Source: an archaeon (lineage in GTDB: Archaea; EX4484-52; WAPT01). Taken from it: a DNA stretch of 54,041 nucleotides. The notes beneath the pieces are model-generated. The model saw nothing but the letters and a program-made list of their open reading frames with translations, was not told the DNA's origin and did no database searches. Location of the stretch: contig JAPDKB010000005.1 of NCBI GenBank assembly GCA_029258795.1, positions 1 to 54,041 of the forward strand. Direction: 5' to 3'. The position numbers were made by a program, and so were the translations under genes. Shown one piece after another: positions 1 to 54,041 of the stretch; the stretch's first letter is position 1; each line of letters starts with the position of its first letter.

Positions 1-2
1 TT

Positions 3-677
3 AGATTATATTATTCACTACTTACAAAATTTGTTGCCATTTCGCCTTATGTGATTGAAGAATTAAGATCCAAAGGTTTTGATACATCTAAAGCGATCAT
101 TATAGAAAATCCTATTACTGATGATTTTTTTGAAGTATCAAAAAAGGAAGAAAATATAATTCTCTATCCTGCCACAATAACTCCACGAAAAAACCAACTA
201 GGTTTTTTAAAAGCTATAGCCATGATAAAAGACGAAATCAAAGATTATGAGATAATTTTTACAGGTTCAGGAGATTTAAGATATCTATCCATGATTAAAA
301 CTTTCATAAAAAAAGAAAATCTGAAAGTTAAATTCCTTGGGAAAATCTCGTTTGAAAAAATTCTGGAATTATATTCAAGAGCATCTATAGTAGCATTAAC
401 CTCATTTCAGGAGACATTACCAATGGCTGTGCTTGAAGCATTAGCAACAGGAACCCCAGTAATTGCCTCAAAAGTTGGTGGCACTCCTTATGTGTTGAAA
501 AGCTGTGGTTTTGTTGTGGATCCTCACAACCACAAAGAAATAGCAGAGAAATTGTTAACTTTAGTATTGGATAAAAATCTTAGAAAAAAAATCGGGCTAA
601 AAGCAAAAAGAAATGCTGAAATGTTCAGGAGTGAAAGAATCGCAAAAAAACTACTGGAATTATACTTATCCATTTAG
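3..677 (+). CDS. GT4-family glycosyltransferase, C-terminal part (5' end outside window)
   Basis: The reading frame is open from the left edge, so only the C-terminal portion is seen; the GTG at 51 is internal. The visible part is the nucleotide-sugar-binding half of a GT-B, GT4-type enzyme. It starts with the linker motif SPYVIEEL and an Asn-Pro turn (ENPITDDFF), then YPATITPRKNQ, and holds the E-x7-E donor-binding motif in QETLPMAVLEALATGTPVIAS. The family transfers a hexose from a nucleotide-activated donor on the cytoplasmic membrane face. It is convergent with the glycan cluster on the minus strand, 11 bases from the epimerase stop, so it belongs to a neighbouring plus-strand unit. The donor sugar cannot be read from the sequence. 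Confidence 0.9.
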   Translation, partial: RLYYSLLTKFVAISPYVIEELRSKGFDTSKAIIIENPITDDFFEVSKKEENIILYPATITPRKNQLGFLKAIAMIKDEIKDYEIIFTGSGDLRYLSMIKTFIKKENLKVKFLGKISFEKILELYSRASIVALTSFQETLPMAVLEALATGTPVIASKVGGTPYVLKSCGFVVDPHNHKEIAEKLLTLVLDKNLRKKIGLKAKRNAEMFRSERIAKKLLELYLSI

Positions 678-688
678 CGGTAAAAACA

Positions 689-1645
689 CTATTTGTGTTT
701 TATCATCCAATCAACAGTTAATTCAACAGCTTCCTTGCTAGAATATTCAGGACGCCACCCTAAAGCCTTTATTTTTGTAATATCTAATTGCATTATTGGA
801 ATATCACCCTTCCACCCCCTTTTACCCCCAGTAAACTTAAATTCTGGGTTTAGTCCCATCTTTCTACAGACAATTTCTGCAATCTCAACAACTCTTATTC
901 TATCCTCACTACCTAGGTTGAAAACATTGACGGTTTCCTTGGCCTTTTCTAAAGCAAAAAGCATTCCATCTATACAATCTTTCACATATATGTACGATTT
1001 GGTTTGATTGCCATCTCCTAAGATTTCTAACTCATTTGGATTTTTCCTCAATTTTTGCACAAAATCATATATCACGCCGTGCGTCAATCTTGGTCCTATA
1101 ACATTTGCAAGTCTGAAAATCCATGCTTTCATTCCGTAAGTGTAACAGTAAGAGGAGATCAAAGCTTCGCAGGCAAGTTTTGTTGCACCATAGACTGATT
1201 CTGGAAGCAGCGGACCGTAATCTTCTGGAGTTGGTATCTGCTTTGCTGTCCCGTAAACTGTTGATGTTGATGTAAAAACAATTTTTTCCACATCATTTTT
1301 TCTCATCGCTTCCAGAAGATTGTAAGTGGCAATAAAATTCTGATCTATGTGTTCTTTAGGGTTTATCGCGCTTGACCTCACATCTGGATTTGCTGCAAGA
1401 TGAAAAACAATATCGACATCCTTCATGAGAGGTGTTAAATCATCACTTGCCAAATCCTTCTTGTGAAATTCGAAATAATTCGCGTTAAGGTGATGTTCTA
1501 CATGATCTATTTTTCCGGAGGAGAGATTATCGATAGCAATTATTTTACAATTTCTATTACTTAGAGCATCAACAAGATGAGAACCTATAAATCCTGCTGC
1601 GCCAGTGACCACTATTGTAATACCTTCTTTTCTCTTCATTATCAT
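689..1645 (-). CDS. NAD-dependent sugar epimerase/dehydratase (GalE-like, extended SDR)
   Basis: 318 residues, the usual length for an extended short-chain dehydrogenase acting on nucleotide sugars. The N-terminal Rossmann motif TGAAGFIGSH binds NAD. The catalytic Tyr and Lys lie in SVYGATK, preceded by the Ser/Thr-rich FTSTSTVYG strand. Closest in appearance to archaeal UDP-glucose 4-epimerases, so UDP-Glc/UDP-Gal interconversion is the likely reaction; a UDP-GlcNAc or dehydratase role is not excluded. It lies 63 bases after a UDP-galactopyranose mutase-like gene on the same strand, which fits supplying UDP-galactose to it. Two Met codons (1 and 3) are possible starts. Confidence 0.9.
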   Translation of the reverse strand: MIMKRKEGITIVVTGAAGFIGSHLVDALSNRNCKIIAIDNLSSGKIDHVEHHLNANYFEFHKKDLASDDLTPLMKDVDIVFHLAANPDVRSSAINPKEHIDQNFIATYNLLEAMRKNDVEKIVFTSTSTVYGTAKQIPTPEDYGPLLPESVYGATKLACEALISSYCYTYGMKAWIFRLANVIGPRLTHGVIYDFVQKLRKNPNELEILGDGNQTKSYIYVKDCIDGMLFALEKAKETVNVFNLGSEDRIRVVEIAEIVCRKMGLNPEFKFTGGKRGWKGDIPIMQLDITKIKALGWRPEYSSKEAVELTVDWMIKHK

Positions 1646-1708
1646 AAGTATCCTATTAACAATAGAAAAAATTAAATAAGTCTTCTAAGGCAGGATGAAC
1701 ATCAGCTT

Positions 1709-3022
1709 CTATACTTGTGAGTGGCCTTCAACATAATCTCTTGCTTGCTTCACAACAGCATCCATATTTAAGTAATCCCATCTTGCGAATCTACCAACAA
1801 GGTCAATCCCCATGTCTTTAAGGAATTTGTGAATAATTCTTAGATTTTCCTTATAATTTAGATCATAGATAACGTAAGCATACCTTATTCGATTAACGGT
1901 AATACAAATAATGTCTCTTTTGTCTATTATTCCGAGTTTGTCCAAGTCATCCAAAACCCTCTCGCTTATTTCTTTATCGCTCATTCTACTTATTTCGTCC
2001 CCCTCTCGATAGGTTATCTCAGCCAACAGAGATGATTTGCCTTCCGGAGCTACGTACGGTGAATAGTTTGATGGAAAACTGATCCTATGTGTCAGTATTT
2101 CTCTATCCGGAATATAAAGCCAAGAGAAATCATTAAGCTTGGGTCTGTCAATCCCAATCCCCACCGTTATTATAGAATTAAATTTCAAATTTTCTACAGC
2201 TTTTGTGATTTCTTTCGTAACATTTTCTAATGTTTTGAATAATTCTTGTAATGGTATTGTAGATATCAATTTATCAAACTCAAATTCACGTTTACCATTC
2301 GAAACGACCCATTTTCCGTCTTCTTTTTTTATTTTTTTGACTTCAAAATTTGTGATCACATTATCCTTTATCGATTCTTCAAAAGCTTTTGCCAAACTCT
2401 GTATTCCTCCAAATTTAGGATAATAAAAATAGAGCTGATGAGTGTATCCTTCGGTTGAAATCCCTAAGGATGACTTTATTATATCTTCGATAGGTGGTTG
2501 TGGTATTCGTTCTACCCAGACCATGCTCATTTCTTCAAGAGGAAATTTCCAAATCTTTTCATTATATGGAATCAGGTATTTTTCAGCAATCCCCTTTCCA
2601 AATGTATAGTAGAACCACTCTTTTAGGTTTACTGGTGGCTTTAACAATCCTCTCTCTTTTGCAATGAGATTTTGGACGAAATAATAAAGACATTCAAAGT
2701 TATCTTGTCTTGGTAAATCGGAGAGACCATTTTCAAATGGATACTTAATGTATCGACCTTTATATAGAATTTTTGTATTTCTTTTTCTTTTAATAATATT
2801 AGTTTTAAGCAAAGATACAAGAAATTCGAGGATTTCTTTGTCTTTAGAAAAGATAATGTGTGAGCCGCCAATATCAAACGTGAAACCGTCAATGTTGACC
2901 GATCTTAATAAACCAGAAGTTTCGGGATTTTTTTCTAAAATTTTGAAATTGTAACCTTTCAGGTGAAAAAAATATCCCAAAGAAAGACCAGCTAAGCCAC
3001 CGCCGAGTATCCCAATTTTCAT
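1709..3022 (-). CDS. UDP-galactopyranose mutase-like flavoprotein (eukaryotic type)
   Basis: 437 residues. The N-terminal FAD site is GILGGGLAGLSLGYF followed by the acidic strand end LEKN. The conserved blocks follow the eukaryotic-type mutase more closely than the bacterial Glf: FDIGGSHIIFS (compare GGHVIFS), KYPFENGLSDLP, GKGIAEKYLIPYNEKIWKFP and MVWVERIPQPP. This family contracts UDP-Galp to UDP-Galf. The assignment rests on motif memory; a related amine-oxidase or protoporphyrinogen-oxidase fold enzyme is the alternative. The start codon overlaps the stop of the upstream GT2 by 4 bases (ATGA type), so the two are translationally coupled. With the GalE-like gene downstream, the three genes form a plausible galactofuranose route. 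Confidence 0.78.
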   Translation of the reverse strand: MKIGILGGGLAGLSLGYFFHLKGYNFKILEKNPETSGLLRSVNIDGFTFDIGGSHIIFSKDKEILEFLVSLLKTNIIKRKRNTKILYKGRYIKYPFENGLSDLPRQDNFECLYYFVQNLIAKERGLLKPPVNLKEWFYYTFGKGIAEKYLIPYNEKIWKFPLEEMSMVWVERIPQPPIEDIIKSSLGISTEGYTHQLYFYYPKFGGIQSLAKAFEESIKDNVITNFEVKKIKKEDGKWVVSNGKREFEFDKLISTIPLQELFKTLENVTKEITKAVENLKFNSIITVGIGIDRPKLNDFSWLYIPDREILTHRISFPSNYSPYVAPEGKSSLLAEITYREGDEISRMSDKEISERVLDDLDKLGIIDKRDIICITVNRIRYAYVIYDLNYKENLRIIHKFLKDMGIDLVGRFARWDYLNMDAVVKQARDYVEGHSQV

Positions 3023-4068
3023 TTTTTATCCCTCCTATATAGGATCCGTTTGGGTTTTTCATTATCAAAGATTCCTCTAACCCCGTCCATATAAGCTAAA
3101 GTTACAAATAACATTCTCCTAAGTTTGTGATCGTCAAATAAGATGACTTTGCCAATATCCCGAAAATACCTTTTTAACAATCCTACTATAAATATTAATT
3201 TATTTCTCGAATATATTTTCCAAAGATATGTCAAATTTCGAATTTCATAATATCTTTTCCAAAATTTTTCGTAAGGATCTCTATAAAGCGTTCTATTCAA
3301 GAACTGTTTTTTTATAGATTTATTTTTTTTCATTTCCTCTTTATGAACTATAATGCTGCTAGGTATCAAATATATTTTTCCAACTCTTCTTAAGCGAAGG
3401 CAGTATTCAACATCATCACAATAAATAAAAAACCTCTTTTCTGGAAATCCTATTTTTTTGATAGCTTTTGAGCTCACTAGAATGCCAACAAATGAAGCAT
3501 GATCTATTTCCGCATATTCTCTATTCTCATAATCTTCTTCTTTTATGGATTTTACGATGTGCTTGGAAGGATCCCTAAAATTGAAGCGTCCTCTGTGACC
3601 TATAAACTTCCCGTTTTCATCAACTTTTAAACAAGCTAGTGCAGCCGCACTAGGTAAATTGATATATTTTACAAGTTTTTCTAGAGCGTCTTCTTTTGGT
3701 TCAGCATCATCGTCCATTAGCCATACCCAATCATATCCGGCTTTGTAAGCTCTCTTTACTCCCTCGTAGAATCCACCAGAACCACCTACATCTTTGTAGA
3801 TCCTAATATAATGAATCTTTATCGGTTTGCCATTTGGACTATATATAGTATTTTCAGTTTCCCAAGAACAGCCTCTATGTCTCGTGGGAGGTAGCTTTTT
3901 AATAAATCCACACTCTAATAGTGATTCTGGGGTTCCATCAGTTGAAGGACCATCAACTATGAAAATTGCATCTGGGGGGTGTGTTTGACTTCTTAAACTG
4001 TTGAGACATTCTAGAAGAAGTTTTTTACGATTGAAGGTTACGACAATAGAGGCTATTTTGTAGTTCAT
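3019..4068 (-). CDS. GT2-family glycosyltransferase, galactofuranosyltransferase-like
   Basis: 349 residues with a GT-A fold. The N-terminus ASIVVTFNRKKLLLECLNSL is the standard nucleotide-binding strand. GGSGGFYEGVKRAYKAG followed by WLMDDDAEP gives the metal-binding D-x-D. The later YCDDVEYCLRLR motif and the GGxGGF signature are typical of the rhamnosyl/GlfT branch of GT2, which uses UDP-Galf or dTDP-Rha. The gene overlaps both neighbours by 4 bases (TagB/F-like upstream, mutase-like downstream), so it sits inside one tightly coupled operon. A galactofuranosyl donor is inferred from the coupled mutase. No membrane segment is evident, so it probably acts at the cytoplasmic face. Confidence 0.82.
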   Translation of the reverse strand: MNYKIASIVVTFNRKKLLLECLNSLRSQTHPPDAIFIVDGPSTDGTPESLLECGFIKKLPPTRHRGCSWETENTIYSPNGKPIKIHYIRIYKDVGGSGGFYEGVKRAYKAGYDWVWLMDDDAEPKEDALEKLVKYINLPSAAALACLKVDENGKFIGHRGRFNFRDPSKHIVKSIKEEDYENREYAEIDHASFVGILVSSKAIKKIGFPEKRFFIYCDDVEYCLRLRRVGKIYLIPSSIIVHKEEMKKNKSIKKQFLNRTLYRDPYEKFWKRYYEIRNLTYLWKIYSRNKLIFIVGLLKRYFRDIGKVILFDDHKLRRMLFVTLAYMDGVRGIFDNEKPKRILYRRDKK

Positions 4069-5381
4069 TCTGAATCCCTCTTATTGTAGCTTACTAGGGA
4101 TTGTATTATAACTTCACACCCCAAAGTCTTCTCAATGTCACCGAACACTAGTTTTTTTAATTTTAATTGTTTTCTCTTGTTTGAAAAATTTTGATCTAAG
4201 CTCTTTAATAGTTCATCAATTAAGCACTCAATTGTAGTACAGATGCGACTTGGTATTATTTCGTTAAGCTCAAAATAAAGTTCACGATCTCGTTCCTTGT
4301 ACATCTTGTAATCAGGGAAGAAATATACTATGGGCTTGTCTAGCAGCAAATAGTCAAATTGTACAGAAGATATATCTGTAATAAGAACATCAGAAGTTAG
4401 GAGGTACGGATATATATCTTCTTCCGATTTGAGATAGATTATGTTTTTGCTTTGATTTGATGTTACATATTCCAGTGTCACCCTTTTTAACATACGATCC
4501 CAAGGGTGAGGTTTAATAATAAATAATGCGTGTAACTTAGAACAAATAGCATCTATTGTCCTTAATTCTTCAAAAGACAAAACACGCCAGTTAGTATCTC
4601 TGAAAGTTGGGAGATAAAATATTAACTTATATCCTTTTGCTTTTTTAGATAGTAACATTTGATAACATTTCTTATCGATACCTATTTCCCATCCTTTAAA
4701 CAACTCTGGACGTAGAAGAAAATCATTTCTAGGATAGTTTCCGACAATGAGTTTATCTTCAGACACCCTGAATGCTGAGGAAAATATCTTTTTATATGCT
4801 TTTGACGGACAGAGTACTTTATCGTATCTCACGAAACGAGGGAAATGAATTAATCGTCTTAGATAAACACTGAATGTCGGATCGTTTTGAGCAAAATATT
4901 GAAGAACTATATCGTTCTTGTTGTCAAATTCGATCTTCTTTATTGGAATACCATGCCAAAGTTGAACTTTCCGTGCCCAAAATGTCAACGCATACACTAT
5001 TCCAAAACCCCTAAGAGACCAATCTAAATTATCGACAATGAGGACTTCCGCCCGAGTTAGCAATATAAATCCTTTAAGTGAATATAAATATGCTGTTAAA
5101 TAACCATTCTTTTTTAAACAATTATATAAGTCCTTATCTGAAGTAACAAATATAACCTTGATTGGAAATTCTGAAGTCTTAGTTTGAATATATAGATAAA
5201 AATATTTTGCATTATCCAAAAATTTTCCTCCATCTCTACCAATTACGATCCACAATCCATTTTCCTTTCTAACAAATAAGGAAAAAAAGACCAATGGATA
5301 AAATATAAGTAATCTCATAAAAATCGACATAACTGATTGTATGGTCTTAATTGACTTAGTAATAGAGTGATTAACTGACAC
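4065..5381 (-). CDS. TagB/TagF-like polyol-phosphate transferase (CDP-glycerol glycerophosphotransferase family)
   Basis: 438 residues. An N-terminal hydrophobic segment (about residues 20-38) is followed by the transferase fold. Family markers are VQLWHGIPIKKIEF with the catalytic His of the HG motif, and the C-terminal SSVQFDYLLLDKPIVYF, equivalent to the nucleotide-binding SSVMFDY motif of TagF. These enzymes transfer glycerol-phosphate or another polyol-phosphate from a CDP carrier onto a glycan. It lies 6 bases downstream of the nucleotidyltransferase-HAD fusion, which could make the CDP donor, and overlaps the GT2 by 4 bases. The substrate is inferred, not seen. It suggests that the archaeal surface glycan carries teichoic-acid-like phosphodiester substituents. 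Confidence 0.85.
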   Translation of the reverse strand: MSVNHSITKSIKTIQSVMSIFMRLLIFYPLVFFSLFVRKENGLWIVIGRDGGKFLDNAKYFYLYIQTKTSEFPIKVIFVTSDKDLYNCLKKNGYLTAYLYSLKGFILLTRAEVLIVDNLDWSLRGFGIVYALTFWARKVQLWHGIPIKKIEFDNKNDIVLQYFAQNDPTFSVYLRRLIHFPRFVRYDKVLCPSKAYKKIFSSAFRVSEDKLIVGNYPRNDFLLRPELFKGWEIGIDKKCYQMLLSKKAKGYKLIFYLPTFRDTNWRVLSFEELRTIDAICSKLHALFIIKPHPWDRMLKRVTLEYVTSNQSKNIIYLKSEEDIYPYLLTSDVLITDISSVQFDYLLLDKPIVYFFPDYKMYKERDRELYFELNEIIPSRICTTIECLIDELLKSLDQNFSNKRKQLKLKKLVFGDIEKTLGCEVIIQSLVSYNKRDSE

Positions 5382-5387
5382 TGGGCA

Positions 5388-6956
5388 TCACACTCCGAGA
5401 TGTTTTTCCAGAAAAGATTTAAAGAATTTAGGGTTCTCTCCTAATAAAATTCTCTCCATTAGGCTATCTAAATTCCATATCATCTCAAAACTTGTGTCTC
5501 CTGTCAAAAATAGAATTGGCAATATCCCACTTTTGAGCGCCATTTTGACATCAGTTTCTAATCGATCACATACATAACATGTTTCTGAAGGCTGGGTTTC
5601 ATTTTCCCTAATTGACTCTGTTAGCATCTTAGGATTTGGTTTTCCACCTACGAGTTCTGGTATTTTGTTCGTTACAAGTTCAATTATTTTACCAATACTT
5701 CCAGCGTCAGGAATAAAGCCACCGTCAATTGGACATTTAATATCCGGATGTATTAACCAGAATCTCGACCCACTCTCTATAAATAGACAAGCTTTTTTGA
5801 GTTTTTCGTAGGTAAGTTCTGTATCGAAACCAACTAACACAACATCTGGATGTTCTTCAGTAAAGTTTACTGAATATTTTTCTGCTAAATATTCAATCGA
5901 TTCTCTTGGCAATAGGGGATACACCTTAATCTTCCCAACCTTGTTAATTTCTTTTCCAATGTAATCTAGTGAACTAAAAATACAACTTACTGGAATGTCA
6001 ACATTTAATATTTTTGAAAGTCTCTCCGCATGAGATATATTCGACATTGAGGAATTGTTAGTAATAAAATACACCTTTTTTCTAGTGGCCATTAGATATT
6101 TTATTAATTCAGAACTTCCATCTATTTTTATGTTTCCTAAAATTAATGTACCATCTATATCAAATGCATATAGTTTTACTCGTTTAAGATGCTCTAGTGA
6201 ATTTAATAACTTCAAACGATATTCTGCCCGTTTTAGGTCTATCTCATTATCAATTTCCCACCAAATTAGACCGGTAATATCTTTAGGTACCATTACTAGC
6301 ACATCATCTTGAAGCGCTTTTTGTATTGCAACTTCTGTCCATTTGCCGAGGTCATTTTTATCGATGTACTGCCGTTTAATTACTTCAAAGAGCTTCATCA
6401 TATCAGTTTGTCGAAATCCGTAGAAGTCTATAGAAACCCCGTTAGATTCTTTTATCGGTATGTTTTTTGAGATATTAGTTATCTTACCATTTACTATGGT
6501 AACCTTCATAGACTCGTCCAAATATAACGAAGTATCAACAGCAATTGTTGAAATATTAACATTGTCTAGCGCTTTGGCTATTTTTGGTTCTATCACCACA
6601 TCTCCATTTATCACAAAATAATAGTCGTATTCTTTGAGATCTATCGAAGATAATGCTAAGAACAACGAATACATATTGTTTGTACACTCATAATTATCAT
6701 TTATGATTATAGTAACATTTTTTCTATTTTTTCTTTTTTTTATGTATCTTTCTATTTCATGCGATTTATATCCAGAAACAATAACAATATCTCTAACTGA
6801 AGTACTTTCCAAAGCTGTAAGCTGATACTCTAAAATGGGTTTTCCAAGCACTTCTACCAAACATTTTGGCCTTGAACATGTTTCAGGTTTTAATCTACTC
6901 CCAATACCTGCAGCTAAGATAATTGCAATTTTCCCATTTGCATTATTGTGAGACAT
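5388..6956 (-). CDS. Bifunctional sugar/polyol-phosphate nucleotidyltransferase fused to HAD-IIA (NagD-like) phosphatase
   Basis: 522 residues in two domains. Residues 1-250 are a nucleotidyltransferase: AIILAAGIGSRL, then RPKCLVEVLGKPILEYQL, and NNMYSLFLAL, which resembles LicC-type cytidylyltransferases. Residues 258-522 are a HAD-IIA phosphatase: FDIDGTLILGN (motif I with the nucleophilic Asp), FITNNSS (motif II), GGKPNPKML (motif III Lys) and CDRLETDVKMA (motif IV Asp pair). The family logic is dephosphorylation by one half and CTP-dependent activation by the other. Located just upstream of a TagB/F-like transferase, it likely makes the CDP-polyol used there; which polyol is unknown. It is the first gene of the minus-strand operon, with about 880 bases of non-coding or decayed DNA upstream. 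Confidence 0.85.
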   Translation of the reverse strand: MSHNNANGKIAIILAAGIGSRLKPETCSRPKCLVEVLGKPILEYQLTALESTSVRDIVIVSGYKSHEIERYIKKRKNRKNVTIIINDNYECTNNMYSLFLALSSIDLKEYDYYFVINGDVVIEPKIAKALDNVNISTIAVDTSLYLDESMKVTIVNGKITNISKNIPIKESNGVSIDFYGFRQTDMMKLFEVIKRQYIDKNDLGKWTEVAIQKALQDDVLVMVPKDITGLIWWEIDNEIDLKRAEYRLKLLNSLEHLKRVKLYAFDIDGTLILGNIKIDGSSELIKYLMATRKKVYFITNNSSMSNISHAERLSKILNVDIPVSCIFSSLDYIGKEINKVGKIKVYPLLPRESIEYLAEKYSVNFTEEHPDVVLVGFDTELTYEKLKKACLFIESGSRFWLIHPDIKCPIDGGFIPDAGSIGKIIELVTNKIPELVGGKPNPKMLTESIRENETQPSETCYVCDRLETDVKMALKSGILPILFLTGDTSFEMIWNLDSLMERILLGENPKFFKSFLEKHLGV

Positions 6957-7259
6957 TTTAAACTACCCTAGGTATTTTCTTATTTATCATCCATATACTT
7001 TTAATAATGGTCGTGATAATGACTTATTTTTTTGGTTAAGATAATTAGGACTCTCGTAGAAAATGTGGTTATAGTGGTTTGCCTAAATTCTGAAAATAAA
7101 CACAAAATAAACATAAATTAAATTTCAATCATGTTCATAGGAGAGCATCCCAAATTGAAGAAAAATCAATTAAAAGGCATCACTTCTAAAAATATCACAC
7201 CATACAAAACCACAAGGAGGCGACATCCCTTAGATACCCATCCTCCATCAAACAGTTTC
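6957..7259. other. AT-rich intergenic stretch upstream of the glycan operon
   Basis: No credible gene is visible here. The part nearest 6957 must hold the promoter of the minus-strand glycan operon; I see several A/T-rich tracts but no single convincing TATA element. The distal part grades into the decayed transposase at about 7260, so some of this DNA is probably the left flank of that element. I could not recognise terminal inverted repeats or a target-site duplication. Confidence 0.5.
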
Positions 7260-7790
7260 AAAAAAAGCATTCAAATATAACAAAACATCTTTAAAACTAA
7301 GAATCCTCGCAGTTGTCTTATTCTTGCAGGAGCTGGGAATAAGGAGAATTAAGCAAGATAATAAACAACAGATCAAAAACTGCAATACCATTACTAGATC
7401 TTAAAATTTAGAGAAGATCTAAACTACAGAGCTGAAAGGGAAGAGAGAAAATGCATAGCCAATAGATGGACGAAGATAAGGTTAACAGTGTGGGTATTTT
7501 TATCTATGTTGCTGTGGATATAGACACAAAAAATTGATAGCGACAAAATCCTACATAACAAGAAATTGCCCCAAAATGTTTGATTTTATTAAAACGTGTT
7601 CTGGGTTTTTGTTTTAACAGAGATTTCAAGATAATAACCGATAAGATGCTCCTGCCATGGAGTGGGTTCGCAAGAGGTTGGGAACAAGATGGAAGCATAC
7701 AACTTTTGGGAAGAGAAATTATGTTGAGCATGTATTTACCTTCTCTTGTGGGTGAAGATGTTTATGTTTTTTATTGGAAGTAGTTGAGAA
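7260..7790 (+). pseudogene. Decayed DDE transposase (insertion sequence relic)
   Basis: No single frame is open, but fragments in all three plus-strand frames line up in order as an archaeal DDE transposase. They are LRILAVVLFLQELGIRRI (from about 7297), WTKIRLTVWVF then IYVAVDIDTKKLIATKSY after a frameshift near 7500, IITDKMLLPW near 7640, and EWVRKRLGTRWKHTTFGK followed by RNYVEHVFTF near 7660-7740. The acidic residues expected for DDE chemistry (VDID, TDK, VEHVF) are still readable. At least three frameshifts and several stops mean it is inactive. It sits at the edge of the glycan cluster, consistent with past transfer or rearrangement there. Confidence 0.72.
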
Positions 7791-7834
7791 GGAAGGTTGA
7801 AATTAGAATGATTTCAATCGTCCAAGTTTAAATA

Positions 7835-9376
7835 CTAGCTCATATCTTTTCTCCCAAGAATGGTAACTAATCGATCTAGGTTTATGCCAAGTCTTCTCTC
7901 GATCTTCCTCATTAATTCTATATCTTCCCTATCAACTGCTCTCAAAAGCACGAGAATCGTAACGTACAGTATGAGAAACGCAGCTAAAAACACCAGAGCA
8001 ACAATAATATTCACTCTGAAAAATCCAGAGATGATAAGGTTTATAAGAAAAAGGGAAAACAGACCGGCAACTATCGATTTAATGTATGTGGTTGTCAGCG
8101 GCTGTATTTTTGAAACTGAATAAAGTTTGGTTGAGGCAAGCAGATTAACAAGCAGAAGAGATGTTGCTGAAGCTGTGGCAGCCCCCACCACACCATATCT
8201 TGGTATCAAGACGTAGTTAAGAAGCACGTTTGAGAAAGCACCCATTAAGTTGGAAAACAGAATAAACCTTGTTTCTCCAATGACAACAAGCGTATAACTA
8301 TTCAATCCAAGCATAACATTCACCATGAACGCTGCAGCTAAGATTTGCAGAGCTTTGGAAGCGGCGAGATACTCTTTTCCAAAAAGAAGGTTTATCGTTG
8401 CTTCAGGGAACACGAAGAGCACAGCAAAAAACGGAAAAGCTGCAAAGAACACCCATTTCGTCAACACCTGATATATTCGCCCAATTTCTTTTATTTTCTT
8501 CTTGGAATAAAGAGCAGAGCAAAACGGACCGTAAATAAATGCCACAAGCCCCAAGAATAAACTCAGCTGCTTCGCAACAGGAACCGCAACGTTGTAGACA
8601 CCAACCACCCTATCCCCATAAAAGTAACCCAGCATGAGAGTATCGGTCCATGTCATCACCATGCCCAGAATCGAGCTGATGACAAGCGGGGTTGAGAAGA
8701 ACAGCAGTGTTTTTGCCGTTTTCTTGTTCACCTTAAAAATGGATATTTTTGTTAGATTCTTTGCAATCCGGAAATACGTCAGACTTAAGAAAAGATAGAG
8801 CATCCCAACACCCAAAATAAGAAAATGGATCGGAACATCCATCATCACACATGCGATTATCACCAAAAACAATCCGAAAGGAATTCCGAAGGAAGAAATC
8901 ACAGCATATTCTTTAGCTTTTTCAAAACCCCTCGCAACATTAGCCAGAACCGAAGTTATTGGCATGAAAAAAGCGGCAACAATTCCAAACGTTATCGCTC
9001 TTGAAGCTTCGGGATTGTGCAGCAACACCTCCGCAATTTCATCCCTCAGAATAAACAGAAACGCCGACACCAAAGATGATGTTGCGATAACCACGAATAG
9101 TGCGGAAGAGGCTATCTGACTGATTTTATCCTTTCTATCGCGGTAATATCCTATAAACCTTACCACGCCCTCCCCCAGGCCGAGAGTGGCAAGCACTGTG
9201 GTTATGGAGACTATGGTCAGGAACATTGAATAAACACCATACTCCCCTGGAGTATAATGTCTTGCAAGGATGATTCTGTTCAGGAAGGAGAAGATCTTGC
9301 CGGCAGCAGTACCCACAAGCAAATAAGCAGCTCCTCTTGCAATCTTGCTCAGTCCAACGCTGACCTCATCCTCCAT
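7835..9376 (-). CDS. Polysaccharide flippase (Wzx/MATE-MOP superfamily)
   Basis: 513 residues with about 14 hydrophobic segments, the normal size and topology of a Wzx/PST flippase in the MOP superfamily. The N-terminus (KIARGAAYLLVGTAAGKIFS, then RIILARHYTPGEYGVYS) is the characteristic opening of archaeal and bacterial O-antigen exporters. Such proteins move lipid-linked oligosaccharides from the cytoplasmic to the outer membrane face. The adjacent glycosyltransferases and AglB make a dolichyl-linked glycan the likely substrate. It is separated from the glycan operon by the transposase relic and is probably transcribed from its own promoter near 9390-9420. Confidence 0.9.
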   Translation of the reverse strand: MEDEVSVGLSKIARGAAYLLVGTAAGKIFSFLNRIILARHYTPGEYGVYSMFLTIVSITTVLATLGLGEGVVRFIGYYRDRKDKISQIASSALFVVIATSSLVSAFLFILRDEIAEVLLHNPEASRAITFGIVAAFFMPITSVLANVARGFEKAKEYAVISSFGIPFGLFLVIIACVMMDVPIHFLILGVGMLYLFLSLTYFRIAKNLTKISIFKVNKKTAKTLLFFSTPLVISSILGMVMTWTDTLMLGYFYGDRVVGVYNVAVPVAKQLSLFLGLVAFIYGPFCSALYSKKKIKEIGRIYQVLTKWVFFAAFPFFAVLFVFPEATINLLFGKEYLAASKALQILAAAFMVNVMLGLNSYTLVVIGETRFILFSNLMGAFSNVLLNYVLIPRYGVVGAATASATSLLLVNLLASTKLYSVSKIQPLTTTYIKSIVAGLFSLFLINLIISGFFRVNIIVALVFLAAFLILYVTILVLLRAVDREDIELMRKIERRLGINLDRLVTILGRKDMS

Positions 9377-9596
9377 GGAGAAATAAGCTGGCTGATTATT
9401 TTTTTAAAAACTCATTTCACGGAGCTTTGGGAGAGATAGAATTTGTTGAGAGTTAAGTATAATACTTTACTTTCAACTTTCTACGCGCTTCTTTACAGGC
9501 CATCGAAAATTAAGAACATGAGGACTAGCAGGCATGGTTGAATAATTTTAATTAATTAAAATTTAAATTTAATATATTGAACATAAATTTTATAAA

Positions 9597-10166
9597 ATGA
9601 AAAACAAATTAAAAAATATGAGCTTGTTGAGAGAGCTCAGAAAATTTGTTCCGATAAAAGTGCTGGAACATTTCATTAAAAACCCCACACAAGAATTCTA
9701 TGCTCGCGAAATAGCTACAGCAATAAAAGCAAGCCCTGCAAGCGTTAAAAACTGTTGTGATCTGCTTGCTCGAGAAGGCATACTGAAATCGAGAAAAAGA
9801 GGGAGAATGATATTTTACAAGTTGGATAACGATATTTTTCTAGTCAAGGAACTCAAACGTGCATACCATCTTCTGCTGCTCAAAGAAGCGGGCATAGAAA
9901 AAATATGCAGCGAGGGTACGATTGCGATTTACGGTAGCATCTCCAGCGGGGATGTTGACGAGAGAAGCGATATCGACGTACTTGTTATTGGATACGGAGA
10001 AAACGTTGACTTTAACACAATTAAAAAAATCGAAAACAATCTTGGTCGTAAGATACATCTCACAATTTTCACACCGATACAGTGGGAGGCTTTGAAAAAA
10101 CGTGGAGATCCATTCGTCAAGAACGTTCTCAAAAACCATATTCTTGTGAGGGGTGCAGAACTATGA
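9597..10166 (+). CDS. HTH-MNT nucleotidyltransferase antitoxin (MntA-like)
   Basis: 189 residues. Residues 10-75 form a winged helix-turn-helix (EFYAREIATAIKASPASVKN and CDLLAREGILKSRKRGRM). Residues 105-180 are a minimal nucleotidyltransferase with the active-site signature YGSISSGDVDERSDIDVLVI (GS-x-SDID). In HepT/MntA modules this enzyme neutralises the HEPN toxin by adding nucleotides to it. The fused DNA-binding domain suggests it also regulates its own promoter. The start lies directly after a TATA-like run (TTTTATAAA), so the transcript is nearly leaderless. The stop overlaps the start of the HEPN gene by 4 bases (ATGA), giving translational coupling. Confidence 0.88.
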   Translation: MKNKLKNMSLLRELRKFVPIKVLEHFIKNPTQEFYAREIATAIKASPASVKNCCDLLAREGILKSRKRGRMIFYKLDNDIFLVKELKRAYHLLLLKEAGIEKICSEGTIAIYGSISSGDVDERSDIDVLVIGYGENVDFNTIKKIENNLGRKIHLTIFTPIQWEALKKRGDPFVKNVLKNHILVRGAEL

Positions 10167-10606
10167 AAGTGGAAGACTGCATTAAAAACGGGCTGATTAA
10201 GAAAGATGGGAACGCCAAGGGCAGGGTTGATAAATCCATTGAGATAGCTCAACGGTTTTTAGAATCAGCAAAAAGAAACTTTGAAATAGAGGACTATGTG
10301 ATGAGTAGCATAGCTGCTTATAATTCTGCTTTTCATTCGGCTAGAGCTCTGCTTTTCTCGAAAGGGTATGTTGAAAGAAGTCACACATGCCTGATAGTAG
10401 CTCTGAAAGAGATGTTCAAAAAAGAGATTTTGTTGGTTGATTTTCTCAACACACTGGATCGTTTGAGAATGACTAGACACAAAGTGCAGTATGGAGGATA
10501 TCTAATAACAAAAGAGGAAGCAGAGTTTCTGGTTGACTTTGCAGAGGAATTTCTGAACCACGCAAGAGAAATCCTCAAATCAGTATCAGAGCAGCAAGAC
10601 AGATGA
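10163..10606 (+). CDS. HEPN-domain toxin (HepT-like)
   Basis: 147 residues starting at the ATG that overlaps the stop of the MNT partner. The all-helical fold is evident from heptad-like spacing (SIEIAQRFLESAKRNFEIED, SIAAYNSAFHSARALLFSKG). The HEPN RNase signature R-x5-H is in RLRMTRHKVQY. HEPN proteins of this type are RNases held inactive by their MNT partner, so the two genes form a toxin-antitoxin module. The 3' end overlaps the convergent GPT gene by 32 bases. The target RNA is not known. Confidence 0.85.
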   Translation: MKVEDCIKNGLIKKDGNAKGRVDKSIEIAQRFLESAKRNFEIEDYVMSSIAAYNSAFHSARALLFSKGYVERSHTCLIVALKEMFKKEILLVDFLNTLDRLRMTRHKVQYGGYLITKEEAEFLVDFAEEFLNHAREILKSVSEQQDR

Positions 10607-11567
10607 TGGCTTCCAGCAGCAGAATGAACACCACCACATCCTTTTCATAAACCTTCTTTTTAATCCTTTTCAAAAACCAGATGGCAAAATGAGTAACATC
10701 ATAGATTCCATCATAAGGTAAATCTAGGCTATTGTCCTTTTTCACCTTTGCAAAGGCCTCCGTCTTGAATCTCTTTCTGAGGGGCAGCAGAAAATCAAAA
10801 TAATACGGCAGGAATATGGTGACCGCAAGCTTCTCCATATTACCAAGGATCGCCATACACGCTATGAAAGCTCCAACACCATAAGTTAACGTATCTCCCG
10901 GGAAAACCCTTGCAGGATACCAGTTAAAGATCAGGAAAGCTAAAAGAGATGCGACCATGATCACACCCATCGTCGCAAGCCAGATCAAGCCATCCCTGTA
11001 CGCTACATAACTGAGCGTTGAAAGGATTATGACCCCCATTCCCGCTTCAAGCCCGTTGTAACCGGCGAGCATGTTGAAGGCATTGCTTGCAAGCATTATG
11101 CCGGCAGGTACAATAAGCAAAGGATAAACAATCCCAAAATCCACCGCTCCAATAAAAGGCAGAGCCATCGTGCTCTTGCCGGCGTTAACAGCAGCAAGGA
11201 TGTAACCCGCCAGAAAGGTTATTATCGGCTTGTGAACCTGTCTTAATCCAATCTTCCATCCCAGAATATCATCTATCATGCCCATCACCGCTATTGCCAG
11301 AGTGGTTAGAGTAGCTCCGTAAATAAAAGGAACGAGGCCGGAATTATGATGAACGAAAACTTGAATACCAGCGAGCATAACAACTCCAGCCAGAAACCCC
11401 ACGATTACAGCTATGCCCCCCATCTCCGCAACTTCCGGCTTTTCATACTTGTTCATGTCCTTACCGACAAGACCCACACGTTTTGCAGCCTTTATCCATC
11501 TTGGAACAAGCCATAAGGTTGAGAGAAAACTTAGTAGGGGAGGGAGAAAAACAATCCAACCGTTCAT
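10575..11567 (-). CDS. UDP-GlcNAc:dolichyl-phosphate GlcNAc-1-phosphotransferase family (GPT/AglH-like)
   Basis: 330 residues and about ten transmembrane segments, the normal form of the MraY/WecA/ALG7 superfamily. Diagnostic blocks are KYEKPEVAEMGGIAVIVGF, the Asp-Asp pair in GMIDDILGWKIG, ASNAFNMLAGYNGLEAGMG and FPGDTLTYGVGA. The enzyme puts the first sugar-phosphate on the polyprenyl-phosphate carrier at the cytoplasmic face. Its position 12 bases downstream of AglB, same strand, supports a role in N-glycan assembly. The exact sugar is not deducible. The C-terminus overlaps the convergent HEPN gene. Confidence 0.88.
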   Translation of the reverse strand: MNGWIVFLPPLLSFLSTLWLVPRWIKAAKRVGLVGKDMNKYEKPEVAEMGGIAVIVGFLAGVVMLAGIQVFVHHNSGLVPFIYGATLTTLAIAVMGMIDDILGWKIGLRQVHKPIITFLAGYILAAVNAGKSTMALPFIGAVDFGIVYPLLIVPAGIMLASNAFNMLAGYNGLEAGMGVIILSTLSYVAYRDGLIWLATMGVIMVASLLAFLIFNWYPARVFPGDTLTYGVGAFIACMAILGNMEKLAVTIFLPYYFDFLLPLRKRFKTEAFAKVKKDNSLDLPYDGIYDVTHFAIWFLKRIKKKVYEKDVVVFILLLEAIICLAALILI

Positions 11568-11579
11568 TCTGTGACCACC

Positions 11580-14141
11580 TCACTCCTCAAAAACGCTATA
11601 GTCCATGGCTTGGCTGACTCTGGCAGTACCATTATACACTATCAACCCCTTCCAATCGTATTTTTCCCACCACTTAACCAGCTGTTCCCTCGGCCTGTCG
11701 GGAATGATTGTGTGATTCACCTTGTAGATTTTCACCTCTCCGTTATCGAACACCTTGGTGAGGTAATCTATACCTTTTCCATCCATGAAGAACAGCTTAT
11801 GGAACACTGAGTTGAACATGTCCTCTGTGGCAAGTAGCAGAATGTTCGGGGTTATGATAACACATGCATCCAGAGCAGGCCTGTTTTCCGGAACATTCAG
11901 CATGTAAATTCTGTCGGAGGTGCACACATACTTTATGTAGCCTTCACCCATCGGACTCATGAACAGGATGCTGCCAGCCAAGCTTCCATTGTCATTCACG
12001 GGCACCCAGATGGAGTAAAGCCCGCTCCTGTAAACATACACGGTTGCATTACCCTTCCTGTAAATCTGGTTTTTATCCAGATAAAAGTAGTTGTAAGACC
12101 TTATCTTATCATAATCCTCCCTTTTAGTTATCATCTGAGCGATTTTTGACATGGCAGCGTACTTACCAACCATCGAGGCATCAACAAGAACATAGTCAGT
12201 GCCCATCATCTCGAGGAAGAACTTCTGCTGCGTCTCGTTCATCATACCAGTGAAGTACTGAGCAGTCGGTATGTTCCTCTCAGCATGAGCGTTGCTCCCA
12301 TCAAGATTTGTGGATCTGTTGCCCATCGTCTGGAACCAGTAGCCAAAATCCCACCATGAAAGCACTGTTGCGTTCGGCTCAGTATTCTCTCTCAAAAACT
12401 TCATCGCTTCATCCCAGTTCTGGTTGAAGCTTGGCGCCAGCGATTTTGCGATAATATTGGCATTGAGTGCGTATGCCACGGTTACCACACCAATTATGAA
12501 AATGAGAAGCCCATACGATATCCATCCCACCATGTTCTGATAGTTTTCACCACTATCCAGCATTTCTGAAAATTTTCTGAGAAGGCCACCAATGAATTCC
12601 AATGACCTGGCACCAAAATATCCAGCCATTAAAGAGAACATTATGCTTACTCCAAACATCCATCTCACTCTAGTAAAATAACCCAACATAGCGACGGCGC
12701 TCATAGCAAGATATATCGCAGCTTTTTCATTATACTTACTTATTAAGAATATAACTCCTATAAACGGAAAAATAAACAAGACCTGTGCGATATAACTTCC
12801 TTGTACCTTGAGAAAAGCACCATAACTGAAGAGAGAAATCAATGAAAGGAACAAAACACAAACTTTTACGTGTTTCTCAGTTATGCTTTCCAAAATTTTT
12901 CCTTTTTTCACAGAGGAAAAAGCCAATAAAATTATTCCTGCAAATGCCAGCAACCAAAAAGGAAACAGCCCAGATATATCTACAACCACATTTTTCAGTA
13001 TACTATCTTTTGCGTAATTATTCAGGTAGTAAAGGGATGTATCCCTGATAAAATCATTCCAGGTCGGGATAACGTTTTCCGCTACCGTTGATTCGACCAG
13101 TCCCTGCTGATAAAAAAGGTAATGCTTTATTCCCATTAAGATGCTGGCGATAGTTGAGGAAAAAAAACCGCCGATCATTAGAATGAGCAGACCAAAAAAG
13201 TAGATGGTCGGCATGAGGTAGTTGAGTGTGTGTTGAGTTACAAGTCTCTTTCTGATAATTATCTCCCTGAAAAACAACAAAACCAAAGCCATAATATTTA
13301 CGGTAATCATAACCGTTGTGAGGGAATAGCGATGCAGGATAAGCGGTATGCACCCTATGAAAACAACAACGAGATACGTCTTTTTGAAAGAATCACTGAC
13401 ATTGTTGACGAACAATAAAGCAAATGCGACAAGAGCATAGCTCAGATAGAGCTGCTGCACACCACCCCACATCGTTGCCATAAGCGCAAGAGATAATCCA
13501 GAGGAAACGGCAGCGAAAATAGAGTTCCTTCTTAATGCTCTAACAAAAAAATAGAAAGAAAGGAGCATGAAGAATCCCGCATTTGGCTCCTTCTCAAAAA
13601 ATCCTGCCGAGGTGCGGAACATTAATCCAGTGGCGGTAGCATAAAAAAACGCACTAATTAAGCCAGCTTTTCTGTTGTATAGTTCCTTCCCCAGCAAATA
13701 GATCAAAATCGGGAACAGAAGCCCTCCCATAATCGCGGGTTCTAACTTCGCGTAGGATAAGTAGGAGATGTTGATCCCGATTTTTGTTAGAATGAGGTAC
13801 AACAAAGCGAGAAAAAATTGCAACCCTATCAAACCTTCGTACGGATTAACACCAGTTGGGTAGTATTCCATAATATCCAAATGAGGCAGGGATATGGGGT
13901 GAGTGATAGCGTACCACACGTGTCTGTAGAATAAGTATGGATCAATGGCCAATAGGTACTTGTATTTGTAAGGCTGAATTCTGTAATAAAAAGAGAGAGC
14001 TATTATCAATGATAGGAGACACCAACATGCAAGATTGGTTTTATTTTCCTTTAGAAAGTTTTTAATCCGAATATTAAACATATTAAACTTTTGTTTTTTC
14101 TTCGTCCCTCGTTTTCTTTTCTTCATGGTTGTGTTATACAC
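11580..14141 (-). CDS. aglB: Oligosaccharyltransferase AglB (STT3 family)
   Basis: 853 residues. An N-terminal block of about 13 transmembrane segments (residues 30-545) precedes a soluble C-terminal domain. The hallmark WWDFGYW motif occurs in TVLSWWDFGYWFQTMG, followed by DGSNAHAERN. The N-terminal acidic motif is probably in LLAIDPYLFYRHVWY, and VDASMVGKYAAMSKIAQM resembles the DK/MI-type acceptor-binding helix. The enzyme transfers the lipid-linked glycan to Asn in N-X-S/T sequons on the outer face. It forms a unit with the GT-C-like gene (12 bases upstream) and the GPT gene (12 bases downstream). MKKRKRG at codon 6 is an alternative start. Confidence 0.95.
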   Translation of the reverse strand: MYNTTMKKRKRGTKKKQKFNMFNIRIKNFLKENKTNLACWCLLSLIIALSFYYRIQPYKYKYLLAIDPYLFYRHVWYAITHPISLPHLDIMEYYPTGVNPYEGLIGLQFFLALLYLILTKIGINISYLSYAKLEPAIMGGLLFPILIYLLGKELYNRKAGLISAFFYATATGLMFRTSAGFFEKEPNAGFFMLLSFYFFVRALRRNSIFAAVSSGLSLALMATMWGGVQQLYLSYALVAFALLFVNNVSDSFKKTYLVVVFIGCIPLILHRYSLTTVMITVNIMALVLLFFREIIIRKRLVTQHTLNYLMPTIYFFGLLILMIGGFFSSTIASILMGIKHYLFYQQGLVESTVAENVIPTWNDFIRDTSLYYLNNYAKDSILKNVVVDISGLFPFWLLAFAGIILLAFSSVKKGKILESITEKHVKVCVLFLSLISLFSYGAFLKVQGSYIAQVLFIFPFIGVIFLISKYNEKAAIYLAMSAVAMLGYFTRVRWMFGVSIMFSLMAGYFGARSLEFIGGLLRKFSEMLDSGENYQNMVGWISYGLLIFIIGVVTVAYALNANIIAKSLAPSFNQNWDEAMKFLRENTEPNATVLSWWDFGYWFQTMGNRSTNLDGSNAHAERNIPTAQYFTGMMNETQQKFFLEMMGTDYVLVDASMVGKYAAMSKIAQMITKREDYDKIRSYNYFYLDKNQIYRKGNATVYVYRSGLYSIWVPVNDNGSLAGSILFMSPMGEGYIKYVCTSDRIYMLNVPENRPALDACVIITPNILLLATEDMFNSVFHKLFFMDGKGIDYLTKVFDNGEVKIYKVNHTIIPDRPREQLVKWWEKYDWKGLIVYNGTARVSQAMDYSVFEE

Positions 14142-14153
14142 ATAATAATTTTT

Positions 14154-15788
14154 TTAAGGATTTTTGTGTTCACATTCAAAGGCAAAACCTGCAGGAACCA
14201 CCACAGCCCAATTCCCTATTTCACATACACTACCACCTATTTTAGAAAGATGATCAACATTCACATTCCTCAATAATATTTTTGGTGTATTTTTATTTAG
14301 CACCACTATGATATTATCTGGCAGATTGACAAGCGTTTCGTTCTGTAACTTTTCAGATAACATTATCATTTCTTTGTACATTTTTTCAGACATTTCTGGT
14401 GGAGATGTATAATATACGTGCGATTTCTGATGAAGCAAAGAAAACCCAAGAACAGGATCATAAATAACAAGCATTCTGAGATCGAGAGGTTCGGAAAGCG
14501 CTCTGAAGTGGGGATATTCTTTCTGAATCTCAGCAACGAGGTGAGCGACAGTTTGAGTATCTGAAGAGAGTGCTTGATCGTATAGGCCATATAAATTTTT
14601 TCCAAGGTTTAATTCGAGACCGAGAGAAGGCAAATCCCACACAGCCACAAAAAGAAACTCGACAAAACCGGCGATTAACACCACATAATAAATTCTTTTT
14701 CTATTCTTGCTCAGGGATTGCGATAGATAAGGTAAAAGGAGCAAGCCGGCTACGAAGGACAGCCTCCTGAGATAAGATGAAGGTATGACGGGAGAGAGGA
14801 ATAGAAGTGCAAAAATTAAAGCCACTCCCGATCTTCCCGCGAATTTGAACTGTTTTATTTTATTCCTTTTGACCATCAAGGACCAGAATGCAAGAAGAAT
14901 CAGGGAGGAGAAGATAAAAGAACACAGGAAAGAATTGAAAATCAGAACCACACCAATCATTTGATGGGTGGAGATCAAATGTAACTTGCTTAAAAACTGC
15001 ACATCTCCTCTAAGAAATACTGAGGTAAGCCATCTAACGACAGCATCTCTGGGATTAAAACGGATTTCACCTCCCATCCTTGCAAGAGGTGCGTGAAAAT
15101 ATTCGTGAATCATGTCCCTTACGAGCATCATCTGAACAAAAAATAAAGAAGAAAAAACTGCCAAGAAAGCAAGCAGTCCACCCAGCCATAACCTTCTCAT
15201 TTCTTCCCTGAGAAAATAATAAACTAAAATCCAGATGAGAACATTGGGCCACCATATAGCCGAGCTTACTCCGGAAAAGATAGAAGATAGGTATATGTAC
15301 TTTCTCCTTTTCATCTGGGATCTGCACTTCACGCCTCTTACCACCATAAGAAGAGCAAGAAGAACAAAATTCAAAGAAAAATTGAACGGGTTAAGCAGCA
15401 AGATGTATTTCCCTGTTGGGGCGTAGTATAAAAAAGGCAAAATAAAAAAAAGCAAAGGAAAAATGTTTTTATTCACTTCTCGAAACAGAAGTGCGGAAAT
15501 GATCAAAAATGAGGCATACTGTGCAATCCAAAGAATTTTGATTGTAAAGATGGACGGATGCAGTTTGTAAACCACACCGTAAATAATATGAAAATAAGCG
15601 GGATATACCGAATTTACGCCGAGTACCGGATCCAGAAACGGCGATCCTCGGGATGCACATATGATCTTCGAGATGTGAAACGCCACGTCCGGCGAGATGA
15701 GATCATAAATTCTTTGAAAATACAATAAAGCAATGTTGATACCTATAAGAAACGCTACAATTGACCAGTCACTTGAAGATTTTCTCAT
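14154..15788 (-). CDS. Polytopic membrane protein, probable GT-C-type glycosyltransferase
   Basis: 544 residues: a membrane block of about 11-12 hydrophobic segments (residues 8-375) and a C-terminal outer domain of about 160 residues. The first extracytoplasmic loop has acidic and His residues (YDLISPDVAFHISK), as in dolichyl-phosphate-sugar-dependent GT-C enzymes. I do not recognise a specific family. It lies between UbiA/DPPR-like and AglB genes in one minus-strand unit, so a role in extending or modifying the lipid-linked glycan on the outer face is a reasonable inference. A flippase-like or scaffolding role cannot be excluded. Confidence 0.6.
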   Translation of the reverse strand: MRKSSSDWSIVAFLIGINIALLYFQRIYDLISPDVAFHISKIICASRGSPFLDPVLGVNSVYPAYFHIIYGVVYKLHPSIFTIKILWIAQYASFLIISALLFREVNKNIFPLLFFILPFLYYAPTGKYILLLNPFNFSLNFVLLALLMVVRGVKCRSQMKRRKYIYLSSIFSGVSSAIWWPNVLIWILVYYFLREEMRRLWLGGLLAFLAVFSSLFFVQMMLVRDMIHEYFHAPLARMGGEIRFNPRDAVVRWLTSVFLRGDVQFLSKLHLISTHQMIGVVLIFNSFLCSFIFSSLILLAFWSLMVKRNKIKQFKFAGRSGVALIFALLFLSPVIPSSYLRRLSFVAGLLLLPYLSQSLSKNRKRIYYVVLIAGFVEFLFVAVWDLPSLGLELNLGKNLYGLYDQALSSDTQTVAHLVAEIQKEYPHFRALSEPLDLRMLVIYDPVLGFSLLHQKSHVYYTSPPEMSEKMYKEMIMLSEKLQNETLVNLPDNIIVVLNKNTPKILLRNVNVDHLSKIGGSVCEIGNWAVVVPAGFAFECEHKNP

Positions 15789-15815
15789 AAAAATATTTAG
15801 ACCAACACCACGTTT

Positions 15816-16649
15816 TTAATAGTTAATGTAAATCCCAACAAAACACACAGCAATCCACACCATCAGTCCAGCAACCCACGCCTTATCCAGAAACACGAGC
15901 TCGGTGTTTCTTGCCACCCTTGCATCAAGCTCAGCGAGGTAGAAATAGCGCAACACCAAAAATGTTGCCGGAAGCAGGCTGAGCATGAGGAAAGTGTTGG
16001 CGTGCTCGCTCTGGAAGGAGTAGAGAGCATAGCTAACAATTATGGCTGAGGCGAGCATCAAGCGCATCCTCTCAAACATCTCAGCTTTTCTCTCATCCTT
16101 TTTGATCAGCGCATCTCCCATCCTCTTGTTGCAGGCAAGGAAAAGAGCTATGAAGAACACCATCACCACAAGCCACGGAGAAATTTTAACATCCACAGCA
16201 TACGCTCCAGCCACAGCCCTTACTATGAAGTTGAAGGCTATGCTGTGGATGTCAGCGATAGCCACCCTTTTTAAAAAGAGGGAATAGATGGTTGTGTTCA
16301 GCAGGAGCAGGAAGGGAAAAAGGAGGAAAGATGTGCTTATCTTCCAGCAGGCAAGTAAAGATAAAAGGAGCAGCAGGAGGGCAATGATCAAGGCCTGCTT
16401 AACACTCACAGCACCGCTCGCTATTGGTCTGTGCCTTTTTTCTTTGTGCTTCCTGTCCTCCTCCCTGTCCTTTATATCGTTGATGATGTAGTTGAAGGAG
16501 GAGATGAAAGCAAGAGAAAAAAAGGCAAGGATGCTTTTAACCACGCTGCCAGCATCAAAAAGCATGCCGCCAAAGAACAGCCCTATGAACACAATAAGAT
16601 TTTTGTACCACTGATGCATCCGCAGGAGTTTGATGTAGGTTTTGAGCAT
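15816..16649 (-). CDS. UbiA-family prenyltransferase, decaprenyl-phosphate phosphoribosyltransferase-like
   Basis: 277 residues, about eight transmembrane segments. The first Asp-rich motif reads NYIINDIKDREEDRKH and runs into KEKRHRPIASGAVS, which resembles DPPR synthase (the mycobacterial Rv3806c type) rather than menaquinone or heme UbiA enzymes. The N-terminus LLRMHQWYKNLIVFIGLFFG is also typical of that branch. DPPR synthase adds phosphoribose from PRPP to polyprenyl phosphate. The product can be dephosphorylated and used as a ribose or arabinose donor by GT-C enzymes. The neighbouring GT-C-like gene and AglB make a lipid-linked pentose donor plausible here. Substrate preference is inferred. 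Confidence 0.82.
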   Translation of the reverse strand: MLKTYIKLLRMHQWYKNLIVFIGLFFGGMLFDAGSVVKSILAFFSLAFISSFNYIINDIKDREEDRKHKEKRHRPIASGAVSVKQALIIALLLLLLSLLACWKISTSFLLFPFLLLLNTTIYSLFLKRVAIADIHSIAFNFIVRAVAGAYAVDVKISPWLVVMVFFIALFLACNKRMGDALIKKDERKAEMFERMRLMLASAIIVSYALYSFQSEHANTFLMLSLLPATFLVLRYFYLAELDARVARNTELVFLDKAWVAGLMVWIAVCFVGIYINY

Positions 16650-16702
16650 ATTTACCGTAGTGAGCTCCTGATTTTTAAATTTTTATGTTCTAAAATTGAA
16701 AC

Positions 16703-17224
16703 ATGTGTTTCATAATCAGAACATTGTTCTATCATGAGCCCCTCACCTTAAGGGAGCTGAGCAAGCTTGCAAACTGCAGTCTATCGAAGACGAGCAGAAA
16801 AATCGAAACATTAAAAAGAGATAAGCTTGTGAGCGTTTCTGTTAAGGGCAGAGCATATTTGCTTAGTGTGAACATCCAGAACCCTCTCCTGAAGTACGTT
16901 CTTCTGAAAGAGGAAGCAGGATATACTGCCTTAACGTTCGAGAAGTACCCTTGGCTTATGGAAGTGCTGAAAAAATGTGATGGAGATATTATCCTTGTGT
17001 TCGGATCTTACGCCAAACACGAAGCGGATGAAACGAGCGATATAGACACGCTTACAGTAAACGGAAAGGGCGGCGATTTCAATCTGAGCTACGAGGAGTT
17101 CAGGAAGCTGATTGCAGAGGAGAATAACACGATGATGAGCATACTCAAACATCACGTTATCGTTAAAGGTTTCGAGATGTTTATCGATGAGGTGATGGAA
17201 TGGAAGAGGAGGAGATGCCGATAG
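16703..17224 (+). CDS. HTH-MNT nucleotidyltransferase, orphan antitoxin-like
   Basis: 173 residues with the same architecture as the gene at 9597. A winged helix-turn-helix (LTLRELSKLANCSLSKTSRK) is followed by a nucleotidyltransferase signature FGSYAKHEADETSDIDTLTV. In that paired module a HEPN toxin follows directly, whereas here the frame ends in a short basic tail and the next 69 bases hold no HEPN gene before the convergent reductase. The partner has either been lost or lies elsewhere. The substitution of Val-Leu-Val by Thr-Leu-Thr after SDID is compatible with an active enzyme. It may cross-regulate the other module. Confidence 0.82.
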   Translation: MCFIIRTLFYHEPLTLRELSKLANCSLSKTSRKIETLKRDKLVSVSVKGRAYLLSVNIQNPLLKYVLLKEEAGYTALTFEKYPWLMEVLKKCDGDIILVFGSYAKHEADETSDIDTLTVNGKGGDFNLSYEEFRKLIAEENNTMMSILKHHVIVKGFEMFIDEVMEWKRRRCR

Positions 17225-17293
17225 AACCATGTTTAAACTAAACTCTAGATAATAGGGCTTGTTCAGAATGTAACAAAAAGTTCGAATGAATGG

Positions 17294-18373
17294 TCATGTT
17301 CCAAGAAAATCCATATCCGCCATCCTCAGAAAAGATACTTTATTCTCCCCCACAATTCTGAACAGCTCTTCCAGCTCACCCTCATCAAGAGCATCCATGA
17401 GTTTTCTTATGGCCATTCCGACCTCGATCTTTCTCCCTATCTCGTCTTTCCAGACATTTTCATAGTGTTCCGTGAAAAACTCTTTGCTGAAATTGTTCAT
17501 CTCCAGAGCTTTGGTTATCGCATCGCTACCAATCCTTGCGCAAATCAATGAATAAACCGCGCCTCCCCCCGAAAACGGCTTGACCTGCGAGGCAGCATCA
17601 CCCAAAAGCAAAATGTTATCATCGCAGCTCCTGTCTATCAACCCAAGGGGGATGAACCCCACCTTAACATCCCTCCTACCGACCTCATGCCCGAATCTCT
17701 TGCAGAATTTCACGAGATTTTCAACAGCATTTCCACTATCTGTCCCCAGCCCGTACTCAACCGTTCCATCCCCTCTTGGAATTCTCCATGCAAAGAATCC
17801 GGGAGCAAGTTTCCTGTCGTAATGAAGCTCCACCACATCCTCCTCCACCCTTTCCTCCTCAACATAAGCAAGCGCTCCAGTTATAACTTTCAAATTCTTA
17901 CCCGCACCAATGAGTTTCCTTGTGGTGCTCAAAGCGCCGTCAGCCCCAACAACAACTCTGGCTTTCACCTTTCTAATATCTCCACCCTTCTTAAGCGTGC
18001 AGATGGCATAGCTATCCTTCTTTTCAACACCAACAATCTTCCACCCGAACTCCACATCACAATGTTTGGAAGCTTTCTCAAGAAGATGAAAATCGAGCAC
18101 ACTCCTATCCATAACATAAGCTTGCGTTTTTTCCCTTTTCAACTCAACAAAATCCTTACCCGCAAAAAATCTCGCACCTCTAACCTCATTCAGCACAGCT
18201 TTGCTTGGGTAGCGCAGCAGGGAATCTATCCTTACGCTTATCAATCCAGAACAAACCTTCGGAATGAAATGAGGCTTGGCATCAACAACGAGAACATCAT
18301 AGCCAGCTTTTCCAACCCACGAGGCAAGAGCACACCCGGCAATTCCCGCTCCCACAACCACAACATCCCTCAT
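17294..18373 (-). CDS. Geranylgeranyl reductase family flavoprotein
   Basis: About 359 residues from the preferred start MRDVVVVGAG; an in-frame ATG lies six codons upstream. The N-terminal FAD motif is VVVGAGIAGCALASW. KVCSGLIS aligns with the Cys-containing substrate motif of GGR enzymes, and LLLGDAASQVKPFSGGGAVY is the second FAD motif. The family saturates the isoprenoid chains of archaeal ether lipids or dolichols. A TATA-like TTAAATTTTA about 30 bases before the preferred ATG favours a leaderless start there. It is a single-gene unit, divergent from the small membrane protein at 18427. Whether it acts on membrane lipids or the dolichol carrier of the nearby pathway is open. Confidence 0.88.
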   Translation of the reverse strand: MRDVVVVGAGIAGCALASWVGKAGYDVLVVDAKPHFIPKVCSGLISVRIDSLLRYPSKAVLNEVRGARFFAGKDFVELKREKTQAYVMDRSVLDFHLLEKASKHCDVEFGWKIVGVEKKDSYAICTLKKGGDIRKVKARVVVGADGALSTTRKLIGAGKNLKVITGALAYVEEERVEEDVVELHYDRKLAPGFFAWRIPRGDGTVEYGLGTDSGNAVENLVKFCKRFGHEVGRRDVKVGFIPLGLIDRSCDDNILLLGDAASQVKPFSGGGAVYSLICARIGSDAITKALEMNNFSKEFFTEHYENVWKDEIGRKIEVGMAIRKLMDALDEGELEELFRIVGENKVSFLRMADMDFLGT

Positions 18374-18426
18374 ACTCCAAATATTCAGCACTAAAATTTA
18401 ATAACAGAAAAAACCATAAACCAATT

Positions 18427-18936
18427 ATGTCATACGAGTTTTTTGTTGCAGGAATGCTGTGTTTTTTGATAGCTGGCGTTGTAGAGCTGAAAAGCAGAAA
18501 GAAACCCAGAAAAATAAAGCATGGAAAAGCGGCTTACGTTGAGATACCCCACACCAGAGAAGAGAGGAAAGCTAGCAACACCAAAGAAGTGGATGAGATG
18601 GTTGAGGAGAAAGGCTCAAAATTTGATCACCTTTTCAAGTTTTCATTCAAAGGCAAAAGTGATGAAAAGGTGAAGGAGCAGCTGTTAAAGGAAGCGGAAG
18701 CTCTGCCTGACATTCCAAAGGTTGGAGAAGATGACGACTTATCTTCATACTTCAGAATAGAGGAAGAGAGAAGCGAGAGAAATGTTGTTTCTGCTCAGCC
18801 AGCAAGAAAGGGGGTAAAGCCGGAGGACTGGCTTTTCGTGGATCCGAAAAAGTTAGAAGAAAAAGAAGCCGAGAGAAGGGAAGAGAAAAAGGATAACGAG
18901 TGGAGCCCGCCTATTTTCTTCGGAGATGATAACTAG
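18427..18936 (+). CDS. Membrane-anchored highly charged protein of unknown function
   Basis: 169 residues, not recognised. Residues 4-20 (EFFVAGMLCFLIAGVVE) form one membrane helix. The rest is a basic then acidic, Lys/Glu-rich cytoplasmic tail with little predicted globular structure, ending in NEWSPPIFFGDDN. Conserved-looking short stretches are DHLFKFSFKGKS and PEDWLFVDPKK. It converges with the 322-codon envelope gene and overlaps its 3' end by 26 bases. An adaptor role between the membrane and a cytoplasmic partner would fit the composition, but nothing proves it. Confidence 0.7.
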   Translation: MSYEFFVAGMLCFLIAGVVELKSRKKPRKIKHGKAAYVEIPHTREERKASNTKEVDEMVEEKGSKFDHLFKFSFKGKSDEKVKEQLLKEAEALPDIPKVGEDDDLSSYFRIEEERSERNVVSAQPARKGVKPEDWLFVDPKKLEEKEAERREEKKDNEWSPPIFFGDDN

Positions 18937-19819
18937 CTTTTTTCTCTCCCCTCAGCATCGCCTCGAGCACAGGAATCTCAGCCTTAATCTCCACCAGCCT
19001 CTTCCTGTACTTCTCCATCCTTATCTTGTACATTTTATCAGATATTTTTCCCTCCCTGAACCTCTCCACCTGCGTTTTTTTCATGAGCTCTTCTATAACT
19101 TCCTTTTCCAGCTTCAACTTCTCTAGCTCAGCTTTCAGCTTCATTTTTCTATACTTCTTCCACACAACCATCGAGCATGCAATTCCGACAACCGCAACCA
19201 CTGTCAAAGACTTCCAGTGTTTTTCAACAAAACCCCTCCCGCTGCTCAACGCTATGCTGGTGACCATGAGCTGAGCTCTCGCCTCTTCCAGCTCATCATC
19301 TGCTTTTTGAATTAGAGATTCAGCGTCCTCATACCTCTCCTCCTCAAAAGCCACCTTGCTCTGATTGATGAGATCCATGGCCTCGCTCACATTAACACCG
19401 AGAGCACTGTATTCCTTTGCCTTTATCTCAGTTGCCATTATCTTGTCGTTCAGCTGGAATGCCCATTCCTTCCTCTTCATTATCTCTTCCGTGTATTTGA
19501 GCACTTCATCATAAGTAAATCCCTTCCAGTTCAGCCCTTCTAGAGCTTGCCTTGCCTTTTCAGCCAGCTCACCTTCTGCCTGCGTCCTCAATATCTCAGC
19601 AAACTCCGCACGCTGAAACGCTTTTTTCGCTTCCATGAGCGTGTCATTCACATACTCAACAGAAAAACCAGCTTCCACCATTTCCTGTATGGCTTGTTCC
19701 GCCTGCTGTATCGCTTTGAGCGCATCCTCCCTTGTGACGTTTTGGGTTTGCTCAGCCATAACAATGTGTAGGAGCATGATGATGGTGATTACAACAGCAA
19801 ACGAACTACTTCTTCTCAT
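18911..19819 (-). CDS. Single-pass membrane protein with helical ectodomain and cytoplasmic helical-hairpin tail
   Basis: About 302 residues from MRRSSSF; longer in-frame starts lie up to 20 codons upstream but would sit inside the preceding gene. A signal peptide (to about residue 23, IVMAEQ) precedes about 180 residues of Ala/Glu-rich helices containing N-linked sequons. A transmembrane helix (SLTVVAVVGIACSMVVW) and a basic coiled-coil tail follow. The tail motif FREGKISDKMYKIRMEKYRK with RLVEIKAE matches repeats in the tail of the upstream 1671-residue protein. This looks like a short paralogue lacking the Ig-like ectodomain. Its start overlaps the stop of that gene by 14 bases, so they are co-translated. 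Confidence 0.8.
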   Translation of the reverse strand: MRRSSSFAVVITIIMLLHIVMAEQTQNVTREDALKAIQQAEQAIQEMVEAGFSVEYVNDTLMEAKKAFQRAEFAEILRTQAEGELAEKARQALEGLNWKGFTYDEVLKYTEEIMKRKEWAFQLNDKIMATEIKAKEYSALGVNVSEAMDLINQSKVAFEEERYEDAESLIQKADDELEEARAQLMVTSIALSSGRGFVEKHWKSLTVVAVVGIACSMVVWKKYRKMKLKAELEKLKLEKEVIEELMKKTQVERFREGKISDKMYKIRMEKYRKRLVEIKAEIPVLEAMLRGEKKASYHLRRK

Positions 19820-22800
19820 TTTTTCCACCATTCTTCTTTGCTTCCATTTTCTTTCTGAGCTGCAGCATGAGATACTCATCCTCTATTTCCGCGAGCCTCT
19901 CATACAGAATCTCCTCCTCGATCAGATACTGGCTGCGAGGTATCTTCTTTTGTTTGAAATATTCCATTTGCAATTTCTTCACTTTCTTCAAAATCTCTTC
20001 CCTCTCCTTCTCAAGCAGTGCTATTGCGTCCTCTACCTTCAAGGCGCGAAGCTTTCTGTGTCTGAGTTTCACGCGCTCCTTCCCTATTTCCGCAAGCCTG
20101 CGCTGATAGTTCTTCATCATTTGTTCATACGCTTCTTCCGACATCTCCCTTTCTTTGTAGTAAGCGATCTGCAAATCTCTCATTAACTTCTTTATATTCT
20201 CCTCCTCCCTATCCAGCTTGCGAAGCTTCCAGCTTATTCTGTAGGAGGTGTAAGCTCTCTTAAGCTGAATGAACAGAAAAATGAGAGCGATAACAATTAT
20301 CGGCACGGCCCACCAGTGTCTCGCAACAAAATACATCCCGCTTATCCCCTGCTTCTCCATCGCAAACACGAGCTTTGCTTCATTCATTCTCTGAAGCGCA
20401 TCATCGTAATCTCCTCTTTCATAGGCTGCCTTTGCAAGGGCAAGCACAGCCCTGGTTTGGGGGAACAGGAAGAGAGCTCTGAAGTAATGAGGGGTGGAGG
20501 AAGCGTAACTGTTCATCTCGGCTTCCAGTGAGGTTAACTCCTCATGGACTTTCCTTGCCTTATCCAGCTCTTCCATCGCTTGTTCCAGAAGGGACATGGC
20601 AGCATCGTATTCATGTTCATGGTAAAGTTGCTCAGCCCTTTTTACCAGCGCTTCAATCTTTTCCACCTTCACACCATTTTTTTCAGCTTCACTCAAACCG
20701 AGGTTGAGCTGGGAAAGCGTTTCGTTAACCTCTGTTCCGGAAACTTCATGCACCACAAGCGTGATTTCCCTCACGTCTTTTAGCTTTCTGATGGTCGTTC
20801 CACTCACAAGCTCTCCCTCAATGTACGCCACAAGCCCGTACTGACCCCTTTGCAGGTACTTGGGAGAGGTGATGGTTATGTTGATAACTCTGCTCTCATT
20901 GAAATCGAGCAGGTCTATTGTGGAAGGCACAACTTCCAAATATCTGGAGGGGATGTCACCTTCCACCCTTATCTCAACGTTTTTCATCTTGTACCCTTTG
21001 AACAGATTCGATATTTTGATTGAGAAGCTTGTGCTTTCTCCCTTCACAAGCTCCACAAGCTTGGTAGAGCTGACAACTTCCTCCCCCCCGTACACCACTC
21101 CACCCACACTTGGAATGGTAGATGTGGGCGGAGCTTCGCCCCCACCAGATGAGCTTGGTGGAGGAGATGGGGGAGGAGCTAGAGAAACAACCTTAACAAG
21201 CTTGGAATCCTGACCCTCCACACCCTGAGCGCAGGAAGAGTAAGCAACAATTTCAACACTCTTGCCTTCCAGCGAGCTTGAAGGCGTTATCTTTATGGTG
21301 TTTGTGAGTTTTGAACCTATGGGTAGAATGGTTGCGTTTCTCGACAGCGAGCCATCAACAACCACCACACCATCAGGAAGCTGCCACATCAACACCACAT
21401 CTGTTGCGTCAGAAGTACCAGCATTTGTCACGCTTGCGGAGAGAGTGTATTCATTCCCCACATTCATCTCTGAGCTGTAACTCTCTATCGTGACGTCCAG
21501 ATATGGACCTGCAACATTCTGAATTATGAAAGTTCCATCAAGGATTTTTCTGTCTTCAACCAGAGTCGAGTTGATAGTAACTTTAACCCAGATGCTGTAA
21601 TAATAAGTGCCAACATCAAAGCCGGTGGAGTTTATTATTATGTCAACGCTCTTGTTCTCTCCTGGATTGAGCTGGATGGTGCAGGAAGATGTGTTCGTTA
21701 CATTGCACAGAACCCAGCTTCTGTTCGCATGGATGGTGAAGTTCATGACAAAATCTCCCGTGTTCGTGAGGTTTATCGTGCCGAGTTTGAAAACACGCGG
21801 ATCAGTCCTGACTATGGATTTGGTGGACGGTATGTTGTTTTCCTGCTCCCACGTTTTGTCCCACAGAACAGGAAGAATTATCGTCTCACTGTAATTTGTG
21901 TTGTTTGATGTATCCACAGCAACAATTCTGGCAGTATAGTTTCCTTCAGGGAAGGTCACGTTCACCTCGTAAAGATTGGGAGATATTTCAACCATGCTCG
22001 TGTTTTCCCAGGAGGATGAAGAATTTCTGTACTGGAGCACAACTCCGGAAACGTTAACGTTATCCTTAACATTTGCTCTGAACCTAACTGTAACATTGGG
22101 ATCAAGTAGGGCTGTAGTGTTTGGCACATAACTCATATTTGCTATGATGGGCGGGGTAGCGTCTTTCACGCTTATCGTCATTTCATATTTAGCATAATTC
22201 CCTGCTTTGTCCCAGACGTGAAATATGCAGGTTATGTTGGATGGCTCTAACAAATCACCAGTTATTGTGTGGTTGAGCCAGCCCTGCGCTGAGGTGAAAG
22301 AGAATGTGGTTGAGTTTTGGAAGATGCCTGTGGCGTTGTGCTCCACCACACCATGGCTGAGCTGAATGTTGTCCTGCCATTCAGAAAAGCAAAGCAGAGA
22401 TGTGTTGTCGAGAGCAGGGTATGGAGTGTGGTTAGCCACAATCAAGGTCGGAGGCGTGACATCGACAAAAAAGGTAGAAGTTGCGTTACCAACATTTCCC
22501 GCAAGGTCAACAGCATAAAACACAACTTCATGCTGACCTTCAGGAAGGTTGGTCACGTTCGCAGCCCAGACACGTTCATCTATTTCGGTTAGGTTGCCAA
22601 CAATAGCGCCACCATCTGTACTGTAATTCACATAGGAAGCGTTTTCATCCAGCGTTACTTTGAGCGTAACGTTGGTTGAGGCGATGTAACTTCCATCAAC
22701 CGGATTTCGGATCGTTATGTAAGGTGGTGTTGTGTCCTCCTCGCTTGAATTGACCGTGAAATGAATTGTCTGGGTGGATGCTATGTTTCCCACGGTGTCG

Positions 22801-24821
22801 TTAGCGTAAAAGGTGACGTTGTGAGGGCCGTTTTTGAGGTATATCGTCGCAACCCATCTCGTTGTGGTAATCATTTCCATGGTTTCGTTTTTTGTGCAGT
22901 TATCCACGCAGAACCATGCCAAGCTTAAAGCTTCATCAGATGAAATATCAAGGGTTATATAATTATTGGTGTAGGTCGTGTTTTTTGGAGAGCTGATTGT
23001 GATGGTTGGCGGATCGGAATCGGTGGTGTAATCTCCCGACATTGGATTGGATTCGGAGCCCTCTCCAAGAGAATCAAATATGAACGCATACCAGACATGC
23101 ACATCCGAATCATTTTGAGCCTGAAAGGTGCAGGAAACGTTAGCTGTGCCTTCAGCGGAACAGTAAGTTGTGTCCGCACAACCATCCGAGGTTGCAGAAG
23201 GTGTGGAACAAACATAAAGGACCAAGCTTTGACCTGCATCAGGGTCATAGCTTGTCGTGGTTATGGTGATGTTAGCACCACCTCTCACAACATCCACACC
23301 ATCATCCGCAGAGCTAAAAACGGGAAGCTGGTTTATGTTAATGACCTTCGATACTATGGGCTGGACGTTTCCAGCATCATCGATGGATTGATACCTCAAA
23401 TAGTTCCTCCCTCTGTAAGATTCGTTGAAAGTTATGGTTTGCCTGTTGTCGATAGGTAAGCTGGGAGTGCACGTGTTATCTCTGTCAACACAGTAATAGG
23501 TTTCGGGATCTCCATCTATGTTGTCCCACTCCACTATTGTCACTTCGTAAGGCGGAACCTGAACCACATCGCTAGAGGTATCGTAAGTGGAGGGAGGGGT
23601 CCAGTCCACCACCACTATAACATCAAGGTTGTTTGTGTCATTTTGTTCATTTCCGTATCTGTCCACACAGCTTATGTAGAATGTGTGTACGCCTTCAGGA
23701 GGAGAAGGTGAACAGATCGCTTGCGTTCCATTAATCAAGCAGTCGTTGCTCATGGAAGAATAACTCACATCCTGCGTGCTCCACCTGCACATCATCCCCT
23801 CCTCTCCATCCACCGTTATGTTGGTGTAGCCATCATTCTTTTTATCATAATATGTTGGCTCGGTATCTCCAGCAACGTTATTTATGGAGGTTGAGGGCGG
23901 AGTGGAATCGGTGCGATAAGTTAAATTCACAACGTCAGAATACTGGTAACCATCATAAAGCCTACAATAAACTGTGTGGTTGGCATCATCAACTGGAGTT
24001 GGGAAAGTACAGGTAAGCTGGTAGGGGGGAGAGGAGTCGTAAGTTGTTCCGCCAGTGCATATTGTGTTGGAAGCGTCAGGAAACTGGTTGTCGCTACAGT
24101 AAAGGTAGAGAGCATCACTGTCTCCATCATCCACACCATTATGTGTTGTGTTGGTATAGATGGTGAGCAAGCCCCCACCTTTTATCACAGGTGTGCTTGT
24201 GCTTATGTTGTCGATAACGGGCTTTTCGTTGGCAAGACAGGTTATGTTGAAATCATCAAGATAGACGTATTTGGAATTTGTTAAAAATTCGACATCGATC
24301 TTGAACCTTATATCCTTCTGCACAAAATCGGTGAGGTTCACAACTTTCATGTGCCATTTACCATCGTTAAAGTTGGAAGCTGTAATGGAATCGTAATTCT
24401 CATAAGAAACTTCGTCTGAGTCATCATAAATATGGATGTAGATGATGTCTGAGGTCAGAGTTCCGCCCACTTTGAACATGAAAGTCAGGTTACAGCTCAA
24501 AGCTTTTGGGAGGTGAATCAAGCCGGGTTGAGTTGTTATTGCCGCTTCCCCCACCTTTCCATAAGTAAACCTAGCCGAATAGTTACCTGAACAAACCTCT
24601 CCTGTGCTTGCGTTCACTATTTCAGCATCATCACCCTCACCATATTCCACTTTCCATACAGAAGTGTTGAATCCATACAAACCGGTACCATTCGAATCCT
24701 CAAACCCGTTGGAAAAGATGGTTTTGTATTCCCATGCTTTGGCAGGGTGAGTAGAGAGAAATATGACTACAAAAATCATGACTGTCTGAAGGAAAAGTAT
24801 GCGTTTGTATATCCTCACCAC
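19806..24821 (-). CDS. Giant secreted/anchored envelope protein with Ig-like, CARDB-like and helical stalk domains
   Basis: 1671 residues. A signal peptide (to about residue 29) is followed by a lectin/jelly-roll-like region (30-195) and a long array of Ig-like modules opening with DTTPPYITI-type strands (about 200-1060). Next come a CARDB-like domain (about 1110-1200, SASVTNAGTSDATDVVLMW) and a Pro/Ser/Gly linker near 1205-1235. An Ig-like and helical stalk leads to one transmembrane helix (WAVPIIVIALIFLFIQL, about 1496-1516) and a 155-residue cytoplasmic coiled coil. That tail contains two copies of a helical hairpin ending RRLAEIGKE and ERLAEIEDE. N-X-S/T sequons are very abundant, making it a likely AglB target. 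It is co-oriented with the KaiC-like gene 6 bases upstream. Confidence 0.85.
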   Translation of the reverse strand: MVRIYKRILFLQTVMIFVVIFLSTHPAKAWEYKTIFSNGFEDSNGTGLYGFNTSVWKVEYGEGDDAEIVNASTGEVCSGNYSARFTYGKVGEAAITTQPGLIHLPKALSCNLTFMFKVGGTLTSDIIYIHIYDDSDEVSYENYDSITASNFNDGKWHMKVVNLTDFVQKDIRFKIDVEFLTNSKYVYLDDFNITCLANEKPVIDNISTSTPVIKGGGLLTIYTNTTHNGVDDGDSDALYLYCSDNQFPDASNTICTGGTTYDSSPPYQLTCTFPTPVDDANHTVYCRLYDGYQYSDVVNLTYRTDSTPPSTSINNVAGDTEPTYYDKKNDGYTNITVDGEEGMMCRWSTQDVSYSSMSNDCLINGTQAICSPSPPEGVHTFYISCVDRYGNEQNDTNNLDVIVVVDWTPPSTYDTSSDVVQVPPYEVTIVEWDNIDGDPETYYCVDRDNTCTPSLPIDNRQTITFNESYRGRNYLRYQSIDDAGNVQPIVSKVININQLPVFSSADDGVDVVRGGANITITTTSYDPDAGQSLVLYVCSTPSATSDGCADTTYCSAEGTANVSCTFQAQNDSDVHVWYAFIFDSLGEGSESNPMSGDYTTDSDPPTITISSPKNTTYTNNYITLDISSDEALSLAWFCVDNCTKNETMEMITTTRWVATIYLKNGPHNVTFYANDTVGNIASTQTIHFTVNSSEEDTTPPYITIRNPVDGSYIASTNVTLKVTLDENASYVNYSTDGGAIVGNLTEIDERVWAANVTNLPEGQHEVVFYAVDLAGNVGNATSTFFVDVTPPTLIVANHTPYPALDNTSLLCFSEWQDNIQLSHGVVEHNATGIFQNSTTFSFTSAQGWLNHTITGDLLEPSNITCIFHVWDKAGNYAKYEMTISVKDATPPIIANMSYVPNTTALLDPNVTVRFRANVKDNVNVSGVVLQYRNSSSSWENTSMVEISPNLYEVNVTFPEGNYTARIVAVDTSNNTNYSETIILPVLWDKTWEQENNIPSTKSIVRTDPRVFKLGTINLTNTGDFVMNFTIHANRSWVLCNVTNTSSCTIQLNPGENKSVDIIINSTGFDVGTYYYSIWVKVTINSTLVEDRKILDGTFIIQNVAGPYLDVTIESYSSEMNVGNEYTLSASVTNAGTSDATDVVLMWQLPDGVVVVDGSLSRNATILPIGSKLTNTIKITPSSSLEGKSVEIVAYSSCAQGVEGQDSKLVKVVSLAPPPSPPPSSSGGGEAPPTSTIPSVGGVVYGGEEVVSSTKLVELVKGESTSFSIKISNLFKGYKMKNVEIRVEGDIPSRYLEVVPSTIDLLDFNESRVINITITSPKYLQRGQYGLVAYIEGELVSGTTIRKLKDVREITLVVHEVSGTEVNETLSQLNLGLSEAEKNGVKVEKIEALVKRAEQLYHEHEYDAAMSLLEQAMEELDKARKVHEELTSLEAEMNSYASSTPHYFRALFLFPQTRAVLALAKAAYERGDYDDALQRMNEAKLVFAMEKQGISGMYFVARHWWAVPIIVIALIFLFIQLKRAYTSYRISWKLRKLDREEENIKKLMRDLQIAYYKEREMSEEAYEQMMKNYQRRLAEIGKERVKLRHRKLRALKVEDAIALLEKEREEILKKVKKLQMEYFKQKKIPRSQYLIEEEILYERLAEIEDEYLMLQLRKKMEAKKNGGKNEKK

Positions 24822-24827
24822 CCTTAC

Positions 24828-26450
24828 TCAAAAAAATTCCTTCATTCCAAAAGCTTCCTGCTGCGGGTAAATGATTATACCGGTGTCGGTTATCTCCATT
24901 GGCACTATTTTTTTCACATGTTTTTCTCCCCTCATTTTCAACACTTCTATCGCATTCTCCCTTATATCTTTCTTGCGGAGGTGGTACAGGACTATAACTC
25001 CATCAGCGAGGAATTCTTCCGCTCCTGTTATGCTAAACCTCGTTGGCATGGGTTCTGTTTCAGTGATGAGAAATGATGTGACACCGAGCTTCTCAAAAAA
25101 CCTGAACAGCTGCTCTATGTAGATTCTGTAGTTTTCCATTCTGCCCATAAATGCCGAGCCAATAGCACTTAAGCTATCCACGATCACCACATCAGGAACG
25201 AAGTTCTCAGGCAGGATGACGGGATCGATATCGATTAAAAGCTCACCTCTCTGTTTTGCGAGCAGAGCTTCTATCGAGCGTGACATGTCAAAAGCATTGT
25301 ACTGTTCTATCCTGAACAAGTTCTTTTTGATGAGTGGCTCGGGGTCCATCCCAAAATCCTTCATGTGTTCGATAAGTCTTTTCGGCCTCTCCTCAAAGCT
25401 CATGAAAAGAGTCTTTATTCCCGCTCTTGCAAGGTTGTAGCATATTTGGAGGCAGAGGATGGTTTTGCCAGAACCGGCCCCTCCCGCCACGATGACAGCA
25501 TTACCTTTGGGTATGCCGTGAGTAAAGAGATCATCAAAACCCGGCACTCCAGTCTTTATGAATTCTCTCTCTTCTCCCTTTATCGTGTATTTAACTATTC
25601 CAGCTCCAATCTCTTCGTTGAAAAGCCTCTCCTCACCTTCCTTCTCCTCTTTACCCTCACTTTCCTCTGGTTTTTTTGCTCCTGGAACAACCTTTTCAGC
25701 TTCACCCTTTGTTCCACTTTCCTTCTTCTCCTCACCACCCCCTCCACTCATCTCCTTTACAGCTTCATCCAACATTTTCTCCAACTGTGAGAAATCCACA
25801 CTTTGAGATGGAGTAGAAGGTTGGAAGGACGGAACCTGACTTGGCTGAGCTTGCTGCTCCTGAACCGGCTTCTCCACCACAACAGGCGGCTTAGTAACTT
25901 CCTCCTTAACTGTAGGAATCGCTTTCTTACTTTCTTCAACCTCAGCTACTTTATCTCCCTTTGTTCCACTTTCCTTCTTCTCCTCACCAGTTTTTCCTCC
26001 ACCCTCTTGCATCTCCTTAACCGCTTCATCCAGCATTTTCTCCAGCTGGGCAAAATCCACACCTTGAGATGGAGGAGTGGGTGGAGGTGTTGGTGGTTGT
26101 GGAGCTGTTGTTTGTTGAGGAATCTCAGCTTTTTGCACAGGTTTCTCCTCCGCTTCCTTAACCTCCTTCTTAGGAGGCTCCGGCGTTTTTTCAGATGTCA
26201 TTTCCTTTACAGCACTTTCAAGCATTTTATCGAGCTGAGCAAAATCCACGGCTTGGGGTTGAGAAGGAGGTTGAGGTGGTGAAACCTGACTTGGCTGAGC
26301 TTGCTGCTCCTGAACCGGCTTCTCCTCCACAATCTCCTCTTCTTTTTTCTTATCCTCCTTCTCCTCCTTTTTGGACTTCACCATCTCATTTACTGCTTCC
26401 TCAAGCAATTTGTCCAATTCAGCGAAGTCCACCTGAGCATCAGGGCTCAT
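24828..26450 (-). CDS. KaiC-like RecA-superfamily ATPase with four N-terminal repeat motifs
   Basis: 540 residues from MSPDAQ (a GTG six codons upstream is possible). The C-terminal half (about 290-540) is a KaiC/RAD55-type ATPase: GVPGFDDLFTHGIPKGNAVI, Walker A GGAGSGKTILC, Walker B VVIVDSLSAIGS. The N-terminal 270 residues are disordered Pro/Glu/Lys-rich linkers that carry four copies of one 17-residue amphipathic motif (VDFAQLEKMLDEAVKEM and variants) at about 7-23, 68-84, 131-147 and 218-234. The next gene downstream is the giant envelope protein, 6 bases away. Relatives include ArlH and circadian-type ATPases, but no archaellum genes are present. The repeats look like docking motifs for a repeated or multimeric partner. 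Confidence 0.88.
   Translation of the reverse strand: MSPDAQVDFAELDKLLEEAVNEMVKSKKEEKEDKKKEEEIVEEKPVQEQQAQPSQVSPPQPPSQPQAVDFAQLDKMLESAVKEMTSEKTPEPPKKEVKEAEEKPVQKAEIPQQTTAPQPPTPPPTPPSQGVDFAQLEKMLDEAVKEMQEGGGKTGEEKKESGTKGDKVAEVEESKKAIPTVKEEVTKPPVVVEKPVQEQQAQPSQVPSFQPSTPSQSVDFSQLEKMLDEAVKEMSGGGGEEKKESGTKGEAEKVVPGAKKPEESEGKEEKEGEERLFNEEIGAGIVKYTIKGEEREFIKTGVPGFDDLFTHGIPKGNAVIVAGGAGSGKTILCLQICYNLARAGIKTLFMSFEERPKRLIEHMKDFGMDPEPLIKKNLFRIEQYNAFDMSRSIEALLAKQRGELLIDIDPVILPENFVPDVVIVDSLSAIGSAFMGRMENYRIYIEQLFRFFEKLGVTSFLITETEPMPTRFSITGAEEFLADGVIVLYHLRKKDIRENAIEVLKMRGEKHVKKIVPMEITDTGIIIYPQQEAFGMKEFF
25833..25875. repeat. Direct repeat in the KaiC linker, copy 1
   Basis: A 43-bp stretch identical to 26283-26325. 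It encodes part of the KPVQEQQAQPSQV linker between repeat motifs 3 and 4. Exact identity at DNA level implies recent duplication or gene conversion within the gene. Confidence 0.9.
26283..26325. repeat. Direct repeat in the KaiC linker, copy 2
   Basis: This 43-bp stretch is identical to 25833-25875, 450 bp away (150 codons, in frame). A second exact pair of 33 bp occurs at 25705-25737 and 25957-25989 in the same gene. Recombination between these copies would change the number of docking motifs without breaking the frame. Confidence 0.9.
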
Positions 26451-26592
26451 GAAATCACACCAAAACACCTCTTCACTATTTTTTTGTTTTATTCGAAATA
26501 TATTATTATCGATATATCTTCATGAAACCACAGAAACATTTCGCCAGAATAACATCTTTATACATCCAAAACTCGTGACACTTCACAAAACC

Positions 26593-26708
26593 TTTATATA
26601 TTTTAGCAGGCAATATAAAAGGAGACGGTGCTCGTGCCAGTAAGCGCGTGATTTTCTCCACATCCCGGTAAGGGGGGTAAAACAGGAATCTTGTAGTGGT
26701 GAGTAGGC
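26593..26708 (+). promoter_or_regulatory. Promoter and structured leader with a possible 7-codon upstream ORF
   Basis: A TATA-like TTTATATATT lies at 26593-26602, predicting transcription from about 26620. The leader then has a good Shine-Dalgarno (AAGGAG, 26619-26624) in front of GTG at 26628. This opens a seven-codon frame (MLVPVSA) ending at 26651. After it, ATCCC at about 26665 can pair with a G-run (GGGGGGT) to form a hairpin before the ATG at 26709. A leader peptide or RNA element controlling the small downstream gene is possible; this is inference from layout. Confidence 0.4.
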
Positions 26709-26831
26709 ATGTCAATGGAATTTGACCTGCAGACCCTGCTTGAGATGAAAAAACAGATGATCTTTAAGGGCAACTGGAAGGAAGTTAAGAGGATAAACAA
26801 GATGATAGAACTCAGGAAGAGGAATATGTAA
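26709..26831 (+). CDS. Small basic helical protein, 40 residues
   Basis: Not recognised. The frame runs ATG to TAA with codons for MSMEFDLQTLLEMKKQ, then a Lys/Arg-rich helix (KEVKRINKMIELRKR). The predicted amphipathic helices and net positive charge suggest binding to nucleic acid or to an acidic partner. Support for being real comes from the upstream TATA-like box at 26593, archaeal-style codon use and its isolated position between two promoters. It is divergent from the KaiC-like gene, and the shared intergenic region could co-regulate them. The start could also be the second Met. Confidence 0.55.
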   Translation: MSMEFDLQTLLEMKKQMIFKGNWKEVKRINKMIELRKRNM

Positions 26832-26930
26832 TCTCTTTCTCCTTCTTTTTCAATTTTTTAAATTTGAGTGACTATAATTTACTTCAGAATATCCGGATAT
26901 GGACTGCTGTCCGGGCCCGTTGTGATAGGA

Positions 26931-27305
26931 ATGGATGAAGAGGACCAATCCCGGTATGGTGGTTTGGGAGGGTTGTACTTAGCTGCGCTGTTGTTGATAG
27001 GGGATCGTACTTATTCTGACGGAAATAGCAATGGAAAAAACGAAGAGAAATTCATTTCCGCTTCAAACCTGTATCGTGAAATGCGAGAAAATCTCGGAAT
27101 TTCTGGAGGTCTCTGCCCGGATATAATCGGGGAGCTAGGGCGTCAGGGCTTGATTAAAATTGAGCAAAACAATGGTGGCGCAGGGATTGCATTGAGTGAT
27201 AAAGGGCTCGAACTCTATGCTAAAGAAAGAGGAATTGAGTATGTAAATCCGGGAAAGAATGCTAATTCAAATGGTCTGAAGGACTTTATCATGCCCTTTT
27301 TATAA
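26931..27305 (+). CDS. Putative winged-helix protein of unknown function
   Basis: 124 residues from MDEEDQSRYGG; the frame remains open to 26868, but TATA-like sequences at 26855-26880 make that longer start unlikely. The N-terminus has a hydrophobic Gly-rich stretch (GLGGLYLAALLLIGD). Residues about 45-105 resemble a winged helix: FISASNLYREMRENLG, then CPDIIGELGRQGLIKIEQ and a wing leading into LSDKGLELYAKERG. It may be a transcription regulator. It precedes the GTPase gene by 34 bases on the same strand, so it could be co-transcribed with the trio that follows. I do not recognise the family. Confidence 0.6.
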   Translation: MDEEDQSRYGGLGGLYLAALLLIGDRTYSDGNSNGKNEEKFISASNLYREMRENLGISGGLCPDIIGELGRQGLIKIEQNNGGAGIALSDKGLELYAKERGIEYVNPGKNANSNGLKDFIMPFL

Positions 27306-27339
27306 AACATTTAAAAGGCTTCTATGCCAATATATCAAC

Positions 27340-27966
27340 ATGCCTATCCGAAGGTTTCTGAAGTTCATCAACCGACTTTTCAAGAAGAAAAAACAAATCC
27401 GTCTTGGTATTTATGGTCCTCCCAATGGTGGTAAGACAACTCTTGCGAACAGAATCTGTCTTGACTGGATTGGAGAAGAGCTGGGAAGCGTTTCCCATAT
27501 TCCTCATGAGACAAGAAGAGTTCAGATGAAGGAAAAGATCGTGATACAGAGCGGGGATGGAAAAACGCTTGATTTGACCATAGTGGATACACCGGGCATA
27601 GCAACAAAGATAGATTACGAGGATTTTGTGAGGAAAGGTCTTTCCAAGAAAGAGGCGAGGGTACGCGCAAGAGAGGCAACGAGAGGGGTTATAGAGGCGA
27701 TAAAGTGGCTGGATAATGTGGATGCTGTGCTGGTCGTGCTCGATGCCACAAAGAATCCAGTGGATCAGGTGAACATAACCATACTGGGCAATCTCGAAGC
27801 AAGAAAGATACCGTTTTTGATTGTTGCAAACAAGATAGATTTGAAGAAGGCCAACGTTACCAGGATAAGAGAAGCGTTTCCAAACGCGAAGGTCATAGGA
27901 ATAAGCGCAAAATACGGGCATAACATGGACAAGTTTTATGAGGCGTTATTTGACATGGTGGAGTGA
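27340..27966 (+). CDS. Era-like archaeal GTPase
   Basis: 208 residues with a complete set of GTPase motifs: G1 YGPPNGGKTTL, G3 VDTPGIATK, G4 ANKIDLK and G5 GISAKYG. A basic N-terminal tail (RRFLKFINRLFKKKKQ) could contact the membrane or RNA. It is followed by DUF2073 (9 bases) and a zinc-ribbon gene. These three families are conserved neighbours in many euryarchaea and DPANN archaea, which supports a joint but uncharacterised role, probably in ribosome biogenesis or translation. No KH domain is present, unlike bacterial Era. Confidence 0.85.
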   Translation: MPIRRFLKFINRLFKKKKQIRLGIYGPPNGGKTTLANRICLDWIGEELGSVSHIPHETRRVQMKEKIVIQSGDGKTLDLTIVDTPGIATKIDYEDFVRKGLSKKEARVRAREATRGVIEAIKWLDNVDAVLVVLDATKNPVDQVNITILGNLEARKIPFLIVANKIDLKKANVTRIREAFPNAKVIGISAKYGHNMDKFYEALFDMVE

Positions 27967-27975
27967 GGGGGTGAA

Positions 27976-28341
27976 ATGAGCAAGAAAATAAGCATAAAGC
28001 TTGTGCCTTACGAGGAAATGAGAAGGGATATGGATGCGGTTTTCAACGAGTTAAAGAAGGGATCCATAGTTTTAATCGATGCAAAGATTAGCCCGGAAGA
28101 AGAGAGCGAGATAATCGCAAAAACCATGGAAAACATTGATTTGCGTTTTAAGGGAATAGAGATTTCAACCATAGATGTGAAAAAGGAAGAGAAAAAAGGC
28201 AAGGGAAGCAAGATATTCCTAACGCTTGAAAAGATAAAGAAGGCTCTTACAGGTAAGGAGAGGGGCATAACCATAATAGGTCCAGCCAGCTTGATCAAAA
28301 AGATGGAGAAAACTCCTGAAGAAATCTACTTGTACATGTGA
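27976..28341 (+). CDS. DUF2073 family protein
   Basis: 121 residues. The N-terminus SKKISIKLVPYEEMRRDM and the core KKGSIVLIDAKISPEEESEI match my memory of DUF2073, an archaeal family linked to the Era-like GTPase. The C-terminal RGITIIGPASLIKKMEK suggests a small alpha/beta fold. Function is unknown. It is preceded by a good ribosome site (GAGGGGGTGAAATG) 9 bases from the GTPase stop and followed 4 bases later by the zinc-ribbon gene, so it lies in the middle of a conserved three-gene operon. Confidence 0.8.
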   Translation: MSKKISIKLVPYEEMRRDMDAVFNELKKGSIVLIDAKISPEEESEIIAKTMENIDLRFKGIEISTIDVKKEEKKGKGSKIFLTLEKIKKALTGKERGITIIGPASLIKKMEKTPEEIYLYM

Positions 28342-28345
28342 TATC

Positions 28346-28726
28346 ATGCCCCACAAATGTGTAAAGTGCGGGAAGATACATCCGGATGATGCGGACTATT
28401 TACTTGATGGTTGTGATGTCTGTGGCTGTCGCTTCTTTCTCTATGTGAGTTATGAAAATTTGCAGAAGAGCGAAGATTTGATGAAGGATTTGAGCAGTGA
28501 GGAGATAGAGGAGATAGAGAAAGACATAAGGGCGATAATAGCGCAGGAATACGGGGAGAAATCAAAAGATGATGTTGTGGTTCTTGATGTTGAGTCGATA
28601 AGAGTGATTAAGCCGGGAAAATATTTGATAGATGTGGTCAATCTTTTCAATCAGCGCCCCATCGTCATAAGAGTTGCGCCGGGCAAGTACAGAATAGACC
28701 TCTCTTCCATTCTCCCGAAAGAATAA
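28346..28726 (+). CDS. Zinc-ribbon protein (DUF2072/OapC-like)
   Basis: 126 residues. The N-terminal zinc ribbon has two Cys pairs, KCVKCGKIHPDD and DGCDVCGCRFFLYV. The central part is acidic and helical, and the C-terminus (VRVIKPGKYLIDVVNLFNQR region, ending in a short beta-rich segment) resembles the archaeal DUF2072 family. Position as third gene after the Era-like GTPase and DUF2073 is the conserved arrangement. A role with the GTPase in RNA or ribosome metabolism is inferred. The gene is convergent with secD, whose stop is only 5 bases away. Confidence 0.8.
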   Translation: MPHKCVKCGKIHPDDADYLLDGCDVCGCRFFLYVSYENLQKSEDLMKDLSSEEIEEIEKDIRAIIAQEYGEKSKDDVVVLDVESIRVIKPGKYLIDVVNLFNQRPIVIRVAPGKYRIDLSSILPKE

Positions 28727-28731
28727 TCGCT

Positions 28732-30210
28732 TTATTTTATTATGTATTCTAAGAGTTTTGAATACGCAGGTCTCGTGAAGAGAACACCTATCCAGACGCC
28801 GGCAAGAGTTGTGACTGCAAAACCTTTCATTAAAGAGATTCCTGACATGGTTAAGAGAGGGAACATGGCTGCTGTTAATGTTGCTGCGGCAGTTAAAATT
28901 ATGGTTAGTGCCCTTTTCAAGCGTTGTTTCAAGCTTAATTCCACCTTCCTTTTCTTTCTATCCTGAATACTTTCGTCCGTTATGATGATCTGGTGGTCAA
29001 CACCACTGCCGATTATTGCAAGAATACCTGCTATGGACGCAAGATCTATGTTCCATCCTATTGCTGCCGCAAACCCCAAAATTATGATGAGCTCAGCGAG
29101 AAGAGTTAGGGTTATACCTCCCGCTATCAGCACGTTTCTATAGCGAAGAAGAACTATCACACCCACACCAATTATCGCGAGCAACATTGAAATGAGAGCG
29201 GCTCTCATAAACTGCTCTCCCAAAGCTGGGGAAATGCTATCAAGTCTAACTATCTCTATTTTGCTGGGTAATGCTCCGCTCTCCAGAATGGATTGAAGTT
29301 TCTTCATATTTTTTATTGCTTCTTCCTTTGTTTTCGCCCATCCTCTTATGGACGGCATGGTCAGCTCTTCTCCTTTCAGACTGCATACTATATTCAGAGA
29401 GTCAAGAAGCACGTTATCCATGTAGAGATTGAGCTTCTGATCAAGATAGCACTCGCCACCCCTGAAAACCTCATTCATGTCTTTGGTAACCTTCGCAAAT
29501 CTCTTCGCGGATTCGGGTGTGGTGGTTATGGCGAAAACGAACCTGTATCCATTCGCTTCAGGCGCGACTCTTGCATGATCAACATCTCTGAAAACATGTT
29601 TAATGTCCGTGCCAGTATAGACGACTGCAGAGAGCACAACCGTGTTTGTGGTGTAATTTTCATAAATCCACGTCACATTTTCAACCACTAATGTCTGGTT
29701 GGGGGTCAAACTCACATCGATTCCGTTGCCTTCAACTTTAATCAGACCGGTGGTGGAGTTAAGAACAACAACCTCGTACTTTTTCCCATCAAAAAGGAAT
29801 GTTCCACTTCCGTCCTTCAGCTCGACAATTCTTGGAATTCTTGCTTCAAACCTGCCCTGACTTTCTATCAATTCGTGCAGCGTTTCTTCATCATAGCCCG
29901 ACATCTCGATTTGTATGTATTTATTACCCTCTATCACAACAGGCCGTATGCTTACCTGCTTTAAACCATAAGCATTAAGTCTTGTTTGAAGGACGCTGAT
30001 TGTCTTGGTTATCGCTTCATCACTCTGGTCCTCCACATAAATTAATGCGCGTACCCCTCCCTGTATGTCAAGCCCAAACTGAAGCCTTGTTTTTATGTGA
30101 GCTTTGCCATCCTCTCCCACATAATAGGAGGGCGAGAGCGCGATTATAGCCAGTACTACCAGCAAAGCCAAAGCAATTATTCTGGGTTCCTTCAATATCT
30201 TTGTGTTCAT
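28732..30210 (-). CDS. secD: Protein-export membrane protein SecD
   Basis: 492 residues, an RND-superfamily accessory of the Sec translocon. The N-terminal transmembrane helix is followed by the signature RLQFGLDIQGGVRALI and a large extracytoplasmic P1 domain. The C-terminal membrane block has five more helices, with IAGILAIIGSGVDHQIIITDE carrying the family's D-G/S-x-D-type pattern. It overlaps secF by 4 bases (ATGA), the usual archaeal secF-secD order. The proteins act outside the membrane to support protein export or folding of exported proteins, consistent with the large secreted proteins in this window. Confidence 0.95.
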   Translation of the reverse strand: MNTKILKEPRIIALALLVVLAIIALSPSYYVGEDGKAHIKTRLQFGLDIQGGVRALIYVEDQSDEAITKTISVLQTRLNAYGLKQVSIRPVVIEGNKYIQIEMSGYDEETLHELIESQGRFEARIPRIVELKDGSGTFLFDGKKYEVVVLNSTTGLIKVEGNGIDVSLTPNQTLVVENVTWIYENYTTNTVVLSAVVYTGTDIKHVFRDVDHARVAPEANGYRFVFAITTTPESAKRFAKVTKDMNEVFRGGECYLDQKLNLYMDNVLLDSLNIVCSLKGEELTMPSIRGWAKTKEEAIKNMKKLQSILESGALPSKIEIVRLDSISPALGEQFMRAALISMLLAIIGVGVIVLLRYRNVLIAGGITLTLLAELIIILGFAAAIGWNIDLASIAGILAIIGSGVDHQIIITDESIQDRKKRKVELSLKQRLKRALTIILTAAATLTAAMFPLLTMSGISLMKGFAVTTLAGVWIGVLFTRPAYSKLLEYIIK

Positions 30211-31082
30211 TTTTTACCCCTCTCCATGTAGAGTTTTAGCAAGGAAACGTTTTGTATCCATGTGAATGGTATGTCCGCGCATAATCCGAAGATTATGACT
30301 GCAGAGAGCTGCTTTAATGTTTCTGATGGTGTTAACAAATTGAGTATCAGCATTGCCAGTATGGAGGTTGTGGTCATGGTCAGCCCTGTTTTCACAGAAC
30401 TCTTTATCCTTTCGTTAATGTTGCCTTCTCCCCTTTTCAAAACTCGTGTTGAAAGCAGTATGTCCGTATCAACAGAATAACCCAAAAGGATGAGCAGTGC
30501 TGAAAATGTCGCAAGAGTCATTTTTATTCCGAAAACATCCATGAGCGCTACAGCAGTAACCATGTCCGAAACAGCAGCCAGAATTATTGCTATGGAAGGC
30601 ACAGCCACCCTGAAGGTTATGAACACCACTATAGCCATCCCTACAAAAGCTATGATGAAAGCTTTGATAGCTTGCTTCCAGAAAGCGGCACTAACCGCAG
30701 CACCAACTGTGTAGATGGAAGCTCCTTCATATTCATAACCTTTTTCGGTTAGAAGGGATAACAATTCCTCTTTCTCTATTTCCTGCTGAGATTCCACTAT
30801 AAGAAGGTACTGGTCTGAGCTTTTGGCTTTTTTAACAACAACATCGTTGCCAAATTTCTCTTGGATGATGCCGGTTAGTTCATTGAGATCAAAATCGCTA
30901 TTCATTATAACAACTATTTGAGTCCCGCCAGAGAAATCAAGTCCCTTCTGAAATATCTCACCAGTTCTCGTGTAGTTGTAAACAAGAACGGAGGCAAACA
31001 CCGCCAGCAAAATCAGGGATGACACTAGCATGAGATGTGGTTTTTCCAGAAACCGGTCATAAATACCAGCTAGCTTTTTCAT
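30207..31082 (-). CDS. secF: Protein-export membrane protein SecF
   Basis: About 291 residues from MKKLAGIYDRFLEKPHLML; the frame is open 31 codons further upstream, but that would overlap the PolB gene and its promoter. The signature KGLDFSGGTQIVV follows the first transmembrane helix, and five further helices include LLILLGYSVDTDILLSTRVL. A TATA-like TTTATAAAATTAA just upstream of the ATG supports a leaderless transcript from here. It partners SecD, whose start overlaps its stop by 4 bases. Divergently arranged with polB. Confidence 0.95.
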   Translation of the reverse strand: MKKLAGIYDRFLEKPHLMLVSSLILLAVFASVLVYNYTRTGEIFQKGLDFSGGTQIVVIMNSDFDLNELTGIIQEKFGNDVVVKKAKSSDQYLLIVESQQEIEKEELLSLLTEKGYEYEGASIYTVGAAVSAAFWKQAIKAFIIAFVGMAIVVFITFRVAVPSIAIILAAVSDMVTAVALMDVFGIKMTLATFSALLILLGYSVDTDILLSTRVLKRGEGNINERIKSSVKTGLTMTTTSILAMLILNLLTPSETLKQLSAVIIFGLCADIPFTWIQNVSLLKLYMERGKK

Positions 31083-31084
31083 GG

Positions 31085-31145
31085 AAGATAAATACCTTGA
31101 ATTAATTTTATAAAGTTTAAAATGTTCTCCGTGCAAATCCTTAAC
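31085..31145. promoter_or_regulatory. Divergent promoter region secF / polB
   Basis: A short AT-rich segment of about 60 bases separates the preferred starts of secF (31082) and polB (31146). TTTTATAAAG at about 31106-31115 fits a TATA box for polB, predicting transcription near 31133. On the minus strand the same AT block (TTTATAAAATTAA) serves secF. Both genes would be near leaderless and share one TBP-binding neighbourhood. Confidence 0.55.
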
Positions 31146-33593
31146 ATGGAAAAGCTCCTTGCTCAACTTCTCCATGTGGATTACGTGGTGGAGGACGATA
31201 AACCAGTCATAAGGATGTTGATGAGCGATGAAAAGAAAAGGAAGGTTGTTGTGCTTGACGACACGTTCGAGCCCTATTTCTATGCTATCCCTGCGGGAAC
31301 CACAAATCTTGATGAACTGGCAGAGAAAATCTTGAACACGAAATTGCCGGATTCTGAAGGAGTCATCAGACCAAAAAGAGTGGAGACCACAACAAAAATT
31401 GTGGGGGTTGAGGAAAGAACAGTGCTAAAGATCGTGTGCTTCCTCCCATCTCATGTCCCGAAGCTTAGAGAAGTAGTTGCCATGCTTAATGGGGTTGAAA
31501 CGATAAGAGAGTTCGACATTCTTTTCCATAGAAGGTACATGATAGACCGCGGAATTGAGCCGATGGACTGGTATGAGGTGGAAGGCAATACCATAAGTTA
31601 CGATGATTATCCATGTGATCTCGCCATCAAACTAAATAACATGAAGCGGCTTTACAGGGCTGACGAAATCTTCAGCATGGCGAGTTTTGATGTTGAGAGT
31701 GTGATGGAAAAGAATGAGATGAAGTTAATCATGGCGGGGATGTATTTCAATGATGGTAGAGCCAGAATAGCCACAGGCATTGATGTGGATGGAAGGGAGT
31801 TCGTGGAAAGGGTGAGCGGGGAGAGAGGGATAATAGAGTGGTTTGCAAGAACGCTGAAGGAGGAAAAACCACACTTCCTAATAACTTATAACGGAGATGC
31901 TTTTGATCTGAAGTTAATAAAGGAAAGAGCATCCAAACTAAATGTAGATCTTAAATTTGGCAAAAACACTTTTTTGCGATTTAAAAGAAGGGGTAGAACG
32001 AGTCAGGCAGAGATAGAGGGTGTGGTGCATATAGACCTGTATCCGTTCGTTTCCACCATCATGGCATCAAGCTTGAACACGGAAGTTTTTACCCTGGAAG
32101 CGGTGTGTCAGGAGATTCTGGGAGAGGGTAAGTATGAAATCACATGGGAGGAGATAGAGCACAGCTGGAAAACAAAGACGAATCTGGAAAAGATTGTGGA
32201 TTACAATTATAGGGATGTGGAGCTCACCATGAAACTGGCGAAAGCGCTGCTCCCAAACGTGTTTTCTCTTGCTTCATTAACCTACATGACTCCTTTTGAA
32301 GTTGCCAGAGCAAGCTACAGCCAGCTGGTCGAGAACTTTGCGATAAGAAAAGCCTACAAGATGAATTATGTTGTTCCAAACAAACCCACCGTGGAAGAGA
32401 TGGATATAAGGAGGCAGGAGGAGAGCTATGAAGGAGCCATAGTCATAGAGCCAAAGCCCGGCTTACATGAGAACATAGCTGTGTTTGACTTCCGATCTCT
32501 GTATCCATCCATAATAATAACTCACAACATAGACCCCTACACCATAAACTGTTCCTGCTGTAAGGCGGAGGAGGCGTATCGTGTTCCCAACAAACCGTAC
32601 TGGTTCTGCAAGAAGAAGAGAGGATTCATACCCGCCATACTGCAGGAGTTGATAGAGAAGAGGACGGAGATAAAGAAGAAGATGAAGGAGACGAAGGATG
32701 AGCTTCTCAAAAAGGTGCTCGACTCACGGCAGCAGGCAATGAAAACCGTTGCCAACGCTTTCTACGGGTATCTGGCCTTTGTGGGCTCACGCTTTTATGA
32801 CAAGAGGTGTGCCGAATCCGTCACCGCCTTTGGCAGGCATTACATAACGATGATTGCTGAAATGGCAAAACAGCACGGATTTGAGGTGATATATGGCGAT
32901 ACGGATTCCATATTCCTGAAGGTGGGTGAAAAGAGCAAGGAGGATGTTATGCAATTTTTAAACGAGGTTAACTCGAAGCTTCCCGGCATAATGGAGCTGG
33001 AGTTTGAAGGGCTTTACAAAAGGGGGTTGTTCGTCAAAAGGAAGAGCGGGGAGGGTGGAGCAAAGAAAAGGTACGCTTTAATTGATTATGAGGGCAACAT
33101 GGTGATAAGGGGTTTTGAAAGGGTGAGGCGTGACTGGTCGAAGCTTGCCAGAGAGACGCAGGAAAAAACCCTCTATTATGTTTTGAACGGGGAAGTGGAG
33201 AAGGCAGTAGAATATGTTAAGAGTGTCATAGAAAGATTGAAGAAAGGTGAGGTGGATAAGGAAGAGCTGTGCATCTACACAACCATAACCAGGGGGCTCG
33301 ATTCTTACGAGCAAATTGGTCCGCATGTGGCTGCTGCAAAAAAAGCAGTTGCCAGAGGGCTTGAGATAAAACCGGGAGAGACGATAAAATACATAATAAC
33401 GAGAGGGAGCGGTAGCATATCTGATAGGGCCGAGCTATCTGTTTTTGCGGAGAGTTATGATCCGGAATATTACATCCACCACCAGGTTCTTCCCGCTGCG
33501 ATGCGCGTGCTGGGTGTGCTGGGCTACACGGAAGACATGATACTTTCGGGCACGAAACAGACAGGGCTTTTCCAGTTCACGAAGAAATCATAA
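31146..33593 (+). CDS. polB: Family B DNA polymerase (PolB)
   Basis: 815 residues from MEKLLAQLLHVDYV; an ATG eight codons upstream (31122) is less likely because it lies before the predicted transcription start. Proofreading motifs are present: Exo I FDVES, Exo II YNGDAFDLKLI and Exo III YNYRDVELTMKL. Polymerase motifs follow: A in VFDFRSLYPSIIITHNI, B in KTVANAFYGYLAF and C in YGDTDSIFLK. No intein interrupts any of these motifs, although archaeal PolB genes are frequent intein hosts. It is the replicative or repair B-type enzyme. Its stop overlaps the 3' end of the convergent LTD-protein gene by 6 bases. Confidence 0.96.
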   Translation: MEKLLAQLLHVDYVVEDDKPVIRMLMSDEKKRKVVVLDDTFEPYFYAIPAGTTNLDELAEKILNTKLPDSEGVIRPKRVETTTKIVGVEERTVLKIVCFLPSHVPKLREVVAMLNGVETIREFDILFHRRYMIDRGIEPMDWYEVEGNTISYDDYPCDLAIKLNNMKRLYRADEIFSMASFDVESVMEKNEMKLIMAGMYFNDGRARIATGIDVDGREFVERVSGERGIIEWFARTLKEEKPHFLITYNGDAFDLKLIKERASKLNVDLKFGKNTFLRFKRRGRTSQAEIEGVVHIDLYPFVSTIMASSLNTEVFTLEAVCQEILGEGKYEITWEEIEHSWKTKTNLEKIVDYNYRDVELTMKLAKALLPNVFSLASLTYMTPFEVARASYSQLVENFAIRKAYKMNYVVPNKPTVEEMDIRRQEESYEGAIVIEPKPGLHENIAVFDFRSLYPSIIITHNIDPYTINCSCCKAEEAYRVPNKPYWFCKKKRGFIPAILQELIEKRTEIKKKMKETKDELLKKVLDSRQQAMKTVANAFYGYLAFVGSRFYDKRCAESVTAFGRHYITMIAEMAKQHGFEVIYGDTDSIFLKVGEKSKEDVMQFLNEVNSKLPGIMELEFEGLYKRGLFVKRKSGEGGAKKRYALIDYEGNMVIRGFERVRRDWSKLARETQEKTLYYVLNGEVEKAVEYVKSVIERLKKGEVDKEELCIYTTITRGLDSYEQIGPHVAAAKKAVARGLEIKPGETIKYIITRGSGSISDRAELSVFAESYDPEYYIHHQVLPAAMRVLGVLGYTEDMILSGTKQTGLFQFTKKS

Positions 33594-35459
33594 AATTTGG
33601 AGCATTTTGAGCAGAACGCTTCTCATAACCCTTCTGACCTTTCCGAGAGGTGTTGTATCGTAAATCAGCGCAGAGCTCATACGATTATGCGAACTGAGGG
33701 ATGAACTGTTTACATAATTTTCTTTAATTTCTCTCACATATTTATGCGAACTCGCCGGTTGTTTTGCGGAGAAGTTCAGCAGAAACACGGGTTTTTCCAA
33801 CACACAGTTCTTGTCGTGGTACCACAACTTCACTTTCAAAGTACACGGCCTGATCTCATCAACTTCTTTGACAACATTCATAAGGGTAATGTTCACAACG
33901 CTTTGGTTCTCCACCACCACATCTATTTCGTTACCTTTCCACCCACCTTCGGTCGCGAGCTTTCCCCCGCATATTATGTAGGAGTATGCTGAAAGATTTA
34001 TGCTACGGTTCATTTTGTTGTGAAGCACAAGAAACGTGCTGATATTGGAGTTGCTCAACGCAATTTGTGGTGTGGTGACGTTTTCAACCTCAACGAATGC
34101 ACACGACACTTTCCTCTTCTTCTCACGAGTTATGGGTTGGGCTCCTTGCGTCTGGCACTGGCATGAAGACCTCACGATCTTTCTACATGAGCTTGCAGCA
34201 CCGTCCTTAATCGTGAGTTCTGCAATATCTGCATCACCCCACGAAGCATCAGCCCACAAGATGTATTTTCCACCTTTCAACCTGCCGTCACAATTCGGTT
34301 TGAGCTGTACGGGCACAACCACCACATACTCCGCGTTTTTCTCCATTAACTGCACCGATAGTTTTTCGGACGCATACCTCCCGTTTTCTGGATTCTTCAC
34401 GTAAACGTATATTGTCCTCTTATCGTTATCTCCTCTATTGGCTCTTAGTTTGACTCGCACAACGTCACCAAAATTAAGCTCAGTTCTGCTCACACTTTCA
34501 ATTTTAACAAATGACGGCATATCCACATCTCCATTCATCTTTGCATCTTTCCTTCTGACTATCAGCATTAATGATGACTTGTTGTCTGGCAGGATGGTGG
34601 TGTTGGATGTCGTGTTCACCATCATCGCTTCCACAAAAAACACCTCACCCTCAATACCCGGGGGTGTCCAGCTGCGCTCGGAGGTGCAGATTTTTGAATA
34701 TGTGGCTTTAGCTTTCAGCGTTGTGCTGTACGCTTTCTTAACCTCTCTTCCATAAAGGTCTGAGATCCAATAAAGCACCGTTATGTTCATATCCCTTCCA
34801 AACGTTGAGGTGTTGGGATACGCGCATATCCTGTAGTTTATTGTTTCGGATTCGTTGCAGATGAAGCAGGAAATGTTCTCTATTTTTAATTCAAGCGCTA
34901 TCATGCTTGAATTTTCACTCCTGTTGCACGCGTTTTCAGCTAGAGGAGTTGGTAAAGCGACAATCCAGCTGCCATTGCAGAGCTGGATGGAATAACCCTC
35001 CACATCCATCTCAGCTGTGTAATTCACGGAATCAACAACGCTTCCGTTAGCGAGCGAGAGGGTTATGTTCATGCCATCATTGTTCAGACCTTTTCCGCAG
35101 ATATAACTTGTGTTTGTGTGGAAAATGTATGTTGTGTTGTTTGTGTTGAACTTTTCAAGAACGTCAGAGCCAGAGCCGCCATCAACAACAAGAGCATAGG
35201 TGTAAGGTGGAAGAAGAGTTGTGTTTGTGGTTATGGTGTTGTTGGCATCTTTTGAGATATATCCTGGAATGAGGGAATAATTGCATAGTAAGTGGGAGGA
35301 TATGTTAACGCTTGTGTTTTCATCATTGAAAAGCTCAATATATTCAGAATAGTGGTCATCACCCGCGGGGTCAAACATAACTTCAGTTATTTTTAGCTGG
35401 TGGGCTTGTTTTGGGAAAACCGCGAACAACAAAAGAATTAAAACAAGCCATTTTTTCAT
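33588..35459 (-). CDS. Secreted protein with lamin-tail (LTD) domain
   Basis: 623 residues. A signal peptide (KKWLVLILLLFAVFPKQAHQ) leads directly into an LTD domain: LKITEVMFDPAGDDHYSEYI, ELFNDENTSVNIS, then SYICGKGLNNDGMNITL and VVDSVNYTAEMDVEG (to about residue 170). The remainder is beta-rich, Ig-like, with a Cys pair region (CRKIVRSSCQCQ near 425). Many N-X-S/T sequons suggest surface exposure and glycosylation. There is no C-terminal transmembrane helix; the end is a basic amphipathic helix. LTD domains are found in cell-surface and DNase-associated proteins, but no nuclease is visible. Two copies of the dif-arm 11-mer lie within its 3' part. Confidence 0.8.
   Translation of the reverse strand: MKKWLVLILLLFAVFPKQAHQLKITEVMFDPAGDDHYSEYIELFNDENTSVNISSHLLCNYSLIPGYISKDANNTITTNTTLLPPYTYALVVDGGSGSDVLEKFNTNNTTYIFHTNTSYICGKGLNNDGMNITLSLANGSVVDSVNYTAEMDVEGYSIQLCNGSWIVALPTPLAENACNRSENSSMIALELKIENISCFICNESETINYRICAYPNTSTFGRDMNITVLYWISDLYGREVKKAYSTTLKAKATYSKICTSERSWTPPGIEGEVFFVEAMMVNTTSNTTILPDNKSSLMLIVRRKDAKMNGDVDMPSFVKIESVSRTELNFGDVVRVKLRANRGDNDKRTIYVYVKNPENGRYASEKLSVQLMEKNAEYVVVVPVQLKPNCDGRLKGGKYILWADASWGDADIAELTIKDGAASSCRKIVRSSCQCQTQGAQPITREKKRKVSCAFVEVENVTTPQIALSNSNISTFLVLHNKMNRSINLSAYSYIICGGKLATEGGWKGNEIDVVVENQSVVNITLMNVVKEVDEIRPCTLKVKLWYHDKNCVLEKPVFLLNFSAKQPASSHKYVREIKENYVNSSSLSSHNRMSSALIYDTTPLGKVRRVMRSVLLKMLQIL
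33685..33695. repeat. Extra copy of the dif-like arm TTATGCGAACT
   Basis: Exact copy of the right arm of the palindrome at 38451-38478; the match extends to ATTATGCGAACTGA (14 bp). It lies inside the LTD-protein coding region. No matching left arm is present at the expected distance, so it is a half-site at most. Confidence 0.6.
33742..33752. repeat. Second extra copy of the dif-like arm TTATGCGAACT
   Basis: Another exact 11-bp copy, 57 bp after the one at 33685, in the same orientation and in the same coding region. No left arm is visible. Two exact copies this close are unlikely by chance. Confidence 0.6.
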
Positions 35460-35512
35460 GAGAGTGACGTAAGAAACAATTTATTTCAATTTTTTCGTTC
35501 GACAATTTGTGT

Positions 35513-36400
35513 ATGATTTCGGAAGAAGCGATTGGAAAGTACATTAGGGCTGGAAACGTGGCAAGAGAAACTCTCGAGTTATCGAAAAAACTGGTTAAAC
35601 CAGAAGCAAGTGTGTTTGATGTGGTTACCGAGCTCGAGGAGTTCATAAAGAGCAAAGGGTGTGAGCTGGCCTTTCCTGTCAATCTCTCGATCGATAATGC
35701 TGCAGCTCATGATACCGCAGATATTATGGATGGTAGAACGATACATGAAGATGCAGTTGTTAAGGTGGATGTTGGAGTGCATGTTGATGGATATATTGCG
35801 GATAGCGCAATAACAATAGACCTAAGCAACAGGTATAATGACATGGTCAAAGCTGCGGAAGAAGCGCTGGAGGAGGCGTTGAAGCTTTTCACCCCTGAAA
35901 GGAAGGTGGTTGAGATAAGCAGAACGATACAGGAGGTTATAGAGAGTCATGGCTTTAAGCCGGTGGTTAACCTCACAGGACACAAGCTTGAGAGGTATGT
36001 GCTCCACGGAAATGTCTCTATCCCGAATGTTGAGTACGATATTCCTTACGAGCTGAAGGAGGGGGATGTGTTTGCAGTTGAGCCCTTCGTTACCAATGGT
36101 TCTGGCAAGGTTAAGGAGGGAGGAGAAGCAAAAATCTTCGCGTTTTTGAAGAAAGTGAGATGCAGGGGTGATGTGGCAAGAAAAATCCTTGAGTTTGGAG
36201 AGGGGAGGAAGGGCTTGCCTTTCTCTCTTAGATGGATGTTTGAGGAGAAGAAACCCTCCGTAGTTCTTGCCCTTAGAGAGCTGGTGAACAGCAACGCTCT
36301 ATACGATTACCGCGTTCTTAAGGATGTGGAGGGAAGCATAGTTACTCAGGCAGAGCACAGCGTGGTGGTTGGAGACAAACCATTAGTTTACACAAAATAG
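35513..36400 (+). CDS. map: Methionine aminopeptidase, type II
   Basis: 295 residues from MISEEAIGKYIRAG; the GTG two codons upstream is an alternative. The five metal ligands are readable: Asp in VVKVDVGVHVDGYIADSA (two residues), His in LTGHKLERYVLHG, Glu in VFAVEPFVTNG and Glu in TQAEHSVVV. The AFPVNLSIDNAAAH block is characteristic of archaeal/eukaryotic type II enzymes. It removes the initiator Met cotranslationally in the cytoplasm. It forms its own unit, divergent from the LTD-protein gene and convergent with DUF373. Confidence 0.95.
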   Translation: MISEEAIGKYIRAGNVARETLELSKKLVKPEASVFDVVTELEEFIKSKGCELAFPVNLSIDNAAAHDTADIMDGRTIHEDAVVKVDVGVHVDGYIADSAITIDLSNRYNDMVKAAEEALEEALKLFTPERKVVEISRTIQEVIESHGFKPVVNLTGHKLERYVLHGNVSIPNVEYDIPYELKEGDVFAVEPFVTNGSGKVKEGGEAKIFAFLKKVRCRGDVARKILEFGEGRKGLPFSLRWMFEEKKPSVVLALRELVNSNALYDYRVLKDVEGSIVTQAEHSVVVGDKPLVYTK

Positions 36401-36473
36401 TTGTGCTAATTTCGTACTTGAAACTTCGAAAAAATAAACAAAATTTTTTGAAATAGGAACTGGTGGTTCGTTT

Positions 36474-37532
36474 TTAGATAATCGCATTTTTCCTTCTTCT
36501 TTTTCCGAACGAGTTGATCATCACCGCCAGCAGTAACATGAGGCCCACTATCACGAGAGCTTTTGCCAGGTTGGTTAAGGTCAACTCGTTTACAAGTATG
36601 AGGTTTGTGGTGACATCAGTTAGGAATGCGAAGGCAACTATCATTAGTTCAACCCCAAGCAAGCTGCGGACATTTTTTATTTTCTTGTCCAGATATGCAC
36701 CCACACACCATGCCATGGCGCTTATTCCGAAAGCGTATACTGAGGTATTGACGAACAGCACCACTGTATTTAATATACCCTCTGGCTTTACCGCCGTGAC
36801 TTTGGAAGCACCTATTATCAATCCGGCAATGAAAAACGTGATGGATGTTAGGTAAAGGAACAGGGAGAAGCGCATTTTGGAAGCTGATTCTGAAAGAGAG
36901 TGAAAAACACGAAATACAGTGTCTTCAAGCTGAAAACCCTTGAGGAACAGGTATATTCCTATGAACCCGATTATAAGACGGATGGCTGCCGAACCGAAAA
37001 AAGCGTAAAATATCAGGGCTATAGCGGGCACTCCTAAGAAAAGGCGGGAGTAGCGTGGATTATTTATCATGTTCTTTATGAAATTGTAAATCACAAAATA
37101 GGTGCTTTCTAACTTAACAGCCTGATTGACCACTATTCTCTCAACATAAACATTTGGCACCTTCCTACTTATGAGAGGTATAACTTGTTCATCGCTTGCC
37201 CCATCCGAAACGAAAACTATCTCATCAGCATCAAACCTTTTCAGCACTCTATCTAGCTGATCGCTTATTTTTCTATCGGATTCTATTCCCATACTCTCAC
37301 TTCCAGTTATAACTGCAACCTCAACCTTCTCACCCTTTCTTCTTAACTCATCATAAATTTGCACCGCTCTGAACATCGCATTCACATCAGAATCGGAAGG
37401 ATCTGCTAACCCTAACATTTGGGTGGCTTTCAAAACCTCGTTCTTACCTATTATCGGAGCTCTCACATTCGCCTTTACACCCAGATCATCATCCCGATCC
37501 ACACACAAAACCAGCACTTTCTTTTTAGCCAT
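36474..37532 (-). CDS. DUF373 family membrane protein
   Basis: 352 residues from MAKKKVLVLCVDRDDDLG; eight codons upstream there is another Met. The N-terminal 150 residues form a cytoplasmic Rossmann-like domain with conserved CVDRDDDLG, ITGSESMG and VFVSDGASDEQ. The C-terminal half has about six transmembrane segments. DUF373 is a nearly archaea-specific family of unknown function. The acidic RDDD cluster suggests metal or nucleotide binding. It is a lone gene bordered by the large AT-rich gap upstream. Confidence 0.85.
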   Translation of the reverse strand: MAKKKVLVLCVDRDDDLGVKANVRAPIIGKNEVLKATQMLGLADPSDSDVNAMFRAVQIYDELRRKGEKVEVAVITGSESMGIESDRKISDQLDRVLKRFDADEIVFVSDGASDEQVIPLISRKVPNVYVERIVVNQAVKLESTYFVIYNFIKNMINNPRYSRLFLGVPAIALIFYAFFGSAAIRLIIGFIGIYLFLKGFQLEDTVFRVFHSLSESASKMRFSLFLYLTSITFFIAGLIIGASKVTAVKPEGILNTVVLFVNTSVYAFGISAMAWCVGAYLDKKIKNVRSLLGVELMIVAFAFLTDVTTNLILVNELTLTNLAKALVIVGLMLLLAVMINSFGKRRRKNAII

Positions 37533-37556
37533 GATGATTTTATCGAACTTTAACAA

Positions 37557-38643
37557 TAAAAAGTTGGCTGATGTGTTGTCTTAACTCTCACATTTAGGAT
37601 ATTACTGTTTCTTTTATTTGGGTCAGCTTGTCGTTTTTTGTTCTATTCTTTCATTTGAATACATTTCTCATTTTTGGCCCACCTTAGTGGAGTCATGGCT
37701 TACTTTGTGTTATGATCCCATATTCTTTTCCAGCATGCGTTTTCTCTCACAAACAGCGCAATTTTTGGAATTATTTCGAGGAACTATTTCCCATTTATTA
37801 CATTTAACTCTCATATTCTGACAAAATTTTCACAAATTTTACTGAAATTTATATTTTCAAGAAATCAAAATATATTGAGATATTGATATGATATGCTATC
37901 AGGATTTAAAAATTTTGGCATGCAAAAAATCAGCATACATAAAAAAAGTTATATAATATATTTTTTCAAGTTTTTATTTTTTATTATATTTTTAACACAT
38001 GATTTATTTAAAAATATTTTTTTGAAATTAATTTATTTGATTTATTTTTTGTAGAATATAATTCAATAATATGGAAGAATTTCCCATTTTCCTGAGAGTT
38101 TCGGACGGATTTTTGATCCCCTTTATTAGCCCTAAAAAGTACCATACTTCCAAAATTATGTTATTTGAGTGCCGGGAACCTATATTATGAGCAAAAAATC
38201 ATAGAAGATTTTCATATTCTCTAAAAAAGTGCATGAGGTGTTGTGTGTAGTTGGGACTAATTTCCCATTTATTCTCCAAAATGTTCTGAAAAACCCTCAC
38301 ACTTTTTTATTATATTTTGGCCTTTTACCTATATTACGGGAGACATAATCGACCTAGCTTCACCATTCCCGGAGTTCTATTCTTTTCTAAAAAAGTATAC
38401 AATATACAACAATACTATATAATATATCAAAAATCGATATACGCAAAACAAGTTCGCATAAGGTTCATTATGCGAACTGAAGGGTATGGATGGAAAGTGT
38501 AGAGAAAAGAATATTTTGTATAATATAAAATAAAAAATATTTTCCTAAAAATATGAAATGAAAGTGGGAAGAATTGACAGGAAATATCGTGAATTCTCTT
38601 CCAAATTTTACAATTTTATATATTTTGAAATCTAATAAATATC
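37557..38643. other. 1.1-kb AT-rich gene-free region with degenerate repeats
   Basis: No plausible coding frame. The stretch is strikingly A/T-rich compared with the flanking genes, with long runs such as those around 37975-38050. Short motifs recur: TTTCCCATTT at about 37788, 38080 and 38261; CTAAAAA(A)GT at 38132, 38221 and 38387; ACCTATATTA at 38178 and 38327. Their order suggests two or more decayed copies of a unit of roughly 150-180 bp. The 28-bp dif-like palindrome lies near the right end. The layout fits a terminus/dif neighbourhood or a relic insertion zone; an origin cannot be excluded, but I see no clear origin boxes. Confidence 0.6.
38451..38478. other. Candidate dif / Xer recombination site (11 + 6 + 11 palindrome)
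   Basis: Left arm AGTTCGCATAA (38451-38461), 6-bp spacer GGTTCA (38462-38467), right arm TTATGCGAACT (38468-38478). The arms are perfect 11-bp inverted repeats, exactly the architecture of a Xer recombinase site. From memory of the E. coli site (arms GGTGCGCATAA and TTATGTTAAAT, 6-bp spacer), 9 of 11 and 8 of 11 positions agree. Pyrococcus dif likewise has inner ends ATAA/TTAT. It lies in non-coding DNA, and a XerA gene is 8.8 kb away. The role as the chromosomal dif is inferred. Confidence 0.75.
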
Positions 38644-39069
38644 ATGTTTGATGATATTTTCGGTTCTCCAAAAAAATCCAGAAAAAAGAAAAATCCGTTT
38701 GATTTTGATTTAAGTTTATTTCCTTCTCAAGAAGAAAAGAAAAATAAACGAGGATACATCTATAAGGATTACAGAAATAAGTTATGGGAAAAACAAAAAG
38801 GGAAATGTGCTAGATGTAAGAAGAAATTAGACCCTCATAATTATCACATAGATCATAAGAAACCCGTCGCACTGGGAGGCAAAACAACATTATCCAATCT
38901 TCAACTTCTATGTCCCCTATGCCATATGAAGAAAACTGCAGAGGATAGACGAAAAATATCTCAAAATAAGAAACGACAGAAGAAATCTAGCGCAAAAGAC
39001 CCATTTACCGTTGATCTTTTCGGCTCTTCTTCAAGATCTAGAAAGAAAGATCCTTTTAGTTTGTGGTAA
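38644..39069 (+). CDS. HNH endonuclease
   Basis: 141 residues. The central domain (about 40-110) is an HNH nuclease with two Cys pairs: KCARCKKKLDPHNYHIDHKK, then LSNLQLLCPLCHMKK. The catalytic His lies in YHIDHKKP. The termini are unusual: the N-terminal DIFGSPKKSRKKKNPF and the C-terminal DLFGSSSRSRKKDPFSL are nearly the same motif, one on each side of the nuclease. The gene follows the dif-like site within 170 bases and converges with the EVE-like nuclease, 2 bases apart at their 3' ends. An A/T-rich TATA-like ATATATTTTG lies at about 38616-38626. Confidence 0.85.
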   Translation: MFDDIFGSPKKSRKKKNPFDFDLSLFPSQEEKKNKRGYIYKDYRNKLWEKQKGKCARCKKKLDPHNYHIDHKKPVALGGKTTLSNLQLLCPLCHMKKTAEDRRKISQNKKRQKKSSAKDPFTVDLFGSSSRSRKKDPFSLW

Positions 39070-39071
39070 GT

Positions 39072-40049
39072 CTATAATGTATGTTCCTGAATGTTCAACT
39101 TTTTGCCTAACTCTTCAAAACTCATGACGTCAGTTTTCCAATCTATATCATATCTTAATGCTACCATTTCCTTCCCAAGCTTCTCAAGTGCGCGCTTCGT
39201 GAAATCTCGTGCAATCAAAACTCCTTTTAAACACTCATTACCTAGCTCAGAAACATAATACTTTAGTTGTTTGAAATCATTTTCTGAAGCTTTTCCAAGT
39301 TTGACTTCTATCACAATTTTCCTTGAAACTCCTATAGGTACTGCTTCTTTGATCAATATATCTACATGTCCTTCTGGCAGTGCTTTTTCACTTAAGACTT
39401 CAAGGTTGTTTATATCCAATTCCTTTATTCCACAAACATCCATAAGATTTTCCAAATTAGAATTTTTTGATAAGTATTTCTTTATTAGTGCTTGAAGAAT
39501 AACTTCCTTAAATGAAAATACTTCAGGTGGATTTTCATTTTCTCTCCTTAAACAGAATTTTGGTTTAAAAGTTTCGTATTTCGGCATTTCCAAAGTCTCT
39601 ACATTTTCTTTAATGGTCCTACCTACTTGAGAAACATATTGAAGCGTGGTTTGATCTGCTTGAAAATGTGTTTTCCTATAACCTCCACGCAAAAGCAAAT
39701 TTTCAGCTACATAAGCAAATTCGTTTCTTATGAGGAGCTCTTCAAACTGCCTTACTGGTTCAAGATACAATCTAAAAGGAAACCAGTATGTTCTATTTGA
39801 TGGTTTAAATGTTATCGGTTTCCATGGTGGGAGATCTTTAGCGTCTCGTATTGCTTCTTTTTTCTTAACCCTATAAAGATTATGCGCTCTTGCGCCATAA
39901 AGAAATGAAACAAAATCCCCTTCGTTTATTTCTACATATGCCCATGCGCCATTAATACTATTTGTGAACCCTGCCAGAGCGAATTTTTTACATAGTTCTA
40001 GGTTTTCTCTATTTGACACTGATATTAAAAAATAGTTTGGCTTGTTCAT
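39072..40049 (-). CDS. EVE-like (PUA-fold) domain fused to NucS-like PD-(D/E)XK nuclease
   Basis: 325 residues. The N-terminal 120 residues look like an EVE/YTH-type PUA fold: YFLISVSNRENLELCKKF, INEGDFVSFLYG, YRVKKKEA and FPFRLYLEPV. The C-terminal domain has PD-(D/E)XK features of the NucS/DUF91 kind: GHVDILIKEA with the metal-binding Asp, KIVIEVKLGK with the E-x-K, and the following QLKYYVSEL. EVE domains read modified bases in known modification-dependent restriction enzymes, so a single-protein type IV-like restriction nuclease is the likely role. The domain calls come from motif shape, not a search. Confidence 0.65.
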   Translation of the reverse strand: MNKPNYFLISVSNRENLELCKKFALAGFTNSINGAWAYVEINEGDFVSFLYGARAHNLYRVKKKEAIRDAKDLPPWKPITFKPSNRTYWFPFRLYLEPVRQFEELLIRNEFAYVAENLLLRGGYRKTHFQADQTTLQYVSQVGRTIKENVETLEMPKYETFKPKFCLRRENENPPEVFSFKEVILQALIKKYLSKNSNLENLMDVCGIKELDINNLEVLSEKALPEGHVDILIKEAVPIGVSRKIVIEVKLGKASENDFKQLKYYVSELGNECLKGVLIARDFTKRALEKLGKEMVALRYDIDWKTDVMSFEELGKKLNIQEHTL

Positions 40050-40102
40050 AATTAAGTAAAGCTAATAGAAATCTTATAAATATCACTCCTCTTGATCTAT
40101 TC

Positions 40103-40285
40103 ATGATGAAATATGGTGTTTTATACTGCGTTTGGGATAGTGAAAACGTTATAAAGTTCTCTGAAATTATCGAAGCAGAAAATCTAAGGGAAGCAATCGA
40201 AAAAACAGATAGAAATCTGGAATTAAATGTTGTGATCCCACTTACAAAAGCGAACAAAGAACACCTTAAAAGATTACTCGAATAA
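40103..40285 (+). CDS. Small protein of unknown function, 60 residues
   Basis: Not recognised. The product opens MMKYGVLYCVWDSENVIKFS and ends with a Leu/Lys-rich helix (KANKEHLKRLLE), suggesting a beta-beta-alpha mini-domain. A TATA-like CTTATAAATATC at about 40071-40082 lies upstream, shared with the divergent EVE-like nuclease gene. Small size, own promoter and an accessory neighbourhood are all compatible with a regulator or antitoxin. The second Met is an alternative start. Confidence 0.5.
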   Translation: MMKYGVLYCVWDSENVIKFSEIIEAENLREAIEKTDRNLELNVVIPLTKANKEHLKRLLE

Positions 40286-40300
40286 AACAAGAAGCGTTAT

Positions 40301-40516
40301 TCATCCTACTTTCAAAACCTCAAACCCATAACCACTTTCTTTAACAAATTCTATAAATTCAACATCTTGCTCCACAAACCTTTTCCATGCTTCTTCATCA
40401 TTTTCAGCATTGCCTATCCATCTTACCGTTATGTCGTTCCTTTCTATTGTTTCATTCTTGTTGTTTAAATACTCTATCGCATGCGGCGGAACACAAAGGA
40501 CCATGAACTTTGCCAT
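40301..40516 (-). CDS. Small protein of unknown function, 71 residues
   Basis: Not recognised. I prefer the start MAKFMVLCVPPHAIEYLNNK because a TATA-like GTTTAAAAAGG lies about 27 bases before it; the frame is open 23 codons further upstream. The sequence is acidic with a beta-alpha pattern, including ITVRWIGNAENDEEAWKRFV and a final FVKESGYGFEVLKVG. It converges with the 60-residue gene. It could be a small ferredoxin-like-fold regulator. No catalytic motif is visible. Confidence 0.5.
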   Translation of the reverse strand: MAKFMVLCVPPHAIEYLNNKNETIERNDITVRWIGNAENDEEAWKRFVEQDVEFIEFVKESGYGFEVLKVG

Positions 40517-40725
40517 GAATTTTACTTCCTTTTCAAACCTTTTTAAACTATCTCGTATTGGCTTGCCGAAACACAAAACATACAACTTTGTATAATGCCT
40601 CTACAAAATTACTGACAAAGTAAGGACACCTAGTTGCCACATGCCACACACCGCATGTTAGAAATCGATCTAATGTTAGTACAAACTACTAACTGTAGAA
40701 GGGAAATATTAGCCAAATTAAAAAC

Positions 40726-41067
40726 CTATAATTTCCTTATTCTGATCTTATCTGGTCTAACAATTATTAAACCTTCTTTGTCTTTTAGCTTATCAAACGA
40801 TTTTTCGAGCAAGCTTATTATCCCTTGAGGCGTTAACTTTTTCGGTCTTAGGATTATAATGGTGCCTTTTCTGTATTTGAAATACAGAACTCCAAAATCA
40901 AGATCAAGCGTAATTAATTTGTAGTTATTTTTTAATGCGAATCTATACAGTTTGTCATCAGAGGCTCCTTTCAAGCCAACTTCGTAAGCTTTTACTACTT
41001 CATATCCTTTCGTTTCAAACCAGCTTTTCACACTTAAAGGAACATTGTCATCCAAGAGCAATTTCAT
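40726..41067 (-). CDS. DUF5615 PIN-like toxin
   Basis: 113 residues. Typical DUF5615 markers are the opening KLLLDDNVPLSVKSWFETKG with the first acidic pair, ASDDKLYRFALKNNYKLITL and DLDFGVLYF with the next acidic residues, then GTIIILRPKKLTP. The family is a PIN-like RNase fold found with DUF433 antitoxins. The start overlaps the stop of the DUF433 gene by 20 bases. Together they form a standard antitoxin-first toxin-antitoxin operon. The catalytic acidic residues appear intact, so it may be active. Downstream DNA (40586-40725) holds no gene. Confidence 0.88.
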   Translation of the reverse strand: MKLLLDDNVPLSVKSWFETKGYEVVKAYEVGLKGASDDKLYRFALKNNYKLITLDLDFGVLYFKYRKGTIIILRPKKLTPQGIISLLEKSFDKLKDKEGLIIVRPDKIRIRKL

Positions 41068-41269
41068 AAAGCTCCTCTCTACTCATAACTTTGGACGCGT
41101 ACCTTATAGCATCCCTTATATCCTCTTCCGTCAGCTCAGGATATTCCTTCAAAATATCCTTCACACTCATACCTTCTGCAAGTAGCTGTAGCACCAAATG
41201 AACTGGAATCCTGGTGCCTTTAATTACAGGTTTACCTCTCAATACCTTTGGGTTTATTTCTATGGGCAT
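41048..41269 (-). CDS. DUF433 antitoxin
   Basis: 73 residues. The signature INPKVLRGKPVIKGTRIPVH and the helix-turn-helix-like LLAEGMSVKDILKEYPELTE are diagnostic of DUF433 (VapB-like antitoxin associated with PIN-like toxins). It should bind both its promoter and the toxin encoded by the overlapping downstream gene. The spacing and order match known modules. Confidence 0.9.
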   Translation of the reverse strand: MPIEINPKVLRGKPVIKGTRIPVHLVLQLLAEGMSVKDILKEYPELTEEDIRDAIRYASKVMSREELYEIALG

Positions 41270-41427
41270 AATACAATCACCTAACCTAAACTTATTTCAT
41301 CTCAAACCTTTTTAAAGTATCATGCACACACAACCTCCAGCTTAGGCACAAACAACGGTAGCCTTGCTTAAGTGATTTTTACCTGTTAGTCCAATACGTT
41401 TTTAAATTCCAAGATGAATTAAAAAAT

Positions 41428-41637
41428 ATGGAGGCTGAAATTGAAAAAAGAATTTTAAAGGAACTTTCGGAAATAAAGAAAGAGCTGAAGATTATGAAAA
41501 AACAGCTCATGGACTTGGATATTTTCTTGACAGAGGAAGAGCACAAGCTGGTTAATGAGAGCATAAAACACGAAAAGGAAGGAAAATTAATCACGTTGGA
41601 CAGCGTTCTCAAAAAACTCGGTGTAGAGGATGTTTGA
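41428..41637 (+). CDS. Antitoxin-like small helical protein (RelB-type partner)
   Basis: 69 residues. A long Lys/Glu coiled coil (EIEKRILKELSEIKKELK) is followed by a short C-terminal neutralisation-like segment (KLITLDSVLKKLGVEDV), as in RelE-partner antitoxins of archaea. Its stop overlaps by 8 bases the start of a truncated RelE-like frame (41630), which supports the pairing. A TATA-like TTTTTAAATTC lies at about 41399-41409. Since the toxin is broken, the antitoxin is now a likely remnant. Confidence 0.7.
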   Translation: MEAEIEKRILKELSEIKKELKIMKKQLMDLDIFLTEEEHKLVNESIKHEKEGKLITLDSVLKKLGVEDV

Positions 41638-41722
41638 AGTACTTTTGGACAAGCAACCAATAAAATTCCTTGAAAAAACCGAGAAGGAAGTTGCCAAGCG
41701 GATTCTTATCAAGCTCAAAGCT
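41630..41722 (+). pseudogene. Truncated RelE-like toxin (N-terminal fragment)
   Basis: About 31 codons resemble the RelE/ParE N-terminus: MFEVLLDKQPIKFLEKTEKE then VAKRILIKLKAL. Normal toxins run about 85-95 residues with catalytic Arg/Tyr residues in the second half, all missing here. Beyond about 41722 the frame reads into the reverse complement of a DUF2283 gene and is not toxin-like. The toxin was cut by a deletion that joined it to the neighbouring convergent gene. Confidence 0.65.
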
Positions 41723-41896
41723 CTCTTTTGCTTTTTTATCACTCATGTAAATATACAAACTATCGTTTTCGTAATCATAATCAAACATTATCTTCTTTTC
41801 CATAACCTCACCTTCTTTTGCATTTTTGAAGTTCCTTTTTTCAGAAATTTTATCAAATAATTCTTTAACTTCGTTTTGAAATTGTTTGAGATCCAT
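41700..41896 (-). pseudogene. DUF2283-like protein, 3'-truncated
   Basis: From MDLKQFQNEVKELFDKISEK the frame has a helical start, then the DUF2283 pattern FDYDYENDSLYIYMSDKKAK with ESFELD. The expected second half (a beta-strand pair with Asp/Glu and VGIEI) is missing; after about 41700 the frame runs backwards through the RelE fragment. A TATA-like TTATAAAAG lies at about 41915. DUF2283 proteins are small, often near toxin-antitoxin genes. The 3' end was lost in the same event that truncated relE. Confidence 0.6.
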
Positions 41897-42039
41897 AATC
41901 ACAGTTATTCGAGATCTTTTATAAACTTGGTGTTCCCGCGATTACTCATGATATTTTGATGACCTTACCGAAAAATAAAAAAGGATTTTCAAACACACCC
42001 GCATTTAACTATAAATGTCTCAAAAACCCAGGAATATTA

Positions 42040-42694
42040 ATGATAAAAGGTATAATATTTGATCTCTACGGCACGCTTGCTTACAAACCAAAATCTGTAG
42101 ATCCTGAAAAGTTTTGCGCTTTTCTAAGGAAAAATGGATACGATGTATACCCTCAAGAATATCAGACAACTTACAAATTTGTATTTTTTTGTGGAATATC
42201 CGAAGGGCCATATAAATTCCTACGAGGGTTTTTATCGCAAGGTTCTTGAACTTCTGGGTTTTATTCCAGATAAGGACATTCTAGTCAAGATAGTAAATTA
42301 TGTGAAGAAGCGGGACGTGTTCCGTCTTTACCCAAACGTAAAGTTCATTAAAGGCCTGAATGTTCACAAAGCAATTCTCACTACCACACCAATATTCATG
42401 TTTAACTATCTCCATCTTGACGAATTTGATCCAATATTTACTGGAAAAGAGATAGGAAGAGCTAAACCACATCCAAATGGATGGTTGAAAATCCTCAATA
42501 TATGGAAATTAAGGCCTTCAGAGGTTCTCATGGTTGGGGATGAAGTGGATGGAGATATAATTCTTGCAAGAAAATTGGGAATAAAAACAGCTTTCATCAG
42601 CAGAGAAGGACAGAAATGCGATAAAGCAGATTATAACATCTCATCCCTTAAGGAAATTTTGGAAATATTGGGTAATGAGTATGCGAGCGAATGA
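42040..42694 (+). pseudogene. HAD-superfamily hydrolase interrupted by a frameshift
   Basis: Two overlapping frames together give a complete HAD-IA phosphatase of about 217 residues. The first opens IKGIIFDLYGTLAYKP (motif I, nucleophilic Asp) and breaks at a run of seven T at 42184-42190. The second continues VEYPKGHINSYEGFY, AILTTTPIF (motif II), IGRAKPHPNGW (motif III Lys) and VLMVGDEVDGDIILARK (motif IV). Removing one T restores the frame. A TATA-like ACTATAAATG about 25 bases before 42040 supports a leaderless start. Sequencing error, true mutation or slippage during expression are all possible. Confidence 0.8.
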
Positions 42695-43212
42695 AGCGAA
42701 TAAAGAATAAGCTCGGGGTTAATTCCTATAATTTTATGTACTTGCGTGATGAATTGTTCATCATGAAAAAATATTTGGTTGTTGGTGGAGCAGTTATTTT
42801 TAATGCATTATTAATTCATCTATCTCTTGCTTATATAATCCCCTCAGTATTCGGTTATACTTCCTCTGCTTTCGCCGTTTATTTAATCCTGGCAATAATA
42901 GGATATATCCTTGGTAGGATCTATACTCTATACTTTTCCAGAAAATTACAGCTAGATAAACGAGGGTGGTTAATTATCGGGATTTTAATGGCGTCTTTAA
43001 TATTTGTTCAATTTGTTTTATCATTTTGGTATGTTGAACAACAGACTCGACAGATAGAAACTGTTCTTCAACAGGCTGGAGAGCTCACAGGTTTTCAAAT
43101 AGAACTCTATAGGACGCCTCTCAGCCCATTTCTAATGATATTGAGTTTCCTGGTTCCGTTTGTATTTCCTTTTGTTAGAGCCTATTTGAATATCAGTTCA
43201 ATTCGTACATAG
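42691..43212 (+). CDS. Four-helix membrane protein of unknown function
   Basis: 173 residues. The ATG overlaps the stop of the HAD gene by 4 bases, so translation is probably coupled; the downstream Met opening MKKYLVVGGAVIF is an alternative. Hydrophobic segments occur at about 27-50, 58-78, 93-113 and 145-168, with a longer polar loop between the last two (EQQTRQIETVLQQAGELTGF). No family is recognised. If the HAD frameshift is real, the coupling would be lost and this gene poorly translated. Confidence 0.7.
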   Translation: MKRIKNKLGVNSYNFMYLRDELFIMKKYLVVGGAVIFNALLIHLSLAYIIPSVFGYTSSAFAVYLILAIIGYILGRIYTLYFSRKLQLDKRGWLIIGILMASLIFVQFVLSFWYVEQQTRQIETVLQQAGELTGFQIELYRTPLSPFLMILSFLVPFVFPFVRAYLNISSIRT

Positions 43213-43287
43213 CCCTTCTACTAACCAAAGATACCTAGAGATGGATCGCAATTTAATTTATGTATCAAAACTTAATGTGTGTTTGGT

Positions 43288-43878
43288 ATGACCCAACTAA
43301 AAATAATCACCACCAATAGGAACAAGTTTAAAGAACTGAGCAGAGCTTTGGAAGGAATTGCTGAAGTAAAATGGGTCAATTTACAAATTCCAGAATCAAG
43401 GGATCTGGATGTTGTGGATGTTTGTAAAAATAAGCTATGGTTGGCACATAAGATAACAGGAGAAAGAAACATCGTGGTGGAGGATAGGGGTTTTTACATA
43501 AACGAACTAAATGGGTTTCCCGGCTCAATGGTTAATCTTGTACTGCAAACTATTGGCATCGAGAGAATCATCAAGCTTGTGGAAAAGGACAAGAAATGCT
43601 ATTTCAAGTACGCATTGGGATATCTTGATGAGAACAACAAGACGCATTTTTTCACAAGTGTGGAGCAAGGCATGTTAGCTGAAAATGTAAGAGGGAACAA
43701 TGATAGAGGATGGAGTCCTTTAATGAACGTGTTTATAAGTCCTATGTTCCCAAAGAAAACCTTGGCTGAGCTGAATGATGAAGAATGGAGAAAATACAAG
43801 GAAGTATTCCACAAGAACAGCCACATAAGCAAGTTTGTTGAGTTCATTTTATCAGACAGGCAGGCATCTTCCTGTTAA
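43288..43878 (+). CDS. Non-canonical purine NTP pyrophosphatase (Ham1/RdgB-like)
   Basis: 196 residues from MTQLKIITTNRNKFKEL; a GTG three codons earlier is possible. The ITPase fold is marked by the N-terminal ITTNRNKFKELSRAL (phosphate-binding), VVEDRGFYINELNGFPG with the catalytic acidic residue and GWSPLMNVFISP in place of the usual GYDPIF motif. KYKEVFHKNSHISKFVEF corresponds to the C-terminal S-H-R helix, here with S-H-I. These enzymes hydrolyse (d)ITP/XTP to keep them out of nucleic acids. The altered Arg in the S-H-R motif and the divergent GW motif hint at shifted substrate preference. Confidence 0.8.
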   Translation: MTQLKIITTNRNKFKELSRALEGIAEVKWVNLQIPESRDLDVVDVCKNKLWLAHKITGERNIVVEDRGFYINELNGFPGSMVNLVLQTIGIERIIKLVEKDKKCYFKYALGYLDENNKTHFFTSVEQGMLAENVRGNNDRGWSPLMNVFISPMFPKKTLAELNDEEWRKYKEVFHKNSHISKFVEFILSDRQASSC

Positions 43879-43957
43879 CCCACAAATACACCACAACAAG
43901 TATCGCAAAACAAGCCCTATGTAGGTGTGGAGCACACTCCACTGGTGTTTCCTCCAT
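43844..43957 (-). CDS. Possible 37-residue single-helix membrane protein
   Basis: The frame ATG to TGA encodes an acidic/His/Cys-bearing N-terminus (METPV-like, then CAPHLHRA) and one clear transmembrane helix (CFAILVVVYLWVN) with a short basic tail. It lies downstream of the CBS gene and ORF A on the same strand and overlaps the convergent ITPase gene by 35 bases. Ribosome-binding sequence is weak (AGGG right before the ATG). Its reality rests only on the membrane-helix pattern. Confidence 0.35.
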   Translation of the reverse strand: MEETPVECAPHLHRACFAILVVVYLWVNRKMPACLIK

Positions 43958-43969
43958 CCCTAAAAAACT

Positions 43970-44102
43970 TCAGTACTTGCTTCCCGGTCCGGAGGGAGCA
44001 AAGTAAACCGTGATTCCACCCAAAGCAATAATAAGAAAGGTCACCACAGGCAAAAATATCGATTACAAGCAGACCCTTCTCATGTTCGTGAAGTTCCACC
44101 AT
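43970..44102 (-). pseudogene. Small membrane-helix ORF with an internal frameshift
   Basis: Starting at ATG 44102, 3 bases after the CBS gene stop, the frame encodes VELHEHEKGLLVID. It then hits an A/T run (44052-44056, five T in the coding strand). One base fewer would continue it into LPVVTFLIIALGGITVYFAP with a short SGPGSKY end, a coherent single transmembrane helix of a 43-residue protein. As written, the helix is out of frame. It could be a sequencing indel, a decayed gene, or slippage-dependent. Confidence 0.35.
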
Positions 44103-44105
44103 CCT

Positions 44106-45293
44106 TCACATCCAAAATTCATACTTCTCCAAGTATTCGAGAGCTTCCTTCTTTCTTAAGTTCACTTCCCTCTCTTTATCGGATATTATCTCCCTCTCCA
44201 GCTTATCCTTCACGATCTCAAACACGTCTATGGCATTAAAGCCCTCGTATCTCGCAACGTAAACTTTACCGGGAGTTATCAATCTCAGCTTTATAAGAAA
44301 ACGCTTTGCATCAGGCCTTGTTGCCTTAATCTGCTTGAAGTGCACGAAAAGCATAGCTTCATCAAACATTTTCTTGGCAAGGTCAAGCAGTTTTTCCACA
44401 TCCTTTTTGATGTGTTCCATCTCAAAAGCATCAACTTTATCATAATCCCCGGCAAACTGCACCACGAACTTGCCTTCGGCAGGAAGTTTTGCATACTTCA
44501 GCAGGGCTTCAAGCACATCTCTCTTGGTTATGATACCCACCGCCTTATCGCTCTCGTCAGCTATCACAACGCTTGAAATATCATGCCTCTTCATCAAACC
44601 AACAACCTCTTTGAGTTTTGCATCAGCACCCACACTTATGACAGGAGAGCTCATTATTTTTTTGACTGGCGCGGAAAGCGGATGGACTTTCTCACCCTTC
44701 ATCTCACCCCTTTTAGCTCTCTCACGAGGTATCAAAAACCTTATAACTATATCGTGCATGGTGACTATTCCCACAACTTTACCTCTATCTATAACAGGAG
44801 CTCTGGATATGTTGTTGTCCCTGAAAACAGCAAGAGCTTTCCCTATGCTGTCGGAAGGAAGAAGGGTTATCAGGTCAGCTGTACAGTAATCGATGGCTTT
44901 CTCATCACCGAACGCCTTCTCAACAACCTTGACAAGGAGGTCAACATCACCCACAATACCCGCAACAACATCCTCATCTTTATCAAATACGGGCACTGCC
45001 TGCACATAGTTTTCAATCATCCTTCTGGCAACCTCTACAAGAGGTGTGTCCTCATAAGCTTTAGGCACGTGTCTTGCTAGTGTTTTCACCTTCGTTTTTG
45101 TAGGATCAACTCTCGCTCTATAAATCCACCTTTCAGAAAGCACGCCAACATAATTGCCTTGGCTATCCACAACCATTATAACATCCGGCTCCTTTTCCTC
45201 AAACACAGTTATCGCTTTGGAAAGCTTCTCATCTTCCTCCATTATCGCGAAATTCTTGCTCATCACATCTCCAGCCTTTAAAGTCTCCACCAT
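44106..45293 (-). CDS. Four-CBS-domain protein with HPF-like C-terminal domain
   Basis: 395 residues. Four CBS domains are seen at about 5-58, 68-120, 132-185 and 208-265 (for example VMSKNFAIMEEDEKLSKAI and IMSSPVISVGADAKLKEVV), so two Bateman modules that should bind adenine nucleotides. Residues about 275-385 resemble the ribosome hibernation factor fold, with FVVQFAGDYDKV, a helix, MLFVHFKQIKATRPDAKRF and YEGFNAIDVFEIVKDKLERE, the last like the conserved A-x-d-K-L-e helix of HPF/YfiA. Combining energy sensing with ribosome silencing would make sense; this is inferred. It is a single gene, 56 bases from the KaiC-like gene upstream. Confidence 0.75.
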   Translation of the reverse strand: MVETLKAGDVMSKNFAIMEEDEKLSKAITVFEEKEPDVIMVVDSQGNYVGVLSERWIYRARVDPTKTKVKTLARHVPKAYEDTPLVEVARRMIENYVQAVPVFDKDEDVVAGIVGDVDLLVKVVEKAFGDEKAIDYCTADLITLLPSDSIGKALAVFRDNNISRAPVIDRGKVVGIVTMHDIVIRFLIPRERAKRGEMKGEKVHPLSAPVKKIMSSPVISVGADAKLKEVVGLMKRHDISSVVIADESDKAVGIITKRDVLEALLKYAKLPAEGKFVVQFAGDYDKVDAFEMEHIKKDVEKLLDLAKKMFDEAMLFVHFKQIKATRPDAKRFLIKLRLITPGKVYVARYEGFNAIDVFEIVKDKLEREIISDKEREVNLRKKEALEYLEKYEFWM

Positions 45294-45349
45294 AATCGAC
45301 CACCCTCGACAAACAATCCTGTATTAAGAAAGGGAATTTTTAAATTGTT

Positions 45350-46036
45350 TTAAAGTGTGTCGACTCTCACCACCATGCCATCATCGGTAATCTCCAGAGG
45401 GAAGGTTCCGTTGCGGTGGTTGGTCCTCCTCATCTTCCTCACTTCTATGTTTCTGAACACGCCCTCTCCTATCCCCATATAATAAAGAACTATCACGCCA
45501 TCACAAACAAACTCCTCAACCCCAAACCTGCTCAGCTGGTTTGAGTTCTCCGGAATCTCTGTGGAGAGCAGGATCGTGGATCCGGTTGACTTTACACTCT
45601 CTATCAGCTTGTAAAGCATCTTTCTTATTTTATAGAGGTCATTCACATAAAGTCCAAATAGGGCTGTGGAATCTATGGCGACTCTTGCATAGTTGTTCAT
45701 CTTTATCATGTCCGAAAGCCGGTTTGCCAAATCCCCAAGCTCAAATGGATCGAAGTACTCTATGCGCAGCTGTCCGTTTTGCTCGTAGGTTTCAAAATCC
45801 CAACCGAAAACAGCAGCATCGCCCTTTATCTCTTCCGGCGTCTCCTCAAGCGTCACAAAAAGGCAGTTTTCCCCTCTCTTCAAACCCTCCCAGATGAACT
45901 GGCTGAGAAAGGTTGTTTTACCTGTACCCGTGCCTCCAGCCACAAGAACAGCACTACCCTTCGGAAATCCTCCATCAATCAGTTCATCCAAGCCGGGTAT
46001 GCCTGAGGGAACCCTTTCAATCATCACTTTTGCCAT
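45350..46036 (-). CDS. Single-domain KaiC-like ATPase
   Basis: 228 residues, one RecA-type domain. GIPGLDELIDGGFPKGSAVL leads to Walker A GGTGTGKTTFLSQF; VTLEETPEEIK carries the catalytic Glu pair typical of KaiC; VAIDSTALFGLY is Walker B. The C-terminal VEEFVCDGVIVLYYM and FPLEITDDGMVV complete the fold. Such short KaiC-like proteins are common in archaea and act as ATP-dependent switches, some in signal transduction. Here it precedes the CBS gene and follows the paralogous membrane protein gene at 46071 by 34 bases, all on the minus strand. Confidence 0.88.
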   Translation of the reverse strand: MAKVMIERVPSGIPGLDELIDGGFPKGSAVLVAGGTGTGKTTFLSQFIWEGLKRGENCLFVTLEETPEEIKGDAAVFGWDFETYEQNGQLRIEYFDPFELGDLANRLSDMIKMNNYARVAIDSTALFGLYVNDLYKIRKMLYKLIESVKSTGSTILLSTEIPENSNQLSRFGVEEFVCDGVIVLYYMGIGEGVFRNIEVRKMRRTNHRNGTFPLEITDDGMVVRVDTL

Positions 46037-46070
46037 ACCTTATAATTTCAAAAGAAGTTGTATATAAAAT

Positions 46071-46436
46071 TTATTTCTTCTTCTTTTTCTTTTCGGTTTC
46101 AGCAGGATGAGCCATAACTCCGATTCCTATGGTCTGCGCGGCTTCAATCATTTTCATGATACCAACTGCCAGAAGTATCCCGAAAGTCGTGAAAAATATT
46201 ATGAAGAGTTTGAACATGCTGTATTGCAGCCATGATTCAAGCCCGAAGTAAATTATCATGCTTCCAGCAAGCAAGATATATGATGCCAACATGAATATCA
46301 TGAAGGACTGCTTGAATATCTTGAGCCTGAAAATTCTGTATGCTTCAAGCGAAACATAGACTAGGGCTACAGAAACACCTATGTTGACAAGCGTCACTAT
46401 CGCAAGCATGGAGTTTTTGAAAAGTCCCTCAAGCAT
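46071..46436 (-). CDS. Small four-helix membrane protein (paralogue of 46658-46990)
   Basis: 121 residues with four hydrophobic segments and a C-terminal run of Lys (ETEKKKKKK). Clear paralogy to the gene at 46658: SVALVYVSLEAYRIFRLKIF here versus SVALVYVSMVAYKEVKLKVF there, and FFTTFGILLAVGIMKM versus CFTTFLIVLSFGIFRL. Family not recognised. The tRNA-Thr gene lies between the two copies. The following gene is a KaiC-like ATPase, so a membrane receptor or anchor for it is conceivable. Confidence 0.75.
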   Translation of the reverse strand: MLEGLFKNSMLAIVTLVNIGVSVALVYVSLEAYRIFRLKIFKQSFMIFMLASYILLAGSMIIYFGLESWLQYSMFKLFIIFFTTFGILLAVGIMKMIEAAQTIGIGVMAHPAETEKKKKKK

Positions 46437-46501
46437 GATTCTTTTTTTTTACAGAAACACTTTATATTATTTTTGTTCACGGGGAAGGTAGTACTAACAA
46501 A

Positions 46502-46605
46502 TGGAGCCCGGGGTGGGACTCGAACCCACGACCACGAGTTCTCCAGCACGTGGCTACGAGATTCACGCTACAAGACTCGCGCTCTACCAACTGAGCTACC
46601 CGGGC
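46502..46605 (-). tRNA. tRNA-Thr (UGU) with a 28-nt intron
   Basis: Acceptor GCCCGGG pairs with CCCGGGC, discriminator U, and CCA is encoded (46502-46504). The anticodon stem CGAGT/ACTCG encloses loop CTTGTA, the intron, then A, giving anticodon UGU. The intron occupies 46541-46568, the canonical position 37/38. Mature length is 76 nt with CCA. The splice sites fit a relaxed bulge-helix-bulge: bulges TAG and AGA and a partly mispaired central helix (CTTG against CTGG). U73 agrees with archaeal tRNA-Thr. Confidence 0.93.
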
Positions 46606-46657
46606 GCGAGAAAAATATATAATAAAGAAGAATATTGGCAAAACCTTTAAAATTTTT

Positions 46658-46990
46658 TCAGGACTTGGTGCCCATCCCCAAGGCTGTGATCGCATTGGCA
46701 AGCCTGAAAATTCCGAAGGACAACACTATGAGGAATGTCGTGAAACATGTAATGAATATTTTTAGTACGAAATCATTAAATAACAGGTCTTTGAGGCCCA
46801 AGTAAACTGTCATGTTCGCAGCCAGCCAAATGTAAGATGCGATCATGAAGATGAAAAAAGCGTCCTTGAACACCTTGAGCTTGACTTCCTTGTACGCGAC
46901 CATTGAAACGTAAACCAATGCTACTGACACCGCTATATTTGCGAGCAGCAGTATGCTCATCAAACTTTGCTCGCTTGCCATGGGGCTCAC
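46658..46990 (-). CDS. Small four-helix membrane protein (paralogue of 46071-46436)
   Basis: 110 residues with four hydrophobic segments: LMSILLLANIAVSVALVYVS, AFFIFMIASYIWLAANM, LKIFITCFTTFLIVLSF and a shorter final one. It is a paralogue of the gene at 46071. The GTG start overlaps the stop of the zinc-ribbon gene by 4 bases, and an ATG three codons in is the alternative. It is probably co-transcribed with the zinc-ribbon gene and perhaps, through the tRNA, with the paralogue. Function unknown. Confidence 0.75.
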   Translation of the reverse strand: MSPMASEQSLMSILLLANIAVSVALVYVSMVAYKEVKLKVFKDAFFIFMIASYIWLAANMTVYLGLKDLLFNDFVLKIFITCFTTFLIVLSFGIFRLANAITALGMGTKS

Positions 46991-47244
46991 TTTTTCTTCT
47001 TTTTCAACAACCTCTCAACCAAAACCTTTTTTCCACATCCCTCACACTCTATTCTGTATGGCCTTCTTTTGAATGATGCTTTGCCTTTCTGTTCCTTCCC
47101 GCAGTAAGGACAGACCATCATGTAATGAAATTCCTCCTCGCCCCTAACCCTGTACATAACTACTCTGCCTTTCTTTTCCCCCTTGTCGTTGGCGAGGGTT
47201 CTCTTCGTGAAATAATCCAGCTCTTCAATCGGCGGAATCTTCAT
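46987..47244 (-). CDS. Small zinc-ribbon protein
   Basis: 85 residues. Two C-x2-C pairs form a zinc ribbon: MVCPYCGKEQKGKASF and IECEGCGKKVLVERL. The N-terminal part (IPPIEELDYFTKRTLANDKG) is charged, and the end is a run of Lys, so nucleic-acid or ribosome contact is likely. The family is not recognised. Divergent from xerA with 76 bases between starts, so the two may share a control region that includes the arm sequence at 47319. Confidence 0.75.
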   Translation of the reverse strand: MKIPPIEELDYFTKRTLANDKGEKKGRVVMYRVRGEEEFHYMMVCPYCGKEQKGKASFKRRPYRIECEGCGKKVLVERLLKKKKK

Positions 47245-47318
47245 GAAAAAGGATTATTTTTTAACTCCTATATAAAGATTTGGATAATGTTTTTATTCTC
47301 CAAAAACCACATCCTACA

Positions 47319-47329
47319 TTATGCGAACT
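47319..47329. promoter_or_regulatory. dif-arm copy covering the xerA start codon
   Basis: TTATGCGAACT, identical to the right arm of the palindrome at 38451-38478 and matching over CATTATGCGAACT. The ATG of xerA is inside it. No left arm lies at the 6-bp distance. If XerA recognises this arm, it could bind its own start region. Coincidence with coding constraint remains possible. Confidence 0.4.
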
Positions 47330-48160
47330 TCGAAATGGATTGAGATGCTTGAAGCTGAGCTGAAACTTCGCGGCTTTACTGAAAACACGATCTCAAGTTA
47401 CACAATACTCGTGAGAAATTTTCTGGAAGACATGAACAAAGACCCAAAAAGGATTAGTGAGGGAGATGTCAAAGCTTACATATCTAAAAAGATGGTGGAT
47501 GAGGGGTTAAGCCCAAGAAGTGTGGTATGCATTATAGCTGCATTACGTTTCTTTTTTGAGGAGGTGGTGGGTAGGGATGATGTGGTGAAGATAAAGCCGC
47601 CGAAGCAGGATAAGAAGCTTCCAACTGTGCTGACAAAGGAGGAGGTGCGCTTGTTGATAGATGCTGCTGAAAATTTGAAGCACAGAGCGCTTGTCGAGCT
47701 CCTGTATTCTTCTGGTTTGAGAATAAGCGAATGTCTTAACCTGAGAGTTAAGGACTTGGACTTGGATAGGATGGTGGGCGTAGTAAGAGCAGGTAAAGGG
47801 AGAAAAGACAGGATGTTCATACTGTCCAGAAGGGCAGCTGAAGATGTGAGGCAGCTCATCCTGATGGAAAATAAAGGGAGTGAGGACTTCATCTTCACCG
47901 GGAAAAATAAAAGAAAGAGGATGACTTCTAGGGCAGCGCAAAAAATAATATCGAAACTTGCGGAAAAAGCAGGAATAACGAAAAATGTAACGCCCCATGT
48001 ATTGAGGCACAGCTTTGCCACACATTTGCTGGAAGGAGGAGTTGACATAAGAAAGATTCAGGAGCTGCTCGGTCATGCGAATCTTAACACCACGCAGATA
48101 TACACCAAAGTTTCTATGGAAGAGCTCAGGAAAATTAGAAGTCCGCTGGACGAAATTTGA
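47321..48160 (+). CDS. xerA: Tyrosine recombinase XerA (integrase family)
   Basis: 279 residues. An N-terminal SAM-like DNA-binding domain (LKLRGFTENTISSYTILVRN) is followed by the catalytic domain with all residues present. Arg I is in YSSGLRISECLNL, the beta-hairpin Lys in GKGRKDRMF, H-x-x-R in PHVLRHSFATHLL, the second His in LGHANLNTTQIY and nucleophile Tyr in TTQIYTKVS. Length and lack of an arm-binding domain fit chromosomal XerA rather than a viral integrase. It should resolve chromosome dimers at a dif site; the 38451 palindrome is the candidate. The stop is 2 bases from the convergent wHTH gene. Confidence 0.93.
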   Translation: MRTSKWIEMLEAELKLRGFTENTISSYTILVRNFLEDMNKDPKRISEGDVKAYISKKMVDEGLSPRSVVCIIAALRFFFEEVVGRDDVVKIKPPKQDKKLPTVLTKEEVRLLIDAAENLKHRALVELLYSSGLRISECLNLRVKDLDLDRMVGVVRAGKGRKDRMFILSRRAAEDVRQLILMENKGSEDFIFTGKNKRKRMTSRAAQKIISKLAEKAGITKNVTPHVLRHSFATHLLEGGVDIRKIQELLGHANLNTTQIYTKVSMEELRKIRSPLDEI

Positions 48161-48162
48161 AT

Positions 48163-48450
48163 TTATTCTTTCCTTTCATCAATCTTTCTGAGAATTCTCA
48201 CCAGCTCATCCAGAAGGTCTGCAACCTCTTCACCAATATTCGTTAGCTTTATGTAGCGCGTCCTACCTTGCTTCTCTGACTGTATCAACCCCTTCTCTTC
48301 CAGAAAATCCACAATCTTCATGGTGTGGGAGTATGTGCAGTCAGCATATTTTGCTATTCTGGTGGTGTAGGAGGAGCCACCATTATTCCTGATACCCAGT
48401 ATCATCTTTACCGGCTTCTCGTGCAGCAGAACATTCATGAGTTTTTCCAT
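48163..48450 (-). CDS. Winged-helix transcriptional regulator
   Basis: 95 residues. A compact winged helix: SSYTTRIAKYADCTYSHTMK as helix-turn-helix, then IVDFLEEKGLIQSEKQGRTR and the wing YIKLTNIGEEV, ending in a dimerisation helix. It resembles archaeal MarR/ArsR-like regulators. Convergent with xerA (2-base gap). A TATA-like region lies upstream at 48490-48540. The target is unknown. Confidence 0.8.
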   Translation of the reverse strand: MEKLMNVLLHEKPVKMILGIRNNGGSSYTTRIAKYADCTYSHTMKIVDFLEEKGLIQSEKQGRTRYIKLTNIGEEVADLLDELVRILRKIDERKE

Positions 48451-48545
48451 TCAGTTCACCATGATTTGTTTTCAACTCATTTCTATTTAGGTATATAGGT
48501 ATTTTTATATGTTTCCATTTTGTCTAATATCTATTTTAAAAAATA

Positions 48546-48875
48546 TTATTTCTGGTTGAGCTTTTTGCGTCCAGAAACTTTCTTTATGACCTTAAAATTG
48601 TGCACCACAACCCCCACATAAATAACCAAGAAACTCATGAGTAAGCTTGTCGCCATCCGTTCTGATTCAAATTTCAGGAGGAAAACGATTGTGAGCACAA
48701 CCACAAGATCTACAAGTTTGAAAAGAATAAAATCCTCTCTGCTTTTTTTCAGCATGAATCTTGCAACCGGATTTAGTTCTGCGGTGTAATCGAGCCTGCT
48801 AACAACTATCAGCGTTTCCATGAGGTCTATCATCCAGAGTATGGCTACACCCAACGCAAGCAATATGAGCAGCAT
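48546..48875 (-). CDS. DUF5658-like small membrane protein
   Basis: 109 residues with three hydrophobic segments. The pattern WMIDLMETLIVVSR then LDYTAELNPVARFML is characteristic of DUF5658 (a D...T...E-x-N-P arrangement in short membrane proteins). The C-terminus is basic. Function is unknown. The gene follows a 37-residue membrane ORF on the same strand, 25 bases downstream, and both may be transcribed together. Confidence 0.7.
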   Translation of the reverse strand: MLLILLALGVAILWMIDLMETLIVVSRLDYTAELNPVARFMLKKSREDFILFKLVDLVVVLTIVFLLKFESERMATSLLMSFLVIYVGVVVHNFKVIKKVSGRKKLNQK

Positions 48876-48900
48876 TAAATTTTCTTATACAGATCTCAAT

Positions 48901-49014
48901 TTATATTAGTTCGTAGTATCCTGCAATGACGACGAGCAGCAGAACTGCCAGCACAATCACACTCACAAGCTCAACATAATCCTCTCTCTTGAACTTGAGC
49001 TTTCTCTTTTTCAT
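48901..49014 (-). CDS. Small membrane protein, 37 residues
   Basis: The frame starts with a basic segment (MKKRKLKFKREDYVEL) followed by one strong transmembrane helix (VSVIVLAVLLLVVIAGYY) and stops after ELI. A very good Shine-Dalgarno, AAGGAGGT, lies 8 bases before the ATG, which strongly supports translation. Topology (basic cytoplasmic N-terminus, single helix) is reminiscent of Sec61-beta/SecG-type tail-anchored proteins, but length and sequence do not prove that. It sits between tRNA-Gln and the DUF5658-like gene. Confidence 0.65.
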   Translation of the reverse strand: MKKRKLKFKREDYVELVSVIVLAVLLLVVIAGYYELI

Positions 49015-49047
49015 TCCATTCAACCTCCTTCAATGAAAGTTTTGGAG

Positions 49048-49155
49048 TGGTAGCCCCGCCAGGATTTTCGGCCGCAACAGAAAACAAATCAGCGGCATTC
49101 GAACCTGGGTCAGCGGGTCCAAAGCCCGCCATGCTTACCACTACACCACGGGGCT
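49048..49155 (-). tRNA. tRNA-Gln (UUG) with a 33-nt intron in the T-loop
   Basis: Acceptor AGCCCCG pairs with CGGGGCT, discriminator A, and CCA is encoded. The anticodon stem GCGGG/CCCGC encloses CTTTGGA, anticodon UUG. The T-stem CCAGG/CCTGG is interrupted by an intron at 49065-49097, between positions 59 and 60. The splice sites form a perfect bulge-helix-bulge: central helix TTCG/CGAA, both bulges AAT, inner helix GCCGC/GCGGC. Cutting after AA in each bulge restores loop TTCGAAT and a mature length of 75 nt with CCA. A1-U72 and A73 agree with archaeal tRNA-Gln. Confidence 0.95.
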
Positions 49156-49197
49156 GTACAAAACTCTTATAATCTTTCCTATCCGAAAAATATTTTT

Positions 49198-50043
49198 ATG
49201 GTTTTCGTAATCAAGATGAACGGCGAGAAGGCAGAGTTCAACGAGGAGAAGATAATTCACACCGCAATGAGGGCAGGAGCATCGAGAGAGCTTGCGGAAG
49301 AGGTTGCCAAAGCCGTCAGAAGCAGGATTTATAATGGAATCACCACCCGGGAAATCCTAAAGATGGTTAGAGAAGAGCTGAAAAAGCACAGCCCATACTT
49401 GGCAAGGGTGTACACCCTCAAAGATGCGATTTCTCTTCTTAACCCCGATATCTATGAGTTTGAATATTATGTGGCATCCCTTTTCAGGTTGAAGGGCTAC
49501 AATGTAAAGAGAAGTCCCGAGCCCAAGCCGCGGGGAAGGTGTGTCGAGCACGAGATAGACGTGCTTGCAGAAAAGGATGGGAAAATAATCGTGGTGGAGT
49601 GCAAACACCATCACAAGGAAAGAACCTTTACTGGCTTGGATGTGGTTATGAGGCAGCATGCAAGGCTCATAGATTTAAAGGATGGCTGGAGGGATGGAAA
49701 GAAAAATTCGATAGACGTTCAGGAAGCGTGGGTTGCAACCAACACCAAGTTTTCAGAACACGCCATAAAGTATGCGAGGTGCAGAGGTATAAAGCTGCTC
49801 AGCTGGCGTTATCCAGAGGGCAATAGCCTCGCGGATTGGGTGAACAGCATGAAAGCTTATCCCCTCACCATAGTGAACCTGCCATTAAAATACAGAGAAG
49901 CGCTGCTTCCTTACGGTGTGTGGAACACTGTTGATTTTATGAATGCGGATGACAAAATTTTGAGGAAATCCGGGCTAACAGACGTTCAGATAAATGCGTA
50001 CAAGAGACGAATAAAGACCATGAAGGAGCTCATGGGAGGTTGA
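49198..50043 (+). CDS. ATP-cone domain fused to Mrr-like PD-(D/E)XK nuclease
   Basis: 281 residues in three parts. Residues 1-85 are an ATP-cone (VIKMNGEKAEFNEEKIIHTA then GITTREILKMVREELKKHS), the nucleotide-sensing module of ribonucleotide reductases and NrdR. Residues about 90-205 are a restriction-endonuclease-like fold: FEYYVASLFRLKGYNVKRSP, EHEIDVLAEKDG with the catalytic Asp, and IIVVECKHHHKE with E-C-K. The C-terminal 70 residues are helical and may include a helix-hairpin-helix-like DNA contact (LRKSGLTDVQINAYKRR). The likely role is a nucleotide-regulated DNA nuclease. It is overlapped or followed directly by the membrane protein gene at 50049. Confidence 0.82.
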   Translation: MVFVIKMNGEKAEFNEEKIIHTAMRAGASRELAEEVAKAVRSRIYNGITTREILKMVREELKKHSPYLARVYTLKDAISLLNPDIYEFEYYVASLFRLKGYNVKRSPEPKPRGRCVEHEIDVLAEKDGKIIVVECKHHHKERTFTGLDVVMRQHARLIDLKDGWRDGKKNSIDVQEAWVATNTKFSEHAIKYARCRGIKLLSWRYPEGNSLADWVNSMKAYPLTIVNLPLKYREALLPYGVWNTVDFMNADDKILRKSGLTDVQINAYKRRIKTMKELMGG

Positions 50044-50048
50044 TCTTT

Positions 50049-50549
50049 GTGGCAAAGCCAAGACCGAGAAAAAAGAAATCAAGCAAAGTAAGGGAGGAGA
50101 AAGATAAGCGAGGCTATTATTTCTCCCTTTTTGTGGCGTTTTTGCTTGTGTTCTCGATTTTTGCGGCCGCCTATAGCTCTGGCTTCTTCTCTTCAGGCAA
50201 GAAGTTGAAGCTTCCTGAAACGACGGAGGTGGGGAAGCTGAGCAGGGAAGAGCTGGATTTCATAGTTAAAAATGGCAGGGCTGTGCTTGAAATTGTGATG
50301 CCTGAGAACTGCACGGTGGAATGTGAGAGGGTGTATGGTGAAGCTGTTCAGCTTGCCCAGGAGTTTTCTCCCGTGCTTTACTTATCATCCTACAGAACTC
50401 CCAACGCAACCGCACTTAAAATAAGGTTATACACGCCACTCAGCTATTATGGTGTTGAGGTGGAGAACCTCGGCGTTGTCCAGGAAATGCTGTGCAACAT
50501 AACCTATCCCAAACCAGAGGTGTGCATACTGAAAGAGTTGCTTGAATAA
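50049..50549 (+). CDS. Single-pass membrane protein of unknown function
   Basis: About 166 residues from a GTG start (MAKPRPRKKK) with Shine-Dalgarno GGGAGGT 8 bases upstream; a TTG three codons earlier is less likely. A basic cytoplasmic N-terminus and one transmembrane helix (YFSLFVAFLLVFSIFAAAY) precede an outer alpha/beta domain. That domain has four Cys residues (ENCTVECERVYG and MLCNITYPKPEVCIL), probably as disulfides, and a central LYLSSYRTPNATALKIRLY. The fold could be thioredoxin-like, but no C-x-x-C active site is present. Translationally linked to the ATP-cone nuclease gene. Confidence 0.7.
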   Translation: MAKPRPRKKKSSKVREEKDKRGYYFSLFVAFLLVFSIFAAAYSSGFFSSGKKLKLPETTEVGKLSREELDFIVKNGRAVLEIVMPENCTVECERVYGEAVQLAQEFSPVLYLSSYRTPNATALKIRLYTPLSYYGVEVENLGVVQEMLCNITYPKPEVCILKELLE

Positions 50550-50627
50550 CAACGCTTCCCTAACCACTTTCTATACTGAAAGCTAAATGGTAGAAAAAGA
50601 AATGACTGAAAGTCCCTGCCATCGCTT

Positions 50628-50951
50628 TCATCCGAAGAGCGCGCTGAGACCTGCTGCCGCTTCCTCTTCCTTCTTCTCCTCTGCTTCCTCCTTCTTCTCT
50701 TCCTTCTTCTCCTCTGCAGCTGCTGCCGCTCCACCTTCAGCTCCAGCTGCAGCTGGAGCAGCTGCCATGGCAACGGTTGGAGCTTTGCTTATTGCCTCCT
50801 CTATGTTCACCTCTTCGAGCGCTGACACCAGTGCCTTTATCTTTGCCTCATCCGCCTGAATTCCTGCTGCCTCCACCACCTTCTTAATGTTCTCCTCGTT
50901 TATTTCTTTCCCTGCCTTGTGCAGGAGCAGAGCCGCGTATATGTACTCCAT
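50628..50951 (-). CDS. rpl12: Ribosomal protein P1 (archaeal L12 stalk protein)
   Basis: 107 residues, the usual archaeal aP1 form. The N-terminal dimerisation domain [20 protein letters not shown] is followed by an Ala-rich hinge, an acidic Glu/Lys tail and the terminal [10 protein letters not shown] motif that recruits translational GTPases. Last gene of the secE-spt5-L11-L1-P0-P1 operon, 17 bases after the P0 stop. It should bind as dimers to the P0 spine. Confidence 0.97.
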
Positions 50952-50968
50952 CTTTAACTACCTCCTTA

Positions 50969-51808
50969 TCATTTTTTCTGAGTTGCCTCATCCAGAGCAA
51001 GAGCATGCATCTGGGCTTTTTGGAGCAACAGCTCCATCACATCCTTCTCATATATCTCAGCATTGTAAGCAAGGTTGAATGCATGGCTGTATGCCTCCAC
51101 AAGCTTGAGCTCCACAACATCTCTTGCTGGATAGTCCGCATTGTAAGCAAGGTTGAACGCGTGCTGCACAGCGGTTATTATATTGTTCTCATACTCTGAA
51201 GCATCAACATCGAGCACGTCCTGAGTGTAAACCACACCATCCTCCCATGCTCCCACAAGCTTCAATCCAATGGATGATGCTTTTATTCCCAACTTCATGA
51301 GCACGTTGGCAACCTTTTCATTTATAACATCTCCAGCATCCAATAGTTTGCAGTCCTCCATAACCACAATGTTCTGGCCCTGAATCGACGCCTTTATACC
51401 GACTGATTTTAAATCACTAATGATTGGACCGGGAGGAAGGTCTGTTGGTCCTGCAGGCACAACAATTTCCCTTTCCGCCTTATCTCCTGCCTTTGCAAAC
51501 GTGGGTGTTCTCCTCTTCTTTATCAGCTTGAACAGTTTGAACGGGTTGTCGTTGGAGAGCAGTATGGCTGGCATCTCAACATCAAGTTCCATCAGCTTCT
51601 CCAAATTTGGCTTTCCAGCTGCTTTTAGAGCCCTTTCTATTATGCTCTTTTTCTCCACCTTGATGAAGGCGACATCTCTCAACTCCTTCCTTATCTTCTG
51701 GAATGGATCTGAAGGCAATCCCTTTATGTCTATTATTCCAATCACTCTGTGTTTCTTGATCATGTCAGCGAGCTCTTTTGCACGTTTTACCTTTTCCTCC
51801 TTCACCAT
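50969..51808 (-). CDS. rplP0: Ribosomal protein P0 (L10), lacking the GLFG-type tail
   Basis: 279 residues. The RNA-binding N-terminal domain (KHRVIGIIDIKGLPSDPFQK) and the insertion domain (VVPAGPTDLPPGPIISDL) are intact. The C-terminal spine has repeated P1-binding helices: AVQHAFNLAYNADYP, AYSHAFNLAYNAEIY and AQMHALALDEA. The protein then stops at ATQKK without the acidic linker and LFG motif seen in typical archaeal P0 of about 330-340 residues, whereas P1 in the same operon keeps it. The stop codon is followed by a normal spacer to P1, so a frameshift is not obvious. Confidence 0.95.
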   Translation of the reverse strand: MVKEEKVKRAKELADMIKKHRVIGIIDIKGLPSDPFQKIRKELRDVAFIKVEKKSIIERALKAAGKPNLEKLMELDVEMPAILLSNDNPFKLFKLIKKRRTPTFAKAGDKAEREIVVPAGPTDLPPGPIISDLKSVGIKASIQGQNIVVMEDCKLLDAGDVINEKVANVLMKLGIKASSIGLKLVGAWEDGVVYTQDVLDVDASEYENNIITAVQHAFNLAYNADYPARDVVELKLVEAYSHAFNLAYNAEIYEKDVMELLLQKAQMHALALDEATQKK

Positions 51809-51819
51809 AGAGCACTACC

Positions 51820-52461
51820 TCAAAACTCATCCACTTTTACCGGAGAGCCCATCGTGGTTTTTATATATACACTTTTTATGTTGTTTCTGCCGTTTGGAAG
51901 CTTGTTTATTATGGCAGACATAACCGCATCAAAATTCTTTTTGAGGTCCTCATCACTCATGTTCTCAGTGCCTATGGGGCACTGGATTAGGGGAGCATCC
52001 TTAAGCACTATTCTAACGCTTCTCTTAAGCCTGTCAACTATCGTTTTTATGTCGGCCTGTGGGGGCACGGGCTTTGGCATTTTGTTGCGCGGCCCCAAAT
52101 ATTTACCCAGGCTCTTACCTATCCTAGCCATTAATTGTGGTTCAGCCAGGAAAAAGTCCACGCTCTTCACAAGCTTCTTTATCTTTCGCTTGTCTCCTTC
52201 GAGCTCTTCCAGCATCTTTTCGTTTACAACCTCATCTGCTATCCCCTTAGCCACCTCAGCCAAGCTCTTCCCTACAACACAAACCTTTGCATCTTTACCC
52301 CTACCTGCTGGAAGCATGACCTCCATCACAAACCTGTTTGATGGATTTTTGAGATCAACATCCTTGACGTTAACTATAAGATCTACTGTCTGCGTGAAAT
52401 TTCTCTTCTTGCTGTTCTCCCTCATTTTCTTGATGGCTTCATCAATCTTCATCGGCATCAC
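51820..52461 (-). CDS. rpl1: Ribosomal protein L1
   Basis: 213 residues, normal length for archaeal L1. The conserved [20 protein letters not shown] region and the domain II block [16 protein letters not shown] are present. The C-terminal [19 protein letters not shown] closes domain I. The start overlaps the L11 stop by 4 bases. L1 forms the mobile L1 stalk and in methanogens represses its own operon by binding mRNA; no matching site could be confirmed here. Confidence 0.97.
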
Positions 52462-52940
52462 TCCTTGAGCAGGTCATCATACTTACCTTCATCAATTTCA
52501 TTAATCACTTCCTTGGGGTGTTTACCCTCAACCGTAACGCCAAAGGAAACACAAGCCCCCACTATACATTTAACAGCACCTTTGAGTGTTTTTGCAAGCA
52601 TACTGTCTCTCTTCATCTTAGCTATCTTAACAACCTGTTCCATGGTTAGATTCCCAACCCATTCCTTGCCCGGTTCCTTGGCGAGCTTCTCAACCCCGAG
52701 CTCTTTCTTGACAAGCTGCGAAACGGGTGGAGAGCCAACCTCTATTTTGAATTCCTTGGTGTCAGTATCAACTATCACCTTCACAGGCACCTTCATTCCG
52801 GCAAAATCCTTCGTTTTCTCGTTTATAGCATCTATGACTTCCTTTATGTTGACTTTCAGCTGTCCGAGCGCCGGTCCTAAAGGTGGGGCAGGCGTGGCTT
52901 TCCCTCCTTCCACCAGCGCTTCAACGATTTTTTCAGGCAT
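52458..52940 (-). CDS. rpl11: Ribosomal protein L11
   Basis: 160 residues. The N-terminal [20 protein letters not shown] is the diagnostic Pro-rich L11 loop. The C-terminal RNA-binding domain has [20 protein letters not shown] and [18 protein letters not shown]. It binds the GTPase-associated centre of 23S rRNA beside P0. It overlaps L1 by 4 bases and follows spt5 by 7 bases. Confidence 0.97.
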
Positions 52941-52947
52941 AATGGCA

Positions 52948-53388
52948 TCACTCTTCCTTTATCACTTTAAGCAGGTCTGCCTTGATGGTTATAGGGATGG
53001 GCACAGCGGAGTCAATAAGCTCGATTTTCGCTTCCCTCTTATCCTCATCAACCTTAATAACTTTGGCGCGCTCTCTCTTGAAAGGTCCGCCGATTATCTC
53101 AACTAGATCTCCCTCCTTCACCTTTATCTCTTCAACCTCTGGCTTGAGGAACTTTTCAACATCATCTATCGTTACTTCCTTTTCTATTAGCCCTCTGACG
53201 TGAGGCACTCCTGTCACGAGCTTCCTTATCTCATCCTCACTCTCGCCCTCTATGAACACGTATCCTTTGAGCTCTGCTGGCGCAAGCAATGCTTTTATTG
53301 CAAGTTTTTTCGCTTTCACCTTAGCTTCCAGAGCATCCATCACTATCTTCTCCCTTCCTATAGTCACGCGTGCGGTCATGATGGTCAT
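52948..53388 (-). CDS. spt5: Transcription elongation factor Spt5 (NusG family)
   Basis: About 146 residues. The NGN domain ([52 protein letters not shown]) is followed by a KOW domain ([20 protein letters not shown]). The start is ambiguous among GTG 53397, ATG 53388 and ATG 53379; the ATG forms fit archaeal NGN openings best. Spt5 with Spt4 clamps RNA polymerase and couples it to the ribosome. It is second in the operon, after secE. Confidence 0.94.
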
Positions 53389-53401
53389 ACAAATCACTCG
53401 T

Positions 53402-53596
53402 TCACATGTTTATGTAAGAGCTGAGCAGCACGAACAGCGAAAATATGGCAAAACCGATAGCGCCGATTATTGCCATACCCGCCAGCGTTATCTTCACGGT
53501 GAGTTTTATCTCTTCCAGATTGGGCTTTTTCATTATCTTGAGCACTCTAACACATCTGTTGATGAAGTTTTTGGCACTTCCTGCAATGTCCTTCAT
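53402..53596 (-). CDS. secE: Preprotein translocase subunit SecE
   Basis: 64 residues from MKDIAGSAKNFINRCVRVLK, preferred because the Shine-Dalgarno GGAGGT lies 9 bases upstream; the GTG three codons earlier overlaps that site. An amphipathic helix with the conserved KKPNLEEIKLTVKIT hinge precedes one transmembrane helix (GMAIIGAIGFAIFSLFVLL). This is the normal archaeal SecE/Sec61-gamma. First gene of the ribosomal stalk operon. Confidence 0.94.
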   Translation of the reverse strand: MKDIAGSAKNFINRCVRVLKIMKKPNLEEIKLTVKITLAGMAIIGAIGFAIFSLFVLLSSYINM

Positions 53597-53693
53597 TCCG
53601 ATCACACCTCCATCAGAACGCGCCCCTCCTGCCCCCTCCGGGCAGTACAGCGGGCGAGATAGCTTGCATTTATACCATCAAAATTTAAAAAAG
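53597..53693 (-). promoter_or_regulatory. Promoter and GC-rich hairpin leader of the secE-ribosomal operon
   Basis: TATA-like sequences are at 53683-53693 (CTTTTTTAAAT on the minus strand) and 53669-53675 (TATAAAT). In the predicted leader, CTGCCC and GGGCAG (53640-53645 with 53629-53634) form a perfect 6-bp stem around a 5-nt loop. An outer stem pairs CGCCC (53652-53656) with GGGCG (53621-53625). The GC-rich block stands out from its AT-rich surroundings. The Shine-Dalgarno for secE follows at about 53606-53611. A regulatory RNA structure for the operon is plausible. Confidence 0.5.
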
Positions 53694-53788
53694 TTTATGA
53701 TTCCGGTATTGGCAATTTTTACTAAACTATATATGCAGTGAAAATTTTATTTTTATATTGGTTGAAAAGCATGCAATCGCGTGGTTAG

Positions 53789-54041
53789 ATGCATGTCAGA
53801 ATCTTCATTTTGTTTGGGTTGGTAATCATTTTATTATGGAGCGGGATTGCCTCAGCTTCAACCCTCATAGTAAACCAGACCTCTCCCACATGTACAACAG
53901 GAGATGCTTACTTCTCAACCATACAGGATGCGGTCAACGCTGCAATTGATGGTGACACCATTATTGTTTGCCCTGGAACATACACGGAAAACGTGGATGT
54001 AAATGTGTCTGTTGAAATACGCTCTTACTCCCAGAACCCCA
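53789..54041 (+). CDS. Secreted parallel beta-helix (NosD/pectin-lyase-like) protein, N-terminal part
   Basis: 84 codons are visible before the right edge. A signal peptide (VRIFILFGLVIILLWSGIAS then ASA) is followed by VNQTSPTCTTGDAYFSTIQD with AVNAAIDGDTIIVCPGTYTE and NVDVNVSVEIRS. The D-G-D-T-I-x-V-x-P-G-T-Y pattern is the usual first coil of parallel beta-helix surface proteins in archaea. Several N-X-T/S sequons are present. A TATA-like CTATATATG at about 53727-53735 lies upstream. The protein is probably large and continues beyond the window. Confidence 0.85.
   Translation, partial: MHVRIFILFGLVIILLWSGIASASTLIVNQTSPTCTTGDAYFSTIQDAVNAAIDGDTIIVCPGTYTENVDVNVSVEIRSYSQNP

Follow-up and report, generated by a model that had tools for sequence, protein, structure and literature searches.

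The archaeal XerA/dif system is known from Thermococcales such as Pyrococcus abyssi (Cortez et al. 2010, PMC2958812; reviewed in PMC5357621 and PMC8371274). The arms of Thermococcales dif sites are near-symmetric, the outer dif sequences are the more variable, specificity-setting part, and the P. abyssi XerA needs no partner proteins to bind and recombine its dif (PMC2958812). In Sulfolobales, dif sites lie near xerA and the flank is conserved mainly on one side (PMC2958812). Single recombinases encoded near their sites are also found in the XerS/difSL and XerH/difH systems (PMC5357621). In a literature search that covered sources other than subscription journals, we found no publication joining XerA or dif with DPANN archaea. 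Here, we analyzed a candidate dif site in a 54,041-nucleotide stretch of archaeal DNA, which we refer to as the window. The site and the gap in which it lies have the following features.

38451-38461, plus strand: left 11-bp arm of the candidate dif site, AGTTCGCATAA
38462-38467, plus strand: central 6-bp spacer, GGTTCA, the putative strand exchange region
38468-38478, plus strand: right 11-bp arm, TTATGCGAACT, the exact reverse complement of the left arm
37557-38643, no strand: AT-rich intergenic gap of 1.1 kb that holds the site

A previous reading based on sequence only (the sequence-only reading) had claimed exact inverted-repeat arms with a 6-bp spacer at 38451-38478, and the letters confirm this: the 28-base site, AGTTCGCATAA-GGTTCA-TTATGCGAACT, is a perfect 11-6-11 inverted repeat. 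With up to 3 mismatches allowed, the window contains no second match (0 matches in 100 shuffles), and the site is single-copy in its own draft genome (G000; 1,168,407 bases in 23 contigs, 96% complete). Using a first-order Markov model, 0.05 perfect 11-6-11 palindromes are expected by chance per 54 kb, which amounts to approximately 1 per genome. Taken alone, such a palindrome is therefore weak evidence that is not significant genome-wide, and the reading of the site is settled by comparison with relatives and not by the palindrome itself.

Additional weight comes from the resemblance to E. coli dif, for which we used the sequence as printed in PMC3025954 and PMC3325230. The two systems have in common the 11-6-11 layout and the inner arms CGCATAA/TTATG. 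We reproduced the reported arm matches of 9/11 and 8/11; at 17 of 22 arm positions, the site is the top-scoring one in the window on both strands, while the runner-up sites match at 15 of 22. The site of a relative, G022, even has an unbroken run of 18 bases, spacer TGTATA included, in common with E. coli dif (CGCATAATGTATATTATG). The systems differ in that E. coli has two recombinases, asymmetric arms, and control by FtsK, whereas the window has one recombinase and symmetric arms; the pair of paralogous recombinases that characterizes bacterial XerCD/dif was not found in the draft, which encodes one PF00589 protein. In its anatomy, the locus is closer to the Thermococcales system, with one XerA-family recombinase, one intergenic 28-bp 11-6-11 site, and conserved AT-rich flanks, although the archaeal lineage is a different one and this comparison covers the anatomy of the sites. 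With XerS/difSL and XerH/difH, the window shares a single recombinase near its site, while those systems differ in spacer length or arms, and their proteins are longer.

For comparison with relatives, we used a set of 34 genomes of the phylum. The pooled consensus of the sites, KNCGYATAA-N6-TTATRCGNM (28 bits), occurs exactly and only once in 12 of the 34 genomes, across five families (G000, G001, G015-G017, G019, G021-G023, G030, G031, and G033); because the consensus was partly derived from these same sites, the count of 12 describes the set. The chance expectation is about 0.005 per genome, or ~0.15 over all 34, and a reversed control pattern gave only scattered matches at up to 1 mismatch. 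A 13th genome, G032, contains a near match with a spacer identical to that of its genus mate G033. Independent support for these candidate sites is provided by the exact cores in family f6, which were found using the window arms alone, and by the linkage to xer. The sequence-only reading would have been refuted by absence from relatives or by multiple copies in them; wherever we found the site, it is single-copy.

While the arms are retained, the spacers change. The sister species G001 carries TGTTCGCATAA-CGAATA-TTATGCGAACT, which, in the same orientation, differs from the window site in one arm base and three of six spacer bases. Spacers in relatives include TATTCG (G001, in the window orientation), TGGTGC, TATACA, and TAGTTG. 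In a half-site logo of the 13 genomes, CGYATAA toward the spacer is near-invariant, and the outer four bases are variable. Arms that differ between family types are GTTCGCATAA, GTCGCATAA, and TTGCGTATAA, and the families have the following types.

Family f4, adjoining xer: TTGCGTATAA-type arms
Family f5: GTCGCATAA arms
Family f6: TTCGCATAA arms
Family f7: the site AGTACGTATAA-TAGTTG-TTATACGTACT

We did not find the consensus site in G014 and G003, which carry related recombinases, or in the genomes behind four XerA relatives from outside the set (L003, L004, L006, and L007). These consensus-negative genomes may be drafts in which the site is missing, or diverged arms may be in use. Looser 11-6-11 matches (in G012, G013, G020, G022 C23, G023 C216, G028, and others) were dropped as coding or asymmetric.

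The gene for the presumed recombinase of the site is part of the same window.

47321-48160, plus strand: xerA, encoding a tyrosine recombinase of 279 aa that is predicted to use this site

As the sequence-only reading had it, a XerA gene is 8.8 kb away; its start at 47321 is 8.84 kb from the site. The protein is the sole one in the draft to match PF00589 and scores 256 bits against the NCBIfam model for archaeal XerA (NF040815; cut-off, 220), while it misses the XerC and XerD equivalog cut-offs and falls far under that of the XerS model. Among solved structures, its best matches are the XerA proteins of P. abyssi (4a8e; E value, 5e-56) and T. acidophilum (5hxy), and it retains the catalytic R, K, HxxR, H (LGH), and Tyr. 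The argument that symmetric arms fit a single recombinase holds as well, since the draft has one PF00589 protein and near-symmetric arms are reported for Thermococcales dif. Among the relatives of the window XerA, 53% are labeled Aenigmatarchaeota and 42% Pacearchaeota; based on these labels, the host is probably a DPANN archaeon.

Site and recombinase gene are linked in relatives, too. In seven genomes (G015, G016, G017, G019, G021, G022, and G023), which represent the two families f4 and f5, the site is located 66-95 bp upstream of the xer match. In G001, xer and the site are 6.9 kb apart in an arrangement as in the window, and the intervening and outer genes are mostly conserved. G002 has neither the site nor xerA because its contigs end in that neighborhood: one ends 453 bp beyond DUF373, and the other begins 592 bp before the ortholog of gene 49198-50043, which is downstream of xerA in the window. 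The locus thus resembles that of Sulfolobales in having a recombinase-linked site and one-sided flank conservation, but the Sulfolobales site is next to xerA, whereas 8.8 kb separate the two in the window and tight linkage is confined to f4 and f5. When 29 Xer proteins were placed in a tree, the accessory ones formed a separate group (support, 91/87), and the accessory genes of G013, G017 (G017b), and G021 (G021b) are preceded by a different palindrome, AATTATACGGA-ATAAAT-TCCGTATAATT, so that, in the cases seen, each type of recombinase goes with its own type of site. The loci with this accessory pair are listed here.

L032, G013 C136:9-36: accessory Xer gene and palindrome
L034, G021 C85: accessory Xer gene and palindrome
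L044, G017 C1: accessory Xer gene and palindrome

Based on the single copy, the conservation of the arms while the spacer drifts, the linkage to xer, and an intact and sole XerA, we are highly confident that the palindrome represents the chromosomal dif site of this archaeon, predicted to serve a single XerA. By analogy to characterized archaeal and bacterial systems, from which we infer the binding, the points of cleavage, and the resolution of dimers with its timing, two XerA monomers would bind the two symmetric 11-bp arms, one per arm. Once homologous recombination had fused circular sister chromosomes into a dimer, the two copies of the site would be brought together, the XerA tyrosine would cut, and strands would be exchanged at the edges of the 6-bp spacer, restoring two monomers. 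The site is very probably a clear further example of the known archaeal XerA/dif system, in a lineage for which we found no published dif. This would extend single-recombinase XerA/dif to small-genome, apparently uncultured archaea (probably DPANN), and the dif site would serve as a fixed chromosomal landmark in a lineage with unmapped replication termini. The alignment of sites from 13 genomes, most of them with their recombinases, offers a basis for testing arm specificity. A more speculative and rather unlikely idea is that Xer/dif forms a compact module in the phylum, with the site in the promoter region of the gene for its own recombinase as in f4 and f5; XerA at dif could then repress its own gene as well as resolve dimers, and the genus of the window would be derived, with the pair moved 7-9 kb apart.

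We considered other explanations for the palindrome. Because it is palindromic, intergenic, and immediately upstream of xer in f4 and f5, it could be an operator for a transcription factor, e.g., a self-regulatory one for xer or one for neighboring genes. We consider this very improbable given that the site is outside the xer promoter in G000, G001, G030, G031, and G033, that the genes next to it vary between families, and that more than one copy of an operator is usually expected; the exact 11-6-11 geometry with dif-like inner arms also argues against it. That the palindrome is a mere hairpin in RNA, a terminator, or a product of chance we view as extremely unlikely. About one perfect 11-6-11 palindrome is indeed expected per genome, but the exact consensus is present once per genome in 12 genomes. 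Similarly, base identity is conserved across families where an RNA hairpin would show compensatory pairs, and the region has neither a T-run nor an Rfam match.

The palindrome could also be an attachment site belonging to a mobile element that integrated here and has Xer as its integrase. The gap and the region at 37-43 kb are AT-rich, and the HNH gene beside the site is missing from this position in G001, both of which would fit an insertion. However, a single genomic copy leaves no att pair, and both the site and xerA (73% identity) are common to G001, in a conserved chromosomal synteny that includes the ribosomal L10 gene. In a scan of viral contigs with the exact core, we obtained 30 matches with unrelated flanks and spacers; their number is about what chance predicts for 16 fixed bases, and we rejected them as candidates. 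Together, these observations make an attachment site highly unlikely.

With respect to its surroundings, the dif candidate is non-coding, as had been claimed, and falls between a DUF373 gene (start at 37556, minus strand) and an HNH gene (start at 38644). The sites in G015 and G033 are likewise without a long frame across them; a stop-to-stop frame spans the site in G016 and G017, which counts against the dif reading, and none does in G015. The conserved flanks extend over the following interval.

38417-38587, no strand: conserved non-coding dif flanks, 82% identical over 171 nt to G001 C15

This conservation lies mainly on the right side of the site (GGATGGAAAGTG..., GAAAGTGGGAAGAATTGACAG), and the flanks may contain accessory sites. 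We note that 82% identity to G001 over 38417-38587 exceeds the expectation for non-coding DNA. A further non-coding block at 37741-37892, on the stretch from DUF373 to dif, has 83% identity to G002 and is for the most part kept in G001, and the gap carries three GGRAnnAWTTYCCATTT-like repeats at 37780, 38073, and 38254. Rfam gave no match in the dif region, including the 37741-37892 block and the repeats, and a tRNA search detected none near the site.

We determined GC and tetranucleotide skews around the sites on seven contigs of fragmented drafts. The largest 12-kb GC-skew step in the window is at 37.1 kb, near the site, with a mixed left side; the skew in G001 mirrors the right-hand side of that in the window, and the skews in G017 and G022 do not change sign at their sites. 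Both cdc6 genes lie on contigs other than that of the site, which is compatible with, and no proof of, a terminus. In a test for a replication origin, no motifs were common to the AT-rich gap and the two cdc6 loci.

In both sister species, the assemblies are interrupted within this AT-rich gap by dif (ends of C15 and C23 in G001 and of C14 and C15 in G002), which may reflect variability in the population or a difficulty in assembling the region. The HNH endonuclease gene adjoining dif (38644-39069) is replaced in G001 by a different small open frame, and based on this difference, the spot beside dif is a possible insertion hot spot. The next gene, 39072-40049, encodes a protein of 325 aa whose sole domain is a NucS-like nuclease domain at the C terminus; its score falls well short of the cut-off for the NucS equivalog, and a gene with this domain is present beside dif in both G000 and G001.
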